Below are positions 1 through 64,000 of a stretch of 64,000 nt of DNA, piece by piece. The first letter of the stretch is position 1; every line of letters starts with the position of its first letter. The stretch covers positions 62,001-126,000 of the forward strand of contig JAOTWS010000003.1 of assembly GCA_029862745.1 (NCBI GenBank), in the 5' to 3' direction. The stretch comes from Nitrosopumilus sp. Its GTDB lineage: Archaea; Thermoproteota; Nitrososphaeria; Nitrososphaerales; Nitrosopumilaceae. A program made the translations under genes and the position numbers. The notes under the pieces were generated by a model. The model saw only the letters and a program-made list of their open reading frames with translations, was not told the origin of the DNA and ran no database searches.

Positions 1-239
1 GACAAGAAGAAAAAATTATCAGAGTATATGAGATCCTTCCAGAAGGAATTGAAGAAATAGATAAGACAGATTCAGAAGGATTTGACAAAATAAAATTTAA
101 AGAGTCAAAACCAGGCATAGAGATCTTAGGCTTAATTGATGAAATTGTAAAAGAAATTCAAGGCTCAGAAATGAGTCAAGAAGGAAAAGAAATCATTTTA
201 GAGAAATTATCTCAATTAAAAGAAAAACTAGAGATTTAA
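1..239 (+). CDS. 3' end of an unidentified CDS (partial)
   Basis: An open frame enters from the left edge and ends at a TAA at 237-239, giving about 78 residues rich in Glu, Lys and Ile. The tail (LSQLKEKLEI) looks like an amphipathic helix. No start, signal peptide or recognisable motif is inside the window, so the family cannot be named. Codon use (TCA, ATA, GAA) matches neighbouring plus-strand genes, which supports real coding. Confidence 0.6.
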   Translation, partial: QEEKIIRVYEILPEGIEEIDKTDSEGFDKIKFKESKPGIEILGLIDEIVKEIQGSEMSQEGKEIILEKLSQLKEKLEI

Positions 240-329
240 TTTTAGTAAATAAACAACATATAGGAAATTAATTATTTTTCACAAATTTCAGGTATTGTTA
301 TCAAAACTAAACAGAGATATGTTTTGAAT

Positions 330-467
330 CTAGATAGAATTATCATTTATTGATTGTTTTAATTCGTTATAAGATTCCAAGTATTGTTTTTTCTGTAAAT
401 TTTCTGGAATTGTTTTATTATTTTTATTTTTTTGAGATGCTTTTGATTTGTTTGAGGTTTTATTCAT
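330..467 (-). CDS. small Lys/Asn-rich protein, 45 aa
   Basis: A 45-codon frame starts at ATG 467 and ends at TAG. An AGGAG Shine-Dalgarno-like sequence lies immediately upstream of the ATG. The product is basic and polar, with a low-complexity Lys/Asn/Gln N-terminal half and a more helical C-terminal half (YLESYNELKQS). No family is recognised. It is separated from the SNF2 gene by about 470 bp and is probably an independent unit. The length is short enough that chance cannot be excluded. Confidence 0.4.
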   Translation of the reverse strand: MNKTSNKSKASQKNKNNKTIPENLQKKQYLESYNELKQSINDNSI

Positions 468-542
468 ACTCCTTAGTAGTGTATGAGGTATTAATCTTAA
501 TGCATAATTGACTTAGAACCGTTTGAAATCATAACACCACTT

Positions 543-680
543 TTACGAATCTTCCTTTTTCTTGTTATCTTTTTGATTAAATATTAAGTCAGAATCACCC
601 TCTTCGTTTTTCCATTTAACAAATTCTTCTTTTTGTTTAATCATTTTTTCATGGTATTTTTCTATTTCTTTCAAGTACAA
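543..680 (-). CDS. possible small charged protein, up to 45 aa
   Basis: A frame rich in Lys, Glu and Asp runs from a TTG at 680 (or an internal ATG at 644, giving 33 aa) to a TAA at 543. The product would be a single charged helix with a polar tail. There is no clear Shine-Dalgarno sequence or TATA box, and no family is recognised. It is included because the composition is protein-like; it may equally be a chance frame. Confidence 0.25.
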   Translation of the reverse strand: MYLKEIEKYHEKMIKQKEEFVKWKNEEGDSDLIFNQKDNKKKEDS

Positions 681-939
681 GATTTGTGTGAATTATTGAA
701 CTTAAATGTAACGTGATTTAATAATTAAATTCATCAATACTAGTATGAACGATTTCTAATCCTGAGTGATTTAACATTGAATCTCAAGTCACAGATTTAA
801 TCAAGTTTTCAACAAGGAATACATGATATATACACATTACAATACATGTTAATATTTTATTATCAACTACAACTGAAATAAGAATTACAGAATTCATTGA
901 TCAAAAAAATCAACACATACTTTAGCGCGTTGATAAATC

Positions 940-2664
940 TTATTTTGCACGAAGTTTATCTTGTATCTGAGCCAAAATTAATTCTGCCTTGTCTTTATTT
1001 TCATAATTTTCAGTGGATTCATCCATAATTGCATCAATTTCATAACTTTTATCTACCAAAATATTTGCCACGTGATCATCAAGAGTCCCACTTCCAATTA
1101 AATAGTAAGCAAAGACAGTATTTTTCTGACCAATTCGATGGAGTCTGTCTTCAGCTTGCCTATGAATAGCAGGACTCCAGTCAAGTTCTGCAAAAATAAC
1201 ATATTTTGCTCGAGTTAAATTGATTCCAACATTTCCAGCTCGTATACCAGCAATCATTAATTTGGATTCACCTTTTTGAAATTTGTCTATTTGATCTTGT
1301 CTTTTTGCATCCGACTGTCCTCCAATAATAGTAACTGGTGAAAATTCTTGAAGACTTTCATTAAGTAATTTATGGATTATTTTGTGATGACAAAACACTA
1401 CGACACTTTCTTCAATATCCATAATGTTTTTAACAAAATTGATCACGTGTGGAAGTTTTGCAAGTCCAGCAATTTGTCTTTCACTCTGAATTGCTCTGTT
1501 ATATGATGCAGATTTGGAGAATTCTGACTCTGCACCTTTTTGCTCTTCCTCTAGTTTCTTCCAGATTTTATTTAATTCATCAATATAAAAATCAGTGTCA
1601 GCTGCTATTACTTCTTTATATCTAACTTTATCCTTCAGTTCCTTTAGAACATCAGACTTTTTTCTTCGTAACATAACATGTTTTTGCAGTTCATTTCTAA
1701 GAGAAGCACGCTTATTTTCTAAAACAATTGCTTTTCCTTTTTCATTTACATAACAAAAATATTCACAGAATTCCTTAAAACTTCCAAGCAATCCAGGTTT
1801 TAGAATATCAATGATTGGCCAGATTTCAGAACCACGATTGTAAATAGGAGTGCCAGAAAGACCAATCCTATACGAAATAGAATTTAGAGCAGCTAATTTT
1901 TTAACAGATTTGTATTTCTGAGTGGTTTTTGATCTAAGGTTATGAACCTCATCACAAACTATGGTTTTTATTCCAAGTTTTGCTAAGTCGTTGTATCGTT
2001 TGAAAAGTAATTCATAATTTATGATGTAAATATCAGTTTTTGGAAGATTTTGTGATTTTCCTGTTCTAATAGTTGTAACACTGGGAGACTTGGTTTCTAT
2101 TATCCTTCCATTTCTGCTTTTTTTCTTTAAAAATTTTTCAATCTCACGTTCCCAATTATTCAAAGTAACAAGGGGTGCAATTACAAGTACAGGAAATGTT
2201 TGCTTTTCTGTAGAAACATATGATAATGTCTGAACAGTTTTACCAAGACCCATTTCATCAGCTAGCAATGCATTGCCAGAAGATTTTAATAAAAAGTCTA
2301 GGCCTTCTTTTTGGAAATTTAATAGTTTTCCTCTAAATTGTTCACCAGTTTTTGCACGTTTTAGCTTGTGTTTAATTAGAGGCAGTGTGGGTTTTGGAGC
2401 ATATGTTTTCACAATTTTTCGTTGCCATGTTGATTTTGATAAAATTTCTAACGGATATCGGTCCATGATAAGTTTAATCTGTTTTACGTTTTCAGTACTG
2501 TCCGGAATAATGACCTCATTTACATTTTCACCATACCAAGCTTCAGGAACAAGTCGTGAAATCATGCCAACTGCACGATCGCCTGTAACTTTCCAACTCC
2601 AGATTTTGGAATATTTATCAAGAACATACTCCAATGTGCCAATATTTTGCATCCTTGTTTCCAT
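940..2664 (-). CDS. SNF2-family DEAD/H-box ATPase (helicase superfamily 2)
   Basis: Snf2/Rad54-type DNA translocase core of 574 aa. Motif I (DEMGLGKT) is at residues 136-143, motif II (DEVH) at 238-241, and the Snf2-typical SGTP motif III at 270-273. Motif VI (QAEDRLHRIGQ) ends at 513 and carries the arginine finger. Proteins of this family use ATP to translocate on duplex DNA and strip or remodel protein-DNA complexes. Residues 1-110 precede the RecA core and show no SWIM or bromo-type domain. The gene stands alone: no methylase or nuclease that would mark a DISARM-like or restriction system adjoins it. A housekeeping repair or chromatin role is therefore my inference. Confidence 0.93.
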   Translation of the reverse strand: METRMQNIGTLEYVLDKYSKIWSWKVTGDRAVGMISRLVPEAWYGENVNEVIIPDSTENVKQIKLIMDRYPLEILSKSTWQRKIVKTYAPKPTLPLIKHKLKRAKTGEQFRGKLLNFQKEGLDFLLKSSGNALLADEMGLGKTVQTLSYVSTEKQTFPVLVIAPLVTLNNWEREIEKFLKKKSRNGRIIETKSPSVTTIRTGKSQNLPKTDIYIINYELLFKRYNDLAKLGIKTIVCDEVHNLRSKTTQKYKSVKKLAALNSISYRIGLSGTPIYNRGSEIWPIIDILKPGLLGSFKEFCEYFCYVNEKGKAIVLENKRASLRNELQKHVMLRRKKSDVLKELKDKVRYKEVIAADTDFYIDELNKIWKKLEEEQKGAESEFSKSASYNRAIQSERQIAGLAKLPHVINFVKNIMDIEESVVVFCHHKIIHKLLNESLQEFSPVTIIGGQSDAKRQDQIDKFQKGESKLMIAGIRAGNVGINLTRAKYVIFAELDWSPAIHRQAEDRLHRIGQKNTVFAYYLIGSGTLDDHVANILVDKSYEIDAIMDESTENYENKDKAELILAQIQDKLRAK

Positions 2665-2900
2665 AATTTGTCGATAGAAAGTTTTTTTGCCTTATGAATC
2701 TTGATATTTTTATCGATCATTAAAAAATAGTACGAAAAGATACAAGAGTTAAAATATAATATAGGTTTACTATTTGGGCCAAAATTCACATTTGCAGCTT
2801 TATTAACAAAAATTAAGTCAAAAAGATCTAATTTTAAGTATAAATATAATAATATAATAAAGACAAGGATTTATTTTTAGTTTTCAATAATATCGTTTTT

Positions 2901-3008
2901 TTAAGATGAATTTACAAAATTAAACAATGCTGTAAGCAAAACAAAAAGAAGAGTGGATAGAATAAGAATCAAAGCATTAAAAAATAATTTATCAAACAGA
3001 TACGACAA
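2901..3008 (-). CDS. possible membrane microprotein, 35 aa
   Basis: Between the SNF2 gene and the PAC2 gene (2665-3112, otherwise featureless AT-rich DNA) a TTG-initiated frame encodes 35 residues. It has a short polar N-terminus followed by a continuous hydrophobic stretch (LILILSTLLFVLLTALF), a single predicted membrane helix. T-rich DNA yields hydrophobic frames by chance, so the support is weak. Confidence 0.25.
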   Translation of the reverse strand: MSYLFDKLFFNALILILSTLLFVLLTALFNFVNSS

Positions 3009-3112
3009 ACTTCACATGCATTAATTTACAAGCAATTATCAAGAATCCAATATTGGATTTAGATATCTTAATCATGACATATGTTTAAAATTCATTAGAA
3101 TTCAGAAAAGAT

Positions 3113-3793
3113 ATGGAGTTTATTCAAGATATAGAACCTGACGTAAAAAAACCAATCATAATTGCAGCAATGCAGGATATGGGAAATGTAGGAAATATAG
3201 TGATAAATTTCATTAACAAATCATTAAAAACAAAAAAATTCAGAATTGCAAAAACATCATTTCCAACATATGTGATAGACAATGGAGGATATATTGAGCT
3301 GCCAGATGAAAGTTGGGAGTATAGATATACCGATGATTTGATAGTATTTGGTAGCGGCAAAGGTCAACCACAAAGTAATAGTGAATTAAACACTTTGTGC
3401 CAAGATGTAATAGACATATCAAAGAAATATGATGCCAAATTTATCTACACATTAGGTGGTTTTCACACTAGTAGGATTTTTGAAAAAAATCCAAAAACAT
3501 ACATCACTACAACATCTCAAAAATTAACAAAACAAATGGAGGGTTTGAACATAGACATCACACCTCAAAAATCAATAATTACAGGATTTAATGGCTTGAT
3601 TCTAGGATTTGCAAAGAAAAACAACATTCAAGGGATAGGCATGTATGGGGAATTAAATGAACCAGAAATTCCACAATATAGATCGGCAATAAGCATTATC
3701 AAAACAATCGAGAAATTAACATATAGAAAATTAGGAGATATCAATCAATTAGAAATAATGGCTCAAGAAATTGAGCAAAAATTTAAGAGATAA
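3113..3793 (+). CDS. PAC2-family protein (archaeal proteasome assembly chaperone-like)
   Basis: 226 aa starting at ATG 3113. The N-terminal half holds the PAC2 pattern: a beta strand IIIAAMQDMGNVGNIVINFI, then TSFPTYVIDNGGYIELP, a central IYTLGGFHTSR, and TGFNGLILGFAKK. PAC2 proteins in eukaryotes and the PbaA/PbaB proteins of archaea bind proteasome alpha subunits or unassembled clients. A second PAC2 protein lies at 35842-36552, so the genome keeps at least two paralogues. The C-terminal 30 residues form a probable helix. Which archaeal PAC2 subgroup this belongs to I cannot decide by eye. Confidence 0.85.
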   Translation: MEFIQDIEPDVKKPIIIAAMQDMGNVGNIVINFINKSLKTKKFRIAKTSFPTYVIDNGGYIELPDESWEYRYTDDLIVFGSGKGQPQSNSELNTLCQDVIDISKKYDAKFIYTLGGFHTSRIFEKNPKTYITTTSQKLTKQMEGLNIDITPQKSIITGFNGLILGFAKKNNIQGIGMYGELNEPEIPQYRSAISIIKTIEKLTYRKLGDINQLEIMAQEIEQKFKR

Positions 3794-3795
3794 AA

Positions 3796-3930
3796 TCAAT
3801 GAGTTTTCCCGACTTCGTGGGGTTCAGTATTTTCATCATGACAATCACAGCTACAAAGATGAGTTTTGTGGTTATTCATACAATCAATACATTCAAAGTG
3901 TTTTCTATTCTCACATGCTGCACAAATCAT
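3796..3930 (-). CDS. Cys-rich microprotein, 44 aa, probable zinc binder
   Basis: ATG at 3930, TGA at 3796, convergent with and 2 bp from the end of the PAC2 gene. The product has seven cysteines and many histidines arranged as CxxC at 3-6, CxxC at 14-17 and CxCxC at 26-30, a zinc-cluster-like arrangement. Its function is unknown. The Cys spacing is far from random and there is no other coding explanation for the interval. Confidence 0.65.
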   Translation of the reverse strand: MICAACENRKHFECIDCMNNHKTHLCSCDCHDENTEPHEVGKTH

Positions 3931-3985
3931 ATTACAAACTGTAAACTATAGATGAATTTGAATTTTTTCCAAGTTAATAAAGAAT

Positions 3986-4651
3986 TCAGTATTCTACTTC
4001 GCTTCGTCTAAGAAGATCTTCAGTTAATTCAACATACCCTTGTGGGTCAAGTTCCTTTGCAAATCCTTTATCTATATTTATCAAATAGATAGAATGTAGA
4101 TGAGCATTTAGAATATCATCATATTGTATAACTGGATTTTTATAATAACGGTCACAGAGTATTTTGATTTTTTGGACTTCATCTCTATTACGAGCAGCTG
4201 GAGGCAATAAGAAAATTTTAGAGATAGGTAAGATTCCAACAACAGGTGTTGCCAAGGAAAATTTTGAGCAGTGTTGACTATATCTAGCAATTTTACTCAT
4301 AATTCTGGCAGTGAAATAATCTATAGTATCCATAGCATGTTCTGGAGGCGTAAAACCAGTTTCAATTTCAATGATGGTATTACCTCCGCCTTTTTTTCCA
4401 TAGATATCACAAACCAGAATATCGGAGATATCTTTTTCAACTTCAACAGAATATCCTCTAGAAATCAGATTGTTTGCACAGATTAGTTCTAAAATAGAAT
4501 GATTGATTTTAACTAGATTTTTTTTATACATATCAATTAATTGTTGTTTTACATGATTTAGTTTTGGAATGTCGTTTTCTTTTAGATTATCTGAGAGTTT
4601 TTTGGTCATATCATTTACATCATTGCTGAATTTTTCCAAGTCCATGATCAT
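3986..4651 (-). CDS. conserved-type protein with PD-(D/E)XK nuclease-like core
   Basis: 221 aa. Residues 1-50 look like a helical or coiled N-terminus. The middle resembles the restriction-endonuclease fold: a helix with Glu (ELICANNLISRGY), a strand with Asp (DILVCDIYG) and IIEIETGF, matching the E...D...ExE/ExK layout. In place of the usual Lys there is a Thr-Gly after the ExE, so activity is uncertain. ATGs at codons 1 and 3 are both possible starts. It has no partner methylase nearby. The fold assignment is an inference from the motif pattern. Confidence 0.6.
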   Translation of the reverse strand: MIMDLEKFSNDVNDMTKKLSDNLKENDIPKLNHVKQQLIDMYKKNLVKINHSILELICANNLISRGYSVEVEKDISDILVCDIYGKKGGGNTIIEIETGFTPPEHAMDTIDYFTARIMSKIARYSQHCSKFSLATPVVGILPISKIFLLPPAARNRDEVQKIKILCDRYYKNPVIQYDDILNAHLHSIYLINIDKGFAKELDPQGYVELTEDLLRRSEVEY

Positions 4652-5019
4652 GATAAAGTAATTTTAGTAGTTTAAGAAGTAATAGTGACAGATTTTGATA
4701 TAATTTTATCCTTTAAAAACACCATAATTACTCAAATAAAGGTGAAAAATATCGATTTTTTGTCCATACTTTATCTTATCTTTCTAAATTATGACAATCC
4801 CTGTGAATGATATCAACATCATGATATGATAGGGTTACCACATATGACAAAAAATGCATATTATGAATCAGCATGCATTCTTTAGAAAAAGAACAGAGCA
4901 AGTTTGCAAAGAATGCAAGTTTGCAAAAATCAGAAAACATTGAAAAACTATTGTTGTACTAGATAGTGTTTTTTATTTTTCTAAACAATTTTTAACCCAA
5001 ATTAAATATAGAATCTAAG
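4652..5019. other. intergenic stretch with a 13-bp tandem repeat and a possible CxxC micro-ORF
   Basis: No ordinary gene is seen. Two perfect copies of a 13-bp unit (GCAAGTTTGCAAA) lie at 4898-4910 and 4915-4927, a 17-bp period. A plus-strand frame at 4863-4943 (ATG to TGA, 26 aa) covers both copies and reads with a CKEC motif in a Lys/Arg-rich context. It resembles the other Cys microproteins of this window but is too short to assert as a gene. Confidence 0.4.
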
Positions 5020-5355
5020 TTGGAAATATACCACAAGTCAACATGTGTTACTTGCAAAAAAGCAATTACAGAATTGGAAAGAATGAAAGAAGATATTGAA
5101 AAAAGAGACTTTTTCAAAGATCCATTTTCAGAAACAGAACTTAAAAAAATCATCAAAAAAACAGGAAAAAAACCAATAGAAATGCTCAGAAAGAGAGACA
5201 AGATGTACAAAGAATTAGGTTTAGAAAAAACCAAAATGAGTGATAATCAACTCATTAAATTAATGGTGAAATACCCAGGATTAATTTTGCGTCCCATCAT
5301 AGTTATAAAAAATAAAACATATGTTGGAAAAATAGATACAGAAGATATAAAATGA
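5020..5355 (+). CDS. ArsC/Spx-family thioredoxin-fold protein
   Basis: 111 aa initiated by TTG at 5020, with an AT-rich TATA-like element about 15-20 nt upstream. The N-terminus carries a redox CxxC (Cys9 and Cys12) at the position of the ArsC/Spx active site. The family's late RPI motif is also visible (LILRPIIV). Family members are either arsenate reductases using glutaredoxin or Spx-type regulators. No arsenic genes adjoin, and the CxxC rather than the single-Cys form leans to a redox protein. The substrate is unknown. Confidence 0.8.
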   Translation: MEIYHKSTCVTCKKAITELERMKEDIEKRDFFKDPFSETELKKIIKKTGKKPIEMLRKRDKMYKELGLEKTKMSDNQLIKLMVKYPGLILRPIIVIKNKTYVGKIDTEDIK

Positions 5356-5356
5356 A

Positions 5357-5602
5357 CTATCGTGTGTTTTCTTGCTTGAATATTATAATTGCCTCCAAAT
5401 GAGAGCAATTTGCCTTTAGTCCCTTACCATGATGAAATTTGTAAAAATTCTTGAATCCAGGGCATTCACATGTGTCAGAAGTTACAAAATAAGATTTTTC
5501 AGGATCAGATGAAGATTTTATCTGAAACAAATCATCATCAATTTTTACCACACCACCACTTTCAACAAGTTTCTTTGCTTTTTTGATAGTATTAGCACTC
5601 AT
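5357..5602 (-). CDS. small SWIM zinc-finger protein
   Basis: 81 aa, convergent with the ArsC/Spx gene and one base from its stop. The C-terminal half has the SWIM signature C-x-C followed by C-x-H (CEC at about 45-47, then CSH at about 66-68). SWIM domains bind zinc and mediate DNA or protein contacts. No other domain is present, so this is a stand-alone SWIM protein. It is probably in one unit with the genes at 5621-5914 and 6084-6278, which share its strand. Confidence 0.8.
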   Translation of the reverse strand: MSANTIKKAKKLVESGGVVKIDDDLFQIKSSSDPEKSYFVTSDTCECPGFKNFYKFHHGKGLKANCSHLEAIIIFKQENTR

Positions 5603-5620
5603 AATACTATTAAAATTGGG

Positions 5621-5914
5621 TTATGTTTTATTCTTTAATTTTTTCCTAACATTTGTCCATTCTTTATTATTACAAGCCATGGCATTCTCATATAGGAGTT
5701 CAAATGTCCAATTCAAAATTTCACTCCATATTGCCCTGAGAGATTCATCATCAGTCCATATCACACTTGCCTTAACTGCAGTCATTGCAATAACATTATT
5801 AGCATTTTTTTTTGGGTTTTTATTCCATTTTTCTAATACACGGTCACAAAATTCAAGAATTTCTTGCTTGCTTAAAACTAACCTATCAGGATCAAAAGAA
5901 TTCTTTTTTACCAT
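5621..5914 (-). CDS. hypothetical helical protein, 97 aa
   Basis: 97 aa, soluble and mainly helical by composition, Trp-rich (VIWTDDE, AIWSEILNWTFELL, EWTNVRKK). No metal or nucleotide motif is visible. It lies 18 bp upstream of the SWIM gene on the same strand and is probably co-transcribed with it. I do not recognise the family. Confidence 0.65.
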   Translation of the reverse strand: MVKKNSFDPDRLVLSKQEILEFCDRVLEKWNKNPKKNANNVIAMTAVKASVIWTDDESLRAIWSEILNWTFELLYENAMACNNKEWTNVRKKLKNKT

Positions 5915-6083
5915 ATAGGTAAAGAGAGAAACTAAATTATAATATTTTCAATATAAAAGAGATAATACATATTTTTATAAAATAGTTAAAGGATATAATG
6001 ACGTATCAGAATATGACGGAGAGCCTTGCTTTTCTAATCAGATAAAGTCTAGAATTAGTTTCACTATCTTCTATTTTTATTAT

Positions 6084-6278
6084 TTAAATAATATTTTGAA
6101 CGCGTCCTATTTTTCCGTTTTCCAATTCAACTTTAATTCCATAGGGATGTGAATTACTAGAAGTCAGAATTCTCTTAACAATACCATCAGTTAGTTTACC
6201 TGTAAATTGATCCTGTTTTTGAATAATTCGAACTTTCATTCCTAGTGTTATTTTTCCTCTTGAAGGTAGCATTACCAA
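6084..6278 (-). CDS. YwbE-family (DUF2196) protein
   Basis: 64 aa, full length for this family. The diagnostic features are all present: RGKITLGMKVRIIQKQDQ, TGKLTDGIVKRIL, HPYGIKVELENGKIGRVQ at the C-terminus. YwbE proteins are small beta-rich domains of unknown biochemical role found in bacteria and archaea. The gene stands alone, with 170 bp to the next gene on the same strand. Confidence 0.85.
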   Translation of the reverse strand: MVMLPSRGKITLGMKVRIIQKQDQFTGKLTDGIVKRILTSSNSHPYGIKVELENGKIGRVQNII

Positions 6279-6597
6279 TAAAATATGGCATGGAGAAGAG
6301 ATACTAAGTCTTTGTTTTATAAAATTGAGGACATGTAGGTATCTGCCATATATTTTGGAATAATCATGTTAAAACATACAGACAGAAAAAATATGGGAAA
6401 TATTGAATAAAAAAAGGATATTGCAGTCAAAAATATCATCAAAAGTCGTGAAAAAAATAGATACTGTAATTGGTCATATGATATGATAATTGTTATTTTA
6501 TGAATAGTCATATTTTTGTACACTTGGATTAAACGTAATTTTGTTGTGTTACATATCAGAAAAGTGAGGAGTTTTGAAAATTACTCAAAACAATTTT
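6279..6597. other. intergenic, no gene seen
   Basis: About 320 bp of AT-rich sequence between two minus-strand genes. Short open frames on either strand are T- or A-run driven and lack motifs. It probably contains the promoter of the YwbE gene. Confidence 0.5.
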
Positions 6598-6942
6598 TTA
6601 ACTATGTTTGTGATTTTGGAAACATTCTCTGCAATAAACAGGTCTGTCATCTTTTGGTTTGAATGGTATTTGACAATCATTTCCACAGTCACCGCATTTT
6701 GCATCAAACATTTCTCGTGGTCTATCATCTCTTCTACCAAATCTGGAACCTCTATCATTTCCACCATAACCTCCAGATCTTCCACCAAATCTACCACCAG
6801 ATCTTGGAGCTGGCTTGTGATTTTGGAAACATTCTCTGCAATAAACAGGTCTGTCATCTTTTGGTTTGAATGGAACTTGACAATCATTTCCACAGTCACC
6901 GCATTTTGCGGTAAACATTTCTCTTTCTCTATCAAAGGACAT
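6598..6942 (-). CDS. tandem CxxC-x17-CxxC zinc-ribbon protein with Gly/Arg linker
   Basis: 114 aa built from two nearly identical domains, each with CGDC, 17 residues, then CREC (residues 14-38 and about 82-106). They are joined by a linker of about 30 residues rich in Gly, Arg, Ser and Asp (GGRFGGRSGGYGG). The CxxC-x17-CxxC domain is a recognised small zinc-binding family; RGG-type linkers often bind RNA. A nucleic-acid-binding role is therefore plausible but inferred. The DNA of the two domains is almost identical (see the repeat entries), which points to recent duplication or gene conversion. Confidence 0.85.
   Translation of the reverse strand: MSFDREREMFTAKCGDCGNDCQVPFKPKDDRPVYCRECFQNHKPAPRSGGRFGGRSGGYGGNDRGSRFGRRDDRPREMFDAKCGDCGNDCQIPFKPKDDRPVYCRECFQNHKHS
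6608..6702 (-). repeat. 95-bp direct repeat, copy 1
   Basis: Encodes the C-terminal CxxC-x17-CxxC domain. By eye it differs from copy 2 at only two of 95 positions, both in one Ile/Val-type codon region. Synonymous sites are conserved too, so protein-level selection alone does not explain the identity. Confidence 0.9.
6815..6909 (-). repeat. 95-bp direct repeat, copy 2
   Basis: Encodes the N-terminal CxxC-x17-CxxC domain. The copies begin 207 bp apart in the same orientation, separated by the Gly/Arg-rich linker DNA. Confidence 0.9.
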
Positions 6943-6998
6943 GTCTTTCTAAAGTTCGAATAGATTATGAGGTTATTAAACTGTGGGAAAACATCTAT

Positions 6999-7006
6999 GT
7001 TATAAA
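6999..7006 (+). promoter_or_regulatory. TATA box of the permease operon
   Basis: TTATAAAG is centred about 27 nt before the TTG/ATG pair at 7029/7035. That places the transcription start at or next to the start codon, as expected for a leaderless archaeal transcript. Confidence 0.55.
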
Positions 7007-7034
7007 GTAATTTCATAATCTGAGATTATTGGGC

Positions 7035-8081
7035 ATGAAAAGGTATGTCGTCACAAGAATAGCAACTATGTTTGTAGTATTGATGATCACATTATTGATT
7101 ACAATTGTTCTTGTAGGCTCAAACATGGATACAATACTAAAACAAGGAATTGCATTTCAAGTAAGAACTGAAATCACAGAAAATCCATCAACAGCACAAA
7201 GTTTTTCATCAGTTGAAGAGTTTGAGATATTCATTCAGACTCAGATAGATCAAAGAATCAAGATTTTAGGGTTAGACGAACCATGGTATTCTCCTCAAAG
7301 AATAGGCATTGCAATGTATAAGATATTACTTCTTGATTTTGGACATGCCACATTTCTTACAAGTGATTTAGGTTCATCAGATGTTAAAGATATACTATTT
7401 GAAAAATTGCCAAGAACTGTTTTACTTTTTACGACTGCAACAATAATCATATCCATAATCGGGATCTTTTTAGGAGCTTTATCCAGCAGTAAGATTGGTT
7501 CTACCATAGACAGAATTACATCAAGTTTTGCAATAATCAGTTCCAGTTTTCCAGTATGGTGGATAGGTATGTTAATGATTTTCTTATTTGCGTTCACATA
7601 TCAAATATTTCCAGCAAGAGCAACTCCAGATGTTCCATTGTCAGATCCTTGGTACATTGGATCTTTGTTATATCATATGGCATTACCATTAATTACAATT
7701 GTGATGATAGGATTTGGATCATGGGCCTATATGGTCAGAAATTTTATGATTGGAATAATGCAAGAAGATTTCATCATGGCCAAAAAAACAATCGGGGTGA
7801 ATCAGAAAAAAATAATATACACACATGCTCTAAAAAATGCAGCGCCACCAATTATCACAATTTTAGCACTAAGCTTATCAGGTTCACTTGGAGGTGCAAT
7901 CATCACGGAAGCAGTATTTGACTGGCCAGGCATGGGAAGATTGTATTTTGAAGCAATATCAGTAATGGATTTACCAGTAATTATTGGTGCCACATACTTG
8001 CTTACAATTTTCTTTTTGATCAGCATATTCATTGCAGACTTACTCTATGGATATTTTGACCCGAGAGTGAGGACAGGTTAA
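7035..8081 (+). CDS. peptide-type ABC transporter permease (DppB/OppB-like)
   Basis: 348 aa from the ATG at 7035; a TTG two codons upstream (7029) is an alternative start. The layout is the DppB one: TM1 at about 10-30, a large external loop to about 100, then five more helices. The EAA-type cytoplasmic motif is ARxTIGVNQKKIIYTHALKNA-like at about 245-265. The C-terminal segment (ITEAVFDWPGMGRLYFEAI) is diagnostic for peptide/nickel permeases. Its stop overlaps the start of the DppC-like gene by one base, so the two form an operon and probably a heterodimer. No substrate-binding protein adjoins. The nearest ATPase of the right type is at 28989-29954. Confidence 0.93.
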   Translation: MKRYVVTRIATMFVVLMITLLITIVLVGSNMDTILKQGIAFQVRTEITENPSTAQSFSSVEEFEIFIQTQIDQRIKILGLDEPWYSPQRIGIAMYKILLLDFGHATFLTSDLGSSDVKDILFEKLPRTVLLFTTATIIISIIGIFLGALSSSKIGSTIDRITSSFAIISSSFPVWWIGMLMIFLFAFTYQIFPARATPDVPLSDPWYIGSLLYHMALPLITIVMIGFGSWAYMVRNFMIGIMQEDFIMAKKTIGVNQKKIIYTHALKNAAPPIITILALSLSGSLGGAIITEAVFDWPGMGRLYFEAISVMDLPVIIGATYLLTIFFLISIFIADLLYGYFDPRVRTG

Positions 8082-9448
8082 TGAGTAACATAACACCTCA
8101 GGAGATAAAAGAGGAATTTCTTAAAAACAAGATGGGGATTGCTGGGATTTCAATTCTAATTATTCTTGTGGCAATATCAATAACTGCAATTATTGTAATT
8201 CCTGTTGAAACTTTTCAAGAGTGGAATAATCCAAAAAGCTGGATTACATATCCAAAAATTGCTATTCCAATTTGGGTAAATATGTTCATGATCGAGAAGA
8301 TTCCAGAACATATGATTTTAGAGAAACCAAATATACAGAATACATACCAGGATGAAATAGTTTTAACTTCACATCAATTTGGATTTAATTTTAACTATGA
8401 TGATTTTCCAGATGATTTTATTTACATATTTTCATCAGAATATACGGGCTCACCACTATTACAAATGTCAATCATTCGACCTGACGGTATCAAAATCAAA
8501 TTACTATCTACATCACTGCCTTATTCTAATTCAATAACGATACACTCTGAAAAAATATTTTCAACAGATAGAATGATAAAGAAAAACTTGTCATTGCAAT
8601 CAGAGAAATTCAAATTCACATTAGACAATTTATCTGTGGAAGACATTGTTTTTTCAAAAACTCAAATAAATGAATCGTTAAAGGGAGATTATATTTTTTC
8701 TATAGAGTTGTATGGAGTAAAATCCGAATCACAAATTAACGAATCTAAACTAATTATCGGAGGAAAAACCTTTGGAATGATGGGAACTGATGAATTAAGA
8801 CGAGACCTGGCAATTGGTCTTCTATGGGGTACTCCTCTTGCACTATTTATAGGACTAGTTGTATCAATTGCATCTGTAACAATAGGATTACTTTATGGAG
8901 TATATGCAGGATACAAAGGTAAAAAAACTGATGAGGTGATGATGAGATTTAATGATGTCATATATGCATTACCAGCATTACCATTTCTAATAATACTTTC
9001 AGTAACAATCAGCAACAGCATATTTTTAATGGTAGGTTTTTTGATGATTTTTGGATGGGTGGGAATAGCCAAAGTATCAAGGAGTATGTCACTACAAATC
9101 AAAACTCGCGGATATGTAGATGCTGCAAATATGATGGGTCAAAAAGATTCTAAAATAATCCTCAAACATATTGTACCTCAATTATTACCATATGCATTTG
9201 CAAGTATTGCAATCTCAGTTCCAGCAGCAATTACTACAGAAGCAGGTCTCAGTTTTTTAGGATTAGGAGATCCATCATTTCCAACATGGGGTCAAATTTT
9301 ACATGATGCAAATACATTTGGAGCAGCTGCAAGAGGATTATGGTGGTGGATAATACCACCAGGAATAATGATTGCCATAACAGGTTTGGCCTTCGTATTT
9401 ATCGGAAGTGCGTTAGATGTAATTATAAATCCAAAATTAAAGAGATGA
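8081..9448 (+). CDS. peptide-type ABC transporter permease (DppC/OppC-like) with large external insert
   Basis: 455 aa, much longer than the usual 280-320 of DppC. TM1 lies at about 19-41. It is followed by about 200 mostly beta-type residues outside the membrane, then the standard permease core from about 247. The core includes the EAA loop (YVDAANMMGQKDSKIILKHI) and the C-terminal ITTEAGLSFLGLG motif. The insert may stand in for part of a substrate-binding function or dock a lipoprotein; this is inference. It is translationally coupled to the DppB-like gene (ATG overlaps TAA). Confidence 0.92.
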   Translation: MSNITPQEIKEEFLKNKMGIAGISILIILVAISITAIIVIPVETFQEWNNPKSWITYPKIAIPIWVNMFMIEKIPEHMILEKPNIQNTYQDEIVLTSHQFGFNFNYDDFPDDFIYIFSSEYTGSPLLQMSIIRPDGIKIKLLSTSLPYSNSITIHSEKIFSTDRMIKKNLSLQSEKFKFTLDNLSVEDIVFSKTQINESLKGDYIFSIELYGVKSESQINESKLIIGGKTFGMMGTDELRRDLAIGLLWGTPLALFIGLVVSIASVTIGLLYGVYAGYKGKKTDEVMMRFNDVIYALPALPFLIILSVTISNSIFLMVGFLMIFGWVGIAKVSRSMSLQIKTRGYVDAANMMGQKDSKIILKHIVPQLLPYAFASIAISVPAAITTEAGLSFLGLGDPSFPTWGQILHDANTFGAAARGLWWWIIPPGIMIAITGLAFVFIGSALDVIINPKLKR

Positions 9449-9760
9449 TTAAAAATTATAACTACGAATTAGATTCAAAGCAGAATCATTGAGTTTGATG
9501 GTATAAGTAAGAGAGTTAGGATCATCTTTAGTTTCGGATAAAATTTCAGTGAATTTTACCTTATCTTCATCAGTTGCTCCAGCCTCATGAGCACACAGAT
9601 TAAACGCTTTGAGGTTCAAATTATTTTTTAGTAAATGAGATATGAATTTTTTATAATCCTCAGGGTTTTTCCAACTTTTGTTTTTCTCAGTGCATGCTGC
9701 AATCCAAACGTCTACAGAATTGTGAAAGATTACATTTTTACGAATATCATCTAGAGACAT
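9449..9760 (-). CDS. hypothetical protein, 103 aa
   Basis: 103 aa, soluble, helical, with Cys in CTEK and LCAHEAG but no paired motif. It is convergent with and immediately abuts the stop of the permease gene. It is probably co-transcribed with the upstream 9767-10147 gene (6 bp gap). I do not recognise the family. Confidence 0.65.
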   Translation of the reverse strand: MSLDDIRKNVIFHNSVDVWIAACTEKNKSWKNPEDYKKFISHLLKNNLNLKAFNLCAHEAGATDEDKVKFTEILSETKDDPNSLTYTIKLNDSALNLIRSYNF

Positions 9761-9766
9761 TTTAAT

Positions 9767-10147
9767 CTAGAAATCTGCACGCTGCATCTTGGAACCACAT
9801 CGTGGGCAAGTACCACCCTTGTGTTTATTATTACATACAAGACAGACGTAACGCACACCACCAGATCCACCTTGTGAACCCATTCCAAAGAATCCGCCAC
9901 CAGTTCCAGAACCACCATCATAATTCCCCATACGACTCATTTGTCGTCTTCTCATTATCATTGGCAATATAATGAAAATTGCCATTACTAGTCCTATACT
10001 AATAAACCATGGAACCCCCAGATAACTAAGAAATATCTGTAATCCAATACTAAATACCAGTGAAGCACCTAAAAAAATGTAATATCGCTTAAGCTGAGGA
10101 TTCAAGACAGTCAAATTTGTTTGAAAAAGGTTATAAAGCTTTGTCAC
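9767..10147 (-). CDS. membrane protein with C-terminal zinc ribbon
   Basis: 126 aa. Two membrane helices lie at about 21-40 and 48-65, followed by a basic patch (MRRRQMSRM). A Gly-rich spacer then leads to a C-terminal zinc ribbon, CLVC...CPRC, at about 101-118. This is a membrane-anchored cytoplasmic zinc ribbon of unknown partner. Gly-rich flexible linkers of this kind are common in thaumarchaeal zinc-ribbon proteins. Confidence 0.75.
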   Translation of the reverse strand: MTKLYNLFQTNLTVLNPQLKRYYIFLGASLVFSIGLQIFLSYLGVPWFISIGLVMAIFIILPMIMRRRQMSRMGNYDGGSGTGGGFFGMGSQGGSGGVRYVCLVCNNKHKGGTCPRCGSKMQRADF

Positions 10148-10400
10148 TTTCAGCCCCAGCTATAAATCATTAAGATCTTATCCATAGATAGATCATCAAG
10201 ATTCATCGATAAAGGCCTTATTACAATCTGATCGATAAATTTTTGCTGCAAATAGAGATATGATTCAAAATAAGGTCACCAGAGAAAATGGCAGAACAAT
10301 TCAATACACATGAGAGACATTATTTTTGATTTATTGCTATAATATCTAAATAATTTCAGTTTTTTCTAATTTTTCTATCATTAGTATTTTTTTAGAAATA

Positions 10401-10808
10401 TCATATAATAGAAAGGGAAATGGGATCGCCATTACTATCCCATGCAAAAATAGAATCATCATTATATGGAGACTTGATAATTAATGAGACCAATCCAAAA
10501 AAATTATGTAGATCAGTTACAGATGGTTCGGCCGAACCGCTTGGGTGAGAATGAACTATTCCGACATAGCTCAAATCAAAGGGTAAAAAGGAATGTGGAA
10601 ATCCTGCAAATGTAGGACCGCTATAATTAAAAGGTGGAATCACAAGCCCATCAATTTTAATCTCACCATGTTTTGATTTGCCTTTTAAAATCAAAATTCC
10701 TTCGTTAGGATGCTTCATTTGACAATAGGAGATAATGCTATCAAGTACATCTTTTTGAAGTAATACCTTTCGCTCAAAATATTTTTTTTTAAAAATCATA
10801 ATCATCAT
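10401..10808 (-). CDS. JAMM/MPN-domain metalloprotease (stand-alone)
   Basis: 135 aa, a minimal JAB1/MPN domain. The JAMM zinc motif is complete: Glu36, then His86-x-His88-Pro, six residues, Ser96-x-x-Asp99. Proteins of this class cleave isopeptide or C-terminal extensions from ubiquitin-like proteins or related sulfur carriers. No ubiquitin-like, E1 or MoaD-type gene adjoins in this window. A TusA-type carrier is at 55.5 kb, but a functional link is only speculative. The ATG-rich start (MMIM) leaves the exact initiation codon open. Confidence 0.88.
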   Translation of the reverse strand: MMIMIFKKKYFERKVLLQKDVLDSIISYCQMKHPNEGILILKGKSKHGEIKIDGLVIPPFNYSGPTFAGFPHSFLPFDLSYVGIVHSHPSGSAEPSVTDLHNFFGLVSLIIKSPYNDDSIFAWDSNGDPISLSII

Positions 10809-10823
10809 CTAGTTTAAACTAAT

Positions 10824-12110
10824 TTAATTTTGAGATGGTAAGATAGTGTAAGATATATTCGAAAAAAATTTTATTTTTTTTTCTATCTCAGATATGAGTT
10901 GTGGAATTTTTGAGTCAGTATAATCAATTTCCTCTTGAAGGGTTCTAGATTTAACTTCAAGATCATCTTTAACAGAGAAATTTTTTGTCAATTTATTCTC
11001 AAGTAAATCCAAATCCGAAGGTCGAAGAGAATTAATTTTATGTTTCATCATTACGTATTTTTCAGAAAACTCTGAAACATTGTTTACAAACGTATCAAGA
11101 TATTCCTCAGTCTCAGTAATCTGTAAAGATGTTTTGTCAATGTCTTTTACTGAAATTTCTCCTGAAATAATTCCTTTTCGAACATTCTCTAAAATAATAA
11201 TTATGGAATCCTTGTTAGAAGGAAGCATAACATCAAATGGTTTCTCAATTAGTTTAGACAGAATATTTTTTTGATCCTTATCTAGTGAAGAAATATATTC
11301 ATACCTACTAAGAGGACGTGAAATTTTTGTAAATTGTGACTCAATTTCATTTTTAATTTTAGATTTTTTAGCTGAAAACACACTTAATTCATTTTTCAAA
11401 TCAACATATGATTTGTAATCATTAGAAGATTTTATCTGCTCGATTGATTTTTCTATGGATGTAATTTTTTCGATCAAAGAATCTAGAGAAGTTTTATTTT
11501 CAATAATTTTTTTAGAGAGTTCAATGCGGTTGTTCTTTAGATTTTCAATTTGATTTAATGAATTAAGAATCTCATCAGATGTGAATGTTGTAGCATCAAA
11601 GTTATGTAGTATTTTGTGAATTTCAGAGTGGTTAGTGTTCATAACTTCAAGATTATCTTTTAGTTGAGCAGCATATTTTTTTGCAAAAATATGAATAACT
11701 CTGGTTTGTCGCCCCAAAACATCTCCAACTTTTTTGAGAATCTGGTTTAATGTAATGTCCAATTTTTTTGCATCATCTATAGAGGTGATTTTGGGTAGTG
11801 ATGTTACGTCTTTTTTAATAACATCAATTACCTGGGTTTTACCTCTAACCACAATGATGGCAAGATGTTTATCAATATCATCTACTTTTAGATTATCTTT
11901 TTCAAGAACATTTCCAATTATTATCAGGTCATCAATTAACGAAGAGGTTTGATCGCGTATATTTTTTATCGTAGATAATGTTTGAGACTCTCTCAATTTA
12001 CAAAGTTTAGTTACGATTTTAGGAACATCTGAGAGAGAAATTATCTTATTTTGAAGTTGTGGCTCTTCATGATTATCTTGATTTTTCTTTTTACCCCATC
12101 CAAAGACCAT
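10824..12110 (-). CDS. long coiled-coil protein
   Basis: 428 aa, soluble, dominated by heptad-like helices (about 120-260 and 340-415) with many Ile, Leu, Lys and Glu. The N-terminus (VFGWGKKK) is short and basic. No Walker motif is present, so it is not an SMC or SbcC ATPase in itself. It lies 15 bp upstream of the JAMM gene on the same strand and is probably co-transcribed. It is divergent from the SRPBCC gene. A scaffold role, possibly in division or chromosome organisation, is inference only. Confidence 0.75.
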   Translation of the reverse strand: MVFGWGKKKNQDNHEEPQLQNKIISLSDVPKIVTKLCKLRESQTLSTIKNIRDQTSSLIDDLIIIGNVLEKDNLKVDDIDKHLAIIVVRGKTQVIDVIKKDVTSLPKITSIDDAKKLDITLNQILKKVGDVLGRQTRVIHIFAKKYAAQLKDNLEVMNTNHSEIHKILHNFDATTFTSDEILNSLNQIENLKNNRIELSKKIIENKTSLDSLIEKITSIEKSIEQIKSSNDYKSYVDLKNELSVFSAKKSKIKNEIESQFTKISRPLSRYEYISSLDKDQKNILSKLIEKPFDVMLPSNKDSIIIILENVRKGIISGEISVKDIDKTSLQITETEEYLDTFVNNVSEFSEKYVMMKHKINSLRPSDLDLLENKLTKNFSVKDDLEVKSRTLQEEIDYTDSKIPQLISEIEKKIKFFSNISYTILPSQN

Positions 12111-12139
12111 TTGATGTTATTAACCTCAGGGGATTAAAA

Positions 12140-12649
12140 ATGATTGTACAGATAAAATTTAAAATTCATGGAATGTCGATAAAAGAAATGGTAAAACTTG
12201 GAGATAAATCATTTCATACAGGTACAGTGAAAAAGACAATTAGGATTAAAGCTTCAAAAAACAAAGTTTGGAGAAAAATTAGCAATATTGTCGGGTTACC
12301 AACATGGGTAGTAGATGTGAAAAAGACCGTGTACCGATCTAAAAAGAAAAGAGGTATTGGAGCAATAAGATTGATAACTTTCGAAGATGGTAGTGAAATA
12401 GAAGAGCATGTAGTAGCATGGAAAAATGGCGAGTATTTCACATATATTGCAACTGAAGGCTTACCGTTAAGAGCATATGTTGCAACTATTTCAATGAAGG
12501 TCAAACCCAAAAAGATAGTGGAATTAACATGGGAATCCTATCTAAACAGTAAAAAAATGTATGAAAAAGAATTTGTTGGTTTTCTTGCATTTATTGGATC
12601 TTTTTATGAGACATCGCTTGAGAATCTCAAAGTTTTGCTTGAAGAATAA
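12140..12649 (+). CDS. SRPBCC-fold (START-like) protein
   Basis: 169 aa from ATG 12140, or 158 aa from ATG 12173, which begins closer to the first strand. An upstream in-frame ATG at 12059 lies inside the divergent coiled-coil gene and is unlikely. The pattern is that of SRPBCC ligand-binding proteins: first strand KKTIRIKASKNKVWRKIS, a mid region with IEEHVVAWKNGEYFTY, and a long C-terminal helix. It probably binds a hydrophobic ligand; the substrate is unknown. Confidence 0.75.
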   Translation: MIVQIKFKIHGMSIKEMVKLGDKSFHTGTVKKTIRIKASKNKVWRKISNIVGLPTWVVDVKKTVYRSKKKRGIGAIRLITFEDGSEIEEHVVAWKNGEYFTYIATEGLPLRAYVATISMKVKPKKIVELTWESYLNSKKMYEKEFVGFLAFIGSFYETSLENLKVLLEE

Positions 12650-12703
12650 CACTAGAAAAACAGAGAGTTAAACTGTAAATAGGATAAATTCCGAAAAAAG
12701 ATT

Positions 12704-13045
12704 ATGAGTGACATGAGATTTATCATAATAGGTATAGTCTTAACTTTTGTAGGATTTTTGGTGCTTGGAATGTTTGGACATGATTATCAGGCCGCAACTA
12801 TGGAATCAGATCAGTTTGGTACTTGTTACAAATATTCAGACGACATGCCACCAATAGAAATCAATTGTTTATCTAAGATATTTGATCAAACAGTATTCTT
12901 TGGCTTAGTCATCATATTAATTGGGTCAGGAGTAGTTGCATTGGTAAAAGGAGTTAAAGGAGATTGGGATAGTAAAGTAAAACCTGAAGATATGGTAGGT
13001 CCAAGTAGAAATCAAAATGAGGATTCTGATGAGAATAATAAATAA
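12704..13045 (+). CDS. small two-helix membrane protein
   Basis: 113 aa with TM helices at about 5-24 and 66-86. They flank an external loop containing two Cys (CYKYSDDMPPIEINC) that could form a disulfide. The C-terminal tail is polar and acidic. It starts at ATG 12704 with an AT-rich TATA-like element (GATAAAT) about 25 nt upstream. No family is recognised. Confidence 0.75.
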   Translation: MSDMRFIIIGIVLTFVGFLVLGMFGHDYQAATMESDQFGTCYKYSDDMPPIEINCLSKIFDQTVFFGLVIILIGSGVVALVKGVKGDWDSKVKPEDMVGPSRNQNEDSDENNK

Positions 13046-13176
13046 AAAATAGATTCTAATGTAAAAAAATTACATCTGTTTATATTTTCAGTATAATATG
13101 AGCATAGTTAATGTAAACGAAAAAAATTCATATAGACAAAAAATTTCCTAGTTTTGGTATATTTTTTAAACAATCA

Positions 13177-13326
13177 TCATTGTTTATATCCTTGCAGAGT
13201 ACAAAATATTCCCAACTCATCTTCAAGAAATGCATAGTATTTTCCAAAACTTGTGTTACATTTACTTTCACTAGAATAAAATTCTGATTTTAAGATTCTA
13301 AAATATTTTTCATTGCATGTATCATT
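13177..13326 (-). other. open frame without start codon, downstream of SRPBCC gene
   Basis: In the -1 frame relative to the end of the 13290-13664 gene, about 49 codons run open to a TGA at 13177. The residues are protein-like (KYYAFLEDELGIFCTL). There is no ATG, GTG or TTG near its beginning. It overlaps the last codons of the upstream gene at a run of five A bases. It may be a gene remnant, a frameshift extension or chance. Confidence 0.25.
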
Positions 13327-13664
13327 TCACCAAGCTCATATACTCTTTGATCAAATTGTTCATCAGTTATTTCATCAGGTTTGTTTAACGTTATTACAAC
13401 CTCAGAAAAGGCGCCATTTGAAACAACGCGCATTGGTATATCCCAAGTAGACTCCTCATCAACATACTGATGGTCTAATATTCCAAAAGTCTTGTTTTCA
13501 TAAAATTTTAGTTTGGATAAACCGTGAGGGCCATTAAATGACCACCAACCATCATCAGTTATTTTTGCGTCAGGCATCATTTTTGACGGCAGTTGTAAAA
13601 TACTATCAAACGCATCCCCTGTTTTCCTTTTTACAGTAATAGAGACAGTTCTAGATCTACTCAT
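13290..13664 (-). CDS. SRPBCC-like small protein
   Basis: 124 aa. A first strand (RTVSITVKRKTGDAFDSILQLP) is followed by GWWSFNGPHG, central beta strands and a C-terminal helix ending MKNILES. This is the START/SRPBCC outline, comparable to the gene at 12140. No catalytic residues are obvious. The gene stands between intergenic stretches and likely has its own promoter. Confidence 0.7.
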   Translation of the reverse strand: MSRSRTVSITVKRKTGDAFDSILQLPSKMMPDAKITDDGWWSFNGPHGLSKLKFYENKTFGILDHQYVDEESTWDIPMRVVSNGAFSEVVITLNKPDEITDEQFDQRVYELGEMIHAMKNILES

Positions 13665-13730
13665 ATCACAATTGTAAAATAATGGTTAAAAAAGATATAG
13701 CATAAATTATAGTAATCAATACTTTTGGGG

Positions 13731-13907
13731 TTACTGGTTAAGAAATTTTTTAATTTTCTTTAGATTTGTAACATTTGATTCATGAAACATCACAATTGAT
13801 TCAGTTAAAGAATTTGGAAGTACCGTTTTGAGATTATTTACCAATTCATCTCCACCAATAATCATATTATCAATTAGTTTTTCAATTTCATTTTTTTCAG
13901 TACTCAT
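13731..13907 (-). CDS. small helical protein, 58 aa
   Basis: ATG at 13907 (MSTEKNEIEKLIDNMIIGG) to TAA at 13731. The product is soluble and amphipathic-helical, with normal amino-acid balance and no low-complexity runs, unlike chance frames here. It lies between two same-strand genes. No family is recognised. Confidence 0.6.
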   Translation of the reverse strand: MSTEKNEIEKLIDNMIIGGDELVNNLKTVLPNSLTESIVMFHESNVTNLKKIKKFLNQ

Positions 13908-13962
13908 TTGAATTGAATAAGAATCTAATCTTAATTAAATATTAAAAAATAAAATCAAACAT

Positions 13963-14403
13963 TCATTTAGAATTAAAATCAGATTTTTCTTTAATTTCAC
14001 AGTCATAGATAGTTCTTGCTTCATGCCATGAATGCCAAATAAAATTCCAGATTAGATCATCAATGTCATAACGTTGTCTTTCTGTAAGTGGGATATCGCG
14101 TAAATTATAAATTATTTTACTCCTCATAGTCCCTAATCTTACTCCTAACATGACACATTCTCGATTATTTTTAGGTAATATTTTATCTCTAAAATAATCA
14201 GGTTTTGAATCAAAGACATCAAAATGCTCTTCATGCCATTGAAACTTTGATTTATCAAAAACTTCAAGAATAAGAGAGACAGTATCATAATCTAATTTTT
14301 TCTTGTTTAGTTTTTCTTTGATTAAATCTTCTGATGCTTGTTTTCTTTGGATATCAAGTTTTTTTTCAAGTTTTTTTATAGATTTTGACTTATTTTCATT
14401 CAA
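13963..14403 (-). CDS. hypothetical protein, 146 aa
   Basis: The N-terminal 45 residues are a Lys-rich coiled-coil-like helix. The remainder is a compact helical domain with aromatic motifs (WHEEHFDVFDSKPDYF, NFIWHSWHEARTIYDCE). Two His/Glu clusters could bind metal, but no family signature is recognised. Same strand as, and 55 bp upstream of, the small 13731 gene. Confidence 0.7.
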   Translation of the reverse strand: MNENKSKSIKKLEKKLDIQRKQASEDLIKEKLNKKKLDYDTVSLILEVFDKSKFQWHEEHFDVFDSKPDYFRDKILPKNNRECVMLGVRLGTMRSKIIYNLRDIPLTERQRYDIDDLIWNFIWHSWHEARTIYDCEIKEKSDFNSK

Positions 14404-14455
14404 TAATTTTTTGCATTCAATAATGAACTTAAGCGTATTGTTGGAATACAGTAGT

Positions 14456-14689
14456 TTAATTATCTTTTTTTATTAAAGTTGAGGTTGAACGAACATTTTT
14501 TAATTTTTGAATATTCCAAGAAACAATCTCCCTAATTTTTTCAAAATTTTCTGCCTGTAGTTTTACTAGCATGTCATAAGTCCCTATTGTCTCAAAAACA
14601 TCAACAACATAATCTAATGCCCTCAGTTGATCTATAACTTCAGACTCTGTTCCCAATTCACAATTCAACATCACATAAGCATCAGTCAT
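14456..14689 (-). CDS. stand-alone Lrp/AsnC RAM (effector-binding) domain
   Basis: 77 aa comprising only the ligand-binding alpha/beta domain of Lrp/AsnC regulators: AYVMLNCELGTESEVIDQL, then YDMLVKLQA and a terminal strand. There is no helix-turn-helix. Stand-alone RAM proteins can bind amino acids and modulate full-length Lrp paralogues or act as sensors. A second one is at 19073-19321. Confidence 0.85.
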   Translation of the reverse strand: MTDAYVMLNCELGTESEVIDQLRALDYVVDVFETIGTYDMLVKLQAENFEKIREIVSWNIQKLKNVRSTSTLIKKDN

Positions 14690-14737
14690 GAAATAAACAA
14701 TAATCTGTTATTATTTAAAGATGAATGTTTTGACAAA

Positions 14738-15391
14738 TTACCAAACCACATGTACCAAGTCTTTTAGGTTTCTTCTTGGTTTTGGAAATTTTGTTTGTTC
14801 TGGATATCCAATACAGAGTACGGATGATGGAGTAAGATCAGTACCAATTGCATTCATTACTTTTTTTTCATCAAACATTCCAATCCAAATGGAGCTTAAT
14901 CCCAATGCCTGAGATGCAAGCTGAGAGTAACCTGCAGCAAGTGTGGCATCCTGTATAGCAAATTTTGCAAGGATGTATTCTGGAAAGTCAAATTTTACCC
15001 TAGAAGGATTTTTACAAAAAACCAATACAACAGGTGCATCCACATAGGGTTGTTTGTTACATGCATCAACAAGTAGTTTTTTCTTTTCAGGACTTTTTAT
15101 GTAAAAAATCTCGAATCCTTGATAGTTTCCTGCAGTAGGAGCAGTGTCTGCCGCTGCAATAATTTTATCTATTTTTGTTGTTTCAACAGGTTTATCAGAG
15201 AATTTTCTTGTGGAACGTCGTTTTGCCATAACGGCAAACAAGTCAGTATCCACAACTTCAGAAGGACCAGATTTTAAAATAAAATCAAGTAATTGATTCC
15301 TAGTATTATCATTTGAAGAGTCAAGAGTTATTTCTGGTGTATAACCTTGAGGATAAATTTTCTCTTCACTGTGTTCTGAATCCATGAGCAA
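14738..15391 (-). CDS. nitroreductase-family flavoprotein
   Basis: 217 aa. The FMN-phosphate motif RRSTRKF lies at about 58-64. The rest follows the nitroreductase pattern: DTAPTAGNYQ, then GYSQLASQALGLSSIWIG, then CIGYPE near the end. The first about 45 residues are an N-terminal extension before the fold. ATGs at codons 1 and 3 are both possible starts. Such proteins reduce nitro groups, quinones or flavins with NAD(P)H; the true substrate cannot be read from sequence. Confidence 0.88.
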   Translation of the reverse strand: MLMDSEHSEEKIYPQGYTPEITLDSSNDNTRNQLLDFILKSGPSEVVDTDLFAVMAKRRSTRKFSDKPVETTKIDKIIAAADTAPTAGNYQGFEIFYIKSPEKKKLLVDACNKQPYVDAPVVLVFCKNPSRVKFDFPEYILAKFAIQDATLAAGYSQLASQALGLSSIWIGMFDEKKVMNAIGTDLTPSSVLCIGYPEQTKFPKPRRNLKDLVHVVW

Positions 15392-15445
15392 TATATAGAA
15401 AGGAGTCTATTAAAGAATTACAAAGAACATAAATTCAAACACACA

Positions 15446-15631
15446 TCACTCAGGGTCAAAGGCATCACAACCGGAAGTACATGGTTTGTTCATTACACCT
15501 TCACATACACCTAAATCATTATGCATTATTCGATGATGACCACAAATTTTACACTTTTCTCTGAAATGCAATATTAGTTCAGAAATTGTAATTTTAGATT
15601 CATGAATCTTGAATTCTGTTTCTTTAGTCAT
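15446..15631 (-). CDS. Cys/His-rich small protein, 61 aa
   Basis: Residues 27-30 are CKIC, followed by GHHRIMH. Further Cys at VCEGVMNKPCTSGCDAF complete four or more ligands, so this is a probable zinc-binding microprotein. A tail DPE follows. It lies upstream of the nitroreductase gene on the same strand with about 55 bp between. Compare the 33-aa protein at 15953, which has a similar CxxC-His-x-GxCxC layout. Confidence 0.75.
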   Translation of the reverse strand: MTKETEFKIHESKITISELILHFREKCKICGHHRIMHNDLGVCEGVMNKPCTSGCDAFDPE

Positions 15632-15952
15632 AATTCTGTTGGGAATAAAGTTAGTTTAAACATTGTGAGTATAAAATAAGATCATTGATTAAACAAGATA
15701 GAAAATCGGAAGCAGGTATGCATGGATAAAACATAAACTGCTCAAGCCAGGCATGACTATCTTGAGTAATGTAATGTATGGGGTTGATCGACAATCCAAT
15801 CAGTGGTGTTTACAAAAAATTATGATGTTGCCCAGGACTTACAATAAGAAATCCATACAAGGCATTGAAATTAAGCCAACAAACGAATCATATAATATTA
15901 TAATCTCAGATATTTATTCATCTGCTTGAATAAAGATAAAACCAACGAAAAT
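15632..15952. other. intergenic with one weak 51-codon frame
   Basis: The only open frame of note is on the plus strand at 15774-15929 (51 codons, ATG to TGA, no motif). A frame of this length is expected by chance in AT-rich DNA. The stretch probably holds the promoters of the two flanking divergent small genes. Confidence 0.3.
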
Positions 15953-16054
15953 ATGGATTGCCCAATTTGTGAGCATAAATATTCGTGGCACAGAAAAACC
16001 ACATCAGGCAGAATATGTGATTTTCTAGGATGTTCATGTGTACTTAAAAATTAG
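15953..16054 (+). CDS. Cys-rich microprotein, 33 aa
   Basis: ATG 15953 to TAG 16054. Starts MDCPICEHKYSWHRKT and ends with GCSC, giving five cysteines and two histidines in a zinc-knuckle-like order (CxxC...C...CxC). It is divergent from the 61-aa Cys protein at 15446, to which its motif order is similar. Function unknown. Confidence 0.6.
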   Translation: MDCPICEHKYSWHRKTTSGRICDFLGCSCVLKN

Positions 16055-16204
16055 AATATTTTTTAAAAATATTGAGAAAATTTTTCTAGATACCGGTTAA
16101 AACCACACTTAGAAGGTAATATTCTATTTTTAAGAGAAATATGTCAATATCTTTGAAATATTCAGTTTGTTTTCTTAATATATGTGGTTTAACACTTAGT
16201 AATC

Positions 16205-16312
16205 ATGAAATATTGCCATGATTGTTTAACTCCAATTAATCGTAATTCCCCAGAGGAGTATTGTACTATCTGTAAAAGAGATAGAGCCCAAAAAGCAATC
16301 TATACAGCTTAG
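16205..16312 (+). CDS. zinc-ribbon microprotein, 35 aa
   Basis: ATG 16205 to TAG 16312. Two perfect CxxC pairs (CHDC at 4-7 and CTIC at 20-23) are separated by a polar loop and followed by a basic tail KRDRAQKA. This is a minimal zinc ribbon of unknown function. The Cys spacing argues strongly for real coding. Confidence 0.65.
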   Translation: MKYCHDCLTPINRNSPEEYCTICKRDRAQKAIYTA

Positions 16313-16643
16313 GAATGATTTTCTAGTTAATTAATTTTTTAGTTTTTAACTACGATTACATTGTTAGATCATTTTTTCTTTGATTTGGCTTTTACATTTT
16401 CTCTTTGTCTGCTATTTTTTACATCATTTTTTTCAAAAAATAGTATTCTATATTTTGGAATTATTTTTCACGTGTGTATGATAAAACCTACCTTAACTAC
16501 AACCCCTAGCATATTGTGCTCCCAAGTAAATTTGAACCACAACCACAACGAAATTAATGATCGATGAATTTTTGGTATAGATTTTTCAAGAAAAGTAGAA
16601 CATTGTATTATGAAAGAGATGCCATAATATCAAGGTATGAGTA
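16313..16643. other. intergenic, no gene supported
   Basis: AT-rich, with a T-run-driven hydrophobic frame on the plus strand (Phe-rich) that has no start context or motif. It lies downstream of the minus-strand tRNA. Confidence 0.5.
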
Positions 16644-16725
16644 CGCCGGGAAAGGGATTCGAACCCCTGCACGCTTTCACGTAGCCGTTTTCGAGACGGC
16701 CGCCTTACCACTTGGCTATCCCGGC
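16644..16725 (-). tRNA. tRNA-Ser (anticodon CGA)
   Basis: Reading the minus strand, the acceptor stem GCCGGGA pairs with TCCCGGC, followed by discriminator G. The anticodon stem GCCGT/ACGGC encloses the loop CTCGAAA (anticodon CGA, reading UCG). A long variable arm and a GGTTCGAATCC T-arm complete a type II tRNA. CCA is not encoded. No intron is present. Confidence 0.95.
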
Positions 16726-16743
16726 ATTAAGACTGAAATATTC

Positions 16744-16755
16744 TCCATAATAAAG
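16744..16755 (-). promoter_or_regulatory. TATA box for tRNA-Ser
   Basis: On the minus strand CTTTATTATGG is centred about 25 nt upstream of the mature tRNA 5' end, the normal position for an archaeal TATA box. Confidence 0.5.
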
Positions 16756-16775
16756 CAAATCAGAATACAGATAAT

Positions 16776-17042
16776 TCAAACATTGTCAATATCAAAGAGT
16801 TCATCTTTGAATTTCTTTTTGATTTGCTCTTTGTTTTTACTCCACTCTTCTTCAGAGATGTTATCAGTGAAAATAGAATAAAATCCATCAGAGAGATCTT
16901 TGCCCGAAATAGAAATTATTTCTTGTTTTTCTGATTCTGATAAAGGAAAGTATGAGGTGATTCTAGAAAGCATATTTTCTGAATTAAATTTTAATTCAAA
17001 AATTTTATCTTCCAAATAATATGGCAAATCAAATAACACCAT
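16776..17042 (-). CDS. hypothetical acidic protein, 88 aa
   Basis: 88 aa, soluble, helical, acidic (FPLSESEKQEIISISGKDLSDGF). No motif or family is recognised. It lies divergently upstream of fen and ends about 20 bp before the tRNA promoter, which is on the same strand. Confidence 0.65.
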   Translation of the reverse strand: MVLFDLPYYLEDKIFELKFNSENMLSRITSYFPLSESEKQEIISISGKDLSDGFYSIFTDNISEEEWSKNKEQIKKKFKDELFDIDNV

Positions 17043-17159
17043 TGTGATTTTTAGTTAATTATTTTAATATTAAAATTGATTTTTTCATTCAACAATATAA
17101 AAAATATCGATCATAAATGAAGAACAAACACAAAAAAGCACAAATATACAACAAAGTTC

Positions 17160-18182
17160 ATGGGATTGAACTTAAAAGACTTAGTGGTCAAAGAGAAAAC
17201 AACACTAGACGCATTTTCAACTAAAATTATTGCAATTGACGCATACAATGCAATTTATCAATTTCTTGCAAGCATCAGGGGCCCAGACGGATTACAGTTA
17301 TCAGATTCAGAAGGAAGAATAACTAGTCATCTCAGCGGTCTTTTATACAGGAATGTTAATTTTCTATCTCTAGGCATAAAACCCGTTTATGTTTTTGATG
17401 GAAAACCACCGTCATTAAAAACGGCTGAAATTGAACGAAGAAAACAGATCAAGAAAGACGCCACAATAAAATATGAAAAAGCAGTTGCTGCTGGGAATAT
17501 AGAAGATGCAAGAAAATACGCGCAACAGACAACTAGTATGAAAGATGGGATGGTGAAAGAATCAAAAGAACTTTTAACATATTTTGGCATACCATACATC
17601 GAAGCACCATCAGAAGGAGAAGCAACAGCTGCACATCTTACACAAACAGGTCAAGCATATGCTTCAGCAAGTCAAGACTTTGACTCCATTTTATGTGGAG
17701 CAAAAAGATTAATAAGAAATTTTACAAATAGCGGAAGACGAAAAATACCAAATAGAAATACATACATAGATATTGTTCCAGAAATTATCGATACACAGAA
17801 AACACTCGATGCATTAGGAATAACTAGAAAAGAATTAATTGATGTTGGGATTTTAATTGGAACTGATTTTAATCCAAACGGTTTTGAAAGAATTGGCCCA
17901 AAAACTGCAATGAAGCTAATCAAACAATATTCAAGGTTAGAGGAGATTCCCCAAATTCAAGAGCAATTGCAAGAGATAGACTATAAACAGATTAGACAAA
18001 TATTTCTAAATCCCAAAGTATCAGATGTTGATGAAATAATCTTCAACGAAGTAGAATACGAAAAAATCACAAACTATCTTGTAAAAGAAAGAAGTTTTTC
18101 AGAAGATAGAATTCAATCCACTTTAAATCGACTAAAAAAAGCACTAGAAAAAAAGAGTCAAAATTTAGATCAATGGTTTTGA
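17160..18182 (+). CDS. fen: flap endonuclease 1 (FEN1/XPG family)
   Basis: 340 aa, full length. The enzyme removes 5' flaps during Okazaki-fragment maturation and base-excision repair. The N domain has Asp27 and Asp80 (VYVFDGKPP). The I domain has the acidic cluster EAPSEGEA (Glu152, Glu154) and SQDFDS (Asp173, Asp175). A helix-hairpin-helix [17 protein letters not shown] follows. The C-terminus QNLDQWF resembles the PCNA-interacting (PIP) box but has Ser at the usual Gln position. Its start ATG 17160 is well placed. Confidence 0.97.
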
Positions 18183-18223
18183 AAATATTTCAATTTAATA
18201 ACTAGTCAATCTAATTTCAAAAA

Positions 18224-18751
18224 ATGCCTCAAACAGAAGCAAGAAAAATACTGAAAGATGCACCGATTATGTGGAGAAGAATAAATTCCATAGGAATTAT
18301 TCTAGATTGTAACTCCACATATGCAACAAATCTAGGATACACCAAATCAGAGATTATAGGTAAATCAATTTTTGAACATGTACCAAAGGAATCATGGGAG
18401 GTGATGAATAACTCACTTAAAACATGGTTTGTTACAGGAGAGGTAATGAATAGAAAAATTACATTCAAAAAAGAAAATGGAGAAACATTTCCAGGATTAC
18501 TTCATGCTTCAAGCCTTTATGATCAAAGTAACAATCTGCTTGGAAGTAACACTGTGATTTTTGATTTGACACAAATGAATGATGAGAGAATTGTAGAATA
18601 TGAGATTTTTTTTAAAGAAGCTAACAATAAGTTAAACAAGATAAAAGAAAAAGAATACAACTTATTAGATGAAAACTCAAAATCAGAATATAATGGATTA
18701 AAGAAAATGTTTGAAATGCTTTCTGCCATAAACTTGAGAGAATTGAAATAA
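18224..18751 (+). CDS. PAS-domain protein
   Basis: 175 aa. One PAS domain is at about 12-125 (GIILDCNSTYATNLGYTKSEIIGKSIFEHVP, then FPGLLHASSLYD). A C-terminal helical or coiled segment ends the protein. No histidine-kinase or HTH domain is attached, so it is a single-domain sensor that must signal through a partner. It lies 40 bp after fen on the same strand and may be co-transcribed. The ligand is unknown. Confidence 0.85.
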   Translation: MPQTEARKILKDAPIMWRRINSIGIILDCNSTYATNLGYTKSEIIGKSIFEHVPKESWEVMNNSLKTWFVTGEVMNRKITFKKENGETFPGLLHASSLYDQSNNLLGSNTVIFDLTQMNDERIVEYEIFFKEANNKLNKIKEKEYNLLDENSKSEYNGLKKMFEMLSAINLRELK

Positions 18752-19072
18752 AATAAATAGAAACTATCAAAAATTTTATTCATTTGTATAATATTGCATA
18801 TTAACGTCCATCAGATATGATATTTTTTACAATCCATGAAAAACATATCTCATCGTATATCCACAAATAATGCACCAGATTCTAATGAAGTATTCTCTCA
18901 TTATAGACATCTAAAGATCAAAATATCTAGTTTATGTATACCCACATATCATCACGCTTATTTTGAATCGATGTTTCACAAAGTTCAGATTTAGTTAACA
19001 GGTAGTTACTTTTCAATTTTGAATAAAAATTCAGTGCAGATCAAAAATATTTACACCCTCAGAAATTTTAAC
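18752..19072. other. intergenic with one weak 52-codon frame
   Basis: The plus-strand frame 18836-18994 (ATG to TAG, 52 aa) is His- and Ser-rich without a motif. A T-rich TATA-like element lies about 20 nt upstream. Chance cannot be excluded. Nothing else is seen. Confidence 0.3.
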
Positions 19073-19321
19073 TTAATCTTCAATTGAACCTCCTTGACCA
19101 TATAAAATAGGCATGGTGTATGTACTAGTAATATTTTCAACATGACGTAATGTTTCAATTATTCTATCTAACCCTGATTCTGCATCATGATGAACTTTGA
19201 GAAAAATATCATATTTACCCCAAATACCATTTACCTCAATGACGCCATCCATACTTTTTAGATGAATGATAATTTCTTTTTCATGACCAGGTTCACAGGT
19301 CAGCAGAATGTAAGTTTGCAA
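19073..19321 (-). CDS. stand-alone Lrp/AsnC RAM domain
   Basis: 82 aa, only the RAM fold (TYILLTCEPGHEKEIIIHL, YDIFLKVHHDAESGL, ITSTYTMPILYGQGG). No DNA-binding domain. It is the second such protein in the window (see 14456). Stand-alone RAM domains form homo- or hetero-oligomers that bind amino acids or related ligands. It lies downstream of the PHP gene on the same strand. Confidence 0.85.
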   Translation of the reverse strand: MQTYILLTCEPGHEKEIIIHLKSMDGVIEVNGIWGKYDIFLKVHHDAESGLDRIIETLRHVENITSTYTMPILYGQGGSIED

Positions 19322-19377
19322 TTCTCATTATAATAAACATATCATAGATATAACTAATCTGAGTTCTTTACCGTTAA

Positions 19378-20292
19378 TTATAGTGCCATTTTTAACATAG
19401 TAGTCAAATTTCGCTCTTTCATAAAAGAAGGATCCTGATTTTGAAAGTTAATTTTTTCTGAAATTCTCTTCATGAAGTAAAGGGCAACTTTATAGAATAA
19501 CGACCACATTTGACTATTTTGATTTGAATCATAGATTCTAAGTAGTAATGTAAAAAGCCATTTTAGGTTAGGATAGTGCTCTGAGATATAATCTAACATG
19601 TACTCTCTAGAATTATTAATCTTATAACGAAGATGATCAAGGGTTTCAATTTCTAAGGCATACCCAGTTTGCATGATTTTGATTTTTCCTTTTCTCATCG
19701 CATGTAAAATATCATCAAGATTATTATCAGAATCAATTACATTTACGCATCTGCCAAGAGTAGATAAAACATGAGAGTCACTACCTGCAACTTGAATCAT
19801 ATTATTATCAAGTGCAAATTGAGTTGCACGTGCATTTGAGAGAATATCTACATTATAACTATTAAAAACTTCAACCATATCACACTTTTTTGCGCTATCA
19901 CGAAGTGCATCCAATAGGCTAAACGGATGAGGAGCAGATGAAACACTATCTTGATCTTTAACTTTATCAAGCACTTCGTCAAGAGAAATTCCTGCTTGGA
20001 TTTCGCTATGAATTCCATATGCTAAGACATGAGCACCAGTATCAACGGTAATTTCTTCTGCAGGAAAGACACTAATATTTTTGAATTTGGCATGATTGTT
20101 TTTGTATTCCAATAACTGATGATAACCATCAAGAGTGTTATGATTTGTTATGAAAATTGCATCTAATCCCAAATTATAGGATTGTTCTAATTGATCTTTG
20201 ATCGAAATATTACAATCGTATGGGGGTTCTTTATCTCCAACATGAAAATTTGAAAAGGAGTTATGACAATGTAATTCAGCATTAATTGGCAT
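19378..20292 (-). CDS. PHP-domain metal-dependent phosphoesterase
   Basis: 304 aa. PHP metal ligands are visible: His8-x-His10 near the N-terminus (ELHCHNSFS), ITNHNTLDG, PAEEIT, SAPHPF and GSDSH. The first about 215 residues are the PHP domain. The last about 80 are a helical extension (LKWLFTLLLRIYD, MWSLFYKVALYF) that may touch the membrane. Substrates in this family are nucleotide or sugar phosphates. The specific one is not evident. Confidence 0.88.
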   Translation of the reverse strand: MPINAELHCHNSFSNFHVGDKEPPYDCNISIKDQLEQSYNLGLDAIFITNHNTLDGYHQLLEYKNNHAKFKNISVFPAEEITVDTGAHVLAYGIHSEIQAGISLDEVLDKVKDQDSVSSAPHPFSLLDALRDSAKKCDMVEVFNSYNVDILSNARATQFALDNNMIQVAGSDSHVLSTLGRCVNVIDSDNNLDDILHAMRKGKIKIMQTGYALEIETLDHLRYKINNSREYMLDYISEHYPNLKWLFTLLLRIYDSNQNSQMWSLFYKVALYFMKRISEKINFQNQDPSFMKERNLTTMLKMAL

Positions 20293-20338
20293 ATTAATAG
20301 AAATATTCTATGTTAGATTATAATCTTGTTGAAGTAAA

Positions 20339-21064
20339 TTATCTGAAGAGGTCTTCATTTTCAGGCCGAATCAATTCATCTGCCATGTGTTCTTCAATCT
20401 TAAATTGATAACCGCGTATTATCACAAAAGGACATTTCAAAGATTTACCCATCATTAATTCTGCAGCAGATGTAAGTTCATCAGCTATTGCTATTGCAGT
20501 TACTCGTAAAATATTACCAAAAGAATCAAAGGTTCCAGCATAATCTAAAATAGGATTCAAACCAGAAACACCAATTGCGCAATTTGTTTGACCCATTCTA
20601 AAAGGACGACCAAAGGTATCAGAAATAATCACTGCAATATGTTTTTGAGTTCGTTGTAAAACAGCATTACGAATATTTTGGGCAGAAATATCAGAATTCT
20701 TGGGCAACAAAGTAGCATATCCTTGTTCTACATTACTCTCATCAATACCTGCATTTGCACAAATAAAACCATTATTAGATTCAACAATAAGTATACCGTT
20801 ACGCATACGGATAATTCGTTTTGACTCAGATAAGATTAACTCAATTATCCTAGGATCTTTTTTATATTGAGAGCTTATTCCTTCTGCAAGTAATGAGGGA
20901 GTAACAGTAGATAACCTGATCAATCTTCCTTCTTGCTTAGAAATAATTTTTTGTGCAACTACTATAATGTCACCATCTTTGATTTCCTGAGATTTTAAAA
21001 TTAAATCAGAAAGATCGTCGGCGAAAACAATCTCTTTTTCTATATGAATAGGAATAATTTGCAA
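20339..21064 (-). CDS. cofE: coenzyme F420-0:L-glutamate ligase
   Basis: 241 aa, the archaeal stand-alone CofE length. It adds glutamates to F420-0 using GTP. Diagnostic segments are GDIIVVAQKIISKQEGR, ANAGIDESNVEQG, ISDTFGRPFRMGQTNCAIG and DELTSAAELMMGK. The window also carries cofD and cofC (53630-55190), so three F420 steps are present. The Fo-forming genes are not in this window. It lies between the PHP gene and the SerB-like gene on the same strand, with short gaps. Confidence 0.95.
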   Translation of the reverse strand: MQIIPIHIEKEIVFADDLSDLILKSQEIKDGDIIVVAQKIISKQEGRLIRLSTVTPSLLAEGISSQYKKDPRIIELILSESKRIIRMRNGILIVESNNGFICANAGIDESNVEQGYATLLPKNSDISAQNIRNAVLQRTQKHIAVIISDTFGRPFRMGQTNCAIGVSGLNPILDYAGTFDSFGNILRVTAIAIADELTSAAELMMGKSLKCPFVIIRGYQFKIEEHMADELIRPENEDLFR

Positions 21065-21099
21065 GTAAAAGATATCAGTAAAAGGGACTAAAAAATTGT

Positions 21100-21750
21100 T
21101 TATGCAATGGTTGGGGTTTCTAATTCTAACTTGTAATGTTTGTTGATAATATCCAAGATCTTCGAGAGATCTTTTTCTTCCAAAGTAGTGGTAGCCAAAT
21201 CTTTAACAATATCTTGAGCACGATATGCTATACCCAATCCACAAATATCAAATAATTTTACATCGTTTGCGCCATCCACTACACAAACAATATCTTCTTT
21301 TTTCTCACCCCATTCAGCAATTTTGATTTTTGCAGATTTTGATTTATCAGAGTCAACATGGATTGTCACTCCTTCAAGTTTTCCATCTTTAAATATTAAA
21401 TCGTTAGAATAAACATAATCCAAGTCTAATTCTTTTTGTAATCTATTCATCATTAGTCCAAATCCACCCGATACGGCCATGAGTTTCCATCCAGCTGCTT
21501 TTAGAACTCTACATGCTTCCTTTGCACCAGTCATAATAGGTAATGCGTCAGATACCTCTTGACAAGTTTTTTCATCAATACCTTTCAAGGCCGCAACTCT
21601 TGTCCGGAGTCCATCCTCCCAGTTAATTTTTCCCTGAATTCCTTGTCTAGTAATTTCCCAAATTTCATTTTCTTTGTGGAGTTTTTCCGCCAAAAGTGGC
21701 AAATATTCTTCATCATATAAAACACCTTCAACATCAAAAATTATTAGCAA
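21100..21750 (-). CDS. SerB-like HAD phosphatase with altered motif I
   Basis: 216 aa of the phosphoserine-phosphatase HAD type. Cap residues lie at 15-75, AVSGGFG (motif II) in the middle, a Lys-containing SDKSKSAKIKIAEW (motif III) and DGANDVKLF (motif IV). Motif I reads DVEGV instead of DxDx(T/V): the second, general acid/base Asp is Glu8. The motif IV start is VDG rather than GDG. The enzyme may therefore be slow, have changed specificity, or be a non-phosphatase relative. I leave the symbol blank for this reason. Confidence 0.85.
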   Translation of the reverse strand: MLIIFDVEGVLYDEEYLPLLAEKLHKENEIWEITRQGIQGKINWEDGLRTRVAALKGIDEKTCQEVSDALPIMTGAKEACRVLKAAGWKLMAVSGGFGLMMNRLQKELDLDYVYSNDLIFKDGKLEGVTIHVDSDKSKSAKIKIAEWGEKKEDIVCVVDGANDVKLFDICGLGIAYRAQDIVKDLATTTLEEKDLSKILDIINKHYKLELETPTIA

Positions 21751-22014
21751 TAGACTTCTGATTTGGGGGAAATTTACTAATTATATTAAAGTTGGGAGTA
21801 AACTTTTCGTGATTAAATAGCGATCAACATATCCAAACAAGAATGAGATTAATTTTCATTGTTGAAGTCAAGATTGAAAAAATATAAAGTTATCAACATG
21901 TTCCATGAAGATATTCATATACAGTAACTGGAAAGTATGCTAATTGAGTTTAGAAACTAACCTTGACTATCCAAATAATCTAAGTATCAAGAAAAAGAAA
22001 CTACAAAGGTATAC

Positions 22015-22131
22015 ATGAACGATAGGGAAATAATAGATATGACTAAGAAATTACCAAGTGGACATAATATTGGTGGTGGTGCTAAACAGAAAAGACGCAA
22101 AGAGCATAAACAAGAATCTAACAAAAACTAA
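22015..22131 (+). CDS. small basic protein, 38 aa
   Basis: ATG 22015 to TAA 22131, with an AAAGGT Shine-Dalgarno-like sequence upstream. The C-terminal half is strongly basic with a GGG hinge (NIGGGAKQKRRKEHK). An internal ATG would give 30 aa. It may be a nucleic-acid-binding microprotein. It lies in a gene-poor region; family unknown. Confidence 0.45.
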   Translation: MNDREIIDMTKKLPSGHNIGGGAKQKRRKEHKQESNKN

Positions 22132-22250
22132 GTAGTGTCTAAAGTTTTGCGAGCTAAACTCAAGGTTTTGTCAAAAAATGAGACAGAGGATTTACAAATT
22201 TTAACTAGATTTTTCTGATCGGGAAAATATGAAATATTGAAAACTAGTTT

Positions 22251-22864
22251 TCATTTTGTTTTTCTCCAAAGAAAAAACACAGAAACACCTACAATAGGCA
22301 AAGCAATACCAAGGGGCAAAAAGATATTGTGTACAAGTTTCCCAAATTCACATTCCTCCTACACTATGCAGTCTTGGACCTCTACAATCATGAGATTGTG
22401 AAAATTTGATCTCTCGAGCATCAATAAAAACATGAGTTGAACCCATAGTTTCAAGAATTTCAACATCATCATTTCTACCATCCAAAAATCATGAACCATC
22501 ACATATGGTATTTTGTAAATTATTTCCATCTATTTTGCCATAAATCAAGTATTCTTTATCTTGGATAAAATTTACCCCACAAGATGTACTGACTTTTGCA
22601 GTAGATACAGTAACAAAACCGCTTTTAATTATAGGAAAAATATCATCACCTTTCCAAACTCTATGAACATCAAAACCTGTTGCAAGAGTCATCTGAAAAA
22701 TTCCATGGATTGTCTTTTATTGTTCCTGAAAAGACATCATCTACTTGATTAATTCTTTGCTCCACAGTTAATTCATCACAAAGGCAAGCAGATACACCAG
22801 GTATCAAAAATATAATTGATGTTACTTAGAACACAAATGCAAATATCAAAAATCTAGTGTTCAT
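22251..22864 (-). pseudogene. broken exported NTR/TIMP-like domain protein
   Basis: Reading from ATG 22864: a signal-peptide-like start, an in-frame TAA at codon 13, then a mature start CLCDELTVEQRI. A frame change follows near 22690-22705. Next comes FDVHRVWKGDD, VSTSCGVNFIQ and YLIYGKIDGNNLQNTICDGS followed by TGA. Reading through gives HDCRGPRL; another frame change near 22345 restores a C-terminal hydrophobic anchor (FLPLGIALPIVGVSVFFLW) with TGA at 22251. The paired Cys and WKGD pattern are those of NTR/TIMP-like secreted domains anchored by a C-terminal helix. Two stops and two frame changes make a pseudogene far likelier than sequencing error. Confidence 0.8.
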
Positions 22865-22871
22865 TTTCTTC

Positions 22872-23006
22872 TCAACGTAGTTTTTGAAGTTCCTCAACGG
22901 TCAAAGATTCCACATTACATCTATTCAACAATGATACTGTAGTGTCATTTTTTTGTTTTAACAGTTCATCCATTATCAAAATTCCAAAAGAATTTTGATC
23001 TCCTTA
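22872..23006 (-). pseudogene. gene fragment upstream of the broken NTR gene
   Basis: An open frame ends at a TGA (22872-22874), 7 bp before the pseudogene ATG. Its last 33 codons start at ATG 22973 and end VESLTVEELQKLR. Protein-like sequence (GDQNSFGIL) continues upstream of that ATG to a TAA at 23004. Beyond the TAA the frame continues plausibly (LLRVNCLVVE). This suggests the tail of a second decayed gene in the same former operon. Confidence 0.45.
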
Positions 23007-24136
23007 CTCTACAACCAAACAATTAACTCTTAACAAGTGAAGTGTTTTAAATGGGCACTATAGTCACATGTCGTCATTTGATTTATTTTTCAACCTAAGG
23101 ATATTTTTGTAATGAAACTGGTCATGTAGAATCAACATCAAATATAGATCGGTGGGTTTGAATTTATGGAATTTTTAGTTCTAGATGTCAATTTACTAAG
23201 TTTAACATATCTTTTTATTTTGAGATTATGAGTAAATTTGAAAGAGACAAAAGCCAAAATAGGTGATTTCAACAATACCAACAAAAGCAGATAGTCATGT
23301 AACTCCAATTCAAATAAAGTTATTTTATCTCTTTGATAAGATTTACGTTAATTTTTGATTGTTGTTTTCAGTCAATTCCAACCAAGCATCAAATTAATTA
23401 AAAATAATTTATTTTTCTTTCATCTAACCATCCTATGAGAAAAATCACATCCATGTAGAGAAATAATAATTATCTAGATTCCCAATCATCAAGACAATCT
23501 GAAAGATGTGAAGGATTTGGAGGTAACGCGGTCATTAAAATAGACAGAAACCAAAACCACTTAGTTGCAAATAGCAACTAATCATTACAAATAGGATGTT
23601 GTTTTTGTAATGTTTGGGATTATTTGATTGCTGTCGTTATTGTTGTGTAATTGTGGAATAAAAAGTAATTTGTAGAGATATCTAACATTTGTTTATGGAT
23701 TTCTTTATTTTTGAATAAAATTAAATCAATATAACATTCCAGTCTAATTACTTGTACAATATATCATACACGTTTACGGTGATATTAATAAGCACACATT
23801 CATCAAGACAAGTGTTTATTGTAAGTATGAAAAAGACAGAATGTACAGTTAGATCATATTCATTGATACGTAAATCTAATCCAATATACTGCCAAATTAT
23901 TTTTTAGAATTGGCAAATGCTAGCAAGACATCTTTGAAAGATTTTGTAATATGCTAAAGTTAAGAATTTCAGTAAAATGGTAAAAAGTAAAATTACAATA
24001 ATCAGTTAAACCTCAAAGAATAACATGCATGTAAATTTGTCAGGATTGATGTATATTTAAAAAATAAAACCCCATAAATTACACAAATTTTGTAGAAAAA
24101 CAATTATCACTTATCAGTAATATAAAATACAAGGAA
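23007..24136. other. 1.1-kb gene-free stretch with one hairpin
   Basis: No gene with motif or context support is seen on either strand. One plus-strand reading at about 23436-23581 looks like a decayed gene: ATG, an early TAG, then protein-like residues ending near the hairpin. A perfect inverted repeat is at 23561-23581. The rest is AT-rich. The region reads as eroding sequence following loss of the neighbouring exported-protein gene. Confidence 0.5.
23561..23581. repeat. perfect 8-bp inverted repeat with 5-nt loop
   Basis: TTAGTTGC, AAATA, GCAACTAA. No T-run follows on the plus strand, so it is not a classical terminator. It could be an operator, an RNA hairpin, or chance within a 1-kb stretch. 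Confidence 0.6.
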
Positions 24137-24373
24137 ATGAGATACAGGATCTTTCAAAAAGACATGTTTCTAGGTGCATTTAAAGACAGATCTACATTCT
24201 ATGAAGCTTTTGCTGGAGATAATCCAAATTCACCAATGAAAGGTGACAAGATACGATTAGATGGTATTGATTACAAAGTAAAATGGTATATTGAACATGA
24301 CTCTGACTCATTTACTGAAAATGAATTTCATGAAAAAGATCAAGAGTGGTTTGCAGATATAATAGTAGAATGA
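24137..24373 (+). CDS. hypothetical protein, 78 aa
   Basis: Starts at ATG 24137 preceded by AAGGA (ribosome-binding-like) and a TATAAAA element about 15-20 nt upstream. The product is acidic and aromatic-rich (FYEAFAGDNPNSPMKGDKI, YKVKWYIEHDSDSFTE). It looks like a small beta-rich fold. No family is recognised. Confidence 0.7.
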   Translation: MRYRIFQKDMFLGAFKDRSTFYEAFAGDNPNSPMKGDKIRLDGIDYKVKWYIEHDSDSFTENEFHEKDQEWFADIIVE

Positions 24374-24668
24374 AATAGGCAAAAAAAAATACAACTCATG
24401 GATATAGTCGGAAGTATGTAATAGAGACTTTTTCCCAAATAAATAATAAATCGAAAAGTAAGAGACAAAATGAAGATACAGATTCCCCAATCTTTGTTTT
24501 ACCAACTAGATTAACTTAATTAAAATGATTTTTCATGTATTGTGAATTTATCATCCTATAAAAGCAGATGAACTAATCAAACCTCTTTTTAGTTTCATAA
24601 GTTAAAGTTTAAACTTTTTCGAATCAGAAAAACGGTAATAATAAATCACAGGGTGTTTTGAGAACAGC

Positions 24669-24953
24669 ATGGATGAATTAGAACACAAATATGAGGTAGT
24701 AATCAAAGAAACAGAAGATAAGCAAAAACTACCAGAAGATGTCAAAGTAGAATTAAAAGCATCAGGTATGATGGATGATAAAGGGAAATTAAAATTGAAA
24801 GGCGTGAGTCCTAAAATGCTTAAAAAAATGAAACAGGAATTTGTAGAATGTCCAGTTTTAAAAGAAAATATTCAGTTCATTCAATGTTTTGTATGCCCAA
24901 ATTTCCAAAGCAGGGTCATGGGAAAAGTACTCTGTAAAGGAGACAAATTATAA
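24669..24953 (+). CDS. small protein with C-terminal four-Cys cluster
   Basis: 94 aa: a charged Lys/Glu-rich first half and a C-terminal part with ECPVL, QCFVCPNF and VLCKGD. The four Cys (C-x12/13-C-x2-C plus a late Cys) could bind an Fe-S cluster or zinc. It lies 70 bp upstream of proS on the same strand. The function is unknown. Confidence 0.7.
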   Translation: MDELEHKYEVVIKETEDKQKLPEDVKVELKASGMMDDKGKLKLKGVSPKMLKKMKQEFVECPVLKENIQFIQCFVCPNFQSRVMGKVLCKGDKL

Positions 24954-25022
24954 CAACACAGAACTTTATTTTCAAAATTATCACGAAAAGCTCATTAGTT
25001 AATTAAATCTTGGAATTTTAGT

Positions 25023-26465
25023 TTGAATAAAGAAGATATTGGGATTACAGTTTCAAAAAATGATAATTTTAGTGAGTGGTATACACAAGTAGTTCTTAAA
25101 GCAAAATTAGCAGATTATGCGCCAGTTAAGGGCCTTATTGTCCTTAGACCAGATGGGTATTCTATTTGGGAATCACTTAGAGAGACATTTGACAAAAAAT
25201 TTGAAAAGAACGGGATTAAAAATGGGTTTCTTCCAATACTAATTCCAGAATCATTGTTAGGTAAAGAAAAGAAACATTTTGCAGGATTTAATCCAGAAGT
25301 ATTTTGGGTTACTCATTCAGGAACTAATAAAATAGGAGATAGACTTGCATTAAGACCAACATCTGAAACATTAGCATACACAATGTATTCTAAATGGATT
25401 CAAAGTTGGAGAGATCTGCCACTAAAAATTAATTTTTGGAATACAGCACTCAGAGCAGAGATTAAGGCCACAAAACCATTTCTTAGAACATCAGAGTTTC
25501 TATGGCAAGAAGGTCACACGGTACATACAACACAAGAAGAAGCAGAGAAAGAAGTCATGAAGATATTAGAGATTTACAAAAAGACAGTAGAAGAGGAATT
25601 AGCAATTCCAGTTATTAAAGGAAAGAAAAGTGAGAAGGAAAAATTTGTAGGTGCAGTATACACAACCACTATAGAGTCAATAATGCCAGATGGTAAAGCA
25701 CTTCAAATGGGTACATCGCATTTTCTAGGGCAGAATTTTTCAAAACCATTTGAAGTGAAATTTGCCGATAAGGATAATGTGGAGCATTTTGCGTGGCAGA
25801 CATCATGGGGTATATCATGGAGGTTAATAGGTGCCATGATCATGGTACATGGTGATGATAAAGGTTTAGTATTACCACCAAATGTAGCGCCAATACAAGT
25901 GCTAATTGTTCCAATTTACAAAAATGATGAAGGGATGAATGCAGTATTATCAAAAGTAGAAGAAATAAAAAAAAATCTGGAAGTAAAAAAAATTCGAGTA
26001 TACGTAGATGACAGAGAAGGGTTATCCCCAGGTTACAAATTCAATGATGGTGAATTAAAGGGAATTCCACTCCGTATAGAGATAGGTCCCAAGGATATTG
26101 AAAAAGAAAGCGTGGTGATAGCAAAAAGACACAATCGTGAAAAATTGAATTTAGGTTTTTCAGAAATTGAAACAATTGCTACAATTTTAAATGAAATCCA
26201 AAAGGAAATGTTCGTAAATGCAAAAATCCAAGCTAAAGTAAATTCTATCGATATTTCAGATTATACTGAATTTAAATTAAAAATTGAGACAGGAGGTTTC
26301 TTTAATGCCCCATGGTGTGGAAAAACGGAATGTGAAGAAAAAATTAAAGAAGAAACAGGTGCAGACATCAGAGTATTACCATTTGGTAGTGAAAATGCAA
26401 ATCAAAAATGCATCTACTGTAACCAACAAAGTATTTCAATTCCAGTTTTTGCAAGAGGGTATTAG
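25023..26465 (+). CDS. proS: prolyl-tRNA synthetase, archaeal/eukaryotic type
   Basis: 480 aa, TTG start at 25023. Class II core: motif 2 region (NTALRAEIKATKPFLRTSEFLWQEGHT) and motif 3 region (GTSHFLGQNFSKPFEVKF), followed by an anticodon-binding domain (VLIVPIYKND). The C-terminal zinc-type domain has Cys in PWCGKTECEEK and CIYC. The length and this C-terminal domain mark the archaeal type without the bacterial editing insertion. It is monocistronic or in a unit with the 24669 gene. Confidence 0.97.
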   Translation: MNKEDIGITVSKNDNFSEWYTQVVLKAKLADYAPVKGLIVLRPDGYSIWESLRETFDKKFEKNGIKNGFLPILIPESLLGKEKKHFAGFNPEVFWVTHSGTNKIGDRLALRPTSETLAYTMYSKWIQSWRDLPLKINFWNTALRAEIKATKPFLRTSEFLWQEGHTVHTTQEEAEKEVMKILEIYKKTVEEELAIPVIKGKKSEKEKFVGAVYTTTIESIMPDGKALQMGTSHFLGQNFSKPFEVKFADKDNVEHFAWQTSWGISWRLIGAMIMVHGDDKGLVLPPNVAPIQVLIVPIYKNDEGMNAVLSKVEEIKKNLEVKKIRVYVDDREGLSPGYKFNDGELKGIPLRIEIGPKDIEKESVVIAKRHNREKLNLGFSEIETIATILNEIQKEMFVNAKIQAKVNSIDISDYTEFKLKIETGGFFNAPWCGKTECEEKIKEETGADIRVLPFGSENANQKCIYCNQQSISIPVFARGY

Positions 26466-26561
26466 AAGAGATTTAGATATAATACGAACTCATGGTGTAT
26501 TTGTTATTTTATTAATATCAAAAATAGAGTCAGACATAATAATGGAAAATGTTAATTTGAA

Positions 26562-27875
26562 ATGTTGACAACTACCACTAAATTGGAAGAAAAGAAATCA
26601 CTTTTGGAGCAATTTAGAGAAACAAGAAATAGAACATTGGAGATAGTTAGAAATTTAAAAACAGACGATTTTGTAGTTCAAACTGCATTTTTTATGAGTC
26701 CACCAAAATGGCACATAGGACATGTTAGTTGGATCTATGAAGCAATTATGAGTAAAATAGATAAAAATTATAATTTTTATTCAACAGAATACTCAGAGTA
26801 TTTGAATTCATACTATCAACAATTCGGTGTTCCTCATGACAAAGGATTAAGAGGGGTGGTTTCAAGACCAACAATTGATCAGATTTTTCAATATTTTAAC
26901 ATAATCAACCAAAGAGTTGAAAAATTCATCCAGTTCAAAACTTTGAATGACAAACAGATGAAATTAATTATAATGGGATTTCATCATGAATGTCAACATC
27001 AGGAATTATTAGTATATGATTTACAACATTTATTGGCTGAACAATACAAGCCTCAAAAAAAAAATGAAATTAAGAGTAAACCCGAAGTTGAAAAGAAATC
27101 AGTTCACATAAGGGGTGGATTGTATATTCTTGGATATAATGGAAAAGAGTTTTGTTATGATATTGAATTGCCCCAACACAAAGTATTTCTTAATGATTAC
27201 AAAATTGATGTGTATCCAATAACAAATCAGCAATACCTAGAATTTATGGAAGATGGAGGGTATGATACTTACAAGTATTGGCTATCTGATGGATGGGAGA
27301 AAGTAAAAAAGAATCAATGGACAGCCCCCATGTATTGGGAAAAAATTGATTGTGAGTGGAACATAAGAGATTTTTCAGGAATTAGAAAAATAAATCCAAA
27401 TGAACCAGTATCCCATGTAAGTTACTATGAAGCAGACGCATATTGTAAATGGGCAGAAAAAAGATTACCAACAGAGGCAGAATGGGAGAAGGCTGCATGC
27501 TGGAATGAAGAAAAACAAGATAAAACAATCTATCCATGGGGGAATGAGTATCCAACAATAGAAAAATGTAATTTATTTGAATCACATTATTGGAAATGTA
27601 CAGATATTGGAACATTTCCTGAAGGCAGTAGTCCGTCTGGATGTCAACAAATGATTGGAGATGTTTGGGAATGGACTTCCTCAGAGTTTAATGGGTATCC
27701 TGGATTCAAATCAGGGTTTGATGAGTATAATGATAAATGGTTTACAAATCAGAAGGTTTTGAGAGGAGGTTCTTTTGCAACTCCAAACATGTCAATCAGA
27801 GGAAGTTATAGAAATTTCTTCAGATTAGATGAACGATGGTTGTTCTCAGGTTTTAGGTGTGCAGAAGATATCTAA
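26562..27875 (+). CDS. egtB: EgtB-type sulfoxide synthase (ergothioneine biosynthesis)
   Basis: 437 aa: an N-terminal DinB_2-type four-helix domain and a C-terminal FGE-sulfatase (formylglycine-generating-enzyme-like) domain. The iron ligand motif HX3HXE is His142, His146, Glu148; an upstream His51 or His54 supplies the third histidine. The C-terminal half ends with the FGE signature (VLRGGSFATP, RLDERWLFSGFRCA). EgtB joins hercynine to a thiol donor by O2-dependent C-S bond formation. No egtA or egtC gene is near, so cysteine rather than gamma-glutamylcysteine as donor is a plausible inference. Convergent with egtD (4-nt overlap at the stops). Confidence 0.93.
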   Translation: MLTTTTKLEEKKSLLEQFRETRNRTLEIVRNLKTDDFVVQTAFFMSPPKWHIGHVSWIYEAIMSKIDKNYNFYSTEYSEYLNSYYQQFGVPHDKGLRGVVSRPTIDQIFQYFNIINQRVEKFIQFKTLNDKQMKLIIMGFHHECQHQELLVYDLQHLLAEQYKPQKKNEIKSKPEVEKKSVHIRGGLYILGYNGKEFCYDIELPQHKVFLNDYKIDVYPITNQQYLEFMEDGGYDTYKYWLSDGWEKVKKNQWTAPMYWEKIDCEWNIRDFSGIRKINPNEPVSHVSYYEADAYCKWAEKRLPTEAEWEKAACWNEEKQDKTIYPWGNEYPTIEKCNLFESHYWKCTDIGTFPEGSSPSGCQQMIGDVWEWTSSEFNGYPGFKSGFDEYNDKWFTNQKVLRGGSFATPNMSIRGSYRNFFRLDERWLFSGFRCAEDI

Positions 27876-28894
27876 TTTTTAGATACCAAAGTTAACGAAA
27901 AATAATCATTATCATCCAACCAAGTATGTTTGATTTTAAATCCAACACCATTCAATAAATTATAAATTTGATCCAGTCTATATTTGTGAGAGTGTTCAGT
28001 ATGAATTAATTCATCTTTTGTTAAATTAAGCAAGAAGTTAGATTTTGATATGACAACAGATTGATTTGTTAGAGATTTAAGATACATTTCAATTCTCTGA
28101 TATTTTGTATTGTATATAGAATAATGTGAGAAATTATTTAGGTTAAAATCAGCATCTAGCTCATCATTAATTCTAGAAAGAACATTAAGATTAAATTTTG
28201 TCGTAATTCCTTCCGAATCATTATATGCAGACTCCAAAACTTGTTTATCTTTAACTAAATCCAATCCAATCAGAAACAAGTCATCAGATTTCATCACAGA
28301 ATAGATTGTTTGTAAGAATTTGTGCCCTTCAGTGGGAGTGAAATTTCCAAAACTAGAACCTAAAAACAAGATCAGATTTTTTTTGTTGTTATAATTTTTG
28401 AGGAATTTTAAACCACCTTCATAAGTATCAATTATTCCGGTAATATGCAGACCATCGTAATCTTTGAGCAACTGTTCAGAGCTTTCTGTAAGAATTTCAG
28501 ATATATCAATTGGAAAATATTCTATTTTTGTTTGAAATTTAGTAAAAATATCAAGAATTAGTCGAGTTTTAACAGAGGCGCCACTTCCAAGCTCAACTAA
28601 TTGAAAAGAATCATCTAAAAATAGAGATAATTTAGTCTGTAATTTTTTGAGAATATTGATTTCAGTGCGTGTTGGGTAATATTCTGGCAAGGAACATATT
28701 TTTTCAAATAAATCTGAGCCTTTTTTATCGTAAAAGAACTTAGGGTTGATAGATTTAGAGTCTCTATTAAGACTAGAAAAAATTTCTTCTGCAAAAGTCT
28801 TTTCAATAGTACTAGAATGCGGTTTAAAATATTGAAGTTTGGAATCTAGAACATATTTTTTATAGTGAAGATTTTTTTGAATTATATCGTTCAA
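27872..28894 (-). CDS. egtD: L-histidine N-alpha-methyltransferase EgtD
   Basis: 340 aa. The SAM-binding motif VELGSGASVKTR is at 100-111. Upstream family motifs are FYDKKGSDLFEKIC and LPEYYPTRTE (69-78). LFLGSSFGNF and HTEHSHKY follow in the C-terminal half. EgtD trimethylates histidine to hercynine, the substrate of EgtB. The gene is convergent with egtB rather than in an operon, so expression must be set by two separate promoters. It is divergent from the ABC ATPase gene. Confidence 0.93.
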   Translation of the reverse strand: MNDIIQKNLHYKKYVLDSKLQYFKPHSSTIEKTFAEEIFSSLNRDSKSINPKFFYDKKGSDLFEKICSLPEYYPTRTEINILKKLQTKLSLFLDDSFQLVELGSGASVKTRLILDIFTKFQTKIEYFPIDISEILTESSEQLLKDYDGLHITGIIDTYEGGLKFLKNYNNKKNLILFLGSSFGNFTPTEGHKFLQTIYSVMKSDDLFLIGLDLVKDKQVLESAYNDSEGITTKFNLNVLSRINDELDADFNLNNFSHYSIYNTKYQRIEMYLKSLTNQSVVISKSNFLLNLTKDELIHTEHSHKYRLDQIYNLLNGVGFKIKHTWLDDNDYFSLTLVSKN

Positions 28895-28988
28895 GTTTAA
28901 ATCTGGTCTTTATTCAACATAAATGCTTTATGCTGTACATTACGTGTAAATCATTTTCTTGATATACTTCGTTATTAAATGAAATCTA

Positions 28989-29954
28989 ATGAATGAGATA
29001 TTGAGAGTAGAACATTTAAAAAAATATTTTACAAAAAAAGGGATTTTTGATTCAAAATCTTCAACAGTTAGAGCGACTGATGATGTATCATTTGCTGTTA
29101 AAAAAGGCGAAGTTTTTGTATTGGCTGGTGAATCTGGTTCTGGAAAATCAACAATTGCAAAGTTAATTCTGAAATCAATCGAGTTAGATTCTGGGAAAAT
29201 CTTTTATGATGAGCAAGAAATCAATGATAAAAAGAAAAACATAGATAAAATTAGAATGAACTGTCAGATGATTCATCAAGATCCTTATGACTCAATCAAT
29301 CCAAGAATGAAAATAATGGGCATCATATCAGAGCCTCTAGAGATTCATAATTTTGGAAACAAGGAAGAACGATTGAAAAGAGTGATACAAGTGTTACATG
29401 AAGTAAAATTAGAGCCAGCTGAGGAAATTATCAATAAATATCCTCACATGTTATCAGGAGGACAAAGACAGAGAGTAGTTTTAGCAAGAGCTTTGGCATT
29501 AAAACCAAAAGTGATTTTGGCAGATGAACCAGTTTCAATGCTAGATGTGTCAATCAGAGCAGAGATGTTAGAGTTAATGCAAGAATTACAAAAAAAATAT
29601 AACATTTCATTTATTTACATCACACATGATTTGACAACTGCACGATACTTTGGGCAAAGAATTGGGATATTATATATGGGCAAAATTGTAGAGATTGGAC
29701 TCATTGACCAAGTGTTATTAGCACCCAAACATCCGTACACACGAGCATTAATTGATGCAATTTCAGAACCAGACCCAGAAAATCTGTACAGAGAGAGAAA
29801 AATCAGAATAAACAGACCAACAGACATAGATGTTTATCAAGGATGCCGATTTAGGGCAAGATGTCCATATGTGATTGAAAAATGCATTAAAGAACCAGAT
29901 TTAGAAAAAATAAACAACGATCATTATTCTGCATGCTATGTAAAATTAGATTAG
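28989..29954 (+). CDS. peptide-type ABC transporter ATPase (DppF/OppF-like)
   Basis: 321 aa. Walker A GESGSGKST is at 47-55; the signature LSGGQRQRV and Walker B ILADEPVSMLD lie in the middle. The C-terminal oligopeptide/nickel-type extension ends with a Cys cluster (CRFRARCPYVIEKC). It is the only ATPase of this class in the window and a likely partner of the permeases at 7035-9448, 20 kb away. No second ATPase (DppD) or binding protein is visible. Overlaps the end of the convergent SMC gene by 4 nt. Confidence 0.93.
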   Translation: MNEILRVEHLKKYFTKKGIFDSKSSTVRATDDVSFAVKKGEVFVLAGESGSGKSTIAKLILKSIELDSGKIFYDEQEINDKKKNIDKIRMNCQMIHQDPYDSINPRMKIMGIISEPLEIHNFGNKEERLKRVIQVLHEVKLEPAEEIINKYPHMLSGGQRQRVVLARALALKPKVILADEPVSMLDVSIRAEMLELMQELQKKYNISFIYITHDLTTARYFGQRIGILYMGKIVEIGLIDQVLLAPKHPYTRALIDAISEPDPENLYRERKIRINRPTDIDVYQGCRFRARCPYVIEKCIKEPDLEKINNDHYSACYVKLD

Positions 29955-32900
29955 GTTGTTCTAACAGATTGCATACGCTTATCCTTATAAGTGACAACAT
30001 TGGAAACACCATTTTTTGGAAAAACACCATAAATCAATTTAGCTTTTTGTACAACAGAGTCTTTTAGAGACACCATAATGAATTGACTTTCTTTGGATCT
30101 TTCCTCTAAGATATTTGCAAGTCGCTCAGAATTAGGAGCATCAAGATGTGCATCTACTTCATCAAAAAGGTAAAAGGGAGATGGTTTTAGCTTTTGTAAT
30201 GCAAGAACAAATACAATTGCAGCTAATGTTTTTTCACCACCGCTAATCGATGTAGACTCTCTTTTAGGTTTATTTGGGAATTGAATTAGATAGGAGATTC
30301 CAGAATTAAATATGTCATCTTCGTTTTGTAATTCTAACCATGCATTCCCTCCAGTCATTTTGTTGAAAATTAGGCGTATTTCTTTATCGACTTTATCAAA
30401 TGCATCTAAGAATGTTTGTCGTTTGTCTCTTTCTATACCCTCAATAAATTTAACAATAGAATTTCTTTCTTCTTCAAGAGAATTCTTTCTAGTAGACATT
30501 GACCGATAACCATAAGATACCTCAAGGTATGTCTCAGGAGCTTTTGCGTTTAATGCGTTAAGGGAGGAAAGTTCAGCACTTAAACCTTGAACAATTGGAT
30601 CAACATCAAAAGTATCCATGTTTTTATTGAATCCAAAAGCAGTAAGGATTTGTTGTAATTTGGTTTCATTTTCAACCAAATCATGAAGATCACGTTTTAA
30701 TGAATCGGATTGGCGTTCCAAAATATTAATTTGGTTTGTGAGATCAGTTGCCTGCTCTCTGAAAATATTTAACTGATCATCAAATTCTTTAAGATGGCTA
30801 ATAGAAGAACCAGATGTCGATATAAGATCTTGTTCTTTTTCTCTTAATTTGATAAGAACCTCACTTTTTGAATTTTTTTGTTTTTCTAATTCTTGAATTT
30901 TAAGTTCTAATTCTTGATGCTCTAGATTCAGGGAATCAATTTCATTTGAAAGACTACTGAATTGAGATTGTTCTCGCTTGTCTTGAGTTTGTAATGTAGT
31001 TTGCTGTGACGATTTATCACGGTATTCATTCATGATAGTGGTATACATTTTTTCAATATCAGATTTTTTCATGTTAATTTTAGACAATTCATTTGCAATA
31101 CGATCCTGTTCACCGCCTGCATAATTTTCCTCAACTATCGCAATACGTTGTTGTAAAGATTCAATATGAGATTCAGTTGTTTTTATCTCAGATTCTATAG
31201 TATTAGTTCTAGAAGTTAATTCAGATATTCGTGTTGTGAGTTGTCCCTTCATACTAATTGCAGATGTTATTCTAGATTTTAAATTAGAATAATTTTCATT
31301 TGTAGATGTTAAAGAATTTTCTGAAAGTGAAAGTCGTTCAGTGTAATATTGAATAGAATCATCCAATTTTTTCAATGAATGTTTCTTCTTTTGTACATAT
31401 TTTTTGATTAAGTTAATTGATTGGAATAAACCATCGATGTCACTACTCATTGAAATTAGCTTTGTTAGTTTAGAAATTTTTGAATTGATATCAATAACTA
31501 CAGTTCCACCTTTTGCTTCAAAATACTCACCATTCGTGGTTACTGTTTTGTAACCCATTTGAGACATTTTGTATGCAGTTTTCCGTGTGTCTACAAGTAT
31601 AATATTCCCAAATAGGAACGTTTTGAGTGCAGAGTAATCATCATTACAAATGACATAATCAGAAAGGACACCTACAATTCCAGATATTTTTGGGAGTGTC
31701 AAATTGAATTTCGGGATAGCATCCAATGGAATGATTTTTAGTTTTGGAAGATTTTTACTTCTTGCAAATTCTGCAATTTCAAGCAATGTTGGAAAATTTT
31801 TTACAACAATTGCTTTAATCCAATCAGAACTCACTGCCAATATTGAACGCTCATATTGCTTATCCCATGAAATCATTTCGTATACTAATCCTATAATTCC
31901 TAGTTTTTCTGAATCTTCTTTTAATTTTGCAACAGTATAATCTTCATGCATGAATCCTTTCACTGTTTTGATTTTTGATTCATATTGATTTGCAGCTGTA
32001 CTAGATTTTTCTAGAATCAACCCTAATTCATCCAAGTCATTGATAATTTTAGATTTTCTTGAATGTAGTTTTGATATCCTAGATTTTAATTCAGATATTG
32101 TATCATTATGATTTTTGAGCATTGACTCTAATTGATATTGATATCCAGTCAATTTAGCAATATCACTTTCTAGATCAGAGAACTTCATAGAATTTGTATT
32201 AATTTTAGTTTTTGACTCTTCTCTCTCATGATCAAGCTTGGAGAGTTTTAAATCTGCATCATTCAATTGACGGGTCAGTGATTTAATTTTATTATCAATT
32301 TCAGATTTTTTAGCAGCAGCTTCTGATTGCTCAATTAAAATTTTATTTCTCTGTGTATCAATTATTTGTAAATCTTCATTAATTTTATTTTTCCTTAGAT
32401 TGGTTTCATTTATGGACTCATTAATTTCTTGAAGACGTATGTTTATGTTACCTCTTGTAGCGTTAATTTCCTCTAATTCAGCTTGGATTTCTGGAAGTCT
32501 AGAATCTATTTGTTGTAATCTTTTCTTTGACGCAGATATTGTACTGTTATCAATTTCATACTGCTCCATTGCAGAACTAATCTCTAAATCTAGTGAAGCT
32601 TTTGCCTGACTGTAATCATTGGCCTTAGCCATCAGTTTTGTTTTATCAGTATCAAGTTCGTTGATTTTAGCCCTCAATTCATTACGCTCACTATTAAGTT
32701 TTACAATTTCAGTAGTTATTTGGCGCAAATCAGATTCTTTGGAGTCTTTTTTGCTTGAAATTACCTTCATTTTATTGGCTGCAGATATTGCCTTGTAACG
32801 ATTTAACTCTCTTTCCAAAATATCATGACGTAGTTTTTGATTTCTTTCTTCTTCAAGTTCATCAATTCTTTTTTTGATTTCACCCATTTTTGCCAGAGCA

Positions 32901-33475
32901 ATCTCTAATCGCCTATCTGCATCATCTAATTGTTTTATAGATTCAGTTTTTTTCTCATCAAAGTAAGATAATCCGATTAAATCTTCAATGGTGCGTCTTT
33001 TTTCTTCAGAAGTGAATTCAGAAATCCTAGTAACAGTTCCTTGTTGCACTGCATTTAGTTGACCTAGACCAGCGTTTGCCATGTCAAGAAGATCAAGAAT
33101 GTGATTTCTTTGGGTCTTCTTTTTATTTAGATAGTATATGTTTTCACCATTTTCATCCATTTCTCTAGTAATTTCAACAATATCAGAATCTAAGGGGATC
33201 TTTCTATCAGAATTATCAAAATGTACGCTAGATCTTGCCATTTTTGGACCGCGGTGATTTCCATCAATATCATGAATTAAAGATCGTAGTTTATCAACCC
33301 TCATAATTTTGGGTTTATTTTCGCCCATCGCAAAAATTATTGCATCCAAAATGTTACTTTTTCCAGAACCATTTGGACCCGAGATCGAGACAAGACCAGG
33401 TTCAAACTGTACAGTAGTGTTCTTAAATCCAAATGATTTGAAACCATAGATCTCAACTTTTTTAACGTGAACCAA
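29951..33475 (-). CDS. smc: chromosome segregation SMC ATPase
   Basis: 1174 aa, full length. Walker A GPNGSGKS is at 33-40. Long coiled coils flank a hinge at about 500-660 (including IGLVYEMISWDKQYE and AKGGTVVIDI). The C-terminal half carries the signature SGGEKTLAA and Walker B LFDEVDAHLD. SMC dimerises through the hinge and loops DNA together with ScpA/ScpB kleisin partners, which are not next to it here. Start ATG 33475. Confidence 0.96.
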   Translation of the reverse strand: MVHVKKVEIYGFKSFGFKNTTVQFEPGLVSISGPNGSGKSNILDAIIFAMGENKPKIMRVDKLRSLIHDIDGNHRGPKMARSSVHFDNSDRKIPLDSDIVEITREMDENGENIYYLNKKKTQRNHILDLLDMANAGLGQLNAVQQGTVTRISEFTSEEKRRTIEDLIGLSYFDEKKTESIKQLDDADRRLEIALAKMGEIKKRIDELEEERNQKLRHDILERELNRYKAISAANKMKVISSKKDSKESDLRQITTEIVKLNSERNELRAKINELDTDKTKLMAKANDYSQAKASLDLEISSAMEQYEIDNSTISASKKRLQQIDSRLPEIQAELEEINATRGNINIRLQEINESINETNLRKNKINEDLQIIDTQRNKILIEQSEAAAKKSEIDNKIKSLTRQLNDADLKLSKLDHEREESKTKINTNSMKFSDLESDIAKLTGYQYQLESMLKNHNDTISELKSRISKLHSRKSKIINDLDELGLILEKSSTAANQYESKIKTVKGFMHEDYTVAKLKEDSEKLGIIGLVYEMISWDKQYERSILAVSSDWIKAIVVKNFPTLLEIAEFARSKNLPKLKIIPLDAIPKFNLTLPKISGIVGVLSDYVICNDDYSALKTFLFGNIILVDTRKTAYKMSQMGYKTVTTNGEYFEAKGGTVVIDINSKISKLTKLISMSSDIDGLFQSINLIKKYVQKKKHSLKKLDDSIQYYTERLSLSENSLTSTNENYSNLKSRITSAISMKGQLTTRISELTSRTNTIESEIKTTESHIESLQQRIAIVEENYAGGEQDRIANELSKINMKKSDIEKMYTTIMNEYRDKSSQQTTLQTQDKREQSQFSSLSNEIDSLNLEHQELELKIQELEKQKNSKSEVLIKLREKEQDLISTSGSSISHLKEFDDQLNIFREQATDLTNQINILERQSDSLKRDLHDLVENETKLQQILTAFGFNKNMDTFDVDPIVQGLSAELSSLNALNAKAPETYLEVSYGYRSMSTRKNSLEEERNSIVKFIEGIERDKRQTFLDAFDKVDKEIRLIFNKMTGGNAWLELQNEDDIFNSGISYLIQFPNKPKRESTSISGGEKTLAAIVFVLALQKLKPSPFYLFDEVDAHLDAPNSERLANILEERSKESQFIMVSLKDSVVQKAKLIYGVFPKNGVSNVVTYKDKRMQSVRTT

Positions 33476-33655
33476 TAGGAAGTATTTCTCATTACGTAGG
33501 ATAATCGATAGTTAACAAGTTTAGTTGACATAATTGCATAATTTTTCTTGTTATGTTATCATATTTTTCGTAGCGGTATGTTATTTGAATGAGTTTTTAT
33601 TAAAAAATTTGATGTTTACACTTACCTATAATTACCAAATAAAAATTACATACTC

Positions 33656-34393
33656 ATGATAAAATTAGGATTAATTCAAACTACATCATGTGATACAAAT
33701 GAGGAGGGAGTCTTACGAGTTTCAAAGATTCTTAAAAAATTAGGAAGAAATAATGCCGAAATTGTCTGCTTACCAGAACAATGGCTAAAAAATAATGAGA
33801 TCAGGGATTTTAATTTAGAATTTTCAGAATTTAAAAAAATTGCTAAAGAGTATTCAATGACAATCATTCCAGGAGCATTTTATGAAACAGAAAACAAAAA
33901 AACATCAATTATTTCACCAATTATAGGCCCTGAAGGCGAATTTATAGGCAAACAAGAGAAAATCCACCCATTTGGCCATGAAAGAGATAACGTGAAACCT
34001 GGAAATGAGGCTAAAATTTTCAACACAGCCTGTAAATTTGGAATCATAGTTTGTTATGACATGGTGTTCCCTAATGTGGCAAATACATTAGCAAAAAAAG
34101 GGGCCCAAGTTCTATTTGCACCAAGTAGAATTGTAAAGAAGGGTATAGAGCCATGGCAGATTTATGTTCAAGCTCGAGCACTTGAAAATAGAATACCAAT
34201 CCTAGCAGCAAATGTGGAAAATATGAGATTTGGAGGAAACAGTATCGTGGTAGATTTAACTGAAAAGAGCAACATAATTACAACAAAAATCACCAGACTT
34301 AACGGAGAGCAAGGAGTTACAAGAGAATTTACACTTGAAAAATATGAACAGAGCAGAAGGAACAGATTTTCAGATTCTAATAGATTTCAGTGA
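33656..34393 (+). CDS. carbon-nitrogen hydrolase (nitrilase superfamily)
   Basis: 245 aa. The catalytic triad is visible as Glu41 (LPEQW), Lys102 (GKQEKIHPFG) and Cys133 (IVCYDMVFP). The short length and lack of extra domains suggest a simple amidase such as an omega-amidase or related enzyme. The substrate cannot be told from sequence. It starts at ATG 33656 and ends one base before the stop of the convergent myo-inositol-phosphate synthase gene. Confidence 0.9.
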   Translation: MIKLGLIQTTSCDTNEEGVLRVSKILKKLGRNNAEIVCLPEQWLKNNEIRDFNLEFSEFKKIAKEYSMTIIPGAFYETENKKTSIISPIIGPEGEFIGKQEKIHPFGHERDNVKPGNEAKIFNTACKFGIIVCYDMVFPNVANTLAKKGAQVLFAPSRIVKKGIEPWQIYVQARALENRIPILAANVENMRFGGNSIVVDLTEKSNIITTKITRLNGEQGVTREFTLEKYEQSRRNRFSDSNRFQ

Positions 34394-35488
34394 TTAATTG
34401 CCAGTAACAAACTTTTCACATGCAGTTTTTGCAGCAATATCAGATGTTTGCTCAATCGGATGCTTCATTAAATATGCACTGGCAGGTTTAATTGGTCCTC
34501 CTAATCCTCTATCAAGAGCAATTTTTGCTAACCTAATTGCATCAATTACAATCCCTGCAGAGTTTGCCTTATCATCAACTTCTAAACGAACCTCCATGTT
34601 ATATGGAATATTGGCCCATTGACGACCTTCAATTCTCATAAACATGAGTTTAGTATTACCTAAAAATGGTATGAAGTCAGATGGGCCTACATAAATTTGA
34701 TCATCATCTAGTCTTTCCTTAAGTTGACTTTGAACGCTTTCAGTTTTTGAAATTTTCTTAGACATGAGTCTATCTTGTTCTTTCATGTTAAGAAAATCTG
34801 TATTACCGCCAACATTGATTTGGTATGTTTTTTCAATTTTTGTTCCCCTGTCACTACACAATTTAGCTAAAGTCCTATGAACAATGGTTGCACCAACTTG
34901 TCCTTTTATATCATCACCAATACATGGAATATTTTTTTCTTCAAATTTTTTTGCCCATTTTTCATCAGATGCAATAAAGGATGGAATACAATTTACAAAA
35001 GCAGTATTAGTATCAAGACAAACTTGAGCCCAGAATTCAGTGACTTTGTCAGAACCTACAGGTAAATACGATACAATAATTTCAGCTCCAGTATCCTTGA
35101 GTATTTTTTTTACATCTTCAGCTATTTGTTCTGGGTTTTTTGTACTTGTAATAGGTTTAATTCTGTTTTCAACCCATAATCCAACCCCATCCAATATTGG
35201 ACTTTCATATACTTTTGCAGATGTTTTTGGTAATTCATCTTTAGGAATCCAGTTAACCATGTTGGGAAATTCATAAATTGCTTCATGGAGTAACTTTCCA
35301 ACTTTATTTTCACCTACATCAAATCCACATACAAAGTCAATATCATGAATTCCATATCCAGCTAATTTATCATGAATAATTCCGGTAACTTCTTGAGAGG
35401 GGTTTTTTCTATAATATTCAATTCCTTGAATTAACCCTGAAAAACAATTTCCTATCCCCACCAATGCAACTTTAATTCTATCTGTCAA
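34394..35488 (-). CDS. ino1: myo-inositol-1-phosphate synthase
   Basis: 364 aa from a TTG at 35488 (LTDRIKVALVGIGN). The NAD-binding loop GIGNCFSG is next to the start. Family motifs follow: DDIKGQVGATIVHRTL, NVGGNTDFLNM, and KPASAYLMKHPIEQ near the C-terminus. The enzyme converts glucose-6-phosphate to inositol-1-phosphate for archaetidylinositol or related lipids. An in-frame ATG at 35533 would add 15 residues before the usual family start. A TATA box 28 nt upstream of the TTG supports the shorter, leaderless form. Confidence 0.93.
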   Translation of the reverse strand: MTDRIKVALVGIGNCFSGLIQGIEYYRKNPSQEVTGIIHDKLAGYGIHDIDFVCGFDVGENKVGKLLHEAIYEFPNMVNWIPKDELPKTSAKVYESPILDGVGLWVENRIKPITSTKNPEQIAEDVKKILKDTGAEIIVSYLPVGSDKVTEFWAQVCLDTNTAFVNCIPSFIASDEKWAKKFEEKNIPCIGDDIKGQVGATIVHRTLAKLCSDRGTKIEKTYQINVGGNTDFLNMKEQDRLMSKKISKTESVQSQLKERLDDDQIYVGPSDFIPFLGNTKLMFMRIEGRQWANIPYNMEVRLEVDDKANSAGIVIDAIRLAKIALDRGLGGPIKPASAYLMKHPIEQTSDIAAKTACEKFVTGN

Positions 35489-35513
35489 CCAAAAAATGGT
35501 ATTATTAGGCGGG

Positions 35514-35519
35514 TTTAAA
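35514..35519 (-). promoter_or_regulatory. TATA box of ino1
   Basis: TTTAAA on the minus strand is centred 28 nt before the TTG at 35488. It would start transcription at or next to the start codon, excluding the upstream ATG from the mRNA. Confidence 0.5.
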
Positions 35520-35584
35520 GTTTTCTTAAACAAATAAAAAAATTGTCACAAGACAAGATATTATACTTGGCATCGAATGAAATT

Positions 35585-35689
35585 ATGATAATGTATAGAC
35601 ATTCAGTTAAAGATGTGAAATTTGATTCAGATATATCATCGGGGAAAAATTTTACGGATTATCTCAATAGGGATGATTTCAATCAGTAA
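35585..35689 (+). CDS. possible small protein, 34 aa
   Basis: In the 353-bp gap between ino1 and the PAC2 gene. An ATG at 35585 opens a frame to TAA 35689, ending FTDYLNRDDFNQ, with balanced, non-repetitive composition. A TATA-like TATTATACTT lies about 20-27 nt upstream. It is too short to be certain. The rest of the gap holds nothing evident. Confidence 0.35.
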   Translation: MIMYRHSVKDVKFDSDISSGKNFTDYLNRDDFNQ

Positions 35690-35841
35690 ATTCACTAAAT
35701 GGTTAAAAATTATATCAAAGATAATGGTGGAAAAAACGCTTAAGGTTTTTTTATTTGTAAAAGATATCATGTCAACCGGATTACAAAAATAGTTCATATT
35801 TAGATAAAAACTATTATTTGATCAATGTAAAAATATAGTCA

Positions 35842-36552
35842 TTGTTTCCAAGAATTAAAATTAACGAATTAATAAAAATAGATTTAGATGGTGGATATCT
35901 GATAGATGGTTTTCCATCTATGGGATTTAGCAGTGCAATAGCAACAGAATCAATGATACAGACATCACAGTTTGAATTAGCAGGTGTGATTGATTCAGAA
36001 AGTTTCCCTCCAATCAGTATAGTAAAAAATGGAAAGCCAAATTTTCCGACCAGGATTTTTATAAATAAGAATTTGAAATTAGCTGTGTTTTTATCATATC
36101 TTACAATTGATCAATCATTACAAAGAATCACCGCTAAAACAATGCTAAAATGGGCAAAAAAACACAATATTGGGTTAATTGTTAGCAGTGTTGCAGTAAA
36201 ATCATTAAATGATGAAGAGATGATAGGTATTGGAAGTACCAACACAGCAAGAACAAAAATCAAAGAAGCAGGTTTGAAAGTATTAGAGAATGGTACCATT
36301 CCAGGAATTCCTGGAATGTTGCTAAATGAAGGAAGTATTTCAAATCAAGATGTGATTGTAATTATTTTTCACTCTGATGGAACAGGTCCTGATTTTAAAT
36401 CAAGTGCAGATCTTTGTGTGGCAATGTCCAAATTAATTCCAGGAGCATTATGTGATATTTCATCATTACAAAAAGAGGCAGAAAAAGCCGAGATGTTAAT
36501 AAAAGAAGCACAGATAGAATCAAAGAATCTCAAAGATACAATGTATCAGTGA
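35842..36552 (+). CDS. PAC2-family protein (second copy)
   Basis: 236 aa, TTG start at 35842. Segments YLIDGFPSMGFSSAIATESMI, LAGVIDSESFPPISIVKNGK and the later TIPGIPGMLLNEG are typical of archaeal PAC2/COG1938-type proteins. A C-terminal helix (EAEKAEMLIKEAQIE) follows. Distinct in sequence from the PAC2 protein at 3113. The pair may correspond to the archaeal PbaA/PbaB-like proteasome chaperones, which is inference. Followed by a LysE transporter gene on the same strand after 50 bp. Confidence 0.88.
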   Translation: MFPRIKINELIKIDLDGGYLIDGFPSMGFSSAIATESMIQTSQFELAGVIDSESFPPISIVKNGKPNFPTRIFINKNLKLAVFLSYLTIDQSLQRITAKTMLKWAKKHNIGLIVSSVAVKSLNDEEMIGIGSTNTARTKIKEAGLKVLENGTIPGIPGMLLNEGSISNQDVIVIIFHSDGTGPDFKSSADLCVAMSKLIPGALCDISSLQKEAEKAEMLIKEAQIESKNLKDTMYQ

Positions 36553-36602
36553 AAAAATTCATTATCTTTATTCCATTATTAATTAAACACTAAGGACAAA
36601 GA

Positions 36603-37223
36603 ATGGTCGAGATCACTGAATTTGCATTTATGGTGATGGTTATTTCAGCATCAGGAGTTATGATGCCAGGACCACTTTTTGTGGCAAATATTTCATCAGG
36701 AATCCAAGGAGGTGTAAAAACAGGAATCAAAATAGCAGTAGGACATGCCATAGTAGAATTACCATTAGTGATTTTACTTGGGATTGGAGTGTTTTCGTTA
36801 GAAGCATTTCCAGAATTCAGAATAGCGATATCCATTTTAGGCGCAATTGTACTTTTTATTTTTGGAACACTACAATTAAAAACAATATTTGAAAAAAAGA
36901 AAGTTACAAAATCAAAACTAAACAGGGATCCATTAATCATAGGAATTTTGTTAAGTCTGTTTAACCCATTTTTTATAATATGGTGGTTAACAATAGGATT
37001 CAAATTAATTTCAGATGCTATGCTAGTTTGGGCATTTACAGGTATACTAATTGTATTTGCATTACACATATGGATGGATTTTGCGTGGTTAGGAGTAGTA
37101 GCCTTTCTTGCATCAAAAAGTGTTAAGATTTTATCAAGTAAGAGTTACAAATTCATGATGTCGGGGTTAAGCATCATGTTGATTTATTTTGGAATAATGT
37201 TTTTAGTAGACATTTCACTTTAA
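36603..37223 (+). CDS. LysE-family translocator
   Basis: 206 aa with about six membrane helices. The family's start is visible (SGVMMPGPLFVANISSGIQGGVKTGIKIAVGHA). Middle loop with Lys/Arg (KKKVTKSKLNRDP), then SLFNPFFIIWW typical of LysE/RhtB exporters. The family exports amino acids or related compounds; the substrate is not evident. Start ATG 36603. Confidence 0.88.
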   Translation: MVEITEFAFMVMVISASGVMMPGPLFVANISSGIQGGVKTGIKIAVGHAIVELPLVILLGIGVFSLEAFPEFRIAISILGAIVLFIFGTLQLKTIFEKKKVTKSKLNRDPLIIGILLSLFNPFFIIWWLTIGFKLISDAMLVWAFTGILIVFALHIWMDFAWLGVVAFLASKSVKILSSKSYKFMMSGLSIMLIYFGIMFLVDISL

Positions 37224-37492
37224 CCACAATCCAAAATTTCAATTTTTGGTTCACATGTTTCGTTAAATGAATTAATTTTTTTAACAAGTAATTCACAAGA
37301 TTCAGGATTGAGTGATTTTTCATATTTAAAAATATCATTAATTATCAACATGTGTTGAGGAGAACATGAATAACTACTAAAATTAATCAACAACCCAACA
37401 ATAAAAATTCCAAATGCAATTATAATTAAATTCTTTAAATTAATTTTTTGAAATATCAATTTCCATTGTTGAGACGTTACGTTGTTTTCCAT
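37220..37492 (-). CDS. small single-pass membrane protein
   Basis: 90 aa with one membrane helix at about 18-38 (LKNLIIIAFGIFIVGLLINF). The outer part has four Cys (SCSPQH, SCELL, TCEPK, LDCG) that could form two disulfides. It overlaps the end of the Alba-domain gene upstream by about 50 nt in a different frame and is probably translated with it. Overlaps the convergent LysE stop by 4 nt. No family recognised. Confidence 0.65.
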   Translation of the reverse strand: MENNVTSQQWKLIFQKINLKNLIIIAFGIFIVGLLINFSSYSCSPQHMLIINDIFKYEKSLNPESCELLVKKINSFNETCEPKIEILDCG

Positions 37493-37958
37493 CTTGTGAA
37501 GTTAAAGAGTCAGATGAGATTCTCACGTCACTAACAAAATACCCTACTGAGTCCATTCGTTTAACTATCATTTGTGAAACATCAACAGCTTGTGTGATTC
37601 TTTTTCCACGGGCTTTGATTGTAACTGTAGGCCTTGTAGAAAGTTGAGTCAGAGTTGCTGAAACATAAGTCATTATGGGTTTAATACCAACAAAAATCAC
37701 ATCACGTTCTTCGTTAGAATGTGGTGAATCAGAAAAATAGTTTTTATCACGAGGTTTTGAAAAGTCATCAACAGTAGTTTTTGATGCAGTAAATTGTGGT
37801 TCGGATGTTGGTTCGGATGTTGGTTCGGATTTAAGTCTAGAACCAAACTCAGATAAAATATCTTCTGCATCTTTTGATTTGTTATTGTTGCTCAATTTTA
37901 AATTCCTATTATAACGAAATGCTCTTTGGCTTTTATTTAATTTTTCAGGTTTTTCCAT
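37440..37958 (-). CDS. Alba-domain protein with unstructured N-terminal extension
   Basis: 172 aa from ATG 37958 (MEKPEKLNKSQRAFRYNRN). An upstream in-frame ATG at 38003 would sit deeper in the preceding gene. The C-terminal about 90 residues are an Alba DNA/RNA-binding domain (VIFVGIKPIMTYVSATLTQL, then TIKARGKRITQAVDVSQMI). The first 80 residues are polar and repetitive, with three copies of the motif SEPT/SEPQ. Archaeal Alba packages nucleic acid; the extension is unusual and may regulate this. Overlaps the upstream 79-aa gene by 14 nt. Confidence 0.85.
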   Translation of the reverse strand: MEKPEKLNKSQRAFRYNRNLKLSNNNKSKDAEDILSEFGSRLKSEPTSEPTSEPQFTASKTTVDDFSKPRDKNYFSDSPHSNEERDVIFVGIKPIMTYVSATLTQLSTRPTVTIKARGKRITQAVDVSQMIVKRMDSVGYFVSDVRISSDSLTSQDGKQRNVSTMEIDISKN

Positions 37959-38184
37959 TAAGATAGTCGTCAAATATTTTTTCAAGATCATCATTATTAC
38001 CACATTTTCTAATTTTATCTACTAGAGCTGTCTCTTCTATCTCATAACAGTTCAGAACATCTTGAGAATCTTTGAAAATCAACATTACTTTATTCTTAAA
38101 AATACAATGATAAAGTTTTTCTTTTTCCATTTTTTCAGGTTTTATGTTTACACCTTTTTCGTCAGCAGAAACAGGATATTCCAT
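37945..38184 (-). CDS. hypothetical protein, 79 aa
   Basis: 79 aa, soluble, two Cys (YHCIFKN, LNCYEIE). It overlaps the Alba gene start, so the two are translationally coupled. The first about 25 residues are polar, the rest alpha/beta. No family recognised. Confidence 0.6.
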   Translation of the reverse strand: MEYPVSADEKGVNIKPEKMEKEKLYHCIFKNKVMLIFKDSQDVLNCYEIEETALVDKIRKCGNNDDLEKIFDDYLNGKT

Positions 38185-38650
38185 AAAAAAAGTGAATATA
38201 GACAGTATTTAGATGAAGTGAGTCAATTATTCAACAGTATTTTTTCTATATTAATTCAAGAATTAATTGTACATTTTGATTTAGTTTTGAGAAGTAATAA
38301 ATTTTGGAATTAGTCATGGTTTAAATTCAGATATAGTGTATGTGTATAAAAAGTAAATCTAGACTTTAGTTCTAAGAATGTTTTGATTCCATATAATGCA
38401 ACTACAACGGCATAGGTGTAAAAGATGCCATATAGAGTTTGTAAAAAACAGATTGCAAGATTACGTTAATTACTTGTATTGAAAATTAATCAATTGTATC
38501 ATTTTTTAAGAAAAGTTAAGATGAAAAGGTTGAAGGAAAAAAATTAAATCTTCGATATCTAACTGATAAAGTAAATGATGAATATCATATATTGGAATTT
38601 TTGATTAATCAATAGAGATATAATATTAATTGGATTAGAAAATCAAGGAA
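38185..38650. other. 466-bp intergenic with a possible CxxC micro-ORF
   Basis: AT-rich. The frame 38396-38482 (plus strand, 28 aa, ATG to TGA) reads MQLQRHRCKRCHIEF and onward, with a CKRC motif. It resembles other zinc microproteins here but is very short. The stretch also holds the promoter of the DUF389 gene. Confidence 0.35.
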
Positions 38651-39652
38651 TTGAGAAAAATCGAAGTTATTTGTTATGAGCAACAAAGTCAAAGCGTAGA
38701 GTTTACCTTTAAAAAATATAAAATTCCGTTTCATTCTGAATTAACTTTAGCAGAAGACGAAAAGCTTTTGAGATATACCGGAATATGCCCTGATTCATTA
38801 TCCAGTGGTTTGGCAAATGAATTAAACAAGATGATAGATACTAGGAGAAAAGAATTGTATGTGACTAGTTTTGCAATAGAAGCAACTCTTTCTGACTACC
38901 TTTCAAATTATGTAAAAGAACTCGAAAAAAAGCAAGTCAAGGTAAAAAAGAAAAAATTGATTGAAGAGTATGAGTCAATAATAGAGCCAAGTGTAAGTTT
39001 TAACAAGAATCTACTTTTCATGATAGTTATTGCAGCAGGTGTTGCAGCTGCAGGGCTCTTTGCAAACAACGCTTCGCTTGTGATAGGAGCCATGCTTATA
39101 TCTCCGCTACTTGGTCCAATATCGGCATTTTCATTCAACACAGCAGTTGGAAAGTCCGACAAGATGATCAAGTCATTAATTTCAGGTATGATTTTGTTGG
39201 TGGCAGTTATTGGTACAGGTGCACTCCTGACTGCAATCACAATCCAGTTTACGGACTTGCCGATAACAAATGAAATTTTATCTAGAACAGAAATCTCGCC
39301 AGTATTTTTAGGAGTGGCAATTGCATTAGGATTTGCAGGAGGTATTGCAATGACTACAAACATTCCAGGAATTCTGGTCGGAGTGGCAATTGCAGCTGCT
39401 TTAGTGCCTCCAGCCACAGTTGCAGGGATTGGAATCGCATTGTTAAATTTCGATATGTTTTCAAACGCACTGACACTCACTGGAGCAAACATTATTGGTT
39501 TAGTACTGGGAATGATGATAGTTTTTTTCATTGGTGGGGTAACCCCAAGAAAATTTTTCGAAAAAGAAAAAGCCCAACAACATATGATCATCACAATAAC
39601 AATTTTTATTGGTTTGAGTATTCTTTTAGGATTTTTATTGTTTAAACCATAA
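38651..39652 (+). CDS. DUF389-family hydrophobic protein
   Basis: 333 aa, TTG start at 38651. A soluble N-terminal domain of about 115 residues precedes a helical membrane domain of about six or seven segments. This domain has the family's FANNASLVIGAMLISPLLGPI and MTTNIPGILVGVAIAAALVPP. The function of DUF389 is not established. The gene is convergent with the USP gene (9 bp). Confidence 0.88.
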   Translation: MRKIEVICYEQQSQSVEFTFKKYKIPFHSELTLAEDEKLLRYTGICPDSLSSGLANELNKMIDTRRKELYVTSFAIEATLSDYLSNYVKELEKKQVKVKKKKLIEEYESIIEPSVSFNKNLLFMIVIAAGVAAAGLFANNASLVIGAMLISPLLGPISAFSFNTAVGKSDKMIKSLISGMILLVAVIGTGALLTAITIQFTDLPITNEILSRTEISPVFLGVAIALGFAGGIAMTTNIPGILVGVAIAAALVPPATVAGIGIALLNFDMFSNALTLTGANIIGLVLGMMIVFFIGGVTPRKFFEKEKAQQHMIITITIFIGLSILLGFLLFKP

Positions 39653-39661
39653 TTAGATAAA

Positions 39662-40129
39662 TCATAATTTCTCAATATCTAACAGAAATATAGGACATGA
39701 TGTATTTTCAACTATTTTTCTTGAAACACTGCCTAAAGATAGTAATTTTTTTATTCCTTTTAGTTTTCTTCTCTTTGACATTACTACAAGATCCACTTTT
39801 TGATTTGTAATCACTCTTAAGATATTTTCAGCTGCATCACCAATTTTCACAATGACTTCAGATGGGATCCCTTTTTCTTTACATTGTTGGGCATATTTTT
39901 CCATCTTTTTCGCCATATCTTCCCTCATTTCCTTATTTGCAGTATCTATACTCTTTAGCAGATTTTTATGTTCAGATGAAGATAGAGTAAATGATGGAGG
40001 ATATTGTATTTCTTCTACTATATGTAAAATTATAATTTTAGATGAAGTACTAGCTAGATAAATTGCGTGTTCTAATGCTTTATCACCTGCTTCAGTTCCA
40101 GCATGAGGTACAAGAATTGTATTATACAT
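39662..40129 (-). CDS. universal stress protein (UspA family)
   Basis: 155 aa. The UspA fold is clear: first strand YNTILVPHAGTEAGDKALEHAIYLA and C-terminal strand STSCPIFLLDI-like. The G-2x-G-9x-G ATP-binding motif is replaced by KRRKLKGIKKLLSLGSVSRKI, only partly preserved. Nucleotide binding is therefore uncertain. Three USP proteins are in this window (also 59073 and 60566). Confidence 0.88.
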   Translation of the reverse strand: MYNTILVPHAGTEAGDKALEHAIYLASTSSKIIILHIVEEIQYPPSFTLSSSEHKNLLKSIDTANKEMREDMAKKMEKYAQQCKEKGIPSEVIVKIGDAAENILRVITNQKVDLVVMSKRRKLKGIKKLLSLGSVSRKIVENTSCPIFLLDIEKL

Positions 40130-40230
40130 AATTTGAAAACATCATATTCGTTATTTAAGATGAGATAAATTCTCAATCAGTATGATCGTAGTCATAATCA
40201 AATAGTAGAGATCTTTACTTTGGAGATATG

Positions 40231-41046
40231 CTATCCTAAAAACTCTATTCTATCTGATTGTAATGCCATGCAAATATCCCATGGAGTAACAACTTGATCA
40301 TGATAAATTACACATGGATGTAACATAGAATACATGATTTTTGAAAGATCTGCCAAATTCAAGTTTTTGGAAATTTTTTTGCCTTCTTCAAATTTCAATG
40401 ATTCTTCAATATGCAATTCTAAGAACTTTATATTTCTAAAAAAATTGAATTCTTGGGCAATACTCTGAATGAGTAAGCGATCACTTACAAAATAATTTGT
40501 ATCTTTTAAAAGTAGTTTACGGGTTTTTTTTTCTAACATCAAACTGATGATATCCATTATGGTGTTATCTTTTTCAAATGTGATTATTTCTTTTTTAGGT
40601 AATTCCGATATGGTGAAATCTGTAACACAATTAGCGCCAATTTCAAGTATTTTTCTTGCAGATATTGCAGAATACCCACCTAAAGTATTAGGAATGATTG
40701 AAAATGCTCTCCTAGTCTGCTTCCATTTTTCCAAAAGTTCTTTCAAAGTAGTTTTGTCTGAGAGTATAACCAGATCTTCATCTGTAATTTGCTCTACAGT
40801 CATATTATCAAAAAAGTCTGATGAAGGGTTTTTGAAAATACTCTCAATTATTTCTTTACCTCCAATTACTCCAATAGGTTTTTCATCTTTTTCTGTAACA
40901 ACAAGTGAATCTGTGAATGATTCCAAGTAGTGAATTAGCATACTTGTTGCAACCCACACCTTGTTTTCTTTTCGTATACTTACAGCAGGAGTAGAGCTAA
41001 AAGATAGTGGAAGTAGATCTTTTAGACTCAAATTAATAATTGACAA
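40231..41046 (-). CDS. CBS-domain-containing protein
   Basis: 271 aa. Residues about 1-130 form a CBS pair (SLVVTEKDEKPIGVIGGKEIIE, VILSDKTTLKELLEKW). A second, more divergent pair follows to about 215 (ITFEKDNTIMDIISLMLEKKTRKLLL). The C-terminal 60 residues are distinct. CBS pairs bind adenosine nucleotides or similar ligands. It is divergent from the small kinase gene. Confidence 0.8.
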   Translation of the reverse strand: MSIINLSLKDLLPLSFSSTPAVSIRKENKVWVATSMLIHYLESFTDSLVVTEKDEKPIGVIGGKEIIESIFKNPSSDFFDNMTVEQITDEDLVILSDKTTLKELLEKWKQTRRAFSIIPNTLGGYSAISARKILEIGANCVTDFTISELPKKEIITFEKDNTIMDIISLMLEKKTRKLLLKDTNYFVSDRLLIQSIAQEFNFFRNIKFLELHIEESLKFEEGKKISKNLNLADLSKIMYSMLHPCVIYHDQVVTPWDICMALQSDRIEFLG

Positions 41047-41101
41047 AGATTATTCATTATATTCAAAAACATCATATTATAATAACTATTTTTATTACAC
41101 C

Positions 41102-41503
41102 ATGTCTCAATTAGAATATATTTTAATGATCGGGATTGCTTTAAGCGGAAAAACTACATACATTAAATTAAATTTTAAGCATAAACGCATAGCATTATCT
41201 CATTTTAATAATAGAGAAGAAGAGCTTGAGTGCATAGAGAAGTATCTCCAAAAAGGAATCAGCGTGGTAATTGATGACACGAATCTGACTGAAATAATCC
41301 GTAAACAACATATTAAACTTGGTAAAAGATACAAATCAAAGATAAGAGGAGTTTTCATGAATACTTCTCAGATAATTCTTGAGAAAAGACAAAAAAGTAG
41401 ACGTGACCCATTTCCATTATCTGTAATTTACAAACAACTCAAGCAATTAGATACACCGTTAATTAGTAAGGGATTCGATGAATTAATTATAAAAAAGAAC
41501 TAG
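41102..41503 (+). CDS. small P-loop kinase-like protein
   Basis: 133 aa from ATG 41102. A longer frame from 40961 would overlap the divergent CBS gene, and a TATA box (ATTATAATAA) about 25 nt upstream supports 41102. Walker A GIALSGKTT is at 11-19. A Walker B-like VVIDDTNL in the middle resembles polynucleotide-kinase or AAA_33-type small kinases. The lid region is short and basic (EKRQKSRRD). Substrate unknown. Confidence 0.82.
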   Translation: MSQLEYILMIGIALSGKTTYIKLNFKHKRIALSHFNNREEELECIEKYLQKGISVVIDDTNLTEIIRKQHIKLGKRYKSKIRGVFMNTSQIILEKRQKSRRDPFPLSVIYKQLKQLDTPLISKGFDELIIKKN

Positions 41504-41584
41504 GAATATAGATATAGATAATTCTTGTTAATGAAACCATTTAAATTGTAATTATTGATTTATGTATGACATCTTAATCTTTAG

Positions 41585-41995
41585 TTATTCTATGCTTTTT
41601 CTTTGTTCGTTTTTCCAATATTTTTCCAATACTTTCAAGACTTCAGAATATATCTTAAATTGTTCGGTGGTGGTGTTTTCCCAAAATGCTTGCCATTCTT
41701 GTATCGGTTTTTTGGCCAATTCAAAGTTAGATTTTCGTATTGCTTGTGACCAATATTCCAAGAATTGGTCCATCTGAATTTCTGTACCTTGTTTTATGGT
41801 ATTTCTCCATGTCTTTTCAATCATTTTTGAAATCTCAGAATTAGAATCCAATGCTTTTTTCCAGATTAGAGGGTAATTTAATGGGGCATCAATGTAATTT
41901 TTATGCCAAAAATCAAAGCTAACTTTTAGGGCATTAAGCAGATCAGCACCTGACTGAGATATTCTATTTTGTGATGAATTTTGGTTTTTTTCCAT
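41585..41995 (-). CDS. helical protein, possibly phasin/PhaE-like
   Basis: 136 aa, all helical, with many Trp and Lys (FDFWHKNYIDAPLNYPLIWKKAL, WRNTIKQGTEIQMDQFLEYW). Segment periodicity and aromatic content recall phasins and the PhaE subunit of class III polyhydroxyalkanoate synthase, but phaC is not in this window. The assignment is tentative. Confidence 0.6.
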   Translation of the reverse strand: MEKNQNSSQNRISQSGADLLNALKVSFDFWHKNYIDAPLNYPLIWKKALDSNSEISKMIEKTWRNTIKQGTEIQMDQFLEYWSQAIRKSNFELAKKPIQEWQAFWENTTTEQFKIYSEVLKVLEKYWKNEQRKSIE

Positions 41996-42137
41996 ATCTA
42001 TCTATTCTATTAGGTTTTTTTCTAATAAAGATTGTATATTGAATTTTCAAAATACGAGATTCTGATATTAGAAACAACATGTAACCTTGGATTAATTCTT
42101 TCTAAATTATGTATTATAATTTGTGAGGTCAAAAAAA

Positions 42138-42335
42138 ATGAATGAAACATTGAGGATGAGGATGAAGGAAAGATATTTGACAACCCATACATTTCATTTT
42201 ATCGCCGAAAATTTAGTCCGTAGAAGTTTCTACAAAGGCACTTATTACGAAAAATTACTCGAAATAAGATTATCATATAAATGTCTAAACATTAATCTTG
42301 TAGTGATTTTTGACAACTTTGAGACTAGTTTGTAA
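42138..42335 (+). CDS. small basic protein, 65 aa
   Basis: ATG 42138 is preceded by GAGGT with about 9-nt spacing, the best Shine-Dalgarno case in this stretch. An in-frame GTG at 42123 is an alternative. The product is basic in the first half and hydrophobic near the end (INLVVIFDNF). No family recognised. Confidence 0.5.
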   Translation: MNETLRMRMKERYLTTHTFHFIAENLVRRSFYKGTYYEKLLEIRLSYKCLNINLVVIFDNFETSL

Positions 42336-42450
42336 TGAAGAATTATTAGATCTTAATTATCATCTGTTTATTTTTGATCTTGGTTTATTTTATTGATTTT
42401 ATTTAGATGAATACGTAATATAGTAATAACCAAAACATCGTAGAACAGTA

Positions 42451-43545
42451 TTGGAAACTAGAGTAGTTTTCCACATAGACTTTGATTACTTTTATGCTCA
42501 ATGTGAAGAGATTAGATCCCCAGAACTAAAAACCAAACCTGTTTGTGTGTGTGTATTTTCAGATAGAGGTGGAGATAGTGGAGCAATTGCAACAGCAAAC
42601 TATACTGCAAGAAAATATGGGGTAAAATCAGGAATTCCAATCTCATTTGCAAGAAAAAGGCTAGAAGACAGAAAAGATGCCATATTTTTGCCCGTAGATT
42701 TTGACTATTATTCTGAAATATCTGAGAAAGCAATGGAGATAATGAAAAACAACGCAGATATTTTTGAATATGTAGGAAGAGATGAAGCGTATTTGGATGT
42801 AACAGAAAGAGTAACAAAAGATTTTGATAAAGCTGGTCATCTTGCTCAACAAATAAAAAATTCAATCAGAGAAAAAGTGAAACTTAGTTGTTCTATAGGA
42901 ATTTCACCAAACAAACTAGTTTCAAAAATTGCTTCTGATTTTTACAAACCAGACGGTCTTACTATAGTACCTCCAAATAGAATAGAGGCATTTTTAGAAC
43001 CACAGAAAATTAGAGTCATTCCAGGAATTGGAAAGAAGACAGATGAAAAATTTGCAGCGATGAATTTGGAGACAATCCAAGATTTGAAAAAATTAGACAT
43101 ATTTACTCTGAATAAAGAGTTTGGAAGAAAAAGTGGAATTTTCATCTACAACTCAGTAAGAGGAATAGATAATGAACCAGTTAAAAAAAGAGAAGCAAGC
43201 ATACAGTATAGTAAAATTACAACATTAAAAAAAGATTCAAAAGATTATCAATTTTTATCAGAAAACATTACAGAATTATGTAAAGAAGTACATGATATAT
43301 TAATGAAAAACAATCGAATGTTCAAATCAATTGGCATATACTTTGTACAATCAGATTTATCAAATAGATCAAAATCAAAAATGCTGCGAAATCCTACAAC
43401 AAGCCTAGAAGAATTACAAAAAAATGCGGATCAATTACTAAAGGAAGCAATGGAAAATCAAATAATCACAATCAGAAGACTAGGAGTTAAAGTTTCAGAT
43501 CTGTCAGAAGTACAAGGTCAAAGAGAGATTACAAGTTATTTCTAA
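42451..43545 (+). CDS. dinB: Y-family DNA polymerase IV (Dpo4/DinB-like)
   Basis: 364 aa, TTG start at 42451. Catalytic acidic residues are Asp10 (HIDFDYFYAQCE) and Asp111-Glu112 (GRDEAYLD). The thumb HhH (VIPGIGKKTDEKFAAM) and the little finger follow. The final eight residues QREITSYF form a textbook PIP box for PCNA binding. Translesion synthesis past damaged bases. Overlaps the end of the convergent archaeosortase-like gene by 4 nt. Confidence 0.95.
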   Translation: METRVVFHIDFDYFYAQCEEIRSPELKTKPVCVCVFSDRGGDSGAIATANYTARKYGVKSGIPISFARKRLEDRKDAIFLPVDFDYYSEISEKAMEIMKNNADIFEYVGRDEAYLDVTERVTKDFDKAGHLAQQIKNSIREKVKLSCSIGISPNKLVSKIASDFYKPDGLTIVPPNRIEAFLEPQKIRVIPGIGKKTDEKFAAMNLETIQDLKKLDIFTLNKEFGRKSGIFIYNSVRGIDNEPVKKREASIQYSKITTLKKDSKDYQFLSENITELCKEVHDILMKNNRMFKSIGIYFVQSDLSNRSKSKMLRNPTTSLEELQKNADQLLKEAMENQIITIRRLGVKVSDLSEVQGQREITSYF

Positions 43546-44492
43546 GTTCGATTTTTATCAAGTCGATTAAGACGCCTGGACTCTATAATCATTACAACAA
43601 GGATGAATGCAAATAACCAAGGCAAGAACATTATCTCTCCTGCAATTTTATGATATTCTTCCCATGCTACAGGGTCAGTAGTTACCTTTAGCGCATACCA
43701 GGATAAGGAAAAAATTCTAATTAAATTTACAGTGATTGTTCCAATAATTCCTAAACCAAAATAAATAATTTTTCTATTTCTAGAGATATTTAGTTTTAAC
43801 ATAAATGCTCCAATCACCAACGAAAAAATAATTATGCTGTGAACTCCAGCTGATGGCCAAAAAACTTGAAGTGCCATAGAGCCATGATCTCCACGTAAAA
43901 ACATGACATTATCCCTCCCCACTGCAGTTCCTAGATCAAGTACCGTGATTAGCCATACATTGGCTTGAACAAAATATGGGACAATGTATTGTAAAGGACC
44001 GAGTGTATCATATGGAAAAAAGGCATCAAGTGAAAGAATAATTCCTGTTCCAATCAAAAATATAGGACCAGCAGGTGCAATTCGAATCCAACGTTTGCCA
44101 AAGAAAATACTCAAGGCAACAACTACAAAAATAGCCATCACAATGAAATCCCACATCCATGTCCATGAATAGATTAATTGTACATCAAACAATTTTGCAG
44201 ATTCAATAATGTAATCTCTAAGACCGATTTCTAATGAAATAAGGTAAACAATAGTAAGAGCAGATAATGGAATTACAGAGAGTAATCGTTTCTTAGAAAT
44301 AATGATTTTTAGTCCAACAAGCTCTGCAATTATGAAAACTAGAGCAAAGAAATAACCACCACGACCTTCATTCCAACTCCAAGCAACTGAATCAGGAAAT
44401 GCAATTATTGAGAAAATGATAGGGCTAGAAATAATAAAAATCCCAAAAATAAGATTCCAATTCCGCATTAAATTCATCTCAAAAAAAGGCAA
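43542..44492 (-). CDS. archaeosortase/exosortase-like membrane protein with Ser for the catalytic Cys
   Basis: 316 aa, about eight membrane helices. The exosortase/archaeosortase active-site order Cys...Arg...His is recognisable. It reads WPSAGVHS with Ser214 in the Cys position, NLIRIF with Arg259, and EYHKIAGEI with His281. Family members cleave C-terminal sorting signals and transfer the protein to a lipid or glycan. If the Ser is the nucleophile this is a serine-type variant. ATGs at codons 1, 6 and 9 are possible starts. No target with a clear sorting tail is adjacent. Confidence 0.7.
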   Translation of the reverse strand: MPFFEMNLMRNWNLIFGIFIISSPIIFSIIAFPDSVAWSWNEGRGGYFFALVFIIAELVGLKIIISKKRLLSVIPLSALTIVYLISLEIGLRDYIIESAKLFDVQLIYSWTWMWDFIVMAIFVVVALSIFFGKRWIRIAPAGPIFLIGTGIILSLDAFFPYDTLGPLQYIVPYFVQANVWLITVLDLGTAVGRDNVMFLRGDHGSMALQVFWPSAGVHSIIIFSLVIGAFMLKLNISRNRKIIYFGLGIIGTITVNLIRIFSLSWYALKVTTDPVAWEEYHKIAGEIMFLPWLFAFILVVMIIESRRLNRLDKNRT

Positions 44493-44701
44493 ATAAAAGT
44501 CTCAACTTTGTGAATTTTAAAAAATAATTCATTAAGAATAATGATTTGACTGTGATGATATCATTTACATAGTTAATTTTATCAAATTCATTCTTTTTTC
44601 TAGGGCATTAAATCTGAATTTAATGAACGTTACAGTGCTATTCAGACTACTGTAAGATGTGTTTCAAACTACAAAATTTGCAAAAAGATAACTCAAATAC
44701 A

Positions 44702-45181
44702 TCATGAGTTAATCTTACATTCAATTTTGAGTGATTTTACAGTAGTAAAATATGTCACAATAAGAACAGCAATAGCAATTAGTCTGATTGGGATCTCATA
44801 ATTAGTGAGAAACGCAGTGGTTGTTGCGCCAATTGAACCAAATGTAGAGATTACTGCAAATCCAACAGGTCCACAACTACATGCACCTGCAATACTTCCA
44901 ACCACTGAACCAAGAATGCTACCACTCATTTTTTGTTTTGAACTTTTAAGAATACTGATTCGAAAGATATTCATTGGAATAACCAAAGCAGACAATGCCG
45001 AAAGTGTCACAATCAGAAGCAACCCAAGTTCAGTTCCAGGAGGCAAATGACTCACAACATAAGGTTCTAAGAATACATATTCAGACAAAATAAGTAAAAC
45101 AATTAGCATTGATACAAAAATTGTAAATGAAATAATTAGATACATCAAATTTGAAAACACGAGTTTGATTGTTTGTATCAT
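44702..45181 (-). CDS. four-helix membrane protein next to DsbA-like gene
   Basis: 159 aa, helices at about 13-33, 50-72, 86-108 and 131-150. A Cys pair in a membrane context (GACSCGPVGF) is conserved-looking, and there is one Cys near the C-terminus. Directly downstream of, and adjoining, the DsbA-like gene (stop followed immediately by ATG). The arrangement suggests a redox partner, as DsbB- or CcdA-like proteins are for DsbA, but the fold is not recognisably either. Function inferred from context. Confidence 0.7.
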   Translation of the reverse strand: MIQTIKLVFSNLMYLIISFTIFVSMLIVLLILSEYVFLEPYVVSHLPPGTELGLLLIVTLSALSALVIPMNIFRISILKSSKQKMSGSILGSVVGSIAGACSCGPVGFAVISTFGSIGATTTAFLTNYEIPIRLIAIAVLIVTYFTTVKSLKIECKINS

Positions 45182-45838
45182 TTAGATCATAGGATCCAGA
45201 ATTTGTTTAAATACAGTAAATGGTTGAGCGCCTCTAATTTGTTGTTGTTCATCAGAGCTTACTATAAAGAATCCAGGAGTTCCGTTCACATCATGCTCAT
45301 GTGCTTGTTGAATATTATACTGAACACGCTTTGAGTATTTTTCAGAGTCAAGACAACTGTCAAACAAATTCATATCAAGCCCCAACGAAAATGCAAATGC
45401 TTTGAGTCTTTCAGAATTTGCCCAACCTCCATCAATTTCTGGTTCCTGTGAATTGTAAAGAAGATCATGGTAATCCCAATAAAGTCCTTGATCCTCAGCA
45501 CAATATGATGCTTGTGCAGCTTTTGGAGAATCATTTCCTAGAAATGCTAAATCTACAAAAACAAGATTTACTTTTCCAGTATCAATATATTCACGGGTTA
45601 TAGATGGTTTTGTATTATGATACCAATTGTAACATTGATGACATTGATAATCACCGAATTCCACAATAGTAATAGGTGCTGAAGGATTACCCAAAATTGG
45701 AGAACCCATAGAAGTAGAAATAGTACCATGAGTTCTAGTTATATCAAGATTAACAGTTTCAGGAGTTGAAGAAGATGCAAGTATTGCAACTGCAACTATT
45801 ATAATAATCACGCCCAAAATTAAGAATTTTTTATTCAC
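45182..45838 (-). CDS. membrane-anchored DsbA-like thioredoxin-fold oxidoreductase
   Basis: 218 aa. An N-terminal hydrophobic helix (4-21) anchors or exports it. The thioredoxin-fold active site CHQC is at Cys66-Cys69 within FGDYQCHQCYNW. A cis-Pro site, NGTPGFFI, is near the C-terminal third. Two further Cys (SYCAED, DSCLDSE) may form a structural disulfide. Probably forms or isomerises disulfides outside the membrane. Operon with the membrane protein at 44702. Confidence 0.9.
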   Translation of the reverse strand: MNKKFLILGVIIIIVAVAILASSSTPETVNLDITRTHGTISTSMGSPILGNPSAPITIVEFGDYQCHQCYNWYHNTKPSITREYIDTGKVNLVFVDLAFLGNDSPKAAQASYCAEDQGLYWDYHDLLYNSQEPEIDGGWANSERLKAFAFSLGLDMNLFDSCLDSEKYSKRVQYNIQQAHEHDVNGTPGFFIVSSDEQQQIRGAQPFTVFKQILDPMI

Positions 45839-45870
45839 AATTAAAAATACACTAAGTTGGTTAAAAAAAC

Positions 45871-46089
45871 TTATTCCAAATTACGAGAAGACTTTCGTTT
45901 GAACAAATCAAGAAATTTTGCAATTGCAGTATCTACAGGACACACGTCATATACAATATTTGAGGAATGGCTAACAAGGTGTTTTTCAAATTTCTCTCTA
46001 GATTTAAAAACAAGATCACATTTTTCACAATAAACTTTGGTAACTCCGTCACCACTTTTTTTCATATTAAACTCTTGTAGATGATGCAT
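45871..46089 (-). CDS. C2H2 zinc-finger protein, 72 aa
   Basis: A textbook C2H2 finger, C-x2-C-x12-H-x3-H (YCEKCDLVFKSREKFEKHL onward), lies at about 20-41. The basic C-terminus is KRKSSRN. The start may be ATG 46089 or ATG at codon 9. It lies upstream of the DsbA-like gene on the same strand. Possibly a transcription-associated or RNA-binding protein; function not established. Confidence 0.85.
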   Translation of the reverse strand: MHHLQEFNMKKSGDGVTKVYCEKCDLVFKSREKFEKHLVSHSSNIVYDVCPVDTAIAKFLDLFKRKSSRNLE

Positions 46090-46201
46090 ATAAAGATCCT
46101 TACCACCTTACAGTTTAGAATATAAAATAGATTTTAAGATATTCTTTTTCAACAAGAGGAAAAGTTCAAATCAGAATCAGACTGAAAATACTCAAAAGAA
46201 A

Positions 46202-46570
46202 TTAAAGATAATGAATTTTCATATGTGTAGTAAGTTCGACTTCATACTGAGTTATAAAACCACAATGAGGGCATGAAAACATTTCAAATTTATTTTGGTC
46301 ATCACGTTCTATTATTCTTCCAGAGACAGATGTTATCTTTATCATGTTATTACTAGCGATTACTGCAAAATTTCTTCCTTCGCCTATAAAATCCAAAAAT
46401 TCTTTAATTGCAGAAATGACTAAATTAGTATCAAGAATTTCGTCATCATTTAAAGTTGACAAAGTAAATTGGTTATTTTTTAAAGTTGGTATTGCTGCAA
46501 CTTGATCCGCAACATAAACTAATAATTCACTTTTAATAGAAATCACATCCTTACAGTCAATTATAAGCAT
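46202..46570 (-). CDS. protein with C-terminal C2H2 zinc finger, 122 aa
   Basis: The first 95 residues form an alpha/beta domain of unknown type (LLVYVADQVAAIPTL, FAVIASNNMIKITSV). The C-terminal finger C-x2-C-x12-H-x3-H (CPHCGFITQYEVELTTHMK onward) ends the protein. Two classical C2H2 proteins in neighbouring genes are notable in an archaeon. Confidence 0.82.
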   Translation of the reverse strand: MLIIDCKDVISIKSELLVYVADQVAAIPTLKNNQFTLSTLNDDEILDTNLVISAIKEFLDFIGEGRNFAVIASNNMIKITSVSGRIIERDDQNKFEMFSCPHCGFITQYEVELTTHMKIHYL

Positions 46571-46653
46571 AAAAATTTACATTCAAATCAATATTTTAGT
46601 TTAACATTAATTTGAAAATTATTATTATTGATTGATATTGGATGTTTGAGTAG

Positions 46654-47040
46654 ATGAGCGATTCAGAGACGTTTGGAGTGGAAAAAGGTCACGGTAAAGA
46701 GGTTGTATCATGGTTAAATGAACAATCAAAATCTCAATCAATGAAACTTGAAGCAAGATTGTATGGATATAGTATTTCTACTAAGAATTTTGGAGATTTT
46801 GAAATGTTTTCATGGATGGGAGATGTACATACTGCAAGAAAGATGATAATCAAAGCAAGTAAAAGATTCAAGGTTAAAATCATTGAGGGAGGATATAAAC
46901 CAAAGGAGAAAGTAATACGGATGAAAAAATTTGATTTTGCCAAAGTCAAAAGAGGTGAAAAAACAATAGGTCAACTAGAATTTATCGCATCACGATTTGG
47001 CAATAGTCAATGGGAAATTCAAAATGAAGAAAGGCATTAA
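46654..47040 (+). CDS. hypothetical protein, 128 aa
   Basis: 128 aa, basic alpha/beta protein (EVVSWLNEQSKSQSMKLEARLYGYSIS, then MKKFDFAKVKRGEKTIG). No metal or nucleotide motif. Same strand as the dehydrogenase gene at 47069, 28 bp apart, perhaps one operon. Confidence 0.65.
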   Translation: MSDSETFGVEKGHGKEVVSWLNEQSKSQSMKLEARLYGYSISTKNFGDFEMFSWMGDVHTARKMIIKASKRFKVKIIEGGYKPKEKVIRMKKFDFAKVKRGEKTIGQLEFIASRFGNSQWEIQNEERH

Positions 47041-47068
47041 AAAAAGTGACAATGGTGAATCACAAGTA

Positions 47069-47947
47069 ATGAAAAAAATTGGAATTATAGGACTAGGAAT
47101 GCTTGGGAGTGCAGTTGCATCACATTTAGTAGATTCAGGGTTTATTGTAACAGCATATAATAGAACAAATGATAAAACATTGCAATTAAAAGAAAAGGGG
47201 GTAAAGATAGTATCATCTCCAAAAGAGGTTGCAAAAAATTCAGAGCTAGTTATAATAATAGTAAGAAATGCAGAAGCTGTCAAAAAAATATCATTTGGAA
47301 GTGACGGTATCGTTAAAGGAAATCATGACAAACTAATTGTTGCAGATATGAGTACAATTGATCCATTAGAGTCCAAAAATATTTCAAAAAGGTTTCAAGA
47401 ATACAACATCAATAAACTGGACATACCAGTTATGGGAGGACCAAATGTTGCGATCAAAGGTCATTTGGTCATGATGATATCAGGAAATAAAAAAAGTTTT
47501 GAAAAATGTAAAAAAAGTTTTGAAAAAATTGCAAATAAAATTTTTTTCTTAGGAGAAAACGAAGTAGCACATACAATCAAGTTAGCTATGAATCTACAGA
47601 TCACAATGCTTGCGCTTGCATTATCTGAAGGAATCATACTGGTTAAAAAAGCAAATGTAGACCCAAAAATATTTCTAGAGATTTTAAACTCTACATATTT
47701 CAAAACAGGTATGAGTGAAAATAAAGCGTACAAGATGATAGATGGAAAATATGATGTGACATTTACACTTGCAAATCTTAAAAAAGACATAAGTACAATG
47801 ACAGATGCGGCCAAATCATTAGATGTTAAATTGCCAATGATCAAAAAAGCAGAGCAGATCTATGAAAATGCAGTAAAAGCAGGATTTGGGGATATGGATT
47901 ATACAAGTATTATAGAATATATCAAAAAGATCAATAATGTAAAATAA
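47069..47947 (+). CDS. NAD(P)-binding beta-hydroxyacid dehydrogenase (HIBADH family)
   Basis: 292 aa from ATG 47069, which begins at the first Rossmann strand (KKIGIIGLGMLGSAVASHL). Earlier ATGs at 46997 and 47024 overlap the upstream gene. The signature region DIPVMGGPNVAIKGHLVMMISG and the C-terminal helical domain with KLAMNL (catalytic Lys) are present. The family covers 3-hydroxyisobutyrate, tartronate semialdehyde and glyoxylate/succinic semialdehyde reductases. The specific substrate is not evident. Confidence 0.9.
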   Translation: MKKIGIIGLGMLGSAVASHLVDSGFIVTAYNRTNDKTLQLKEKGVKIVSSPKEVAKNSELVIIIVRNAEAVKKISFGSDGIVKGNHDKLIVADMSTIDPLESKNISKRFQEYNINKLDIPVMGGPNVAIKGHLVMMISGNKKSFEKCKKSFEKIANKIFFLGENEVAHTIKLAMNLQITMLALALSEGIILVKKANVDPKIFLEILNSTYFKTGMSENKAYKMIDGKYDVTFTLANLKKDISTMTDAAKSLDVKLPMIKKAEQIYENAVKAGFGDMDYTSIIEYIKKINNVK

Positions 47948-48007
47948 ATCAAGATCACGAGTGGAATTCAACAAAAATTCTATAAGTTACTAATTCTATA
48001 GTATAGT

Positions 48008-48769
48008 ATGAGATTAAAAGACAAAGTAACCATCGTTACAGGAGCATCCAGTGATATTGGTAAAGGAATTGTAAGGAGGTTTACAGAAGAGGGATCCAAA
48101 GTAGTTCTAATTGCAAGGAATTTAGAAGAATTGGAAAAAACAAGAAAAGAGGTTGGAAAAGAAGCACTAACAGCATCAATTTCATGTGACTTGACTGATG
48201 AATCTCAAACATTGCAGGCAGTTAATCAGATCATGGACACATATGGAAAAATTGACATTTTAATAAATAATGCAGGGATAATTAATGATCCCATACACTT
48301 TCATGAAATGAAAAATTCTGAAATAAAAAAACTCATAGATGTCAATTTGTTAGGAGTGTTTAATATGACAAAAGCAGTTATTCCAAAAATGTCAGATGTT
48401 AAAAAGGGTGTCATTGTAAACATAGGATCTATTTCAAGTGAACGTGCAATCCCGAGAGTTCATTTGGCAGTATATTCATCAACGAAAGCAGCAATCGTAA
48501 TGTTTACAAAATCAATTGCAGTGGAATATGCAAGAAAAAATATTAGATGTAATTGTGTAAATCCAGGAATCATTAATTCTGGAATGATAAAATCGTACCT
48601 TGATGATCCTCAAGCTAGAAAAGTTCTTGAAGAAAGATTACCACTTGCAAGAATAGGGGAACCAGCAGATGTAGCAAATGCAGTTCTATATTTAGCATCA
48701 GATGAAGCAAATTGGGTTACAGGGACTGTGTTAAATGTAGATGGTGGAAAAACAGCTTCAGAAGGATGA
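48008..48769 (+). CDS. short-chain dehydrogenase/reductase (SDR)
   Basis: 253 aa, classical [13 protein letters not shown] is at 11-20, NNAG in the middle, and the catalytic triad is Ser in IGSISSER, then Tyr-x3-Lys in YSSTKAA. The C-terminal end is NVDGGKT. In the same direction as and 60 bp after the HIBADH-type gene. Possibly a 3-oxoacyl-ACP or 3-hydroxyacyl-CoA type enzyme; substrate not determined. Confidence 0.92.
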
Positions 48770-48821
48770 TGAGTATTTTTCAAAAACTAAATTTGACAAC
48801 AAGTGTAATACAAATGTGGGT

Positions 48822-49049
48822 TCATGAATAATACCTTGTAATAATAGTCCTTCCAAGATCGTATGGTATCTTTAAGGTAATATTTGATATATCACTATCT
48901 AAGATAATGCATCCAAATACAAATTCATCAATTATGGAATCGTGATGTATAACACTAGATAAAACAGATATAGTAGAATTTAGTTTGAAACTTTTTACAA
49001 TTGCAAGCACACATTTACTTTTCTTCTCAAGAGGAAGAGATCTCATCAT
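48822..49049 (-). CDS. small hypothetical protein, 75 aa
   Basis: 75 aa (or 74 from the second ATG), alpha/beta composition (LEKKSKCVLAIVKSFKLNST, IIDEFVFGCIILDSDIS). The start overlaps the end of the 41-aa membrane protein gene upstream, which suggests coupling. No family recognised. Confidence 0.5.
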   Translation of the reverse strand: MMRSLPLEKKSKCVLAIVKSFKLNSTISVLSSVIHHDSIIDEFVFGCIILDSDISNITLKIPYDLGRTIITRYYS

Positions 49050-49152
49050 TATCTTTACCTAAATATGCCTTGTAGCTTAGACTGGTAACTACCATGATAA
49101 TTCCAGTTATTGCAGACCACAGAGTAAAAGATAGTAATTCAGATTCATCCAT
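49027..49152 (-). CDS. small membrane protein, 41 aa
   Basis: ATG 49152 to TGA 49027. One membrane helix (TLWSAITGIIMVVTSLSY) followed by an acidic tail. Its end overlaps the start of the downstream 48822-49049 gene by about 23 nt, a typical operon overlap. Confidence 0.5.
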   Translation of the reverse strand: MDESELLSFTLWSAITGIIMVVTSLSYKAYLGKDNDEISSS

Positions 49153-49257
49153 ATGGAGTTATGGTTTACTTAGCATCTAAAGTTTAGGATTGAAAATCTC
49201 AAATAGATGGAATTCAGAGTTTGAAACATCTAAATAGATTTAATGATAAACAGGATT

Positions 49258-49467
49258 ATGCCTGAATTGATATGCCCTGACTGTGGAAAACGTCTATTTC
49301 ACGAAAATGAGACCACATTAAAGATAGAAGAGACAATCCATTCAAAGTTTTGCAGAAAAAGCGAAGGTAAAACTCATAGCTATATGCACAGAGATCCTTC
49401 ACATATGGAAACTTTTGATTCTGAAAGAGAAAATGACAGTGAGGGTAATCCAGTATTGAAAAAATAA
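49258..49467 (+). CDS. small zinc-finger-like protein, 69 aa
   Basis: ATG 49258 (PELICPDCGKRLF), preceded by an AGGA-like sequence. An upstream TTG/ATG at 49243 would add five residues. A CPDC pair and a later Cys/His (FCRKSEGKTHSYMH) could bind zinc. Polar C-terminus. Lies 50 bp upstream of the geranylgeranyl reductase gene. Function unknown. Confidence 0.7.
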   Translation: MPELICPDCGKRLFHENETTLKIEETIHSKFCRKSEGKTHSYMHRDPSHMETFDSERENDSEGNPVLKK

Positions 49468-49517
49468 CATTCACCAAACCTCAAAATTATATCCTAGATA
49501 ATTTTGATTTAGATTAA

Positions 49518-50729
49518 TTGTCAGAAGAATATCATTATGATTTAGTAATTGTCGGGGCAGGGCCAGCAGGATCATCAGCAGCTTTTGCAGCCGCTAAAGA
49601 TGGAGTAAAAGTTGCCTTACTTGAAAAGGAAGATGCGATTGCAGAAACTGTTAGAACAAGCGGTGTAACTTGGATTCAAAATATCAAAGAATTTGGAATA
49701 CCAGATGATTGTTATAATCCAATCAAAAATTTTTCATTTTGTTCTCCAAATAATGAAGTAACCATTAGTGATTCAATTCCAAGAGCTGCAGTATTAGATG
49801 TAAGAAAAACATACAGATGGTTAGCACATGAAGCAGAGAAATTAGGGGTCGATATTTTTGTCAAGACCAACATTAATGCAGTAATTAAAAATGATAATGG
49901 GGATATCCAAGGAGTTAAAGGTTCAAGTCCTAAAGGAAGAACGATTTTTTATTCCAAAGTGGTGATTGATGCTACGGGGTTTACTTCAATAGTGAGTAAG
50001 GCAATGGGTTTTGTAACGCAGTGGAAGAGATTTGGTGCTGGAGCAGAATATGAAGTAAAAGCAGAGAATGTAGATCCAAATACATGGTATCTAATGGTGG
50101 GAGAACAATATTCACCTGCAGGATATGCATGGATTTTTCCATTAGGAAACAATATTGTAAGAATTGGGGTAGGCGTAGGAAAACCAGAATCAAATGTAGA
50201 CCCTACTCAAAGACTTAAAGTCTTGATGGATAAAAAAATAGGACCTATAAAAAAATTAGGAAAGATAACTCCGATAGAATTTCATTATGGTCTAATTCCA
50301 AATGATGGATTGTCAAGGAAAACAGTTTTTAATAATCTAATTTTAGTTGGGGATTCAGCTGGACAAGCAAATCCACTTGTATTAGAAGGAATTAGATACG
50401 CAATAAAATACGGGAGAGTAGCAGGAAAAATATCAGCAAATGCGATAAAATCTGGAAAAACAGATGAAAAAGCACTTTACCCATATGAAGTAATTTGGCG
50501 AAAAGAAATTGAGTCAAAAATTAATTCAGCAGGAAAAGTTCAGGATAGATGGATAAAGTTGACAGATAGTGATTGGGATAAAGAATTAAACATAATAAAA
50601 GAATTAAAACCAGAAGAATTTATTGATTTCATTAAAGCAGAGTTTGGATTAACAAACATGGTTAAGTTGGCAACGCATCATCCAAAACTTGCAGTTAGAC
50701 AATTATTCAATCTAGTTAAAGGAAGATAG
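49518..50729 (+). CDS. geranylgeranyl reductase family FAD enzyme
   Basis: 403 aa, TTG start at 49518. The FAD-binding motif GAGPAGSSAA is at 12-21. Family features are YAWIFPLGNNIVRIGVGVG in the middle and the second FAD loop LVGDSAGQANPLVLEGI. Archaeal members saturate the isoprenoid chains of digeranylgeranylglycerophospholipids in membrane-lipid synthesis. Other substrates such as quinones are possible. Confidence 0.9.
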   Translation: MSEEYHYDLVIVGAGPAGSSAAFAAAKDGVKVALLEKEDAIAETVRTSGVTWIQNIKEFGIPDDCYNPIKNFSFCSPNNEVTISDSIPRAAVLDVRKTYRWLAHEAEKLGVDIFVKTNINAVIKNDNGDIQGVKGSSPKGRTIFYSKVVIDATGFTSIVSKAMGFVTQWKRFGAGAEYEVKAENVDPNTWYLMVGEQYSPAGYAWIFPLGNNIVRIGVGVGKPESNVDPTQRLKVLMDKKIGPIKKLGKITPIEFHYGLIPNDGLSRKTVFNNLILVGDSAGQANPLVLEGIRYAIKYGRVAGKISANAIKSGKTDEKALYPYEVIWRKEIESKINSAGKVQDRWIKLTDSDWDKELNIIKELKPEEFIDFIKAEFGLTNMVKLATHHPKLAVRQLFNLVKGR

Positions 50730-51085
50730 TTAACAAACATCAATGGGGCAACGATAACATCTAGATATTGTATATGATTCACATAGATACCAGATCCAAA
50801 TACGTGTTATAACACTTCATTAAACAATCTGGACTAAGAATGTATTTTTTTATCATATTAAGACGTGATCCATCAAATGAAAACTATTGAATTTGGTTTT
50901 TGACAGTATGAATAATTAATCTAGTAAGACGTGTAAATTAAGATATATTGTTACGGAGGATAAATACATATGATTTACAAATTATTCTGTTTAGTCTTAT
51001 GCATTGAGAGTGTTTAGACTTATCAACTAATTTATCACCACAATATAGAGATGATTCATCAGATAATTCATTTCAAAACCAATTA
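50730..51085. other. intergenic, no gene supported
   Basis: AT-rich. One purine-rich CGGAGGA precedes a 14-codon frame at about 50971, too short to call. The sequence upstream of 51086 stays open in the frame of the small ORF there, to a TGA near 51008, without a start codon. Confidence 0.4.
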
Positions 51086-51190
51086 TTGAAAGTTAGATAC
51101 AAGAAACACATGGAAGTTGTTCATCTCAAAGATCATAAAGCCGAAGATTATATTGGAAATAAAAAATATAGTGAATATGGACAAGGTTAG
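51086..51190 (+). CDS. possible small ORF overlapping the methyltransferase start
   Basis: A TTG-initiated frame of 34 codons (or 26 from the ATG at 51113) ends at TAG 51190, 14 nt inside the methyltransferase gene. It ends HKAEDYIGNKKYSEYGQG. The overlap is of the kind seen in coupled archaeal genes. It may be a leader peptide or a real small gene; support is modest. Confidence 0.35.
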   Translation: MKVRYKKHMEVVHLKDHKAEDYIGNKKYSEYGQG

Positions 51191-51806
51191 AAAAACTTTT
51201 GACAAATGGGCTGAAAATGGAAGGGCTGAATTAATGGAAGTAGAACATAGAGATAGTGTTCTAAAGTTTTTACAAAAAATACCATTTGATAAACCATTTA
51301 CATTTCTAGATGTCGGATGTGGAAATGGATGGGTGGTAAGAAAAATAGTAAATAAAAAAAATTGTAAAAAAGCTATTGGGATCGATAAAAGTAGAAAAAT
51401 GATCATTCAGGCTAGGAAAAAAATAGTAAATAAAAAAGAAGAGTTCATCCACACAGATATTGAATCTATGAAATATAAAGGAAAATTTGATTTTATTTTT
51501 TCAATGGAATCACTATATTATACAGATTCAATTGACACAGCATTAAAAAAAATATTTAAATTATTAAAACCAGGTGGACAATTTTTTTGTGGGACTGATT
51601 TTTACACAGATAACAAGGCAACTGCAAAATGGGCAAAGATGATGAAAATTAAGATGCATTTACATTCAAAAAAAGAGTGGAAATTATTTTTTCAGAATGC
51701 AGGATTTAGAGTAAGCACCAAGAACATTAGAGATTTGAAGAATAGAAAAAAATGGAAACGTGAATTTGGGACTTTATTCATAATAGGTACAAAACCGGCA
51801 AAGTAA
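51177..51806 (+). CDS. class I SAM-dependent methyltransferase
   Basis: 209 aa from ATG 51177 (DKVRKTFDKWAENGRAELME). Motif I FLDVGCGNGW is at about 46-55, the acidic loop GIDKSRKMI next, then FDFIFSMESLYYT and LKPGGQFFCGTDF. A longer frame from 51117 adds a Lys/Ile-rich tail without motif and is less likely. Very Lys-rich C-terminus. Substrate unknown. Confidence 0.88.
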   Translation: MDKVRKTFDKWAENGRAELMEVEHRDSVLKFLQKIPFDKPFTFLDVGCGNGWVVRKIVNKKNCKKAIGIDKSRKMIIQARKKIVNKKEEFIHTDIESMKYKGKFDFIFSMESLYYTDSIDTALKKIFKLLKPGGQFFCGTDFYTDNKATAKWAKMMKIKMHLHSKKEWKLFFQNAGFRVSTKNIRDLKNRKKWKREFGTLFIIGTKPAK

Positions 51807-51836
51807 TATTCAAATCCGATTAATGAATTGATCAAA

Positions 51837-52120
51837 GTGTGTGAGCTGGAGCACGAAATGCTGCCACGGCAGAGGAAACTCCTCCCTCCCTACAGGAAAT
51901 GTGATTTGGAGATAAATAATCAGAGATGATTGGCAACGGAGCAGAAAAGAATCCAATATGGCGCACAATGATGGCAAAACCTGAGATTTCCATAAAAGGA
52001 ATGAAAAAAGCCGACCCACATGGAGCAAGGCCAAACAGAACTCAAAGTACCTGTACTAAGTTCAGGTAGGCTGCAAAGCGAAATATCGTGAAAACAGAAG
52101 GAGGGTTACTCCCAGCACAC
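51837..52120 (+). ncRNA. rnpB: RNase P RNA
   Basis: No coding frame. The ends pair (GTGTGAGCTGGAG with CTCCCAGCACAC, one bulge) as helix P1. Conserved RNase P blocks occur in order: GAGGAAACTCCTCC (CR-I type) after the first stem, GCAAGGCCAAACAG (CR-III type), and ACAGAAGGAGGGTTACTCC (CR-IV/V type) near the 3' end. The 284-nt length fits a compact archaeal type A RNA. It cleaves 5' leaders from pre-tRNA with archaeal protein subunits. Boundaries are read from P1 and may be off by a few bases. Confidence 0.88.
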
Positions 52121-52124
52121 ATAA

Positions 52125-52138
52125 CTTTTTTTAAAAAA
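52125..52138. terminator. T-run/A-run between rnpB and the convergent gene
   Basis: CTTTTTTTAAAAAA directly follows the RNase P RNA. It gives a T-run to the plus-strand transcript and, on the complement, a T-run to the minus-strand gene ending at 52147. Archaeal RNA polymerase terminates at such T-tracts, so it can serve both. Confidence 0.6.
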
Positions 52139-52146
52139 TCCAGAGT

Positions 52147-53520
52147 CTAACTCATGGAACGAACTTGTTCTTTACATAAGTCAGCACTACATCTACAAGT
52201 TCCGTCACAAAGACAAGACCCATGCATTACACAGTCGCATTCTGAACCTATCTCTGCAGATGCAGCACAACCACATGCAGCTTCATCTTCAGTAGAAGGA
52301 GTTGTAGTTTGTGGGGGTGGGCTTTGTTGTGTGGATGTTTCATAGACATTTCGTGTTTGTTGATAATCAGACTCATCCCTTAATTGAGCTTCACCTCTGT
52401 TAGTTTGATAACCACCAGCTGATGCACTAGTTTGATATCCTACCAACCTATTAGGATCAATTCCTTGTTGACCTTGTTTCTCATTTTTCAATGATCTGCT
52501 ACTTACAAAAAAGAATGCAATTCCAGCAACAGCTGCAAGTCCTGCCATTCCATAAACAATCATAACTGGAAAGTCGCCAGTAGATGTTGTAGCATAACCT
52601 GCTGGAGGAGTTGGGGTTATACCGGCAATTTCTACACCATCTAAGATATCTAATGCACCAAAACCAATTGCAGCCAAGTTTCCTTGATCTGCAGACTGTA
52701 CTGTTCTAATAGTATATTTTTCATCAGCATTAATTTCGGCTGTAAAGATTCGTTCAACTTGTCTTCCTTCGCGGATACTGCTTTCACCCATAGTCCAGCT
52801 AGATACAACAAAACCAGATATTTCTTCATCTAAACCAAATGTTCCAGCATCCACGTTGATTCCTGTAGGATCAAATAAGAAATGCCAGTTAGTTAAAGGC
52901 TGTTGTGCAATAAAATCAGCGTTAATCATATTTTTACTTAAAATTTCTTCGGCATCAGTACCAATTACTGTATTGTATATCAAAGGTTCTTCTACTTTGA
53001 GCATGTTAATTGGGTGGTTAATATCTACACCATCAATTTCAATTTGTTGATTTGTAGATAGTCCTCTCCACCCTAAATCAACTAGTGTTCGACTTTGATC
53101 TTTGGTGATTACATAATCAACCAGAGTTCCTTTGAGAATTACTTTATAATCAATAGAAGTGTTAATTGTTCTACCTTTAAGATGAATATCATACAAGACA
53201 TTAAGATCAGAAATTCTTGCTTGACTTCCAGCATCAGCAATATTTTCATTTAATCTTTTCATTAAGTCCCGAACACCAGGATTTGAAAGGTCTGCAGTAC
53301 CACTAAGAGTCCAGGTTTTTTCATGTAACTCATCATATAATTGACCACCGTTTGGATATTCAATGAAGATTGTCTTTTGATAATTCATTGAAAATGGTGA
53401 TGTATCACTATTAGGGTTAATTCTAGCATCTAATTGGGCAGCCCACACAGATGTACTTGTACCCACTACTAAAAGAGTTGCAAGTAAAACTGTTACAATT
53501 ACAGCCTTAGACACAAACAA
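52147..53520 (-). CDS. exported membrane-anchored protein with Cys-rich tail
   Basis: 457 aa. A signal peptide at 1-28 (cleavage near SVWAAQ) leads to a large beta-rich external part of about 290 residues. One membrane helix is at 318-340. A polar, Gln/Ser/Thr-rich linker follows, and a C-terminal cluster of nine Cys between 416 and 449 in CxC steps. If the signal is cleaved, the Cys tail lies in the cytoplasm, where it could bind metal. No family is recognised. Convergent with rnpB. Confidence 0.8.
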   Translation of the reverse strand: MFVSKAVIVTVLLATLLVVGTSTSVWAAQLDARINPNSDTSPFSMNYQKTIFIEYPNGGQLYDELHEKTWTLSGTADLSNPGVRDLMKRLNENIADAGSQARISDLNVLYDIHLKGRTINTSIDYKVILKGTLVDYVITKDQSRTLVDLGWRGLSTNQQIEIDGVDINHPINMLKVEEPLIYNTVIGTDAEEILSKNMINADFIAQQPLTNWHFLFDPTGINVDAGTFGLDEEISGFVVSSWTMGESSIREGRQVERIFTAEINADEKYTIRTVQSADQGNLAAIGFGALDILDGVEIAGITPTPPAGYATTSTGDFPVMIVYGMAGLAAVAGIAFFFVSSRSLKNEKQGQQGIDPNRLVGYQTSASAGGYQTNRGEAQLRDESDYQQTRNVYETSTQQSPPPQTTTPSTEDEAACGCAASAEIGSECDCVMHGSCLCDGTCRCSADLCKEQVRSMS

Positions 53521-53629
53521 AATTCTGAAAATTACAGTAATAAACTTATCCTAATTATCTAGATCGGTATTTTTTGAAAAAGTAATATGGAGTATTGTTT
53601 AGAATATTTTTGGTTTTAGAGGAAATGAT

Positions 53630-54550
53630 ATGATTACAGTCTTAGCAGGAGGAACAGGTTCAGTCAAATTAGTCAGAGGACTAGTAGCCCAAGAATCCAA
53701 AATAAACGTAATTAGTAATGTTGGAGACAATTATTGGCTGTATGGACTCTATGTATGTCCAGATATAGACACCATTGTTTACGGGTTAGCAGATTTACTC
53801 GATCAGGAACGAGGATGGGGAATGAAAAAAGATACATTCAATTTTTTGCGACAGATGGAAGTTTTTGGAGAAGAGACATGGTTCAGAATTGGAGATAGAG
53901 ATGCTGCAACTCATCTCATAAGAACTAACATGTTAAAGAATGGTAAGAATCTTAGCGACATAACAAAATGGATATGTGAAAAATTTGCAGTTAGTGCAAA
54001 CATTATTCCAGTAACAGATAACAGTATTGAAACAAGAATAACTACAGACAAAGGAGAATTACATTTACAAGAATATTGGGTCAAGCATAGAGGGAAAGAT
54101 CCAGTATTAGGAATTCAATATATCGGCGCAGATAAAGCTCGCCCAAATCCTGAAGCTGTAAATGCAATACATGATGCAGATATGATAATCATAGCTCCAG
54201 GAAATCCATTAACATCAATAGGTCCAATGCTTCAGATCAAAGGAATCAGAAAGGAATTATCAAAAATAAAGAAAAAAGTTGTTGCAATAAGTCCGTTAAT
54301 TGGAGATGACGCAATCAGTGGACCTGCAGCTAAATATATGCAAGCAGCAGGAATAGAATCAAGTGCATATGGTTTGGCAAAGATGTATTCTGATGTTTGT
54401 TCAAACATTATTGTTGATGTAAAAGATAGAATGTTAATAAAAAAAATTCAGAGTTTAGATATGAAGGTTTTTGAGACAAAAATTACTATGAAAAATAAAC
54501 TGGCCGAAGAAGCATTAGCCAATTTCATCTTAAAACAAGTACACGTATAA
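53630..54550 (+). CDS. cofD: 2-phospho-L-lactate transferase
   Basis: 306 aa. Start LAGGTGSVKLVRGL is the CofD nucleotide/Fo-binding beginning. VNVGDN-type loop NVGDNYWLYGLYVCPDIDT and the central APGNPLTSIGPML are diagnostic. CofD moves the phospholactyl (or equivalent) group from the GDP-activated carrier to Fo, giving F420-0. One base separates it from cofC. Confidence 0.95.
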   Translation: MITVLAGGTGSVKLVRGLVAQESKINVISNVGDNYWLYGLYVCPDIDTIVYGLADLLDQERGWGMKKDTFNFLRQMEVFGEETWFRIGDRDAATHLIRTNMLKNGKNLSDITKWICEKFAVSANIIPVTDNSIETRITTDKGELHLQEYWVKHRGKDPVLGIQYIGADKARPNPEAVNAIHDADMIIIAPGNPLTSIGPMLQIKGIRKELSKIKKKVVAISPLIGDDAISGPAAKYMQAAGIESSAYGLAKMYSDVCSNIIVDVKDRMLIKKIQSLDMKVFETKITMKNKLAEEALANFILKQVHV

Positions 54551-54551
54551 C

Positions 54552-55190
54552 TTGAAAATAGCCGCAATTATTCCTGTAAAGACATTCTCTAATGCTAAAA
54601 CACGTTTAGATATACATCCACAAAAAATTGAGGATTTATGTAAAGTTATGTTAGAGGAAATTTTGCATACAATTTCAATATCACCGCAAATTGAAAAAAC
54701 AATTATGGTGACAAAAGAAGAAAAAGCAATAGAAATTGGAAAAAAATTTAACACGGTAAATATCATTGATGAAAAAGAAAAAAGTGTTAATGAGGCAGTT
54801 GCACTTGCAGATAAATACCTTTTAGAAAATGATTTTCATGCCTCAATTGTATTTCCTCAAGACATACCATACATCAAAACTCAAGATATTGATTTTATGT
54901 TAAACTACAAATCACCACCAAATTTTGCAATTATTGTTCCTTCAAGAAGATTTGATGGGACAAATGCTCTTGCAAGAATGCCTATAGATTTAATGGAGAC
55001 ACATTATGATGAAGATAGTTATAAAATCCACATGAATAAAGCCAAAGAGCATACACTGAATGTTGCAATGGTTTTTGTAAAAAGAATAATGTGGGATGTA
55101 GATAATAATGAAGATTTAGAATTTCTTTTAGAACAAAAAGAAAAACCAGAGATTGCAGAAAAAATTAGAAAAATATTAGATTCAAAATAA
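54552..55190 (+). CDS. cofC: 2-phospho-L-lactate guanylyltransferase
   Basis: 212 aa, TTG start at 54552. The nucleotidyltransferase start IIPVKTFSNAKTRL is typical, as are FPQDIPYIKTQDID and FDGTNALARMP. CofC activates 2-phospholactate or a related C3 compound with GTP for CofD. Together with cofE at 20339 three late F420 steps are present. Confidence 0.95.
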   Translation: MKIAAIIPVKTFSNAKTRLDIHPQKIEDLCKVMLEEILHTISISPQIEKTIMVTKEEKAIEIGKKFNTVNIIDEKEKSVNEAVALADKYLLENDFHASIVFPQDIPYIKTQDIDFMLNYKSPPNFAIIVPSRRFDGTNALARMPIDLMETHYDEDSYKIHMNKAKEHTLNVAMVFVKRIMWDVDNNEDLEFLLEQKEKPEIAEKIRKILDSK

Positions 55191-55512
55191 AATAGAAGCA
55201 AAGAGATTGAATGTTATAGGATCAAGTATTCCATCAGATTTTATATTATCTGTAGCAGTGCTAACCTCCAAATAATACAAATTACAAAATTAAATGAAAA
55301 GAACAATAACATTAAGATATTCATCAATACAGATAATCTTCCAAAGAATTACCGACCAAAAAACATCGTATCCAGAAGAAATCCGGTGTTTGTTATATCA
55401 CGATACTGATGAATTATTGTACTCTACAAATAGATGAATGTTTGATTATTTGTACAGTCAAAACTCGTATAGATTTTAATATGACAAAACGCCTTTGATG
55501 AAATAGATATCA
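55191..55512. other. 322-bp intergenic at the codon-skew switch
   Basis: Holds one plus-strand frame (55294-55437, 47 codons, ATG to TGA, no motif) that may or may not be a gene. Strand-specific codon use reverses across this interval (see findings). No iterated origin-recognition-box-like repeats were seen. Confidence 0.45.
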
Positions 55513-55749
55513 ATGTCTGAATCAACTGAAAAAAAATTAAATGCAACTGGATTATTTTGTCCTGAACCTGTATTCCGAACAAAGATCGAAATTGAAAGAA
55601 TGCAAGTTGGAGAGACATTAACCGTGTCTGCAGATGATCCTGCAGCTGAAGATGACATATCCAGATGGGTCACAAGAAATGGTCACGAATTAGTCAACAT
55701 GTCTAAAGATGGAGATGTTGTTACTTTTCAGATTAAAAAGGTGAAATAA
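55513..55749 (+). CDS. tusA: TusA/SirA-type sulfur carrier protein
   Basis: 78 aa. The sulfur-carrying Cys16 sits in the family motif GLFCPEPV, followed by a typical TusA fold with VGETLTVSADDPAA. TusA-type proteins pass persulfide sulfur for tRNA thiolation, molybdopterin or dissimilatory steps. It lies 9 bp upstream of cysM, so a link with cysteine sulfur is likely. Confidence 0.9.
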   Translation: MSESTEKKLNATGLFCPEPVFRTKIEIERMQVGETLTVSADDPAAEDDISRWVTRNGHELVNMSKDGDVVTFQIKKVK

Positions 55750-55758
55750 CCAAAAATC

Positions 55759-56751
55759 ATGACTGCTGTCAATGATACAGAGGTACTAAATCGGGTTGGC
55801 AATACCCCACTTGTTAAATTAAATTCTCTTTCTCATGATAACATAGAATATTTTGCAAAATTGGAAGGTCACAATCCATTTGGTTCTGTAAAAGACAGAG
55901 CAGCGTATTGGATGATCAAAGATGGTGAAGAAAAAGGAATTTTAAAAAAAGGAAAAAGCATAATAATTGAACCGACTTCTGGAAATACTGGGATTGCACT
56001 AACTGGAATTGCAAAGTTATTAGGTTATAAAGTTGAGATAGTTATTCCAGAAAAAGCTAGTAATGAAACTAAGACCATCATTAGAAATCTGGGTGCTAAA
56101 ATCTTTGAAACTAGTGATGATCTATGTCCAAAAGTGGGATCTGGGACTGACCAAAGTATTGCACTTGCAACATCCATTGCATCATCTAGACCGGATACGT
56201 ATTACTCACCAAACCAGTATGCAAATGAGGCAAATTTTATTGGACATTATAAAGGAACAGGCCCTGAAATTTGGAAACAGACGAACGGTAAAGTGACTCA
56301 TTTCTTTACGGGTGTTGGCACGGGTGGCACAATTACTGGAATTGGAACTTTTCTTAAAGAAAAAAATCCCAATGTTAAGATCATTGGTTGTCAACCACAA
56401 CAGAATCATTTGATTCAGGGGTGGAGAAATTTTGAAGAATCTGCTAAACCAGATTTATTTCTAAAAAGAGAAAAGATTGTAGATGATTGGGTTTCAGTAG
56501 ACAACAATGAAGCATTTTCAGTGATAAGAGAAATCTTTGCAAGAGATAAATTGTTAATTAGTCCATCCTCAGCAGCAGTTTATGCGTGTATGAAAAAATA
56601 TCCCATTGAAGGAAACAGATGTGCGGTAGGGATATTTGCAGATGATGGAAGAAAATTCAAAAGTGTTTACACATCTCAAAACATTATGAGTGAGGAAGAA
56701 TTTGATAATTCTCTAAAAGATGCCAAGTACATGTCAGAATTAGCTTACTGA
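55759..56751 (+). CDS. cysM: cysteine synthase (CysM/CysK type)
   Basis: 330 aa, PLP fold type II. Schiff-base Lys45 is in NPFGSVKDR. The substrate loop TSGNTGIAL and the phosphate loop GTGGTITGIGTF are clear, as is the C-terminal SPSSAAVYA. Makes cysteine from an activated serine and sulfide or from another sulfur carrier. With tusA upstream, use of a carrier-bound sulfur is possible. CysM versus CysK versus cystathionine synthase cannot be decided by eye. Overlaps the convergent 56745 gene by 7 nt. Confidence 0.9.
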   Translation: MTAVNDTEVLNRVGNTPLVKLNSLSHDNIEYFAKLEGHNPFGSVKDRAAYWMIKDGEEKGILKKGKSIIIEPTSGNTGIALTGIAKLLGYKVEIVIPEKASNETKTIIRNLGAKIFETSDDLCPKVGSGTDQSIALATSIASSRPDTYYSPNQYANEANFIGHYKGTGPEIWKQTNGKVTHFFTGVGTGGTITGIGTFLKEKNPNVKIIGCQPQQNHLIQGWRNFEESAKPDLFLKREKIVDDWVSVDNNEAFSVIREIFARDKLLISPSSAAVYACMKKYPIEGNRCAVGIFADDGRKFKSVYTSQNIMSEEEFDNSLKDAKYMSELAY

Positions 56752-57227
56752 TTAGAATCCATCATTTTCTTTAAATTTGTCTCATAAAACTCTCTGAACA
56801 AAGAATTCATATCCATTTCATGTTTCAAACATTTGTTACTGTGTTCAATAATTTCATTTTTAATTTTTCTACTCCACTGACTTTGTTGTTTATCCTTTGG
56901 ATCTATGATTGACGGATTTTCCTTAATTTTTTCCATAATTTCTATCAAAACTAATGCTAATTGACGAAATTTACTTGTACGTAATAGAAACATTTGTGAT
57001 TCTTCTATATTCACTAAATTCATCATTGCATAGACTTGATTGTAATATTCTAATGCTTTTTTATAATATTTTTTAAAATCATCAATTCTTTTTTGCCAGT
57101 AATTTTTGGATGTTTTTTCCTCTATTTTGTAACTGAATTGAATTTCACTTAGGTTCATCCCTAATTTTGTAAGTTTTTCATCGAATTCCATTACGGATTT
57201 TTTGATATTTTCCGGATCTCGACTCAT
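56745..57227 (-). CDS. hypothetical helical protein, 160 aa
   Basis: All-alpha, Lys/Glu-rich with long helices (YWQKRIDDFKKYYKKALEYYN). No membrane segment or motif. It may be a four-helix-bundle protein. Convergent with cysM. Downstream on the same strand as the 57259 and trxB genes. Confidence 0.65.
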   Translation of the reverse strand: MSRDPENIKKSVMEFDEKLTKLGMNLSEIQFSYKIEEKTSKNYWQKRIDDFKKYYKKALEYYNQVYAMMNLVNIEESQMFLLRTSKFRQLALVLIEIMEKIKENPSIIDPKDKQQSQWSRKIKNEIIEHSNKCLKHEMDMNSLFREFYETNLKKMMDSNQ

Positions 57228-57258
57228 AACATTTGTTTGATTAATTAGAATAAAGAGT

Positions 57259-57474
57259 TTAAGTGATGAGTTCCTTCCATGTGTCTTTAGATTTTTTGGA
57301 ATAGATCATAATACATTCTTCACAAAATGAATCCCATTCACTAATGTCTAACTTTTCAAAAAATTCTAAAGGCCACTTGTACGTTGGCAACATTCTATAT
57401 TGAAATTGTTGGATTGTGTAGATGTCTTTCTTGTGAAATTTATTCAAGCATCTTTTACATTGAGCAATTTTCAT
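57259..57474 (-). CDS. small CxxC protein coupled to trxB
   Basis: 71 aa with CKRC at about 6-9 and CEEC at about 52-55, a probable zinc site. The start ATG overlaps the trxB stop by one base (TAATG), so translation is coupled. Possibly a redox target or partner of the thioredoxin reductase; function unknown. Confidence 0.75.
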   Translation of the reverse strand: MKIAQCKRCLNKFHKKDIYTIQQFQYRMLPTYKWPLEFFEKLDISEWDSFCEECIMIYSKKSKDTWKELIT

Positions 57475-58475
57475 TACTGTTTATCGGTACTTTCTGTTAG
57501 ATACTTATCTACATCTATTGCCGCCATACAACCAAATCCTGCAGCTGTAATTGCTTGTCTATAAATTCTATCATGTACATCTCCAGCTGCAAAAACTCCT
57601 TCTATGTTTGTATATGTCTTATTTTTTAAAACAACATAACCTTCATCGTCTAACTCAATTTGGCTTTTGAATAACTTTGTGTTTGGTTCATGTCCAATTG
57701 CAACAAATAAACCTCCAGCATCAAGTGTTTTCTCTTCACCTGTTTTTAGATTTTTTATAATTACTTGTTGCATTTTTTGATCCCCTTTGATATCTGTAAC
57801 GGCTGAATCCCAATGAAATTTGATTTTATTATTGTTAAATGCTCTTTCTTGCATTACTTTACTTGCGCGTAATTCACCTCTACGATGTATTAGATGAACA
57901 ATCGTTGCAAATTTTGTTAGGAATGTTGCTTCTTCAATAGCTGAATCACCTCCACCTACAACTACAATTTCTTGATTTCTAAAAAACGGACCATCGCATG
58001 TTGCACAATATGAAACACCTTTACCTCCAAACGTCTGTTCACCTTCTAGTCCTAATTTTCTAGGATTTGCACCTGTTGCTATTATCACTGCTCGTGCTTC
58101 GTATTCTTCTGATGCTGTTAAAACTTTGAATGGGGCTCGTCTCAAATCAACATTTACTACTTCATCATCAATAATGGTTGTTCCCATTCTTTGAGATTGC
58201 TTTCGCATGTCTATCATCAAATCTGGACCCATTATTCCATTTTCAAAACCAGGGTAATTCTCGACCTCCGTTGTATTAACTAACTGGCCTCCTGGAAGTA
58301 ATCCAGATAAAATTAGTGTATCATAGCCTGCTCTTGAACAGTAAATTCCAGCAGTGTATCCTGAAGGCCCTGCACCAATTATCACTACATCAAATTTTGT
58401 TTTACTTTTGTCAGGTGTTTTGGGTTTATCATCGTTTGTTTCTAATACTGTTGCACCAGCATCTGCGGCCATCAT
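57474..58475 (-). CDS. trxB: thioredoxin reductase
   Basis: 333 aa. FAD motif GAGPSGYTAG is at 34-43. The redox-active CATC is at 157-160, NADPH motif GGGDSAIEEA next, and the C-terminal FAD motif FAAGDVHD. An extra N-terminal 25 residues precede the first strand; ATGs at codons 1 and 2 are the only visible starts. The enzyme reduces thioredoxin-like proteins using NADPH, or F420H2/ferredoxin in some archaea. Confidence 0.95.
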   Translation of the reverse strand: MMAADAGATVLETNDDKPKTPDKSKTKFDVVIIGAGPSGYTAGIYCSRAGYDTLILSGLLPGGQLVNTTEVENYPGFENGIMGPDLMIDMRKQSQRMGTTIIDDEVVNVDLRRAPFKVLTASEEYEARAVIIATGANPRKLGLEGEQTFGGKGVSYCATCDGPFFRNQEIVVVGGGDSAIEEATFLTKFATIVHLIHRRGELRASKVMQERAFNNNKIKFHWDSAVTDIKGDQKMQQVIIKNLKTGEEKTLDAGGLFVAIGHEPNTKLFKSQIELDDEGYVVLKNKTYTNIEGVFAAGDVHDRIYRQAITAAGFGCMAAIDVDKYLTESTDKQ

Positions 58476-58523
58476 GGTGATAGCCCTACTAATTTCAATA
58501 ATTTAAGTGAATATCTCTTTTGA

Positions 58524-58982
58524 TTACTTGTTTTTCATTCTCAAAAGTATCTGATCACAGATTCTACGCATTTCAGAATCTGATCCTACACTAGATATTT
58601 TTACAATATCTGTAGTTGTTACGATTCCAACAATCTGATCGTTTTCTTTGACAGGAAGTTTGTGAATTTGCTTTTCTTTCATTAATTCAGATGCTTCCCA
58701 AACTGTTTCTTCAGAATCAATTGTGATTAATGGAGACGACATTACTTCTGAAATTGCGGTGAACAACGGTCTTCCCTCCGCAGCCACTTTAGTAACAAAG
58801 TCTCTCTCGGTAATAATTCCAACTGGATTTTTATTGTGTAAGATTATCACACAACCTACTTTTAGATTCTTCATTTTTTCTGCAGCTTCCTGTAATGAAA
58901 CAGTTCCATCCAGAGTTAACACATTTTTACTCATTATTTGATTTACAAAGGTACTGTTCATGCCATGATACATTTTTTTCAA
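58524..58982 (-). CDS. CBS-pair protein
   Basis: 152 aa with two CBS motifs (LQEAAEKMKNLKVGCVIIL, then WEASELMKEKQIHKLPVKE). No extra domain. Probably a nucleotide-binding regulatory protein. Lies 50 bp upstream of trxB on the same strand and next to USP and other CBS genes. Confidence 0.9.
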   Translation of the reverse strand: MKKMYHGMNSTFVNQIMSKNVLTLDGTVSLQEAAEKMKNLKVGCVIILHNKNPVGIITERDFVTKVAAEGRPLFTAISEVMSSPLITIDSEETVWEASELMKEKQIHKLPVKENDQIVGIVTTTDIVKISSVGSDSEMRRICDQILLRMKNK

Positions 58983-59072
58983 TTATATGATATCAATTCT
59001 AAATTATCAAAATTGAAAATCAATCTAGATAATCACAATAGCCTTAAAATCCAAAAGACATTGACATAATTT

Positions 59073-59504
59073 GTGAGAATTAAGACTAAGAAAATACTTG
59101 TTCCACTTGATGGCTCAAAAAACTCACTTCGTGGTTTAGATATGGCCATTCATATTGCAAGGCAATCTCAAGGAACCATAACTGCATTAGCAGTAAAATC
59201 AGTACCTGGAATACATGCAATTCATCCTCTTGGGTTTCTTGACTTCAATTCCATGACAGAAGTAAAAAAAATCCTTGAAGATGCAAAAGGTAAGGCAGCA
59301 CAAAGAGGAATTCAATTAACTGGGAAAGCAATATCAGGAGATCCAGGATACGACATTGCTCGATTTGCAAATAATTCTAAAAATGGTATCGATTTGGTGG
59401 TTATTGGTGCACGTGGACTTGGCTCCGCTAAAGAGATCTTCTTAGGAAGTGTTTCTAATTATGTATTACACAAATCCAAAAAGCCTATTTTAATTGTAAA
59501 ATAG
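59073..59504 (+). CDS. universal stress protein (UspA family)
   Basis: 143 aa, GTG start at 59073. First strand KKILVPLDGSKNSLRGLDMAI. The ATP-binding motif GARGLGSAKEIFLGSVSNYV matches G-2x-G-9x-G-(S/T), so nucleotide binding is likely. Divergent from the CBS gene at 58524. Role in stress response is inferred from the family. Confidence 0.92.
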   Translation: MRIKTKKILVPLDGSKNSLRGLDMAIHIARQSQGTITALAVKSVPGIHAIHPLGFLDFNSMTEVKKILEDAKGKAAQRGIQLTGKAISGDPGYDIARFANNSKNGIDLVVIGARGLGSAKEIFLGSVSNYVLHKSKKPILIVK

Positions 59505-59550
59505 AGACTTTATAACTATTGATCAGTTTATTTTTTGTCTTAATACACTT

Positions 59551-60405
59551 CTATTCAGCCAATATATTGACAATGTCTGATTTGGTTACAATTCCCACAA
59601 GTTTTGATTTATGTACTACCGGAAGTCCGCTAATATCATATTTTATCATAAGTGTTATTGCAAGTTTTACATCTTTGTTCATTTCTATTGAAATTAGATT
59701 TGATGACATTATGTCTGTGGCATGAAACGGAAATAGATAACTCATTTGATTTGAATGTATTTCTTTTAAACCTTTTTTGAATTTATATTCTTGTACTTCT
59801 TTTGGATCTGCTGATTCTGCAATCCATTGTGGAATTTTTGCAGGAACAAAATCTCTGAAGGTGATTACTCCTATGGGTTTCTGATTTCTTTTTATGATTA
59901 CTCTTGAAATTCCATATTTTATCAATAAACTTTCAACATGTAATATAGGATCACTTGGTTCTGCAGTAACCACTTCCTTTTTCATTATTTTAGAAATTTT
60001 TATTTGTGTTGACTCTTTTATGAGAAATGCTTTTACAAGATCTGTCTCTGTTACAATCCCATCAAATGTTTTATCATTATTCATAATAATTATTAGACTA
60101 ATTCGATGTTTTTTCATCATTTTTGCACATTCTTGAACTGAATTTTCCTTAGTTAGTGTAAATAATTTTTTTTGAATGAATTCTTTTGCTTTTACCGAGT
60201 CAATTGGTTTTGTTCCTAATTCATAAATTTTTTTGGCAATATCTCTCTCAGTTATTACTCCCAATGGGAACTTCTTGTCCAAAATTATTACTCGTTTTGT
60301 CTTGTTTTTTAGTAAGATTTCTCTTACTTTCATAAGAGTTATGTTTGAATTTACTGTGATTGGTTTTGATATTAATTTGGATAGTTTTAAATTTTTTACA
60401 TCCAC
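59551..60405 (-). CDS. four-CBS-domain protein
   Basis: 284 aa, four CBS motifs in series (about 10-60, 75-125, 135-185 and 225-280). Each has a GVIT/GIVT exit segment such as FPLGVITERDIAKK and SKLVGIVTKSDIV. Two Bateman modules of this kind bind AMP, ATP or SAM-type ligands and usually regulate a partner. It lies among USP genes. Confidence 0.9.
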   Translation of the reverse strand: MDVKNLKLSKLISKPITVNSNITLMKVREILLKNKTKRVIILDKKFPLGVITERDIAKKIYELGTKPIDSVKAKEFIQKKLFTLTKENSVQECAKMMKKHRISLIIIMNNDKTFDGIVTETDLVKAFLIKESTQIKISKIMKKEVVTAEPSDPILHVESLLIKYGISRVIIKRNQKPIGVITFRDFVPAKIPQWIAESADPKEVQEYKFKKGLKEIHSNQMSYLFPFHATDIMSSNLISIEMNKDVKLAITLMIKYDISGLPVVHKSKLVGIVTKSDIVNILAE

Positions 60406-60565
60406 AGATTTACTTTATCATGTTAATTTCATAAATATGTCTCTGATGATGTCACTGTTGAAAACCATGTTTGATAATTATTGAAAGAATAATTACTTCC
60501 AACACAGATGGTTTGAATGTGAATAAATCTCAAAACAATATTCAGAGAAAGGAGTATTGAAAATT

Positions 60566-60997
60566 ATGTTTAAGAATATTCTTGTGCCTTTTGATCTATC
60601 TAGTCAATCTACAAGAGCCTTTAAAGTAGCAGTAGATGTTGCAAAAAAATATAATTCTAAAATTGTAATACTGACATGTGTTGAAGGTGATGCGTGGCAT
60701 CACAAATATTATGACGCAAAAGATGATTCCGAATTAATTAAAAAACAAGAGAAGGTTTCAAAAAAGTATCTCGAAAAACTGGAATTAATTGCAATTAAAA
60801 ATAAAGTCTCTATTACTTCCAATATTATTGCCTCAAAATCAGTGATTAAAGATATTGTTACATTTGCAAAATCTCGCAAGCATGATCTTGTTGTGATTGG
60901 CTCTCATGGGAGAACTGGTTTCGATAAGCTGCTTTTAGGCAGTGTTGCAAATGGTGTATCGCAAAAAATAAGATGTCCTGTACTTATTGTAAAGTAA
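60566..60997 (+). CDS. universal stress protein (UspA family)
   Basis: 143 aa from ATG 60566, chosen because GGAG at 60551-60554 is 11 nt upstream and the family starts at FKNILVPFD. A TTG at 60557 is an alternative. The ATP motif GSHGRTGFDKLLLGSVANGV is complete. Followed 15 bp later by the malate/lactate dehydrogenase-type gene. Confidence 0.92.
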   Translation: MFKNILVPFDLSSQSTRAFKVAVDVAKKYNSKIVILTCVEGDAWHHKYYDAKDDSELIKKQEKVSKKYLEKLELIAIKNKVSITSNIIASKSVIKDIVTFAKSRKHDLVVIGSHGRTGFDKLLLGSVANGVSQKIRCPVLIVK

Positions 60998-61012
60998 ACC
61001 TTTGTGATATAA

Positions 61013-61927
61013 TTGATTTCAATTATAGGTAGCGGTCGAGTCGGAACTTCTATTGCATTTTTATGTATGTCTCATGTTTTAGACAATGTTTTACTAGTTA
61101 ACCGTAATGAAAACAAAGCAATTGGGGAATCATTAGATATTTCTAATACGATTCCGTTTAATTCCGAGTTCTCCATTCAAGGAACATCAGATTATTCTAA
61201 AATCATGGGTTCTAATATTATCATAATCACCGCAAGCACTGGGGCATATCAAAATAATAGATATGAAAATACTATATCTCAGGCAACCACCATTAAAGAT
61301 ATTGCAAAAAAAATAAAACTATACTGTCCAGACGCCATTGTTTTAGTGATTTCAAATCCTCTTGATGTTTTAACATATGTTTTTCAAAAGGAAACTTTGT
61401 TTTCCAGATTCAAAGTAATTGGAATTGCTTCCAGTCTGGATTCAAGCAGATTTAGATACTTAATCTCAGAAAAATTTTCCATACCACAATCCTTTATTTC
61501 TAACGCGTTGGTTCTTGGCGAGCATGGTGACTCCATGGTTCCCATATTCTCAGGCGTTTCTGTTGATGGTAGTAAGTTGTCTTCTATACTTGACGTTAAT
61601 GAAAAAATCACCATGACCAACAACATTCGAAACTATTGGAAAAGACTAAGAGCATATAAAAGCCGTTCTCAGTTTGGCATTGCCAAACAAACCTATGACG
61701 TAGTAGAAGCTATTCATAACTTAAAAGAAATTACCATACCTGCTTCTATCGTTCTTGAAGGAGAATATGGTGAGAGTGATGTAGCAATGGGAGTGCCTGT
61801 TAAAATCAATAAAAACGGTGTTTCTGAAATTCAAACTCTTGATCTTAATGAATCTGAATCAATATTATTAAAAGAATCATCACATATAATCAAAGATCAG
61901 TTAAGATCTGTTTTTTCTAATTTTTGA
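61013..61927 (+). CDS. malate/lactate dehydrogenase-family protein with altered substrate loop
   Basis: 304 aa, TTG start at 61013. The NAD(P) loop IGSGRVG is intact. The cofactor-choosing acidic residue after strand 2 is Asn30-Arg31, which may favour NADPH. Catalytic residues Asp143, Arg146 and His171 (GEHGDS) are present. In the mobile loop (TGAYQNNRYENT) the usual substrate-selecting Arg at the first loop position appears absent, though Arg83 (the second Arg) is present. Substrate may therefore differ from malate. It ends inside the convergent next gene (11-nt overlap). Confidence 0.85.
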   Translation: MISIIGSGRVGTSIAFLCMSHVLDNVLLVNRNENKAIGESLDISNTIPFNSEFSIQGTSDYSKIMGSNIIIITASTGAYQNNRYENTISQATTIKDIAKKIKLYCPDAIVLVISNPLDVLTYVFQKETLFSRFKVIGIASSLDSSRFRYLISEKFSIPQSFISNALVLGEHGDSMVPIFSGVSVDGSKLSSILDVNEKITMTNNIRNYWKRLRAYKSRSQFGIAKQTYDVVEAIHNLKEITIPASIVLEGEYGESDVAMGVPVKINKNGVSEIQTLDLNESESILLKESSHIIKDQLRSVFSNF

Positions 61928-62687
61928 ACCCATCTAATATTTGCTGATGTACATCACAAAAAAAATTATTTTCGATTTGAGTGCGAAAAAGATCTTTTTG
62001 CCAATGTGCGTTATATAATCTACAATCTGAATTATCACAAAAGGCATTACCTGTTTCATAATACATGATTGCTTGTAAAATATATCCCTCTACAATTTTA
62101 AATAATCTTGAATCATGATATTCTAAGAACTCTCCTCGGTATTTTTTCTTTAATTCTTCAATTTTTTCATCAGAGAAATTTGTTAGTAATTCCAAATAGT
62201 ACTTTTTTGGTTTTGCAGGCGCCTCTATTATTCCAGTAGTAGAAATAATTGCAGGGTTGGATCCTATTAATGCTCGTGCATGATATCTAAAATCGCCATC
62301 ATCAAATGTACATATGAGCTTATTTGTAAAAATAATATGCAATATGTCAGCATTATTCTCAGTTATTGGAATGAAATCAATAATTTTTTTACAAAATTCA
62401 AAGCCATCATATAATATCTTTAGATCATTTTCTGACATGTCCGTGTTATCACTTTCAATTTTTATTTCTTCAATTGTTGGTATATGTTTTTGAAATGGAT
62501 TTTTTAAATCAAATATTCTGACACTTGCAATATTCTTAGATCGTTTTTTATCATTATGTTTGAAGAAATTATCCCTTATCTCCACTAATACTGGAAATGT
62601 ATTTGTAATAAATTTCTGTAATTCTTTTATTTGAATTTCAGGAACAGTTGGCTCATCATAAAGAATAATTTTTGAAATTTTCAACAA
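61917..62687 (-). CDS. archaemetzincin-like protein lacking the HExxH motif (possibly DUF6775 type)
   Basis: 256 aa. The C-terminal part reads G-x-x-F-C-x4-C (ETGNAFCDNSDCRLYN), then C-x2-H near the end (FFCDVH). This mirrors the tail of archaemetzincins (HExxHxxGxxHC-x4-C ... C-x2-C). At the HExxH position the sequence is AIMYY, so the catalytic His and Glu are missing. It is probably a zinc-structured, non-peptidase relative. The DUF6775 name is from memory and not checked. Confidence 0.65.
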   Translation of the reverse strand: MLKISKIILYDEPTVPEIQIKELQKFITNTFPVLVEIRDNFFKHNDKKRSKNIASVRIFDLKNPFQKHIPTIEEIKIESDNTDMSENDLKILYDGFEFCKKIIDFIPITENNADILHIIFTNKLICTFDDGDFRYHARALIGSNPAIISTTGIIEAPAKPKKYYLELLTNFSDEKIEELKKKYRGEFLEYHDSRLFKIVEGYILQAIMYYETGNAFCDNSDCRLYNAHWQKDLFRTQIENNFFCDVHQQILDGFKN

Positions 62688-62708
62688 GAAGGATATTGAT
62701 TCAATAGC

Positions 62709-63527
62709 TTATCTTTCTAACTCTTTGATTTTTGCTGCCGTAATCTCAGCTGCTTTTTTTCCAGAATACAACATCGAACCAAATGTAGGTCCCATTCTAG
62801 CCAATCCGTGAGTTTCAGTAACTGACATTCCTGCTGCAACTAATCCGGGGTAAACTTCACCTGTTTTATGTACAACATGTTCTTCACCATCATTAACATG
62901 CATTGGTTCCATTCCTTTCCATTTTGTCAGGCCTCTATCAACTAGTCTCTTCACAGCCACAGAGTCATGACCTGAAGCATCAATAATCATTTTAGCTTCA
63001 AGTGCAACTGGATCAACACAGGTAATATTACGTGGTAGTGCTGAAACGGGCATCCAATTAACAACAATTCCTGTCACTCTACCATTTTTTAATACCAAAT
63101 CATCAAATTTTGTAAGTTGAAGAAATTTTACACCTGCATCACAAGCTGCTGCAATTAATTTTGATACGGCATGAGGTCCAGGCGTTAAGTATAATCCATC
63201 TGCAACTTTTTTGTACGGTATACCTAATTCATCCCAAAATTTTTGCGCAGGTTCTCTTACAGTTACTGGATTCATCATATATCCACCTAACCAATAACCT
63301 CCTCCCAGATAGTTATTTTGTTCAATGACAAGAACTTTGAAACCCATATTAGAAAGGTCTCTGCTTGCAGTTAACCCTGCAGGTCCTGCACCAATTATGA
63401 TGACATCGGAGTCTGCTCTATCAATTAATACCTCATGAAATTCGTTTGCTATTGCACGTGTAATTTCGACTTCACGTACATCTGTAAATATTTTAGATGA
63501 TTGCTCTGCAATGGTTACTTTTTGCAT
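62709..63527 (-). CDS. thi4: ADP-thiazole synthase Thi4 (Cys type)
   Basis: 272 aa from ATG 63527, with an AAAGGA ribosome-binding-like sequence upstream. A TTG at 63551 would add 8 residues. NAD/glycine-binding GAGPAG and LGGGYWLGGYMMN are present. In the motif before VDP the residue is Cys (NITCVDP, Cys178 in the long form, 170 in the short). This position is Cys in the suicidal yeast enzyme and in haloarchaea, but His in the sulfide-dependent methanogen type. It makes the thiazole of thiamin, probably using its own Cys as sulfur donor. Confidence 0.92.
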   Translation of the reverse strand: MQKVTIAEQSSKIFTDVREVEITRAIANEFHEVLIDRADSDVIIIGAGPAGLTASRDLSNMGFKVLVIEQNNYLGGGYWLGGYMMNPVTVREPAQKFWDELGIPYKKVADGLYLTPGPHAVSKLIAAACDAGVKFLQLTKFDDLVLKNGRVTGIVVNWMPVSALPRNITCVDPVALEAKMIIDASGHDSVAVKRLVDRGLTKWKGMEPMHVNDGEEHVVHKTGEVYPGLVAAGMSVTETHGLARMGPTFGSMLYSGKKAAEITAAKIKELER

Positions 63528-63685
63528 GGCGTTGTTTCCTTTCGTGAACAATTAATACTTTCCCACAACTTTTTTTAAAAAAAATTAGGTCACACTAATA
63601 ATTTTGATTACTCATGATGTGTAAGAATAGGAAAATTATGTACTTTGATGAAATTATTTCTCCTAAAATACCCAAATATCAAAAA

Positions 63686-63692
63686 TTTATAA
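63686..63692 (+). promoter_or_regulatory. TATA box of the nitrite/sulfite reductase-type gene
   Basis: TTTATAA is centred about 29 nt before the TTG start at 63718, compatible with a leaderless transcript. Confidence 0.5.
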
Positions 63693-63717
63693 CCAAACTA
63701 AAAGAAATTTCATTGTA

Positions 63718-64000
63718 TTGACGTCATCTGATCTTAAACAATATACACCAGATTCCACCAAACCCAAAATTAATTGGGCTAGAATTGAGGAAGCTGACAA
63801 TTTTGCTAAAACTGTAAAACTGTTCCGCCAAGGAAAATATGATGAGGCTAGTTTTAGACGATTTAGACTTCAACATGGAGCATATGGTACCAGAATGACT
63901 GGGGATTATGCGATGGTCAGAATAAAACTACCTGCAGGGGAAATTTATCCAAATCAATTTGAAAAAATATCTCAACTCAGCGAACAGTATTCTATAGGCA
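63718..64000 (+). CDS. nitrite/sulfite reductase, N-terminal part (partial)
   Basis: 94 residues to the window end from a TTG at 63718. The N-terminal ferredoxin-like half-domain of sirohaem reductases is recognisable: FRQGKYDEASFRRFRLQHG, then YGTRMTGDYAMVRIKLPAG. Sirohaem and 4Fe-4S ligands lie beyond the window. Assimilatory nitrite or sulfite reduction with ferredoxin is likely. Which substrate cannot be told from this part. Confidence 0.85.
   Translation, partial: MTSSDLKQYTPDSTKPKINWARIEEADNFAKTVKLFRQGKYDEASFRRFRLQHGAYGTRMTGDYAMVRIKLPAGEIYPNQFEKISQLSEQYSIG

Follow-up and report, generated by a model that had tools for sequence, protein, structure and literature searches.

A sharp reversal of strand-specific codon use in a Nitrosopumilus genome is very probably the edge of an inverted and relocated gene block

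Block structure of the region around cofC and tusA

The window, by which we mean the whole stretch of DNA analysed here, comprises 64,000 nucleotides (positions 62,001-126,000) of contig C3, which is 251,909 bp long and belongs to a 1.81-Mb Nitrosopumilus genome in 17 contigs. Coordinates are given in window numbering, continued past 64,000 along contig C3, and the whole contig was gene-called with a simple codon-usage caller. By comparison with the gene order of relatives (see below), the region was divided into blocks X, Y and S as follows:

17160-18751, plus strand: right end of block X, consisting of fen and a PAS-domain gene (Pfam; order in genomes G080, G098 and G163)
17160-18182, plus strand: fen (XPG/FEN nuclease; Pfam)
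18224-18751, plus strand: PAS-domain gene (Pfam)
18752-19072, no strand: new junction 1 (X to Y), intergenic, 27% GC, common to the HKST02 assembly (G154:C52)
19073-55190, no single strand: block Y, from an AsnC-type gene to cofC, orientation as in relatives, skew equilibrated
54552-55190, plus strand: cofC, the final gene of Y (Pfam CofC)
55191-55512, no strand: new junction 2 (Y to S) and reversal point, intergenic, 28% GC, common to HKST02 (G154:C107 / L041)
55513-64000, plus strand: in-window part of flipped block S, with tusA, cysM-like, trxB-type, CBS/USP, MDH-type, thi4-like and other genes

Block S runs on to approximately window-equivalent position 102,284 (acs, C3:164,284), where junction 3 follows, with a TFB gene at 102,594. 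S thus measures 47 kb and Y 36 kb. The three breakpoints (18.75-19.07, 55.19-55.51 and 102.28-102.59 kb) are all intergenic, have a GC content of 26-28% and cut no gene. At junction 1, homology to X stops at ~18,755-18,786 and homology to Y begins at ~18,978-19,059, while at junction 2 the Y-side homology is over by ~55,215 and the S-side homology starts from ~55,455. An archaeal RNase P RNA was also found at 51841-52120 on the plus strand (187 bits).

No long inverted repeats were found at the breakpoints. The three junctions yielded short matches only, and a repeat search covering 3 kb on either side of them returned a best match of only E=0.007. The best junction repeat was a 14-bp direct repeat, GCCTTTGATGAAAT, of which each end of S has one copy (55,491 and 102,240). 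Since one copy, at the acs end, is coding, this pair may be due to chance, and we do not infer a circular intermediate from it.

Codon use is reversed over a bounded 47-kb segment

A and T were tallied per strand and per gene at fourfold-degenerate third positions. Plus-strand genes before 55.2 kb mostly had an A/(A+T) of 0.62-0.79 (cofD 0.71, cofC 0.64) and minus-strand genes one of ~0.30-0.58. From tusA onward the plus-strand genes ranged from 0.39 to 0.53 (tusA 0.46, cysM-like 0.53, MDH-type 0.39), and the minus-strand genes were mostly higher (trxB-type 0.66, a gene at 59.6 kb 0.77, thi4-like 0.54). To locate the edges of this change, a two-change-point fit was applied to the whole 252-kb contig, with 300 permutations of gene order as control. 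The log-likelihood gain was 128, compared to a permutation maximum of 38. The left edge was placed at 55.5 kb (54.1-55.6 kb within 2 log-likelihood units) and a right edge, opposite in sense, at 102.3 kb (102.3-103.2 kb; 94.5-103.6 kb within 5 units), outside the window. Within these limits the fourfold A/(A+T) was 0.548 for plus genes and 0.612 for minus genes, compared to 0.678 and 0.461, respectively, outside them. In 8-kb bins the flip persisted to ~98-102 kb, after which the old polarity was back and continued to the contig end at ~190 kb. The reversed asymmetry is therefore a bounded 47-kb segment with two edges rather than a single switch.

A preliminary description, made by reading the window, had claimed that strand-specific codon use reverses near 55.2-55.5 kb, and both the fourfold A/(A+T) values and the change-point fit bear this out. 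Its serine examples (TCA:TCT counts) hold for cofD (5:1), cofC (6:1), smc (25:55), the MDH-type gene (10:16) and the trxB-type gene (6:2), while the contrast that it drew for thi4 is weak (5:4). Of the skew checks that it proposed, the one on third positions reveals the change near 55.3 kb through the same fit, whereas plain cumulative GC and AT skew over contig C3 has no extreme there. The signal is therefore specific to third positions.

Relatives carry the block elsewhere and in the other orientation

We compared 80 loci around cofD and mapped all C3 proteins onto them; 72 loci from Nitrosopumilaceae with cofC plus a mapped next gene were informative. TFB directly follows cofC in 51 of these, with a spacing of usually ~90-130 bp, and in a further 18 cofC is followed by the gene that comes after TFB, TFB itself being undetected, which brings TFB or its neighbour to 69 of 72 loci. 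The remaining three are the HKST02 locus (L041), which has tusA as in the window, and L065 and L103, which have other arrangements. Consistently, cysM was located ~29-42 kb upstream of cofD and on the opposite strand in 16 of the 16 other genomes of the genus in which cysM and then cofD lie on one contig. In the complete 1.6-Mb genome G046, cofD was unmatched despite a completeness rating of 99%.

The order in relatives is X, inverted S, Y, TFB, compared to X, Y, S, TFB here, where S points the other way. The full old order was read in G080 and G163, where X is followed by acs-to-tusA in inverted orientation, by Y ending in cofD-cofC, and by TFB. As far as their compared stretches extend, G146 and G123 match this order, which G098 follows in outline. 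In relatives the acs end of S follows X (the two adjoin in G123), and Y is directly flanked by tusA and TFB. The edges obtained from composition only (55.5 and 102.3 kb) coincide with two of the three synteny breakpoints. An inversion boundary, one of three options offered by the preliminary description, is thus what the relatives display, in the form of a 47-kb block that is both flipped and moved and has breakpoints at the skew edges; the synteny comparison that it suggested located the boundary at 55.19-55.51 kb. A simple in-place inversion of S was ruled out, since in relatives Y separates S from TFB.

One relative has a different arrangement at the same place. In L103 (RKRY01000158.1), the beginning of Y, in inverted orientation (21.1, 20.3, 19.4), comes directly after cofC and is followed by tusA; judged from its gene order, this appears to be an independent inversion at the same cofC-TFB site.

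The replication origin and terminus map elsewhere

The preliminary description favoured a replication origin at the reversal. Such a second active origin would lie in the 322-bp cofC-tusA gap and send out bidirectional forks, with a diffuse termination zone near 100 kb. Its left edge would be sharp, as observed, and the polarity is that seen at orc1, with an A-rich plus strand to the left and a T-rich one to the right. This polarity is, however, always found at the left edge of an inverted block within a region where the plus strand is A-rich. Across the whole genome the Orc1/Cdc6 C-terminal domain family matched only once, at 91.5 kb of contig C2, and around this match the fourfold asymmetry changes sign with origin-type polarity. 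The gap upstream of this orc1 (L016:2817-3115, G000:C2) holds a pair of 35-bp direct repeats, TATTTTGACCCTTTCATTTCCACTCCAGGCGTTAA, together with a number of inverted TGTTAACA boxes, which makes it a candidate for the true origin. In agreement with the earlier remark that the window lacks orc1/cdc6 and origin-box repeats, the core of the 35-bp repeat does not occur in the window even with 3 mismatches allowed, and a search at 55.15-55.56 kb for origin-type repeats gave only repeats of chance length. A lone copy of the repeat core with 2 mismatches (CATTTACACCCCAGGCGT) was present at C3:182,588 (~window-equivalent 120.6 kb), in block T to the right of the moved block.

The complete relatives G080, G068 and G119, whose records start at orc1, each have one axis, with a sign change at orc1 and another near the opposite point, and no sign change anywhere near cofD. 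Their leading strand is T-rich at third positions, as the preliminary description had supposed. This is in line with reviews that report a single origin for N. maritimus (PMC4010727, PMC5333045). Moreover, the skew to the left of the block equals that of the relatives, the skew edges are rearrangement breakpoints, and the same genes bear the old signature in relatives (see below). We therefore consider a second origin at this site extremely improbable.

Skew sign changes occur at termini too, and the reversal could on that ground be read as the replication terminus, another of the options offered. In G080, however, the change of terminus type is found at ~782 kb, which is opposite orc1 and some 200 kb away from cofD (991 kb). 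At 55.3 kb the polarity is that of an origin, and after 47 kb it switches back. This leaves a terminus with hardly any probability. With cofD at 991 kb, the fork from orc1 travels leftward there in G080.

The same genes compared in both orientations

Codon use unlike that of the neighbouring genes might also be expected from a horizontally acquired island or a gene-expression class with codon use of its own. The S genes, however, are core genes that are collinear elsewhere in relatives. Their plus-strand members have an A/(A+T) of 0.537 here, compared to 0.410 and 0.423 for the orthologues in G080 and G163, and their minus-strand members have 0.624, compared to 0.722 and 0.710. The unflipped Y and T genes agree between genomes. 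The S orthologues in relatives thus retain the pre-inversion strand signature, and since the same orthologues are compared, gene content and expression are removed as explanations. With a difference that is strand-dependent and orthologues found in the opposite state in relatives, we regard an island or expression class as next to impossible.

With the regional equilibrium set at 0.715 and 0.43, the amelioration of S amounts to 0.365, so that S has covered ~36% of the distance to its new state (95% bootstrap interval 0.287-0.436, that is 29-44%). Amelioration is uneven along S (~0.2-0.55), which could mean that sub-blocks were flipped at different times, or merely reflect small samples. In G098 the part of S corresponding to 55.5-76.7 kb is independently inverted in place without any decay (0.410 and 0.702). 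Because its skew is undecayed, this flip is either younger or an assembly error in G098. It lies at ~533-585 kb of G098:C1 (L133-L137) and reuses the gap upstream of tusA.

A sister species shares two of the three new junctions

HKST02 (G154) has junction 2 on contig C107 and junction 1 on C52, and so two of the three new junctions. Its acs sits at a contig edge, and junction 3 (S to TFB) is visible only in the assembly studied here. A cofD tree groups the window with HKST02 as its sister (support 100/96), with N. salaria next out (100/98), and N. salaria (L042) retains the old order. Taken together, the tree and the gene orders place the rearrangement on the branch that leads from the split with N. 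salaria to the pair formed by the window genome and HKST02. Two shared new junctions in HKST02 and the old order in N. salaria mean that a single event explains both genomes.

These comparisons also bear on whether the assembler might have misplaced and misoriented the block, a concern in a draft genome of 17 contigs with a junction 3 that no other assembly contains. Two of the three junctions recur in the assembly of a different species, with a mean protein identity of 90.5% over the shared contig, and amelioration of ~36% is impossible for an artefact, as the fresh flip in G098 has none. Misassembly is therefore an unlikely source of the new order, and we hold an artefact to be very improbable.

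Inversion and relocation within one replichore

We are highly confident that the reversal is the left edge of the 47-kb core-gene block S (tusA to acs), which was inverted and moved past the 36-kb block Y within one replichore, at a recent point in the descent of this marine ammonia oxidiser. The observations behind this are the order that relatives have kept, the three breakpoints, the two junctions present in the sister species and the old signature of the relatives' S genes. Mechanistically, synonymous sites in Nitrosopumilus accumulate T on the leading strand and A on the lagging strand, and the locus is copied by a fork that moves from orc1 toward the terminus, which is leftward in the window. 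The flip swapped the leading and lagging strands of S at once. Its codons shift only by slow mutation, so that S still carries a lingering imprint of its former strand.

Since the block moved past its neighbour and three breakpoints resulted, the change must have taken no fewer than two inversions, or else a single inverted transposition. The route was probably two overlapping inversions, of S and Y together and then of Y back, because inversions are commoner and occurred independently in G098 and L103; one inverted transposition is the less likely course.

The moved S block is a well-supported further case of a known phenomenon. A literature search turned up no relevant account of rearrangements in Nitrosopumilus. 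Inversions, as a review on measures of skew cautions, yield pseudo-shift points (PMC3269016), which are likewise sign changes caused by an inverted block and not by an origin or terminus. The present case differs in that it concerns an archaeon and fourfold sites only, and in that the old order, the breakpoints and a sister genome are at hand. Inversions within one replichore necessarily swap leading and lagging strands (PMC5850607). As in such inversions, the block did not cross the origin-terminus axis and its genes ended up on the other strand, but here it also moved past a neighbour, with three breakpoints. In bacteria, inverted GC skew that decays over time has been used to infer inverted genes (PMC6220195). 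There too the old skew outlasts the inversion and then decays, whereas here it is the AT component that is informative and the inversion is evident from synteny.

A sharp, origin-like switch of codon use in an archaeal draft genome can thus be the scar of a rearrangement, which is a trap for skew-based origin finding. That related species have these genes in either orientation amounts to a clean natural experiment that separates replication-strand from expression effects, and it yields the extent of skew decay (~36%) on a branch that is datable against sequence divergence. For ammonia-oxidising archaea, with few wet-lab data on replication, such comparisons can reconstruct the direction of forks and past rearrangements from sequence alone.

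Asymmetry rises from orc1 to the terminus

In the complete genomes G080 (L159-L178, L121-L130), G068 and G119 (L199-L218), fourfold asymmetry is weak at orc1 and grows toward the terminus, where the change is sharp. Over 49 stretches from the three genomes, the asymmetry difference climbs from ~0.06 at orc1 to ~0.26-0.28 close to the terminus (Spearman 0.66). GC at fourfold sites likewise increases from orc1 to the terminus, and intergenic AT skew goes up only slightly (0.055 to ~0.09, p = 0.058). Prokaryotic skew has been called uniform along a strand (PMC3269016). This pattern could stem from dispersed initiation, or from a gradient in either mutation rate or expression. The scar is highly visible here because the block sits in a strongly asymmetric part of the chromosome. 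It is conceivable, though rather doubtful, that on a chromosome with this rising asymmetry Nitrosopumilus rearrangements recur at two sites, between cofC and TFB and upstream of tusA (reused independently in L103 and G098), perhaps through fork stalling or breakage. Sampled stretches of G000:C1 (L028-L032) switch sign repeatedly (-0.35, +0.17, -0.07, +0.18 and +0.29), which points to either further rearrangements or the terminus.
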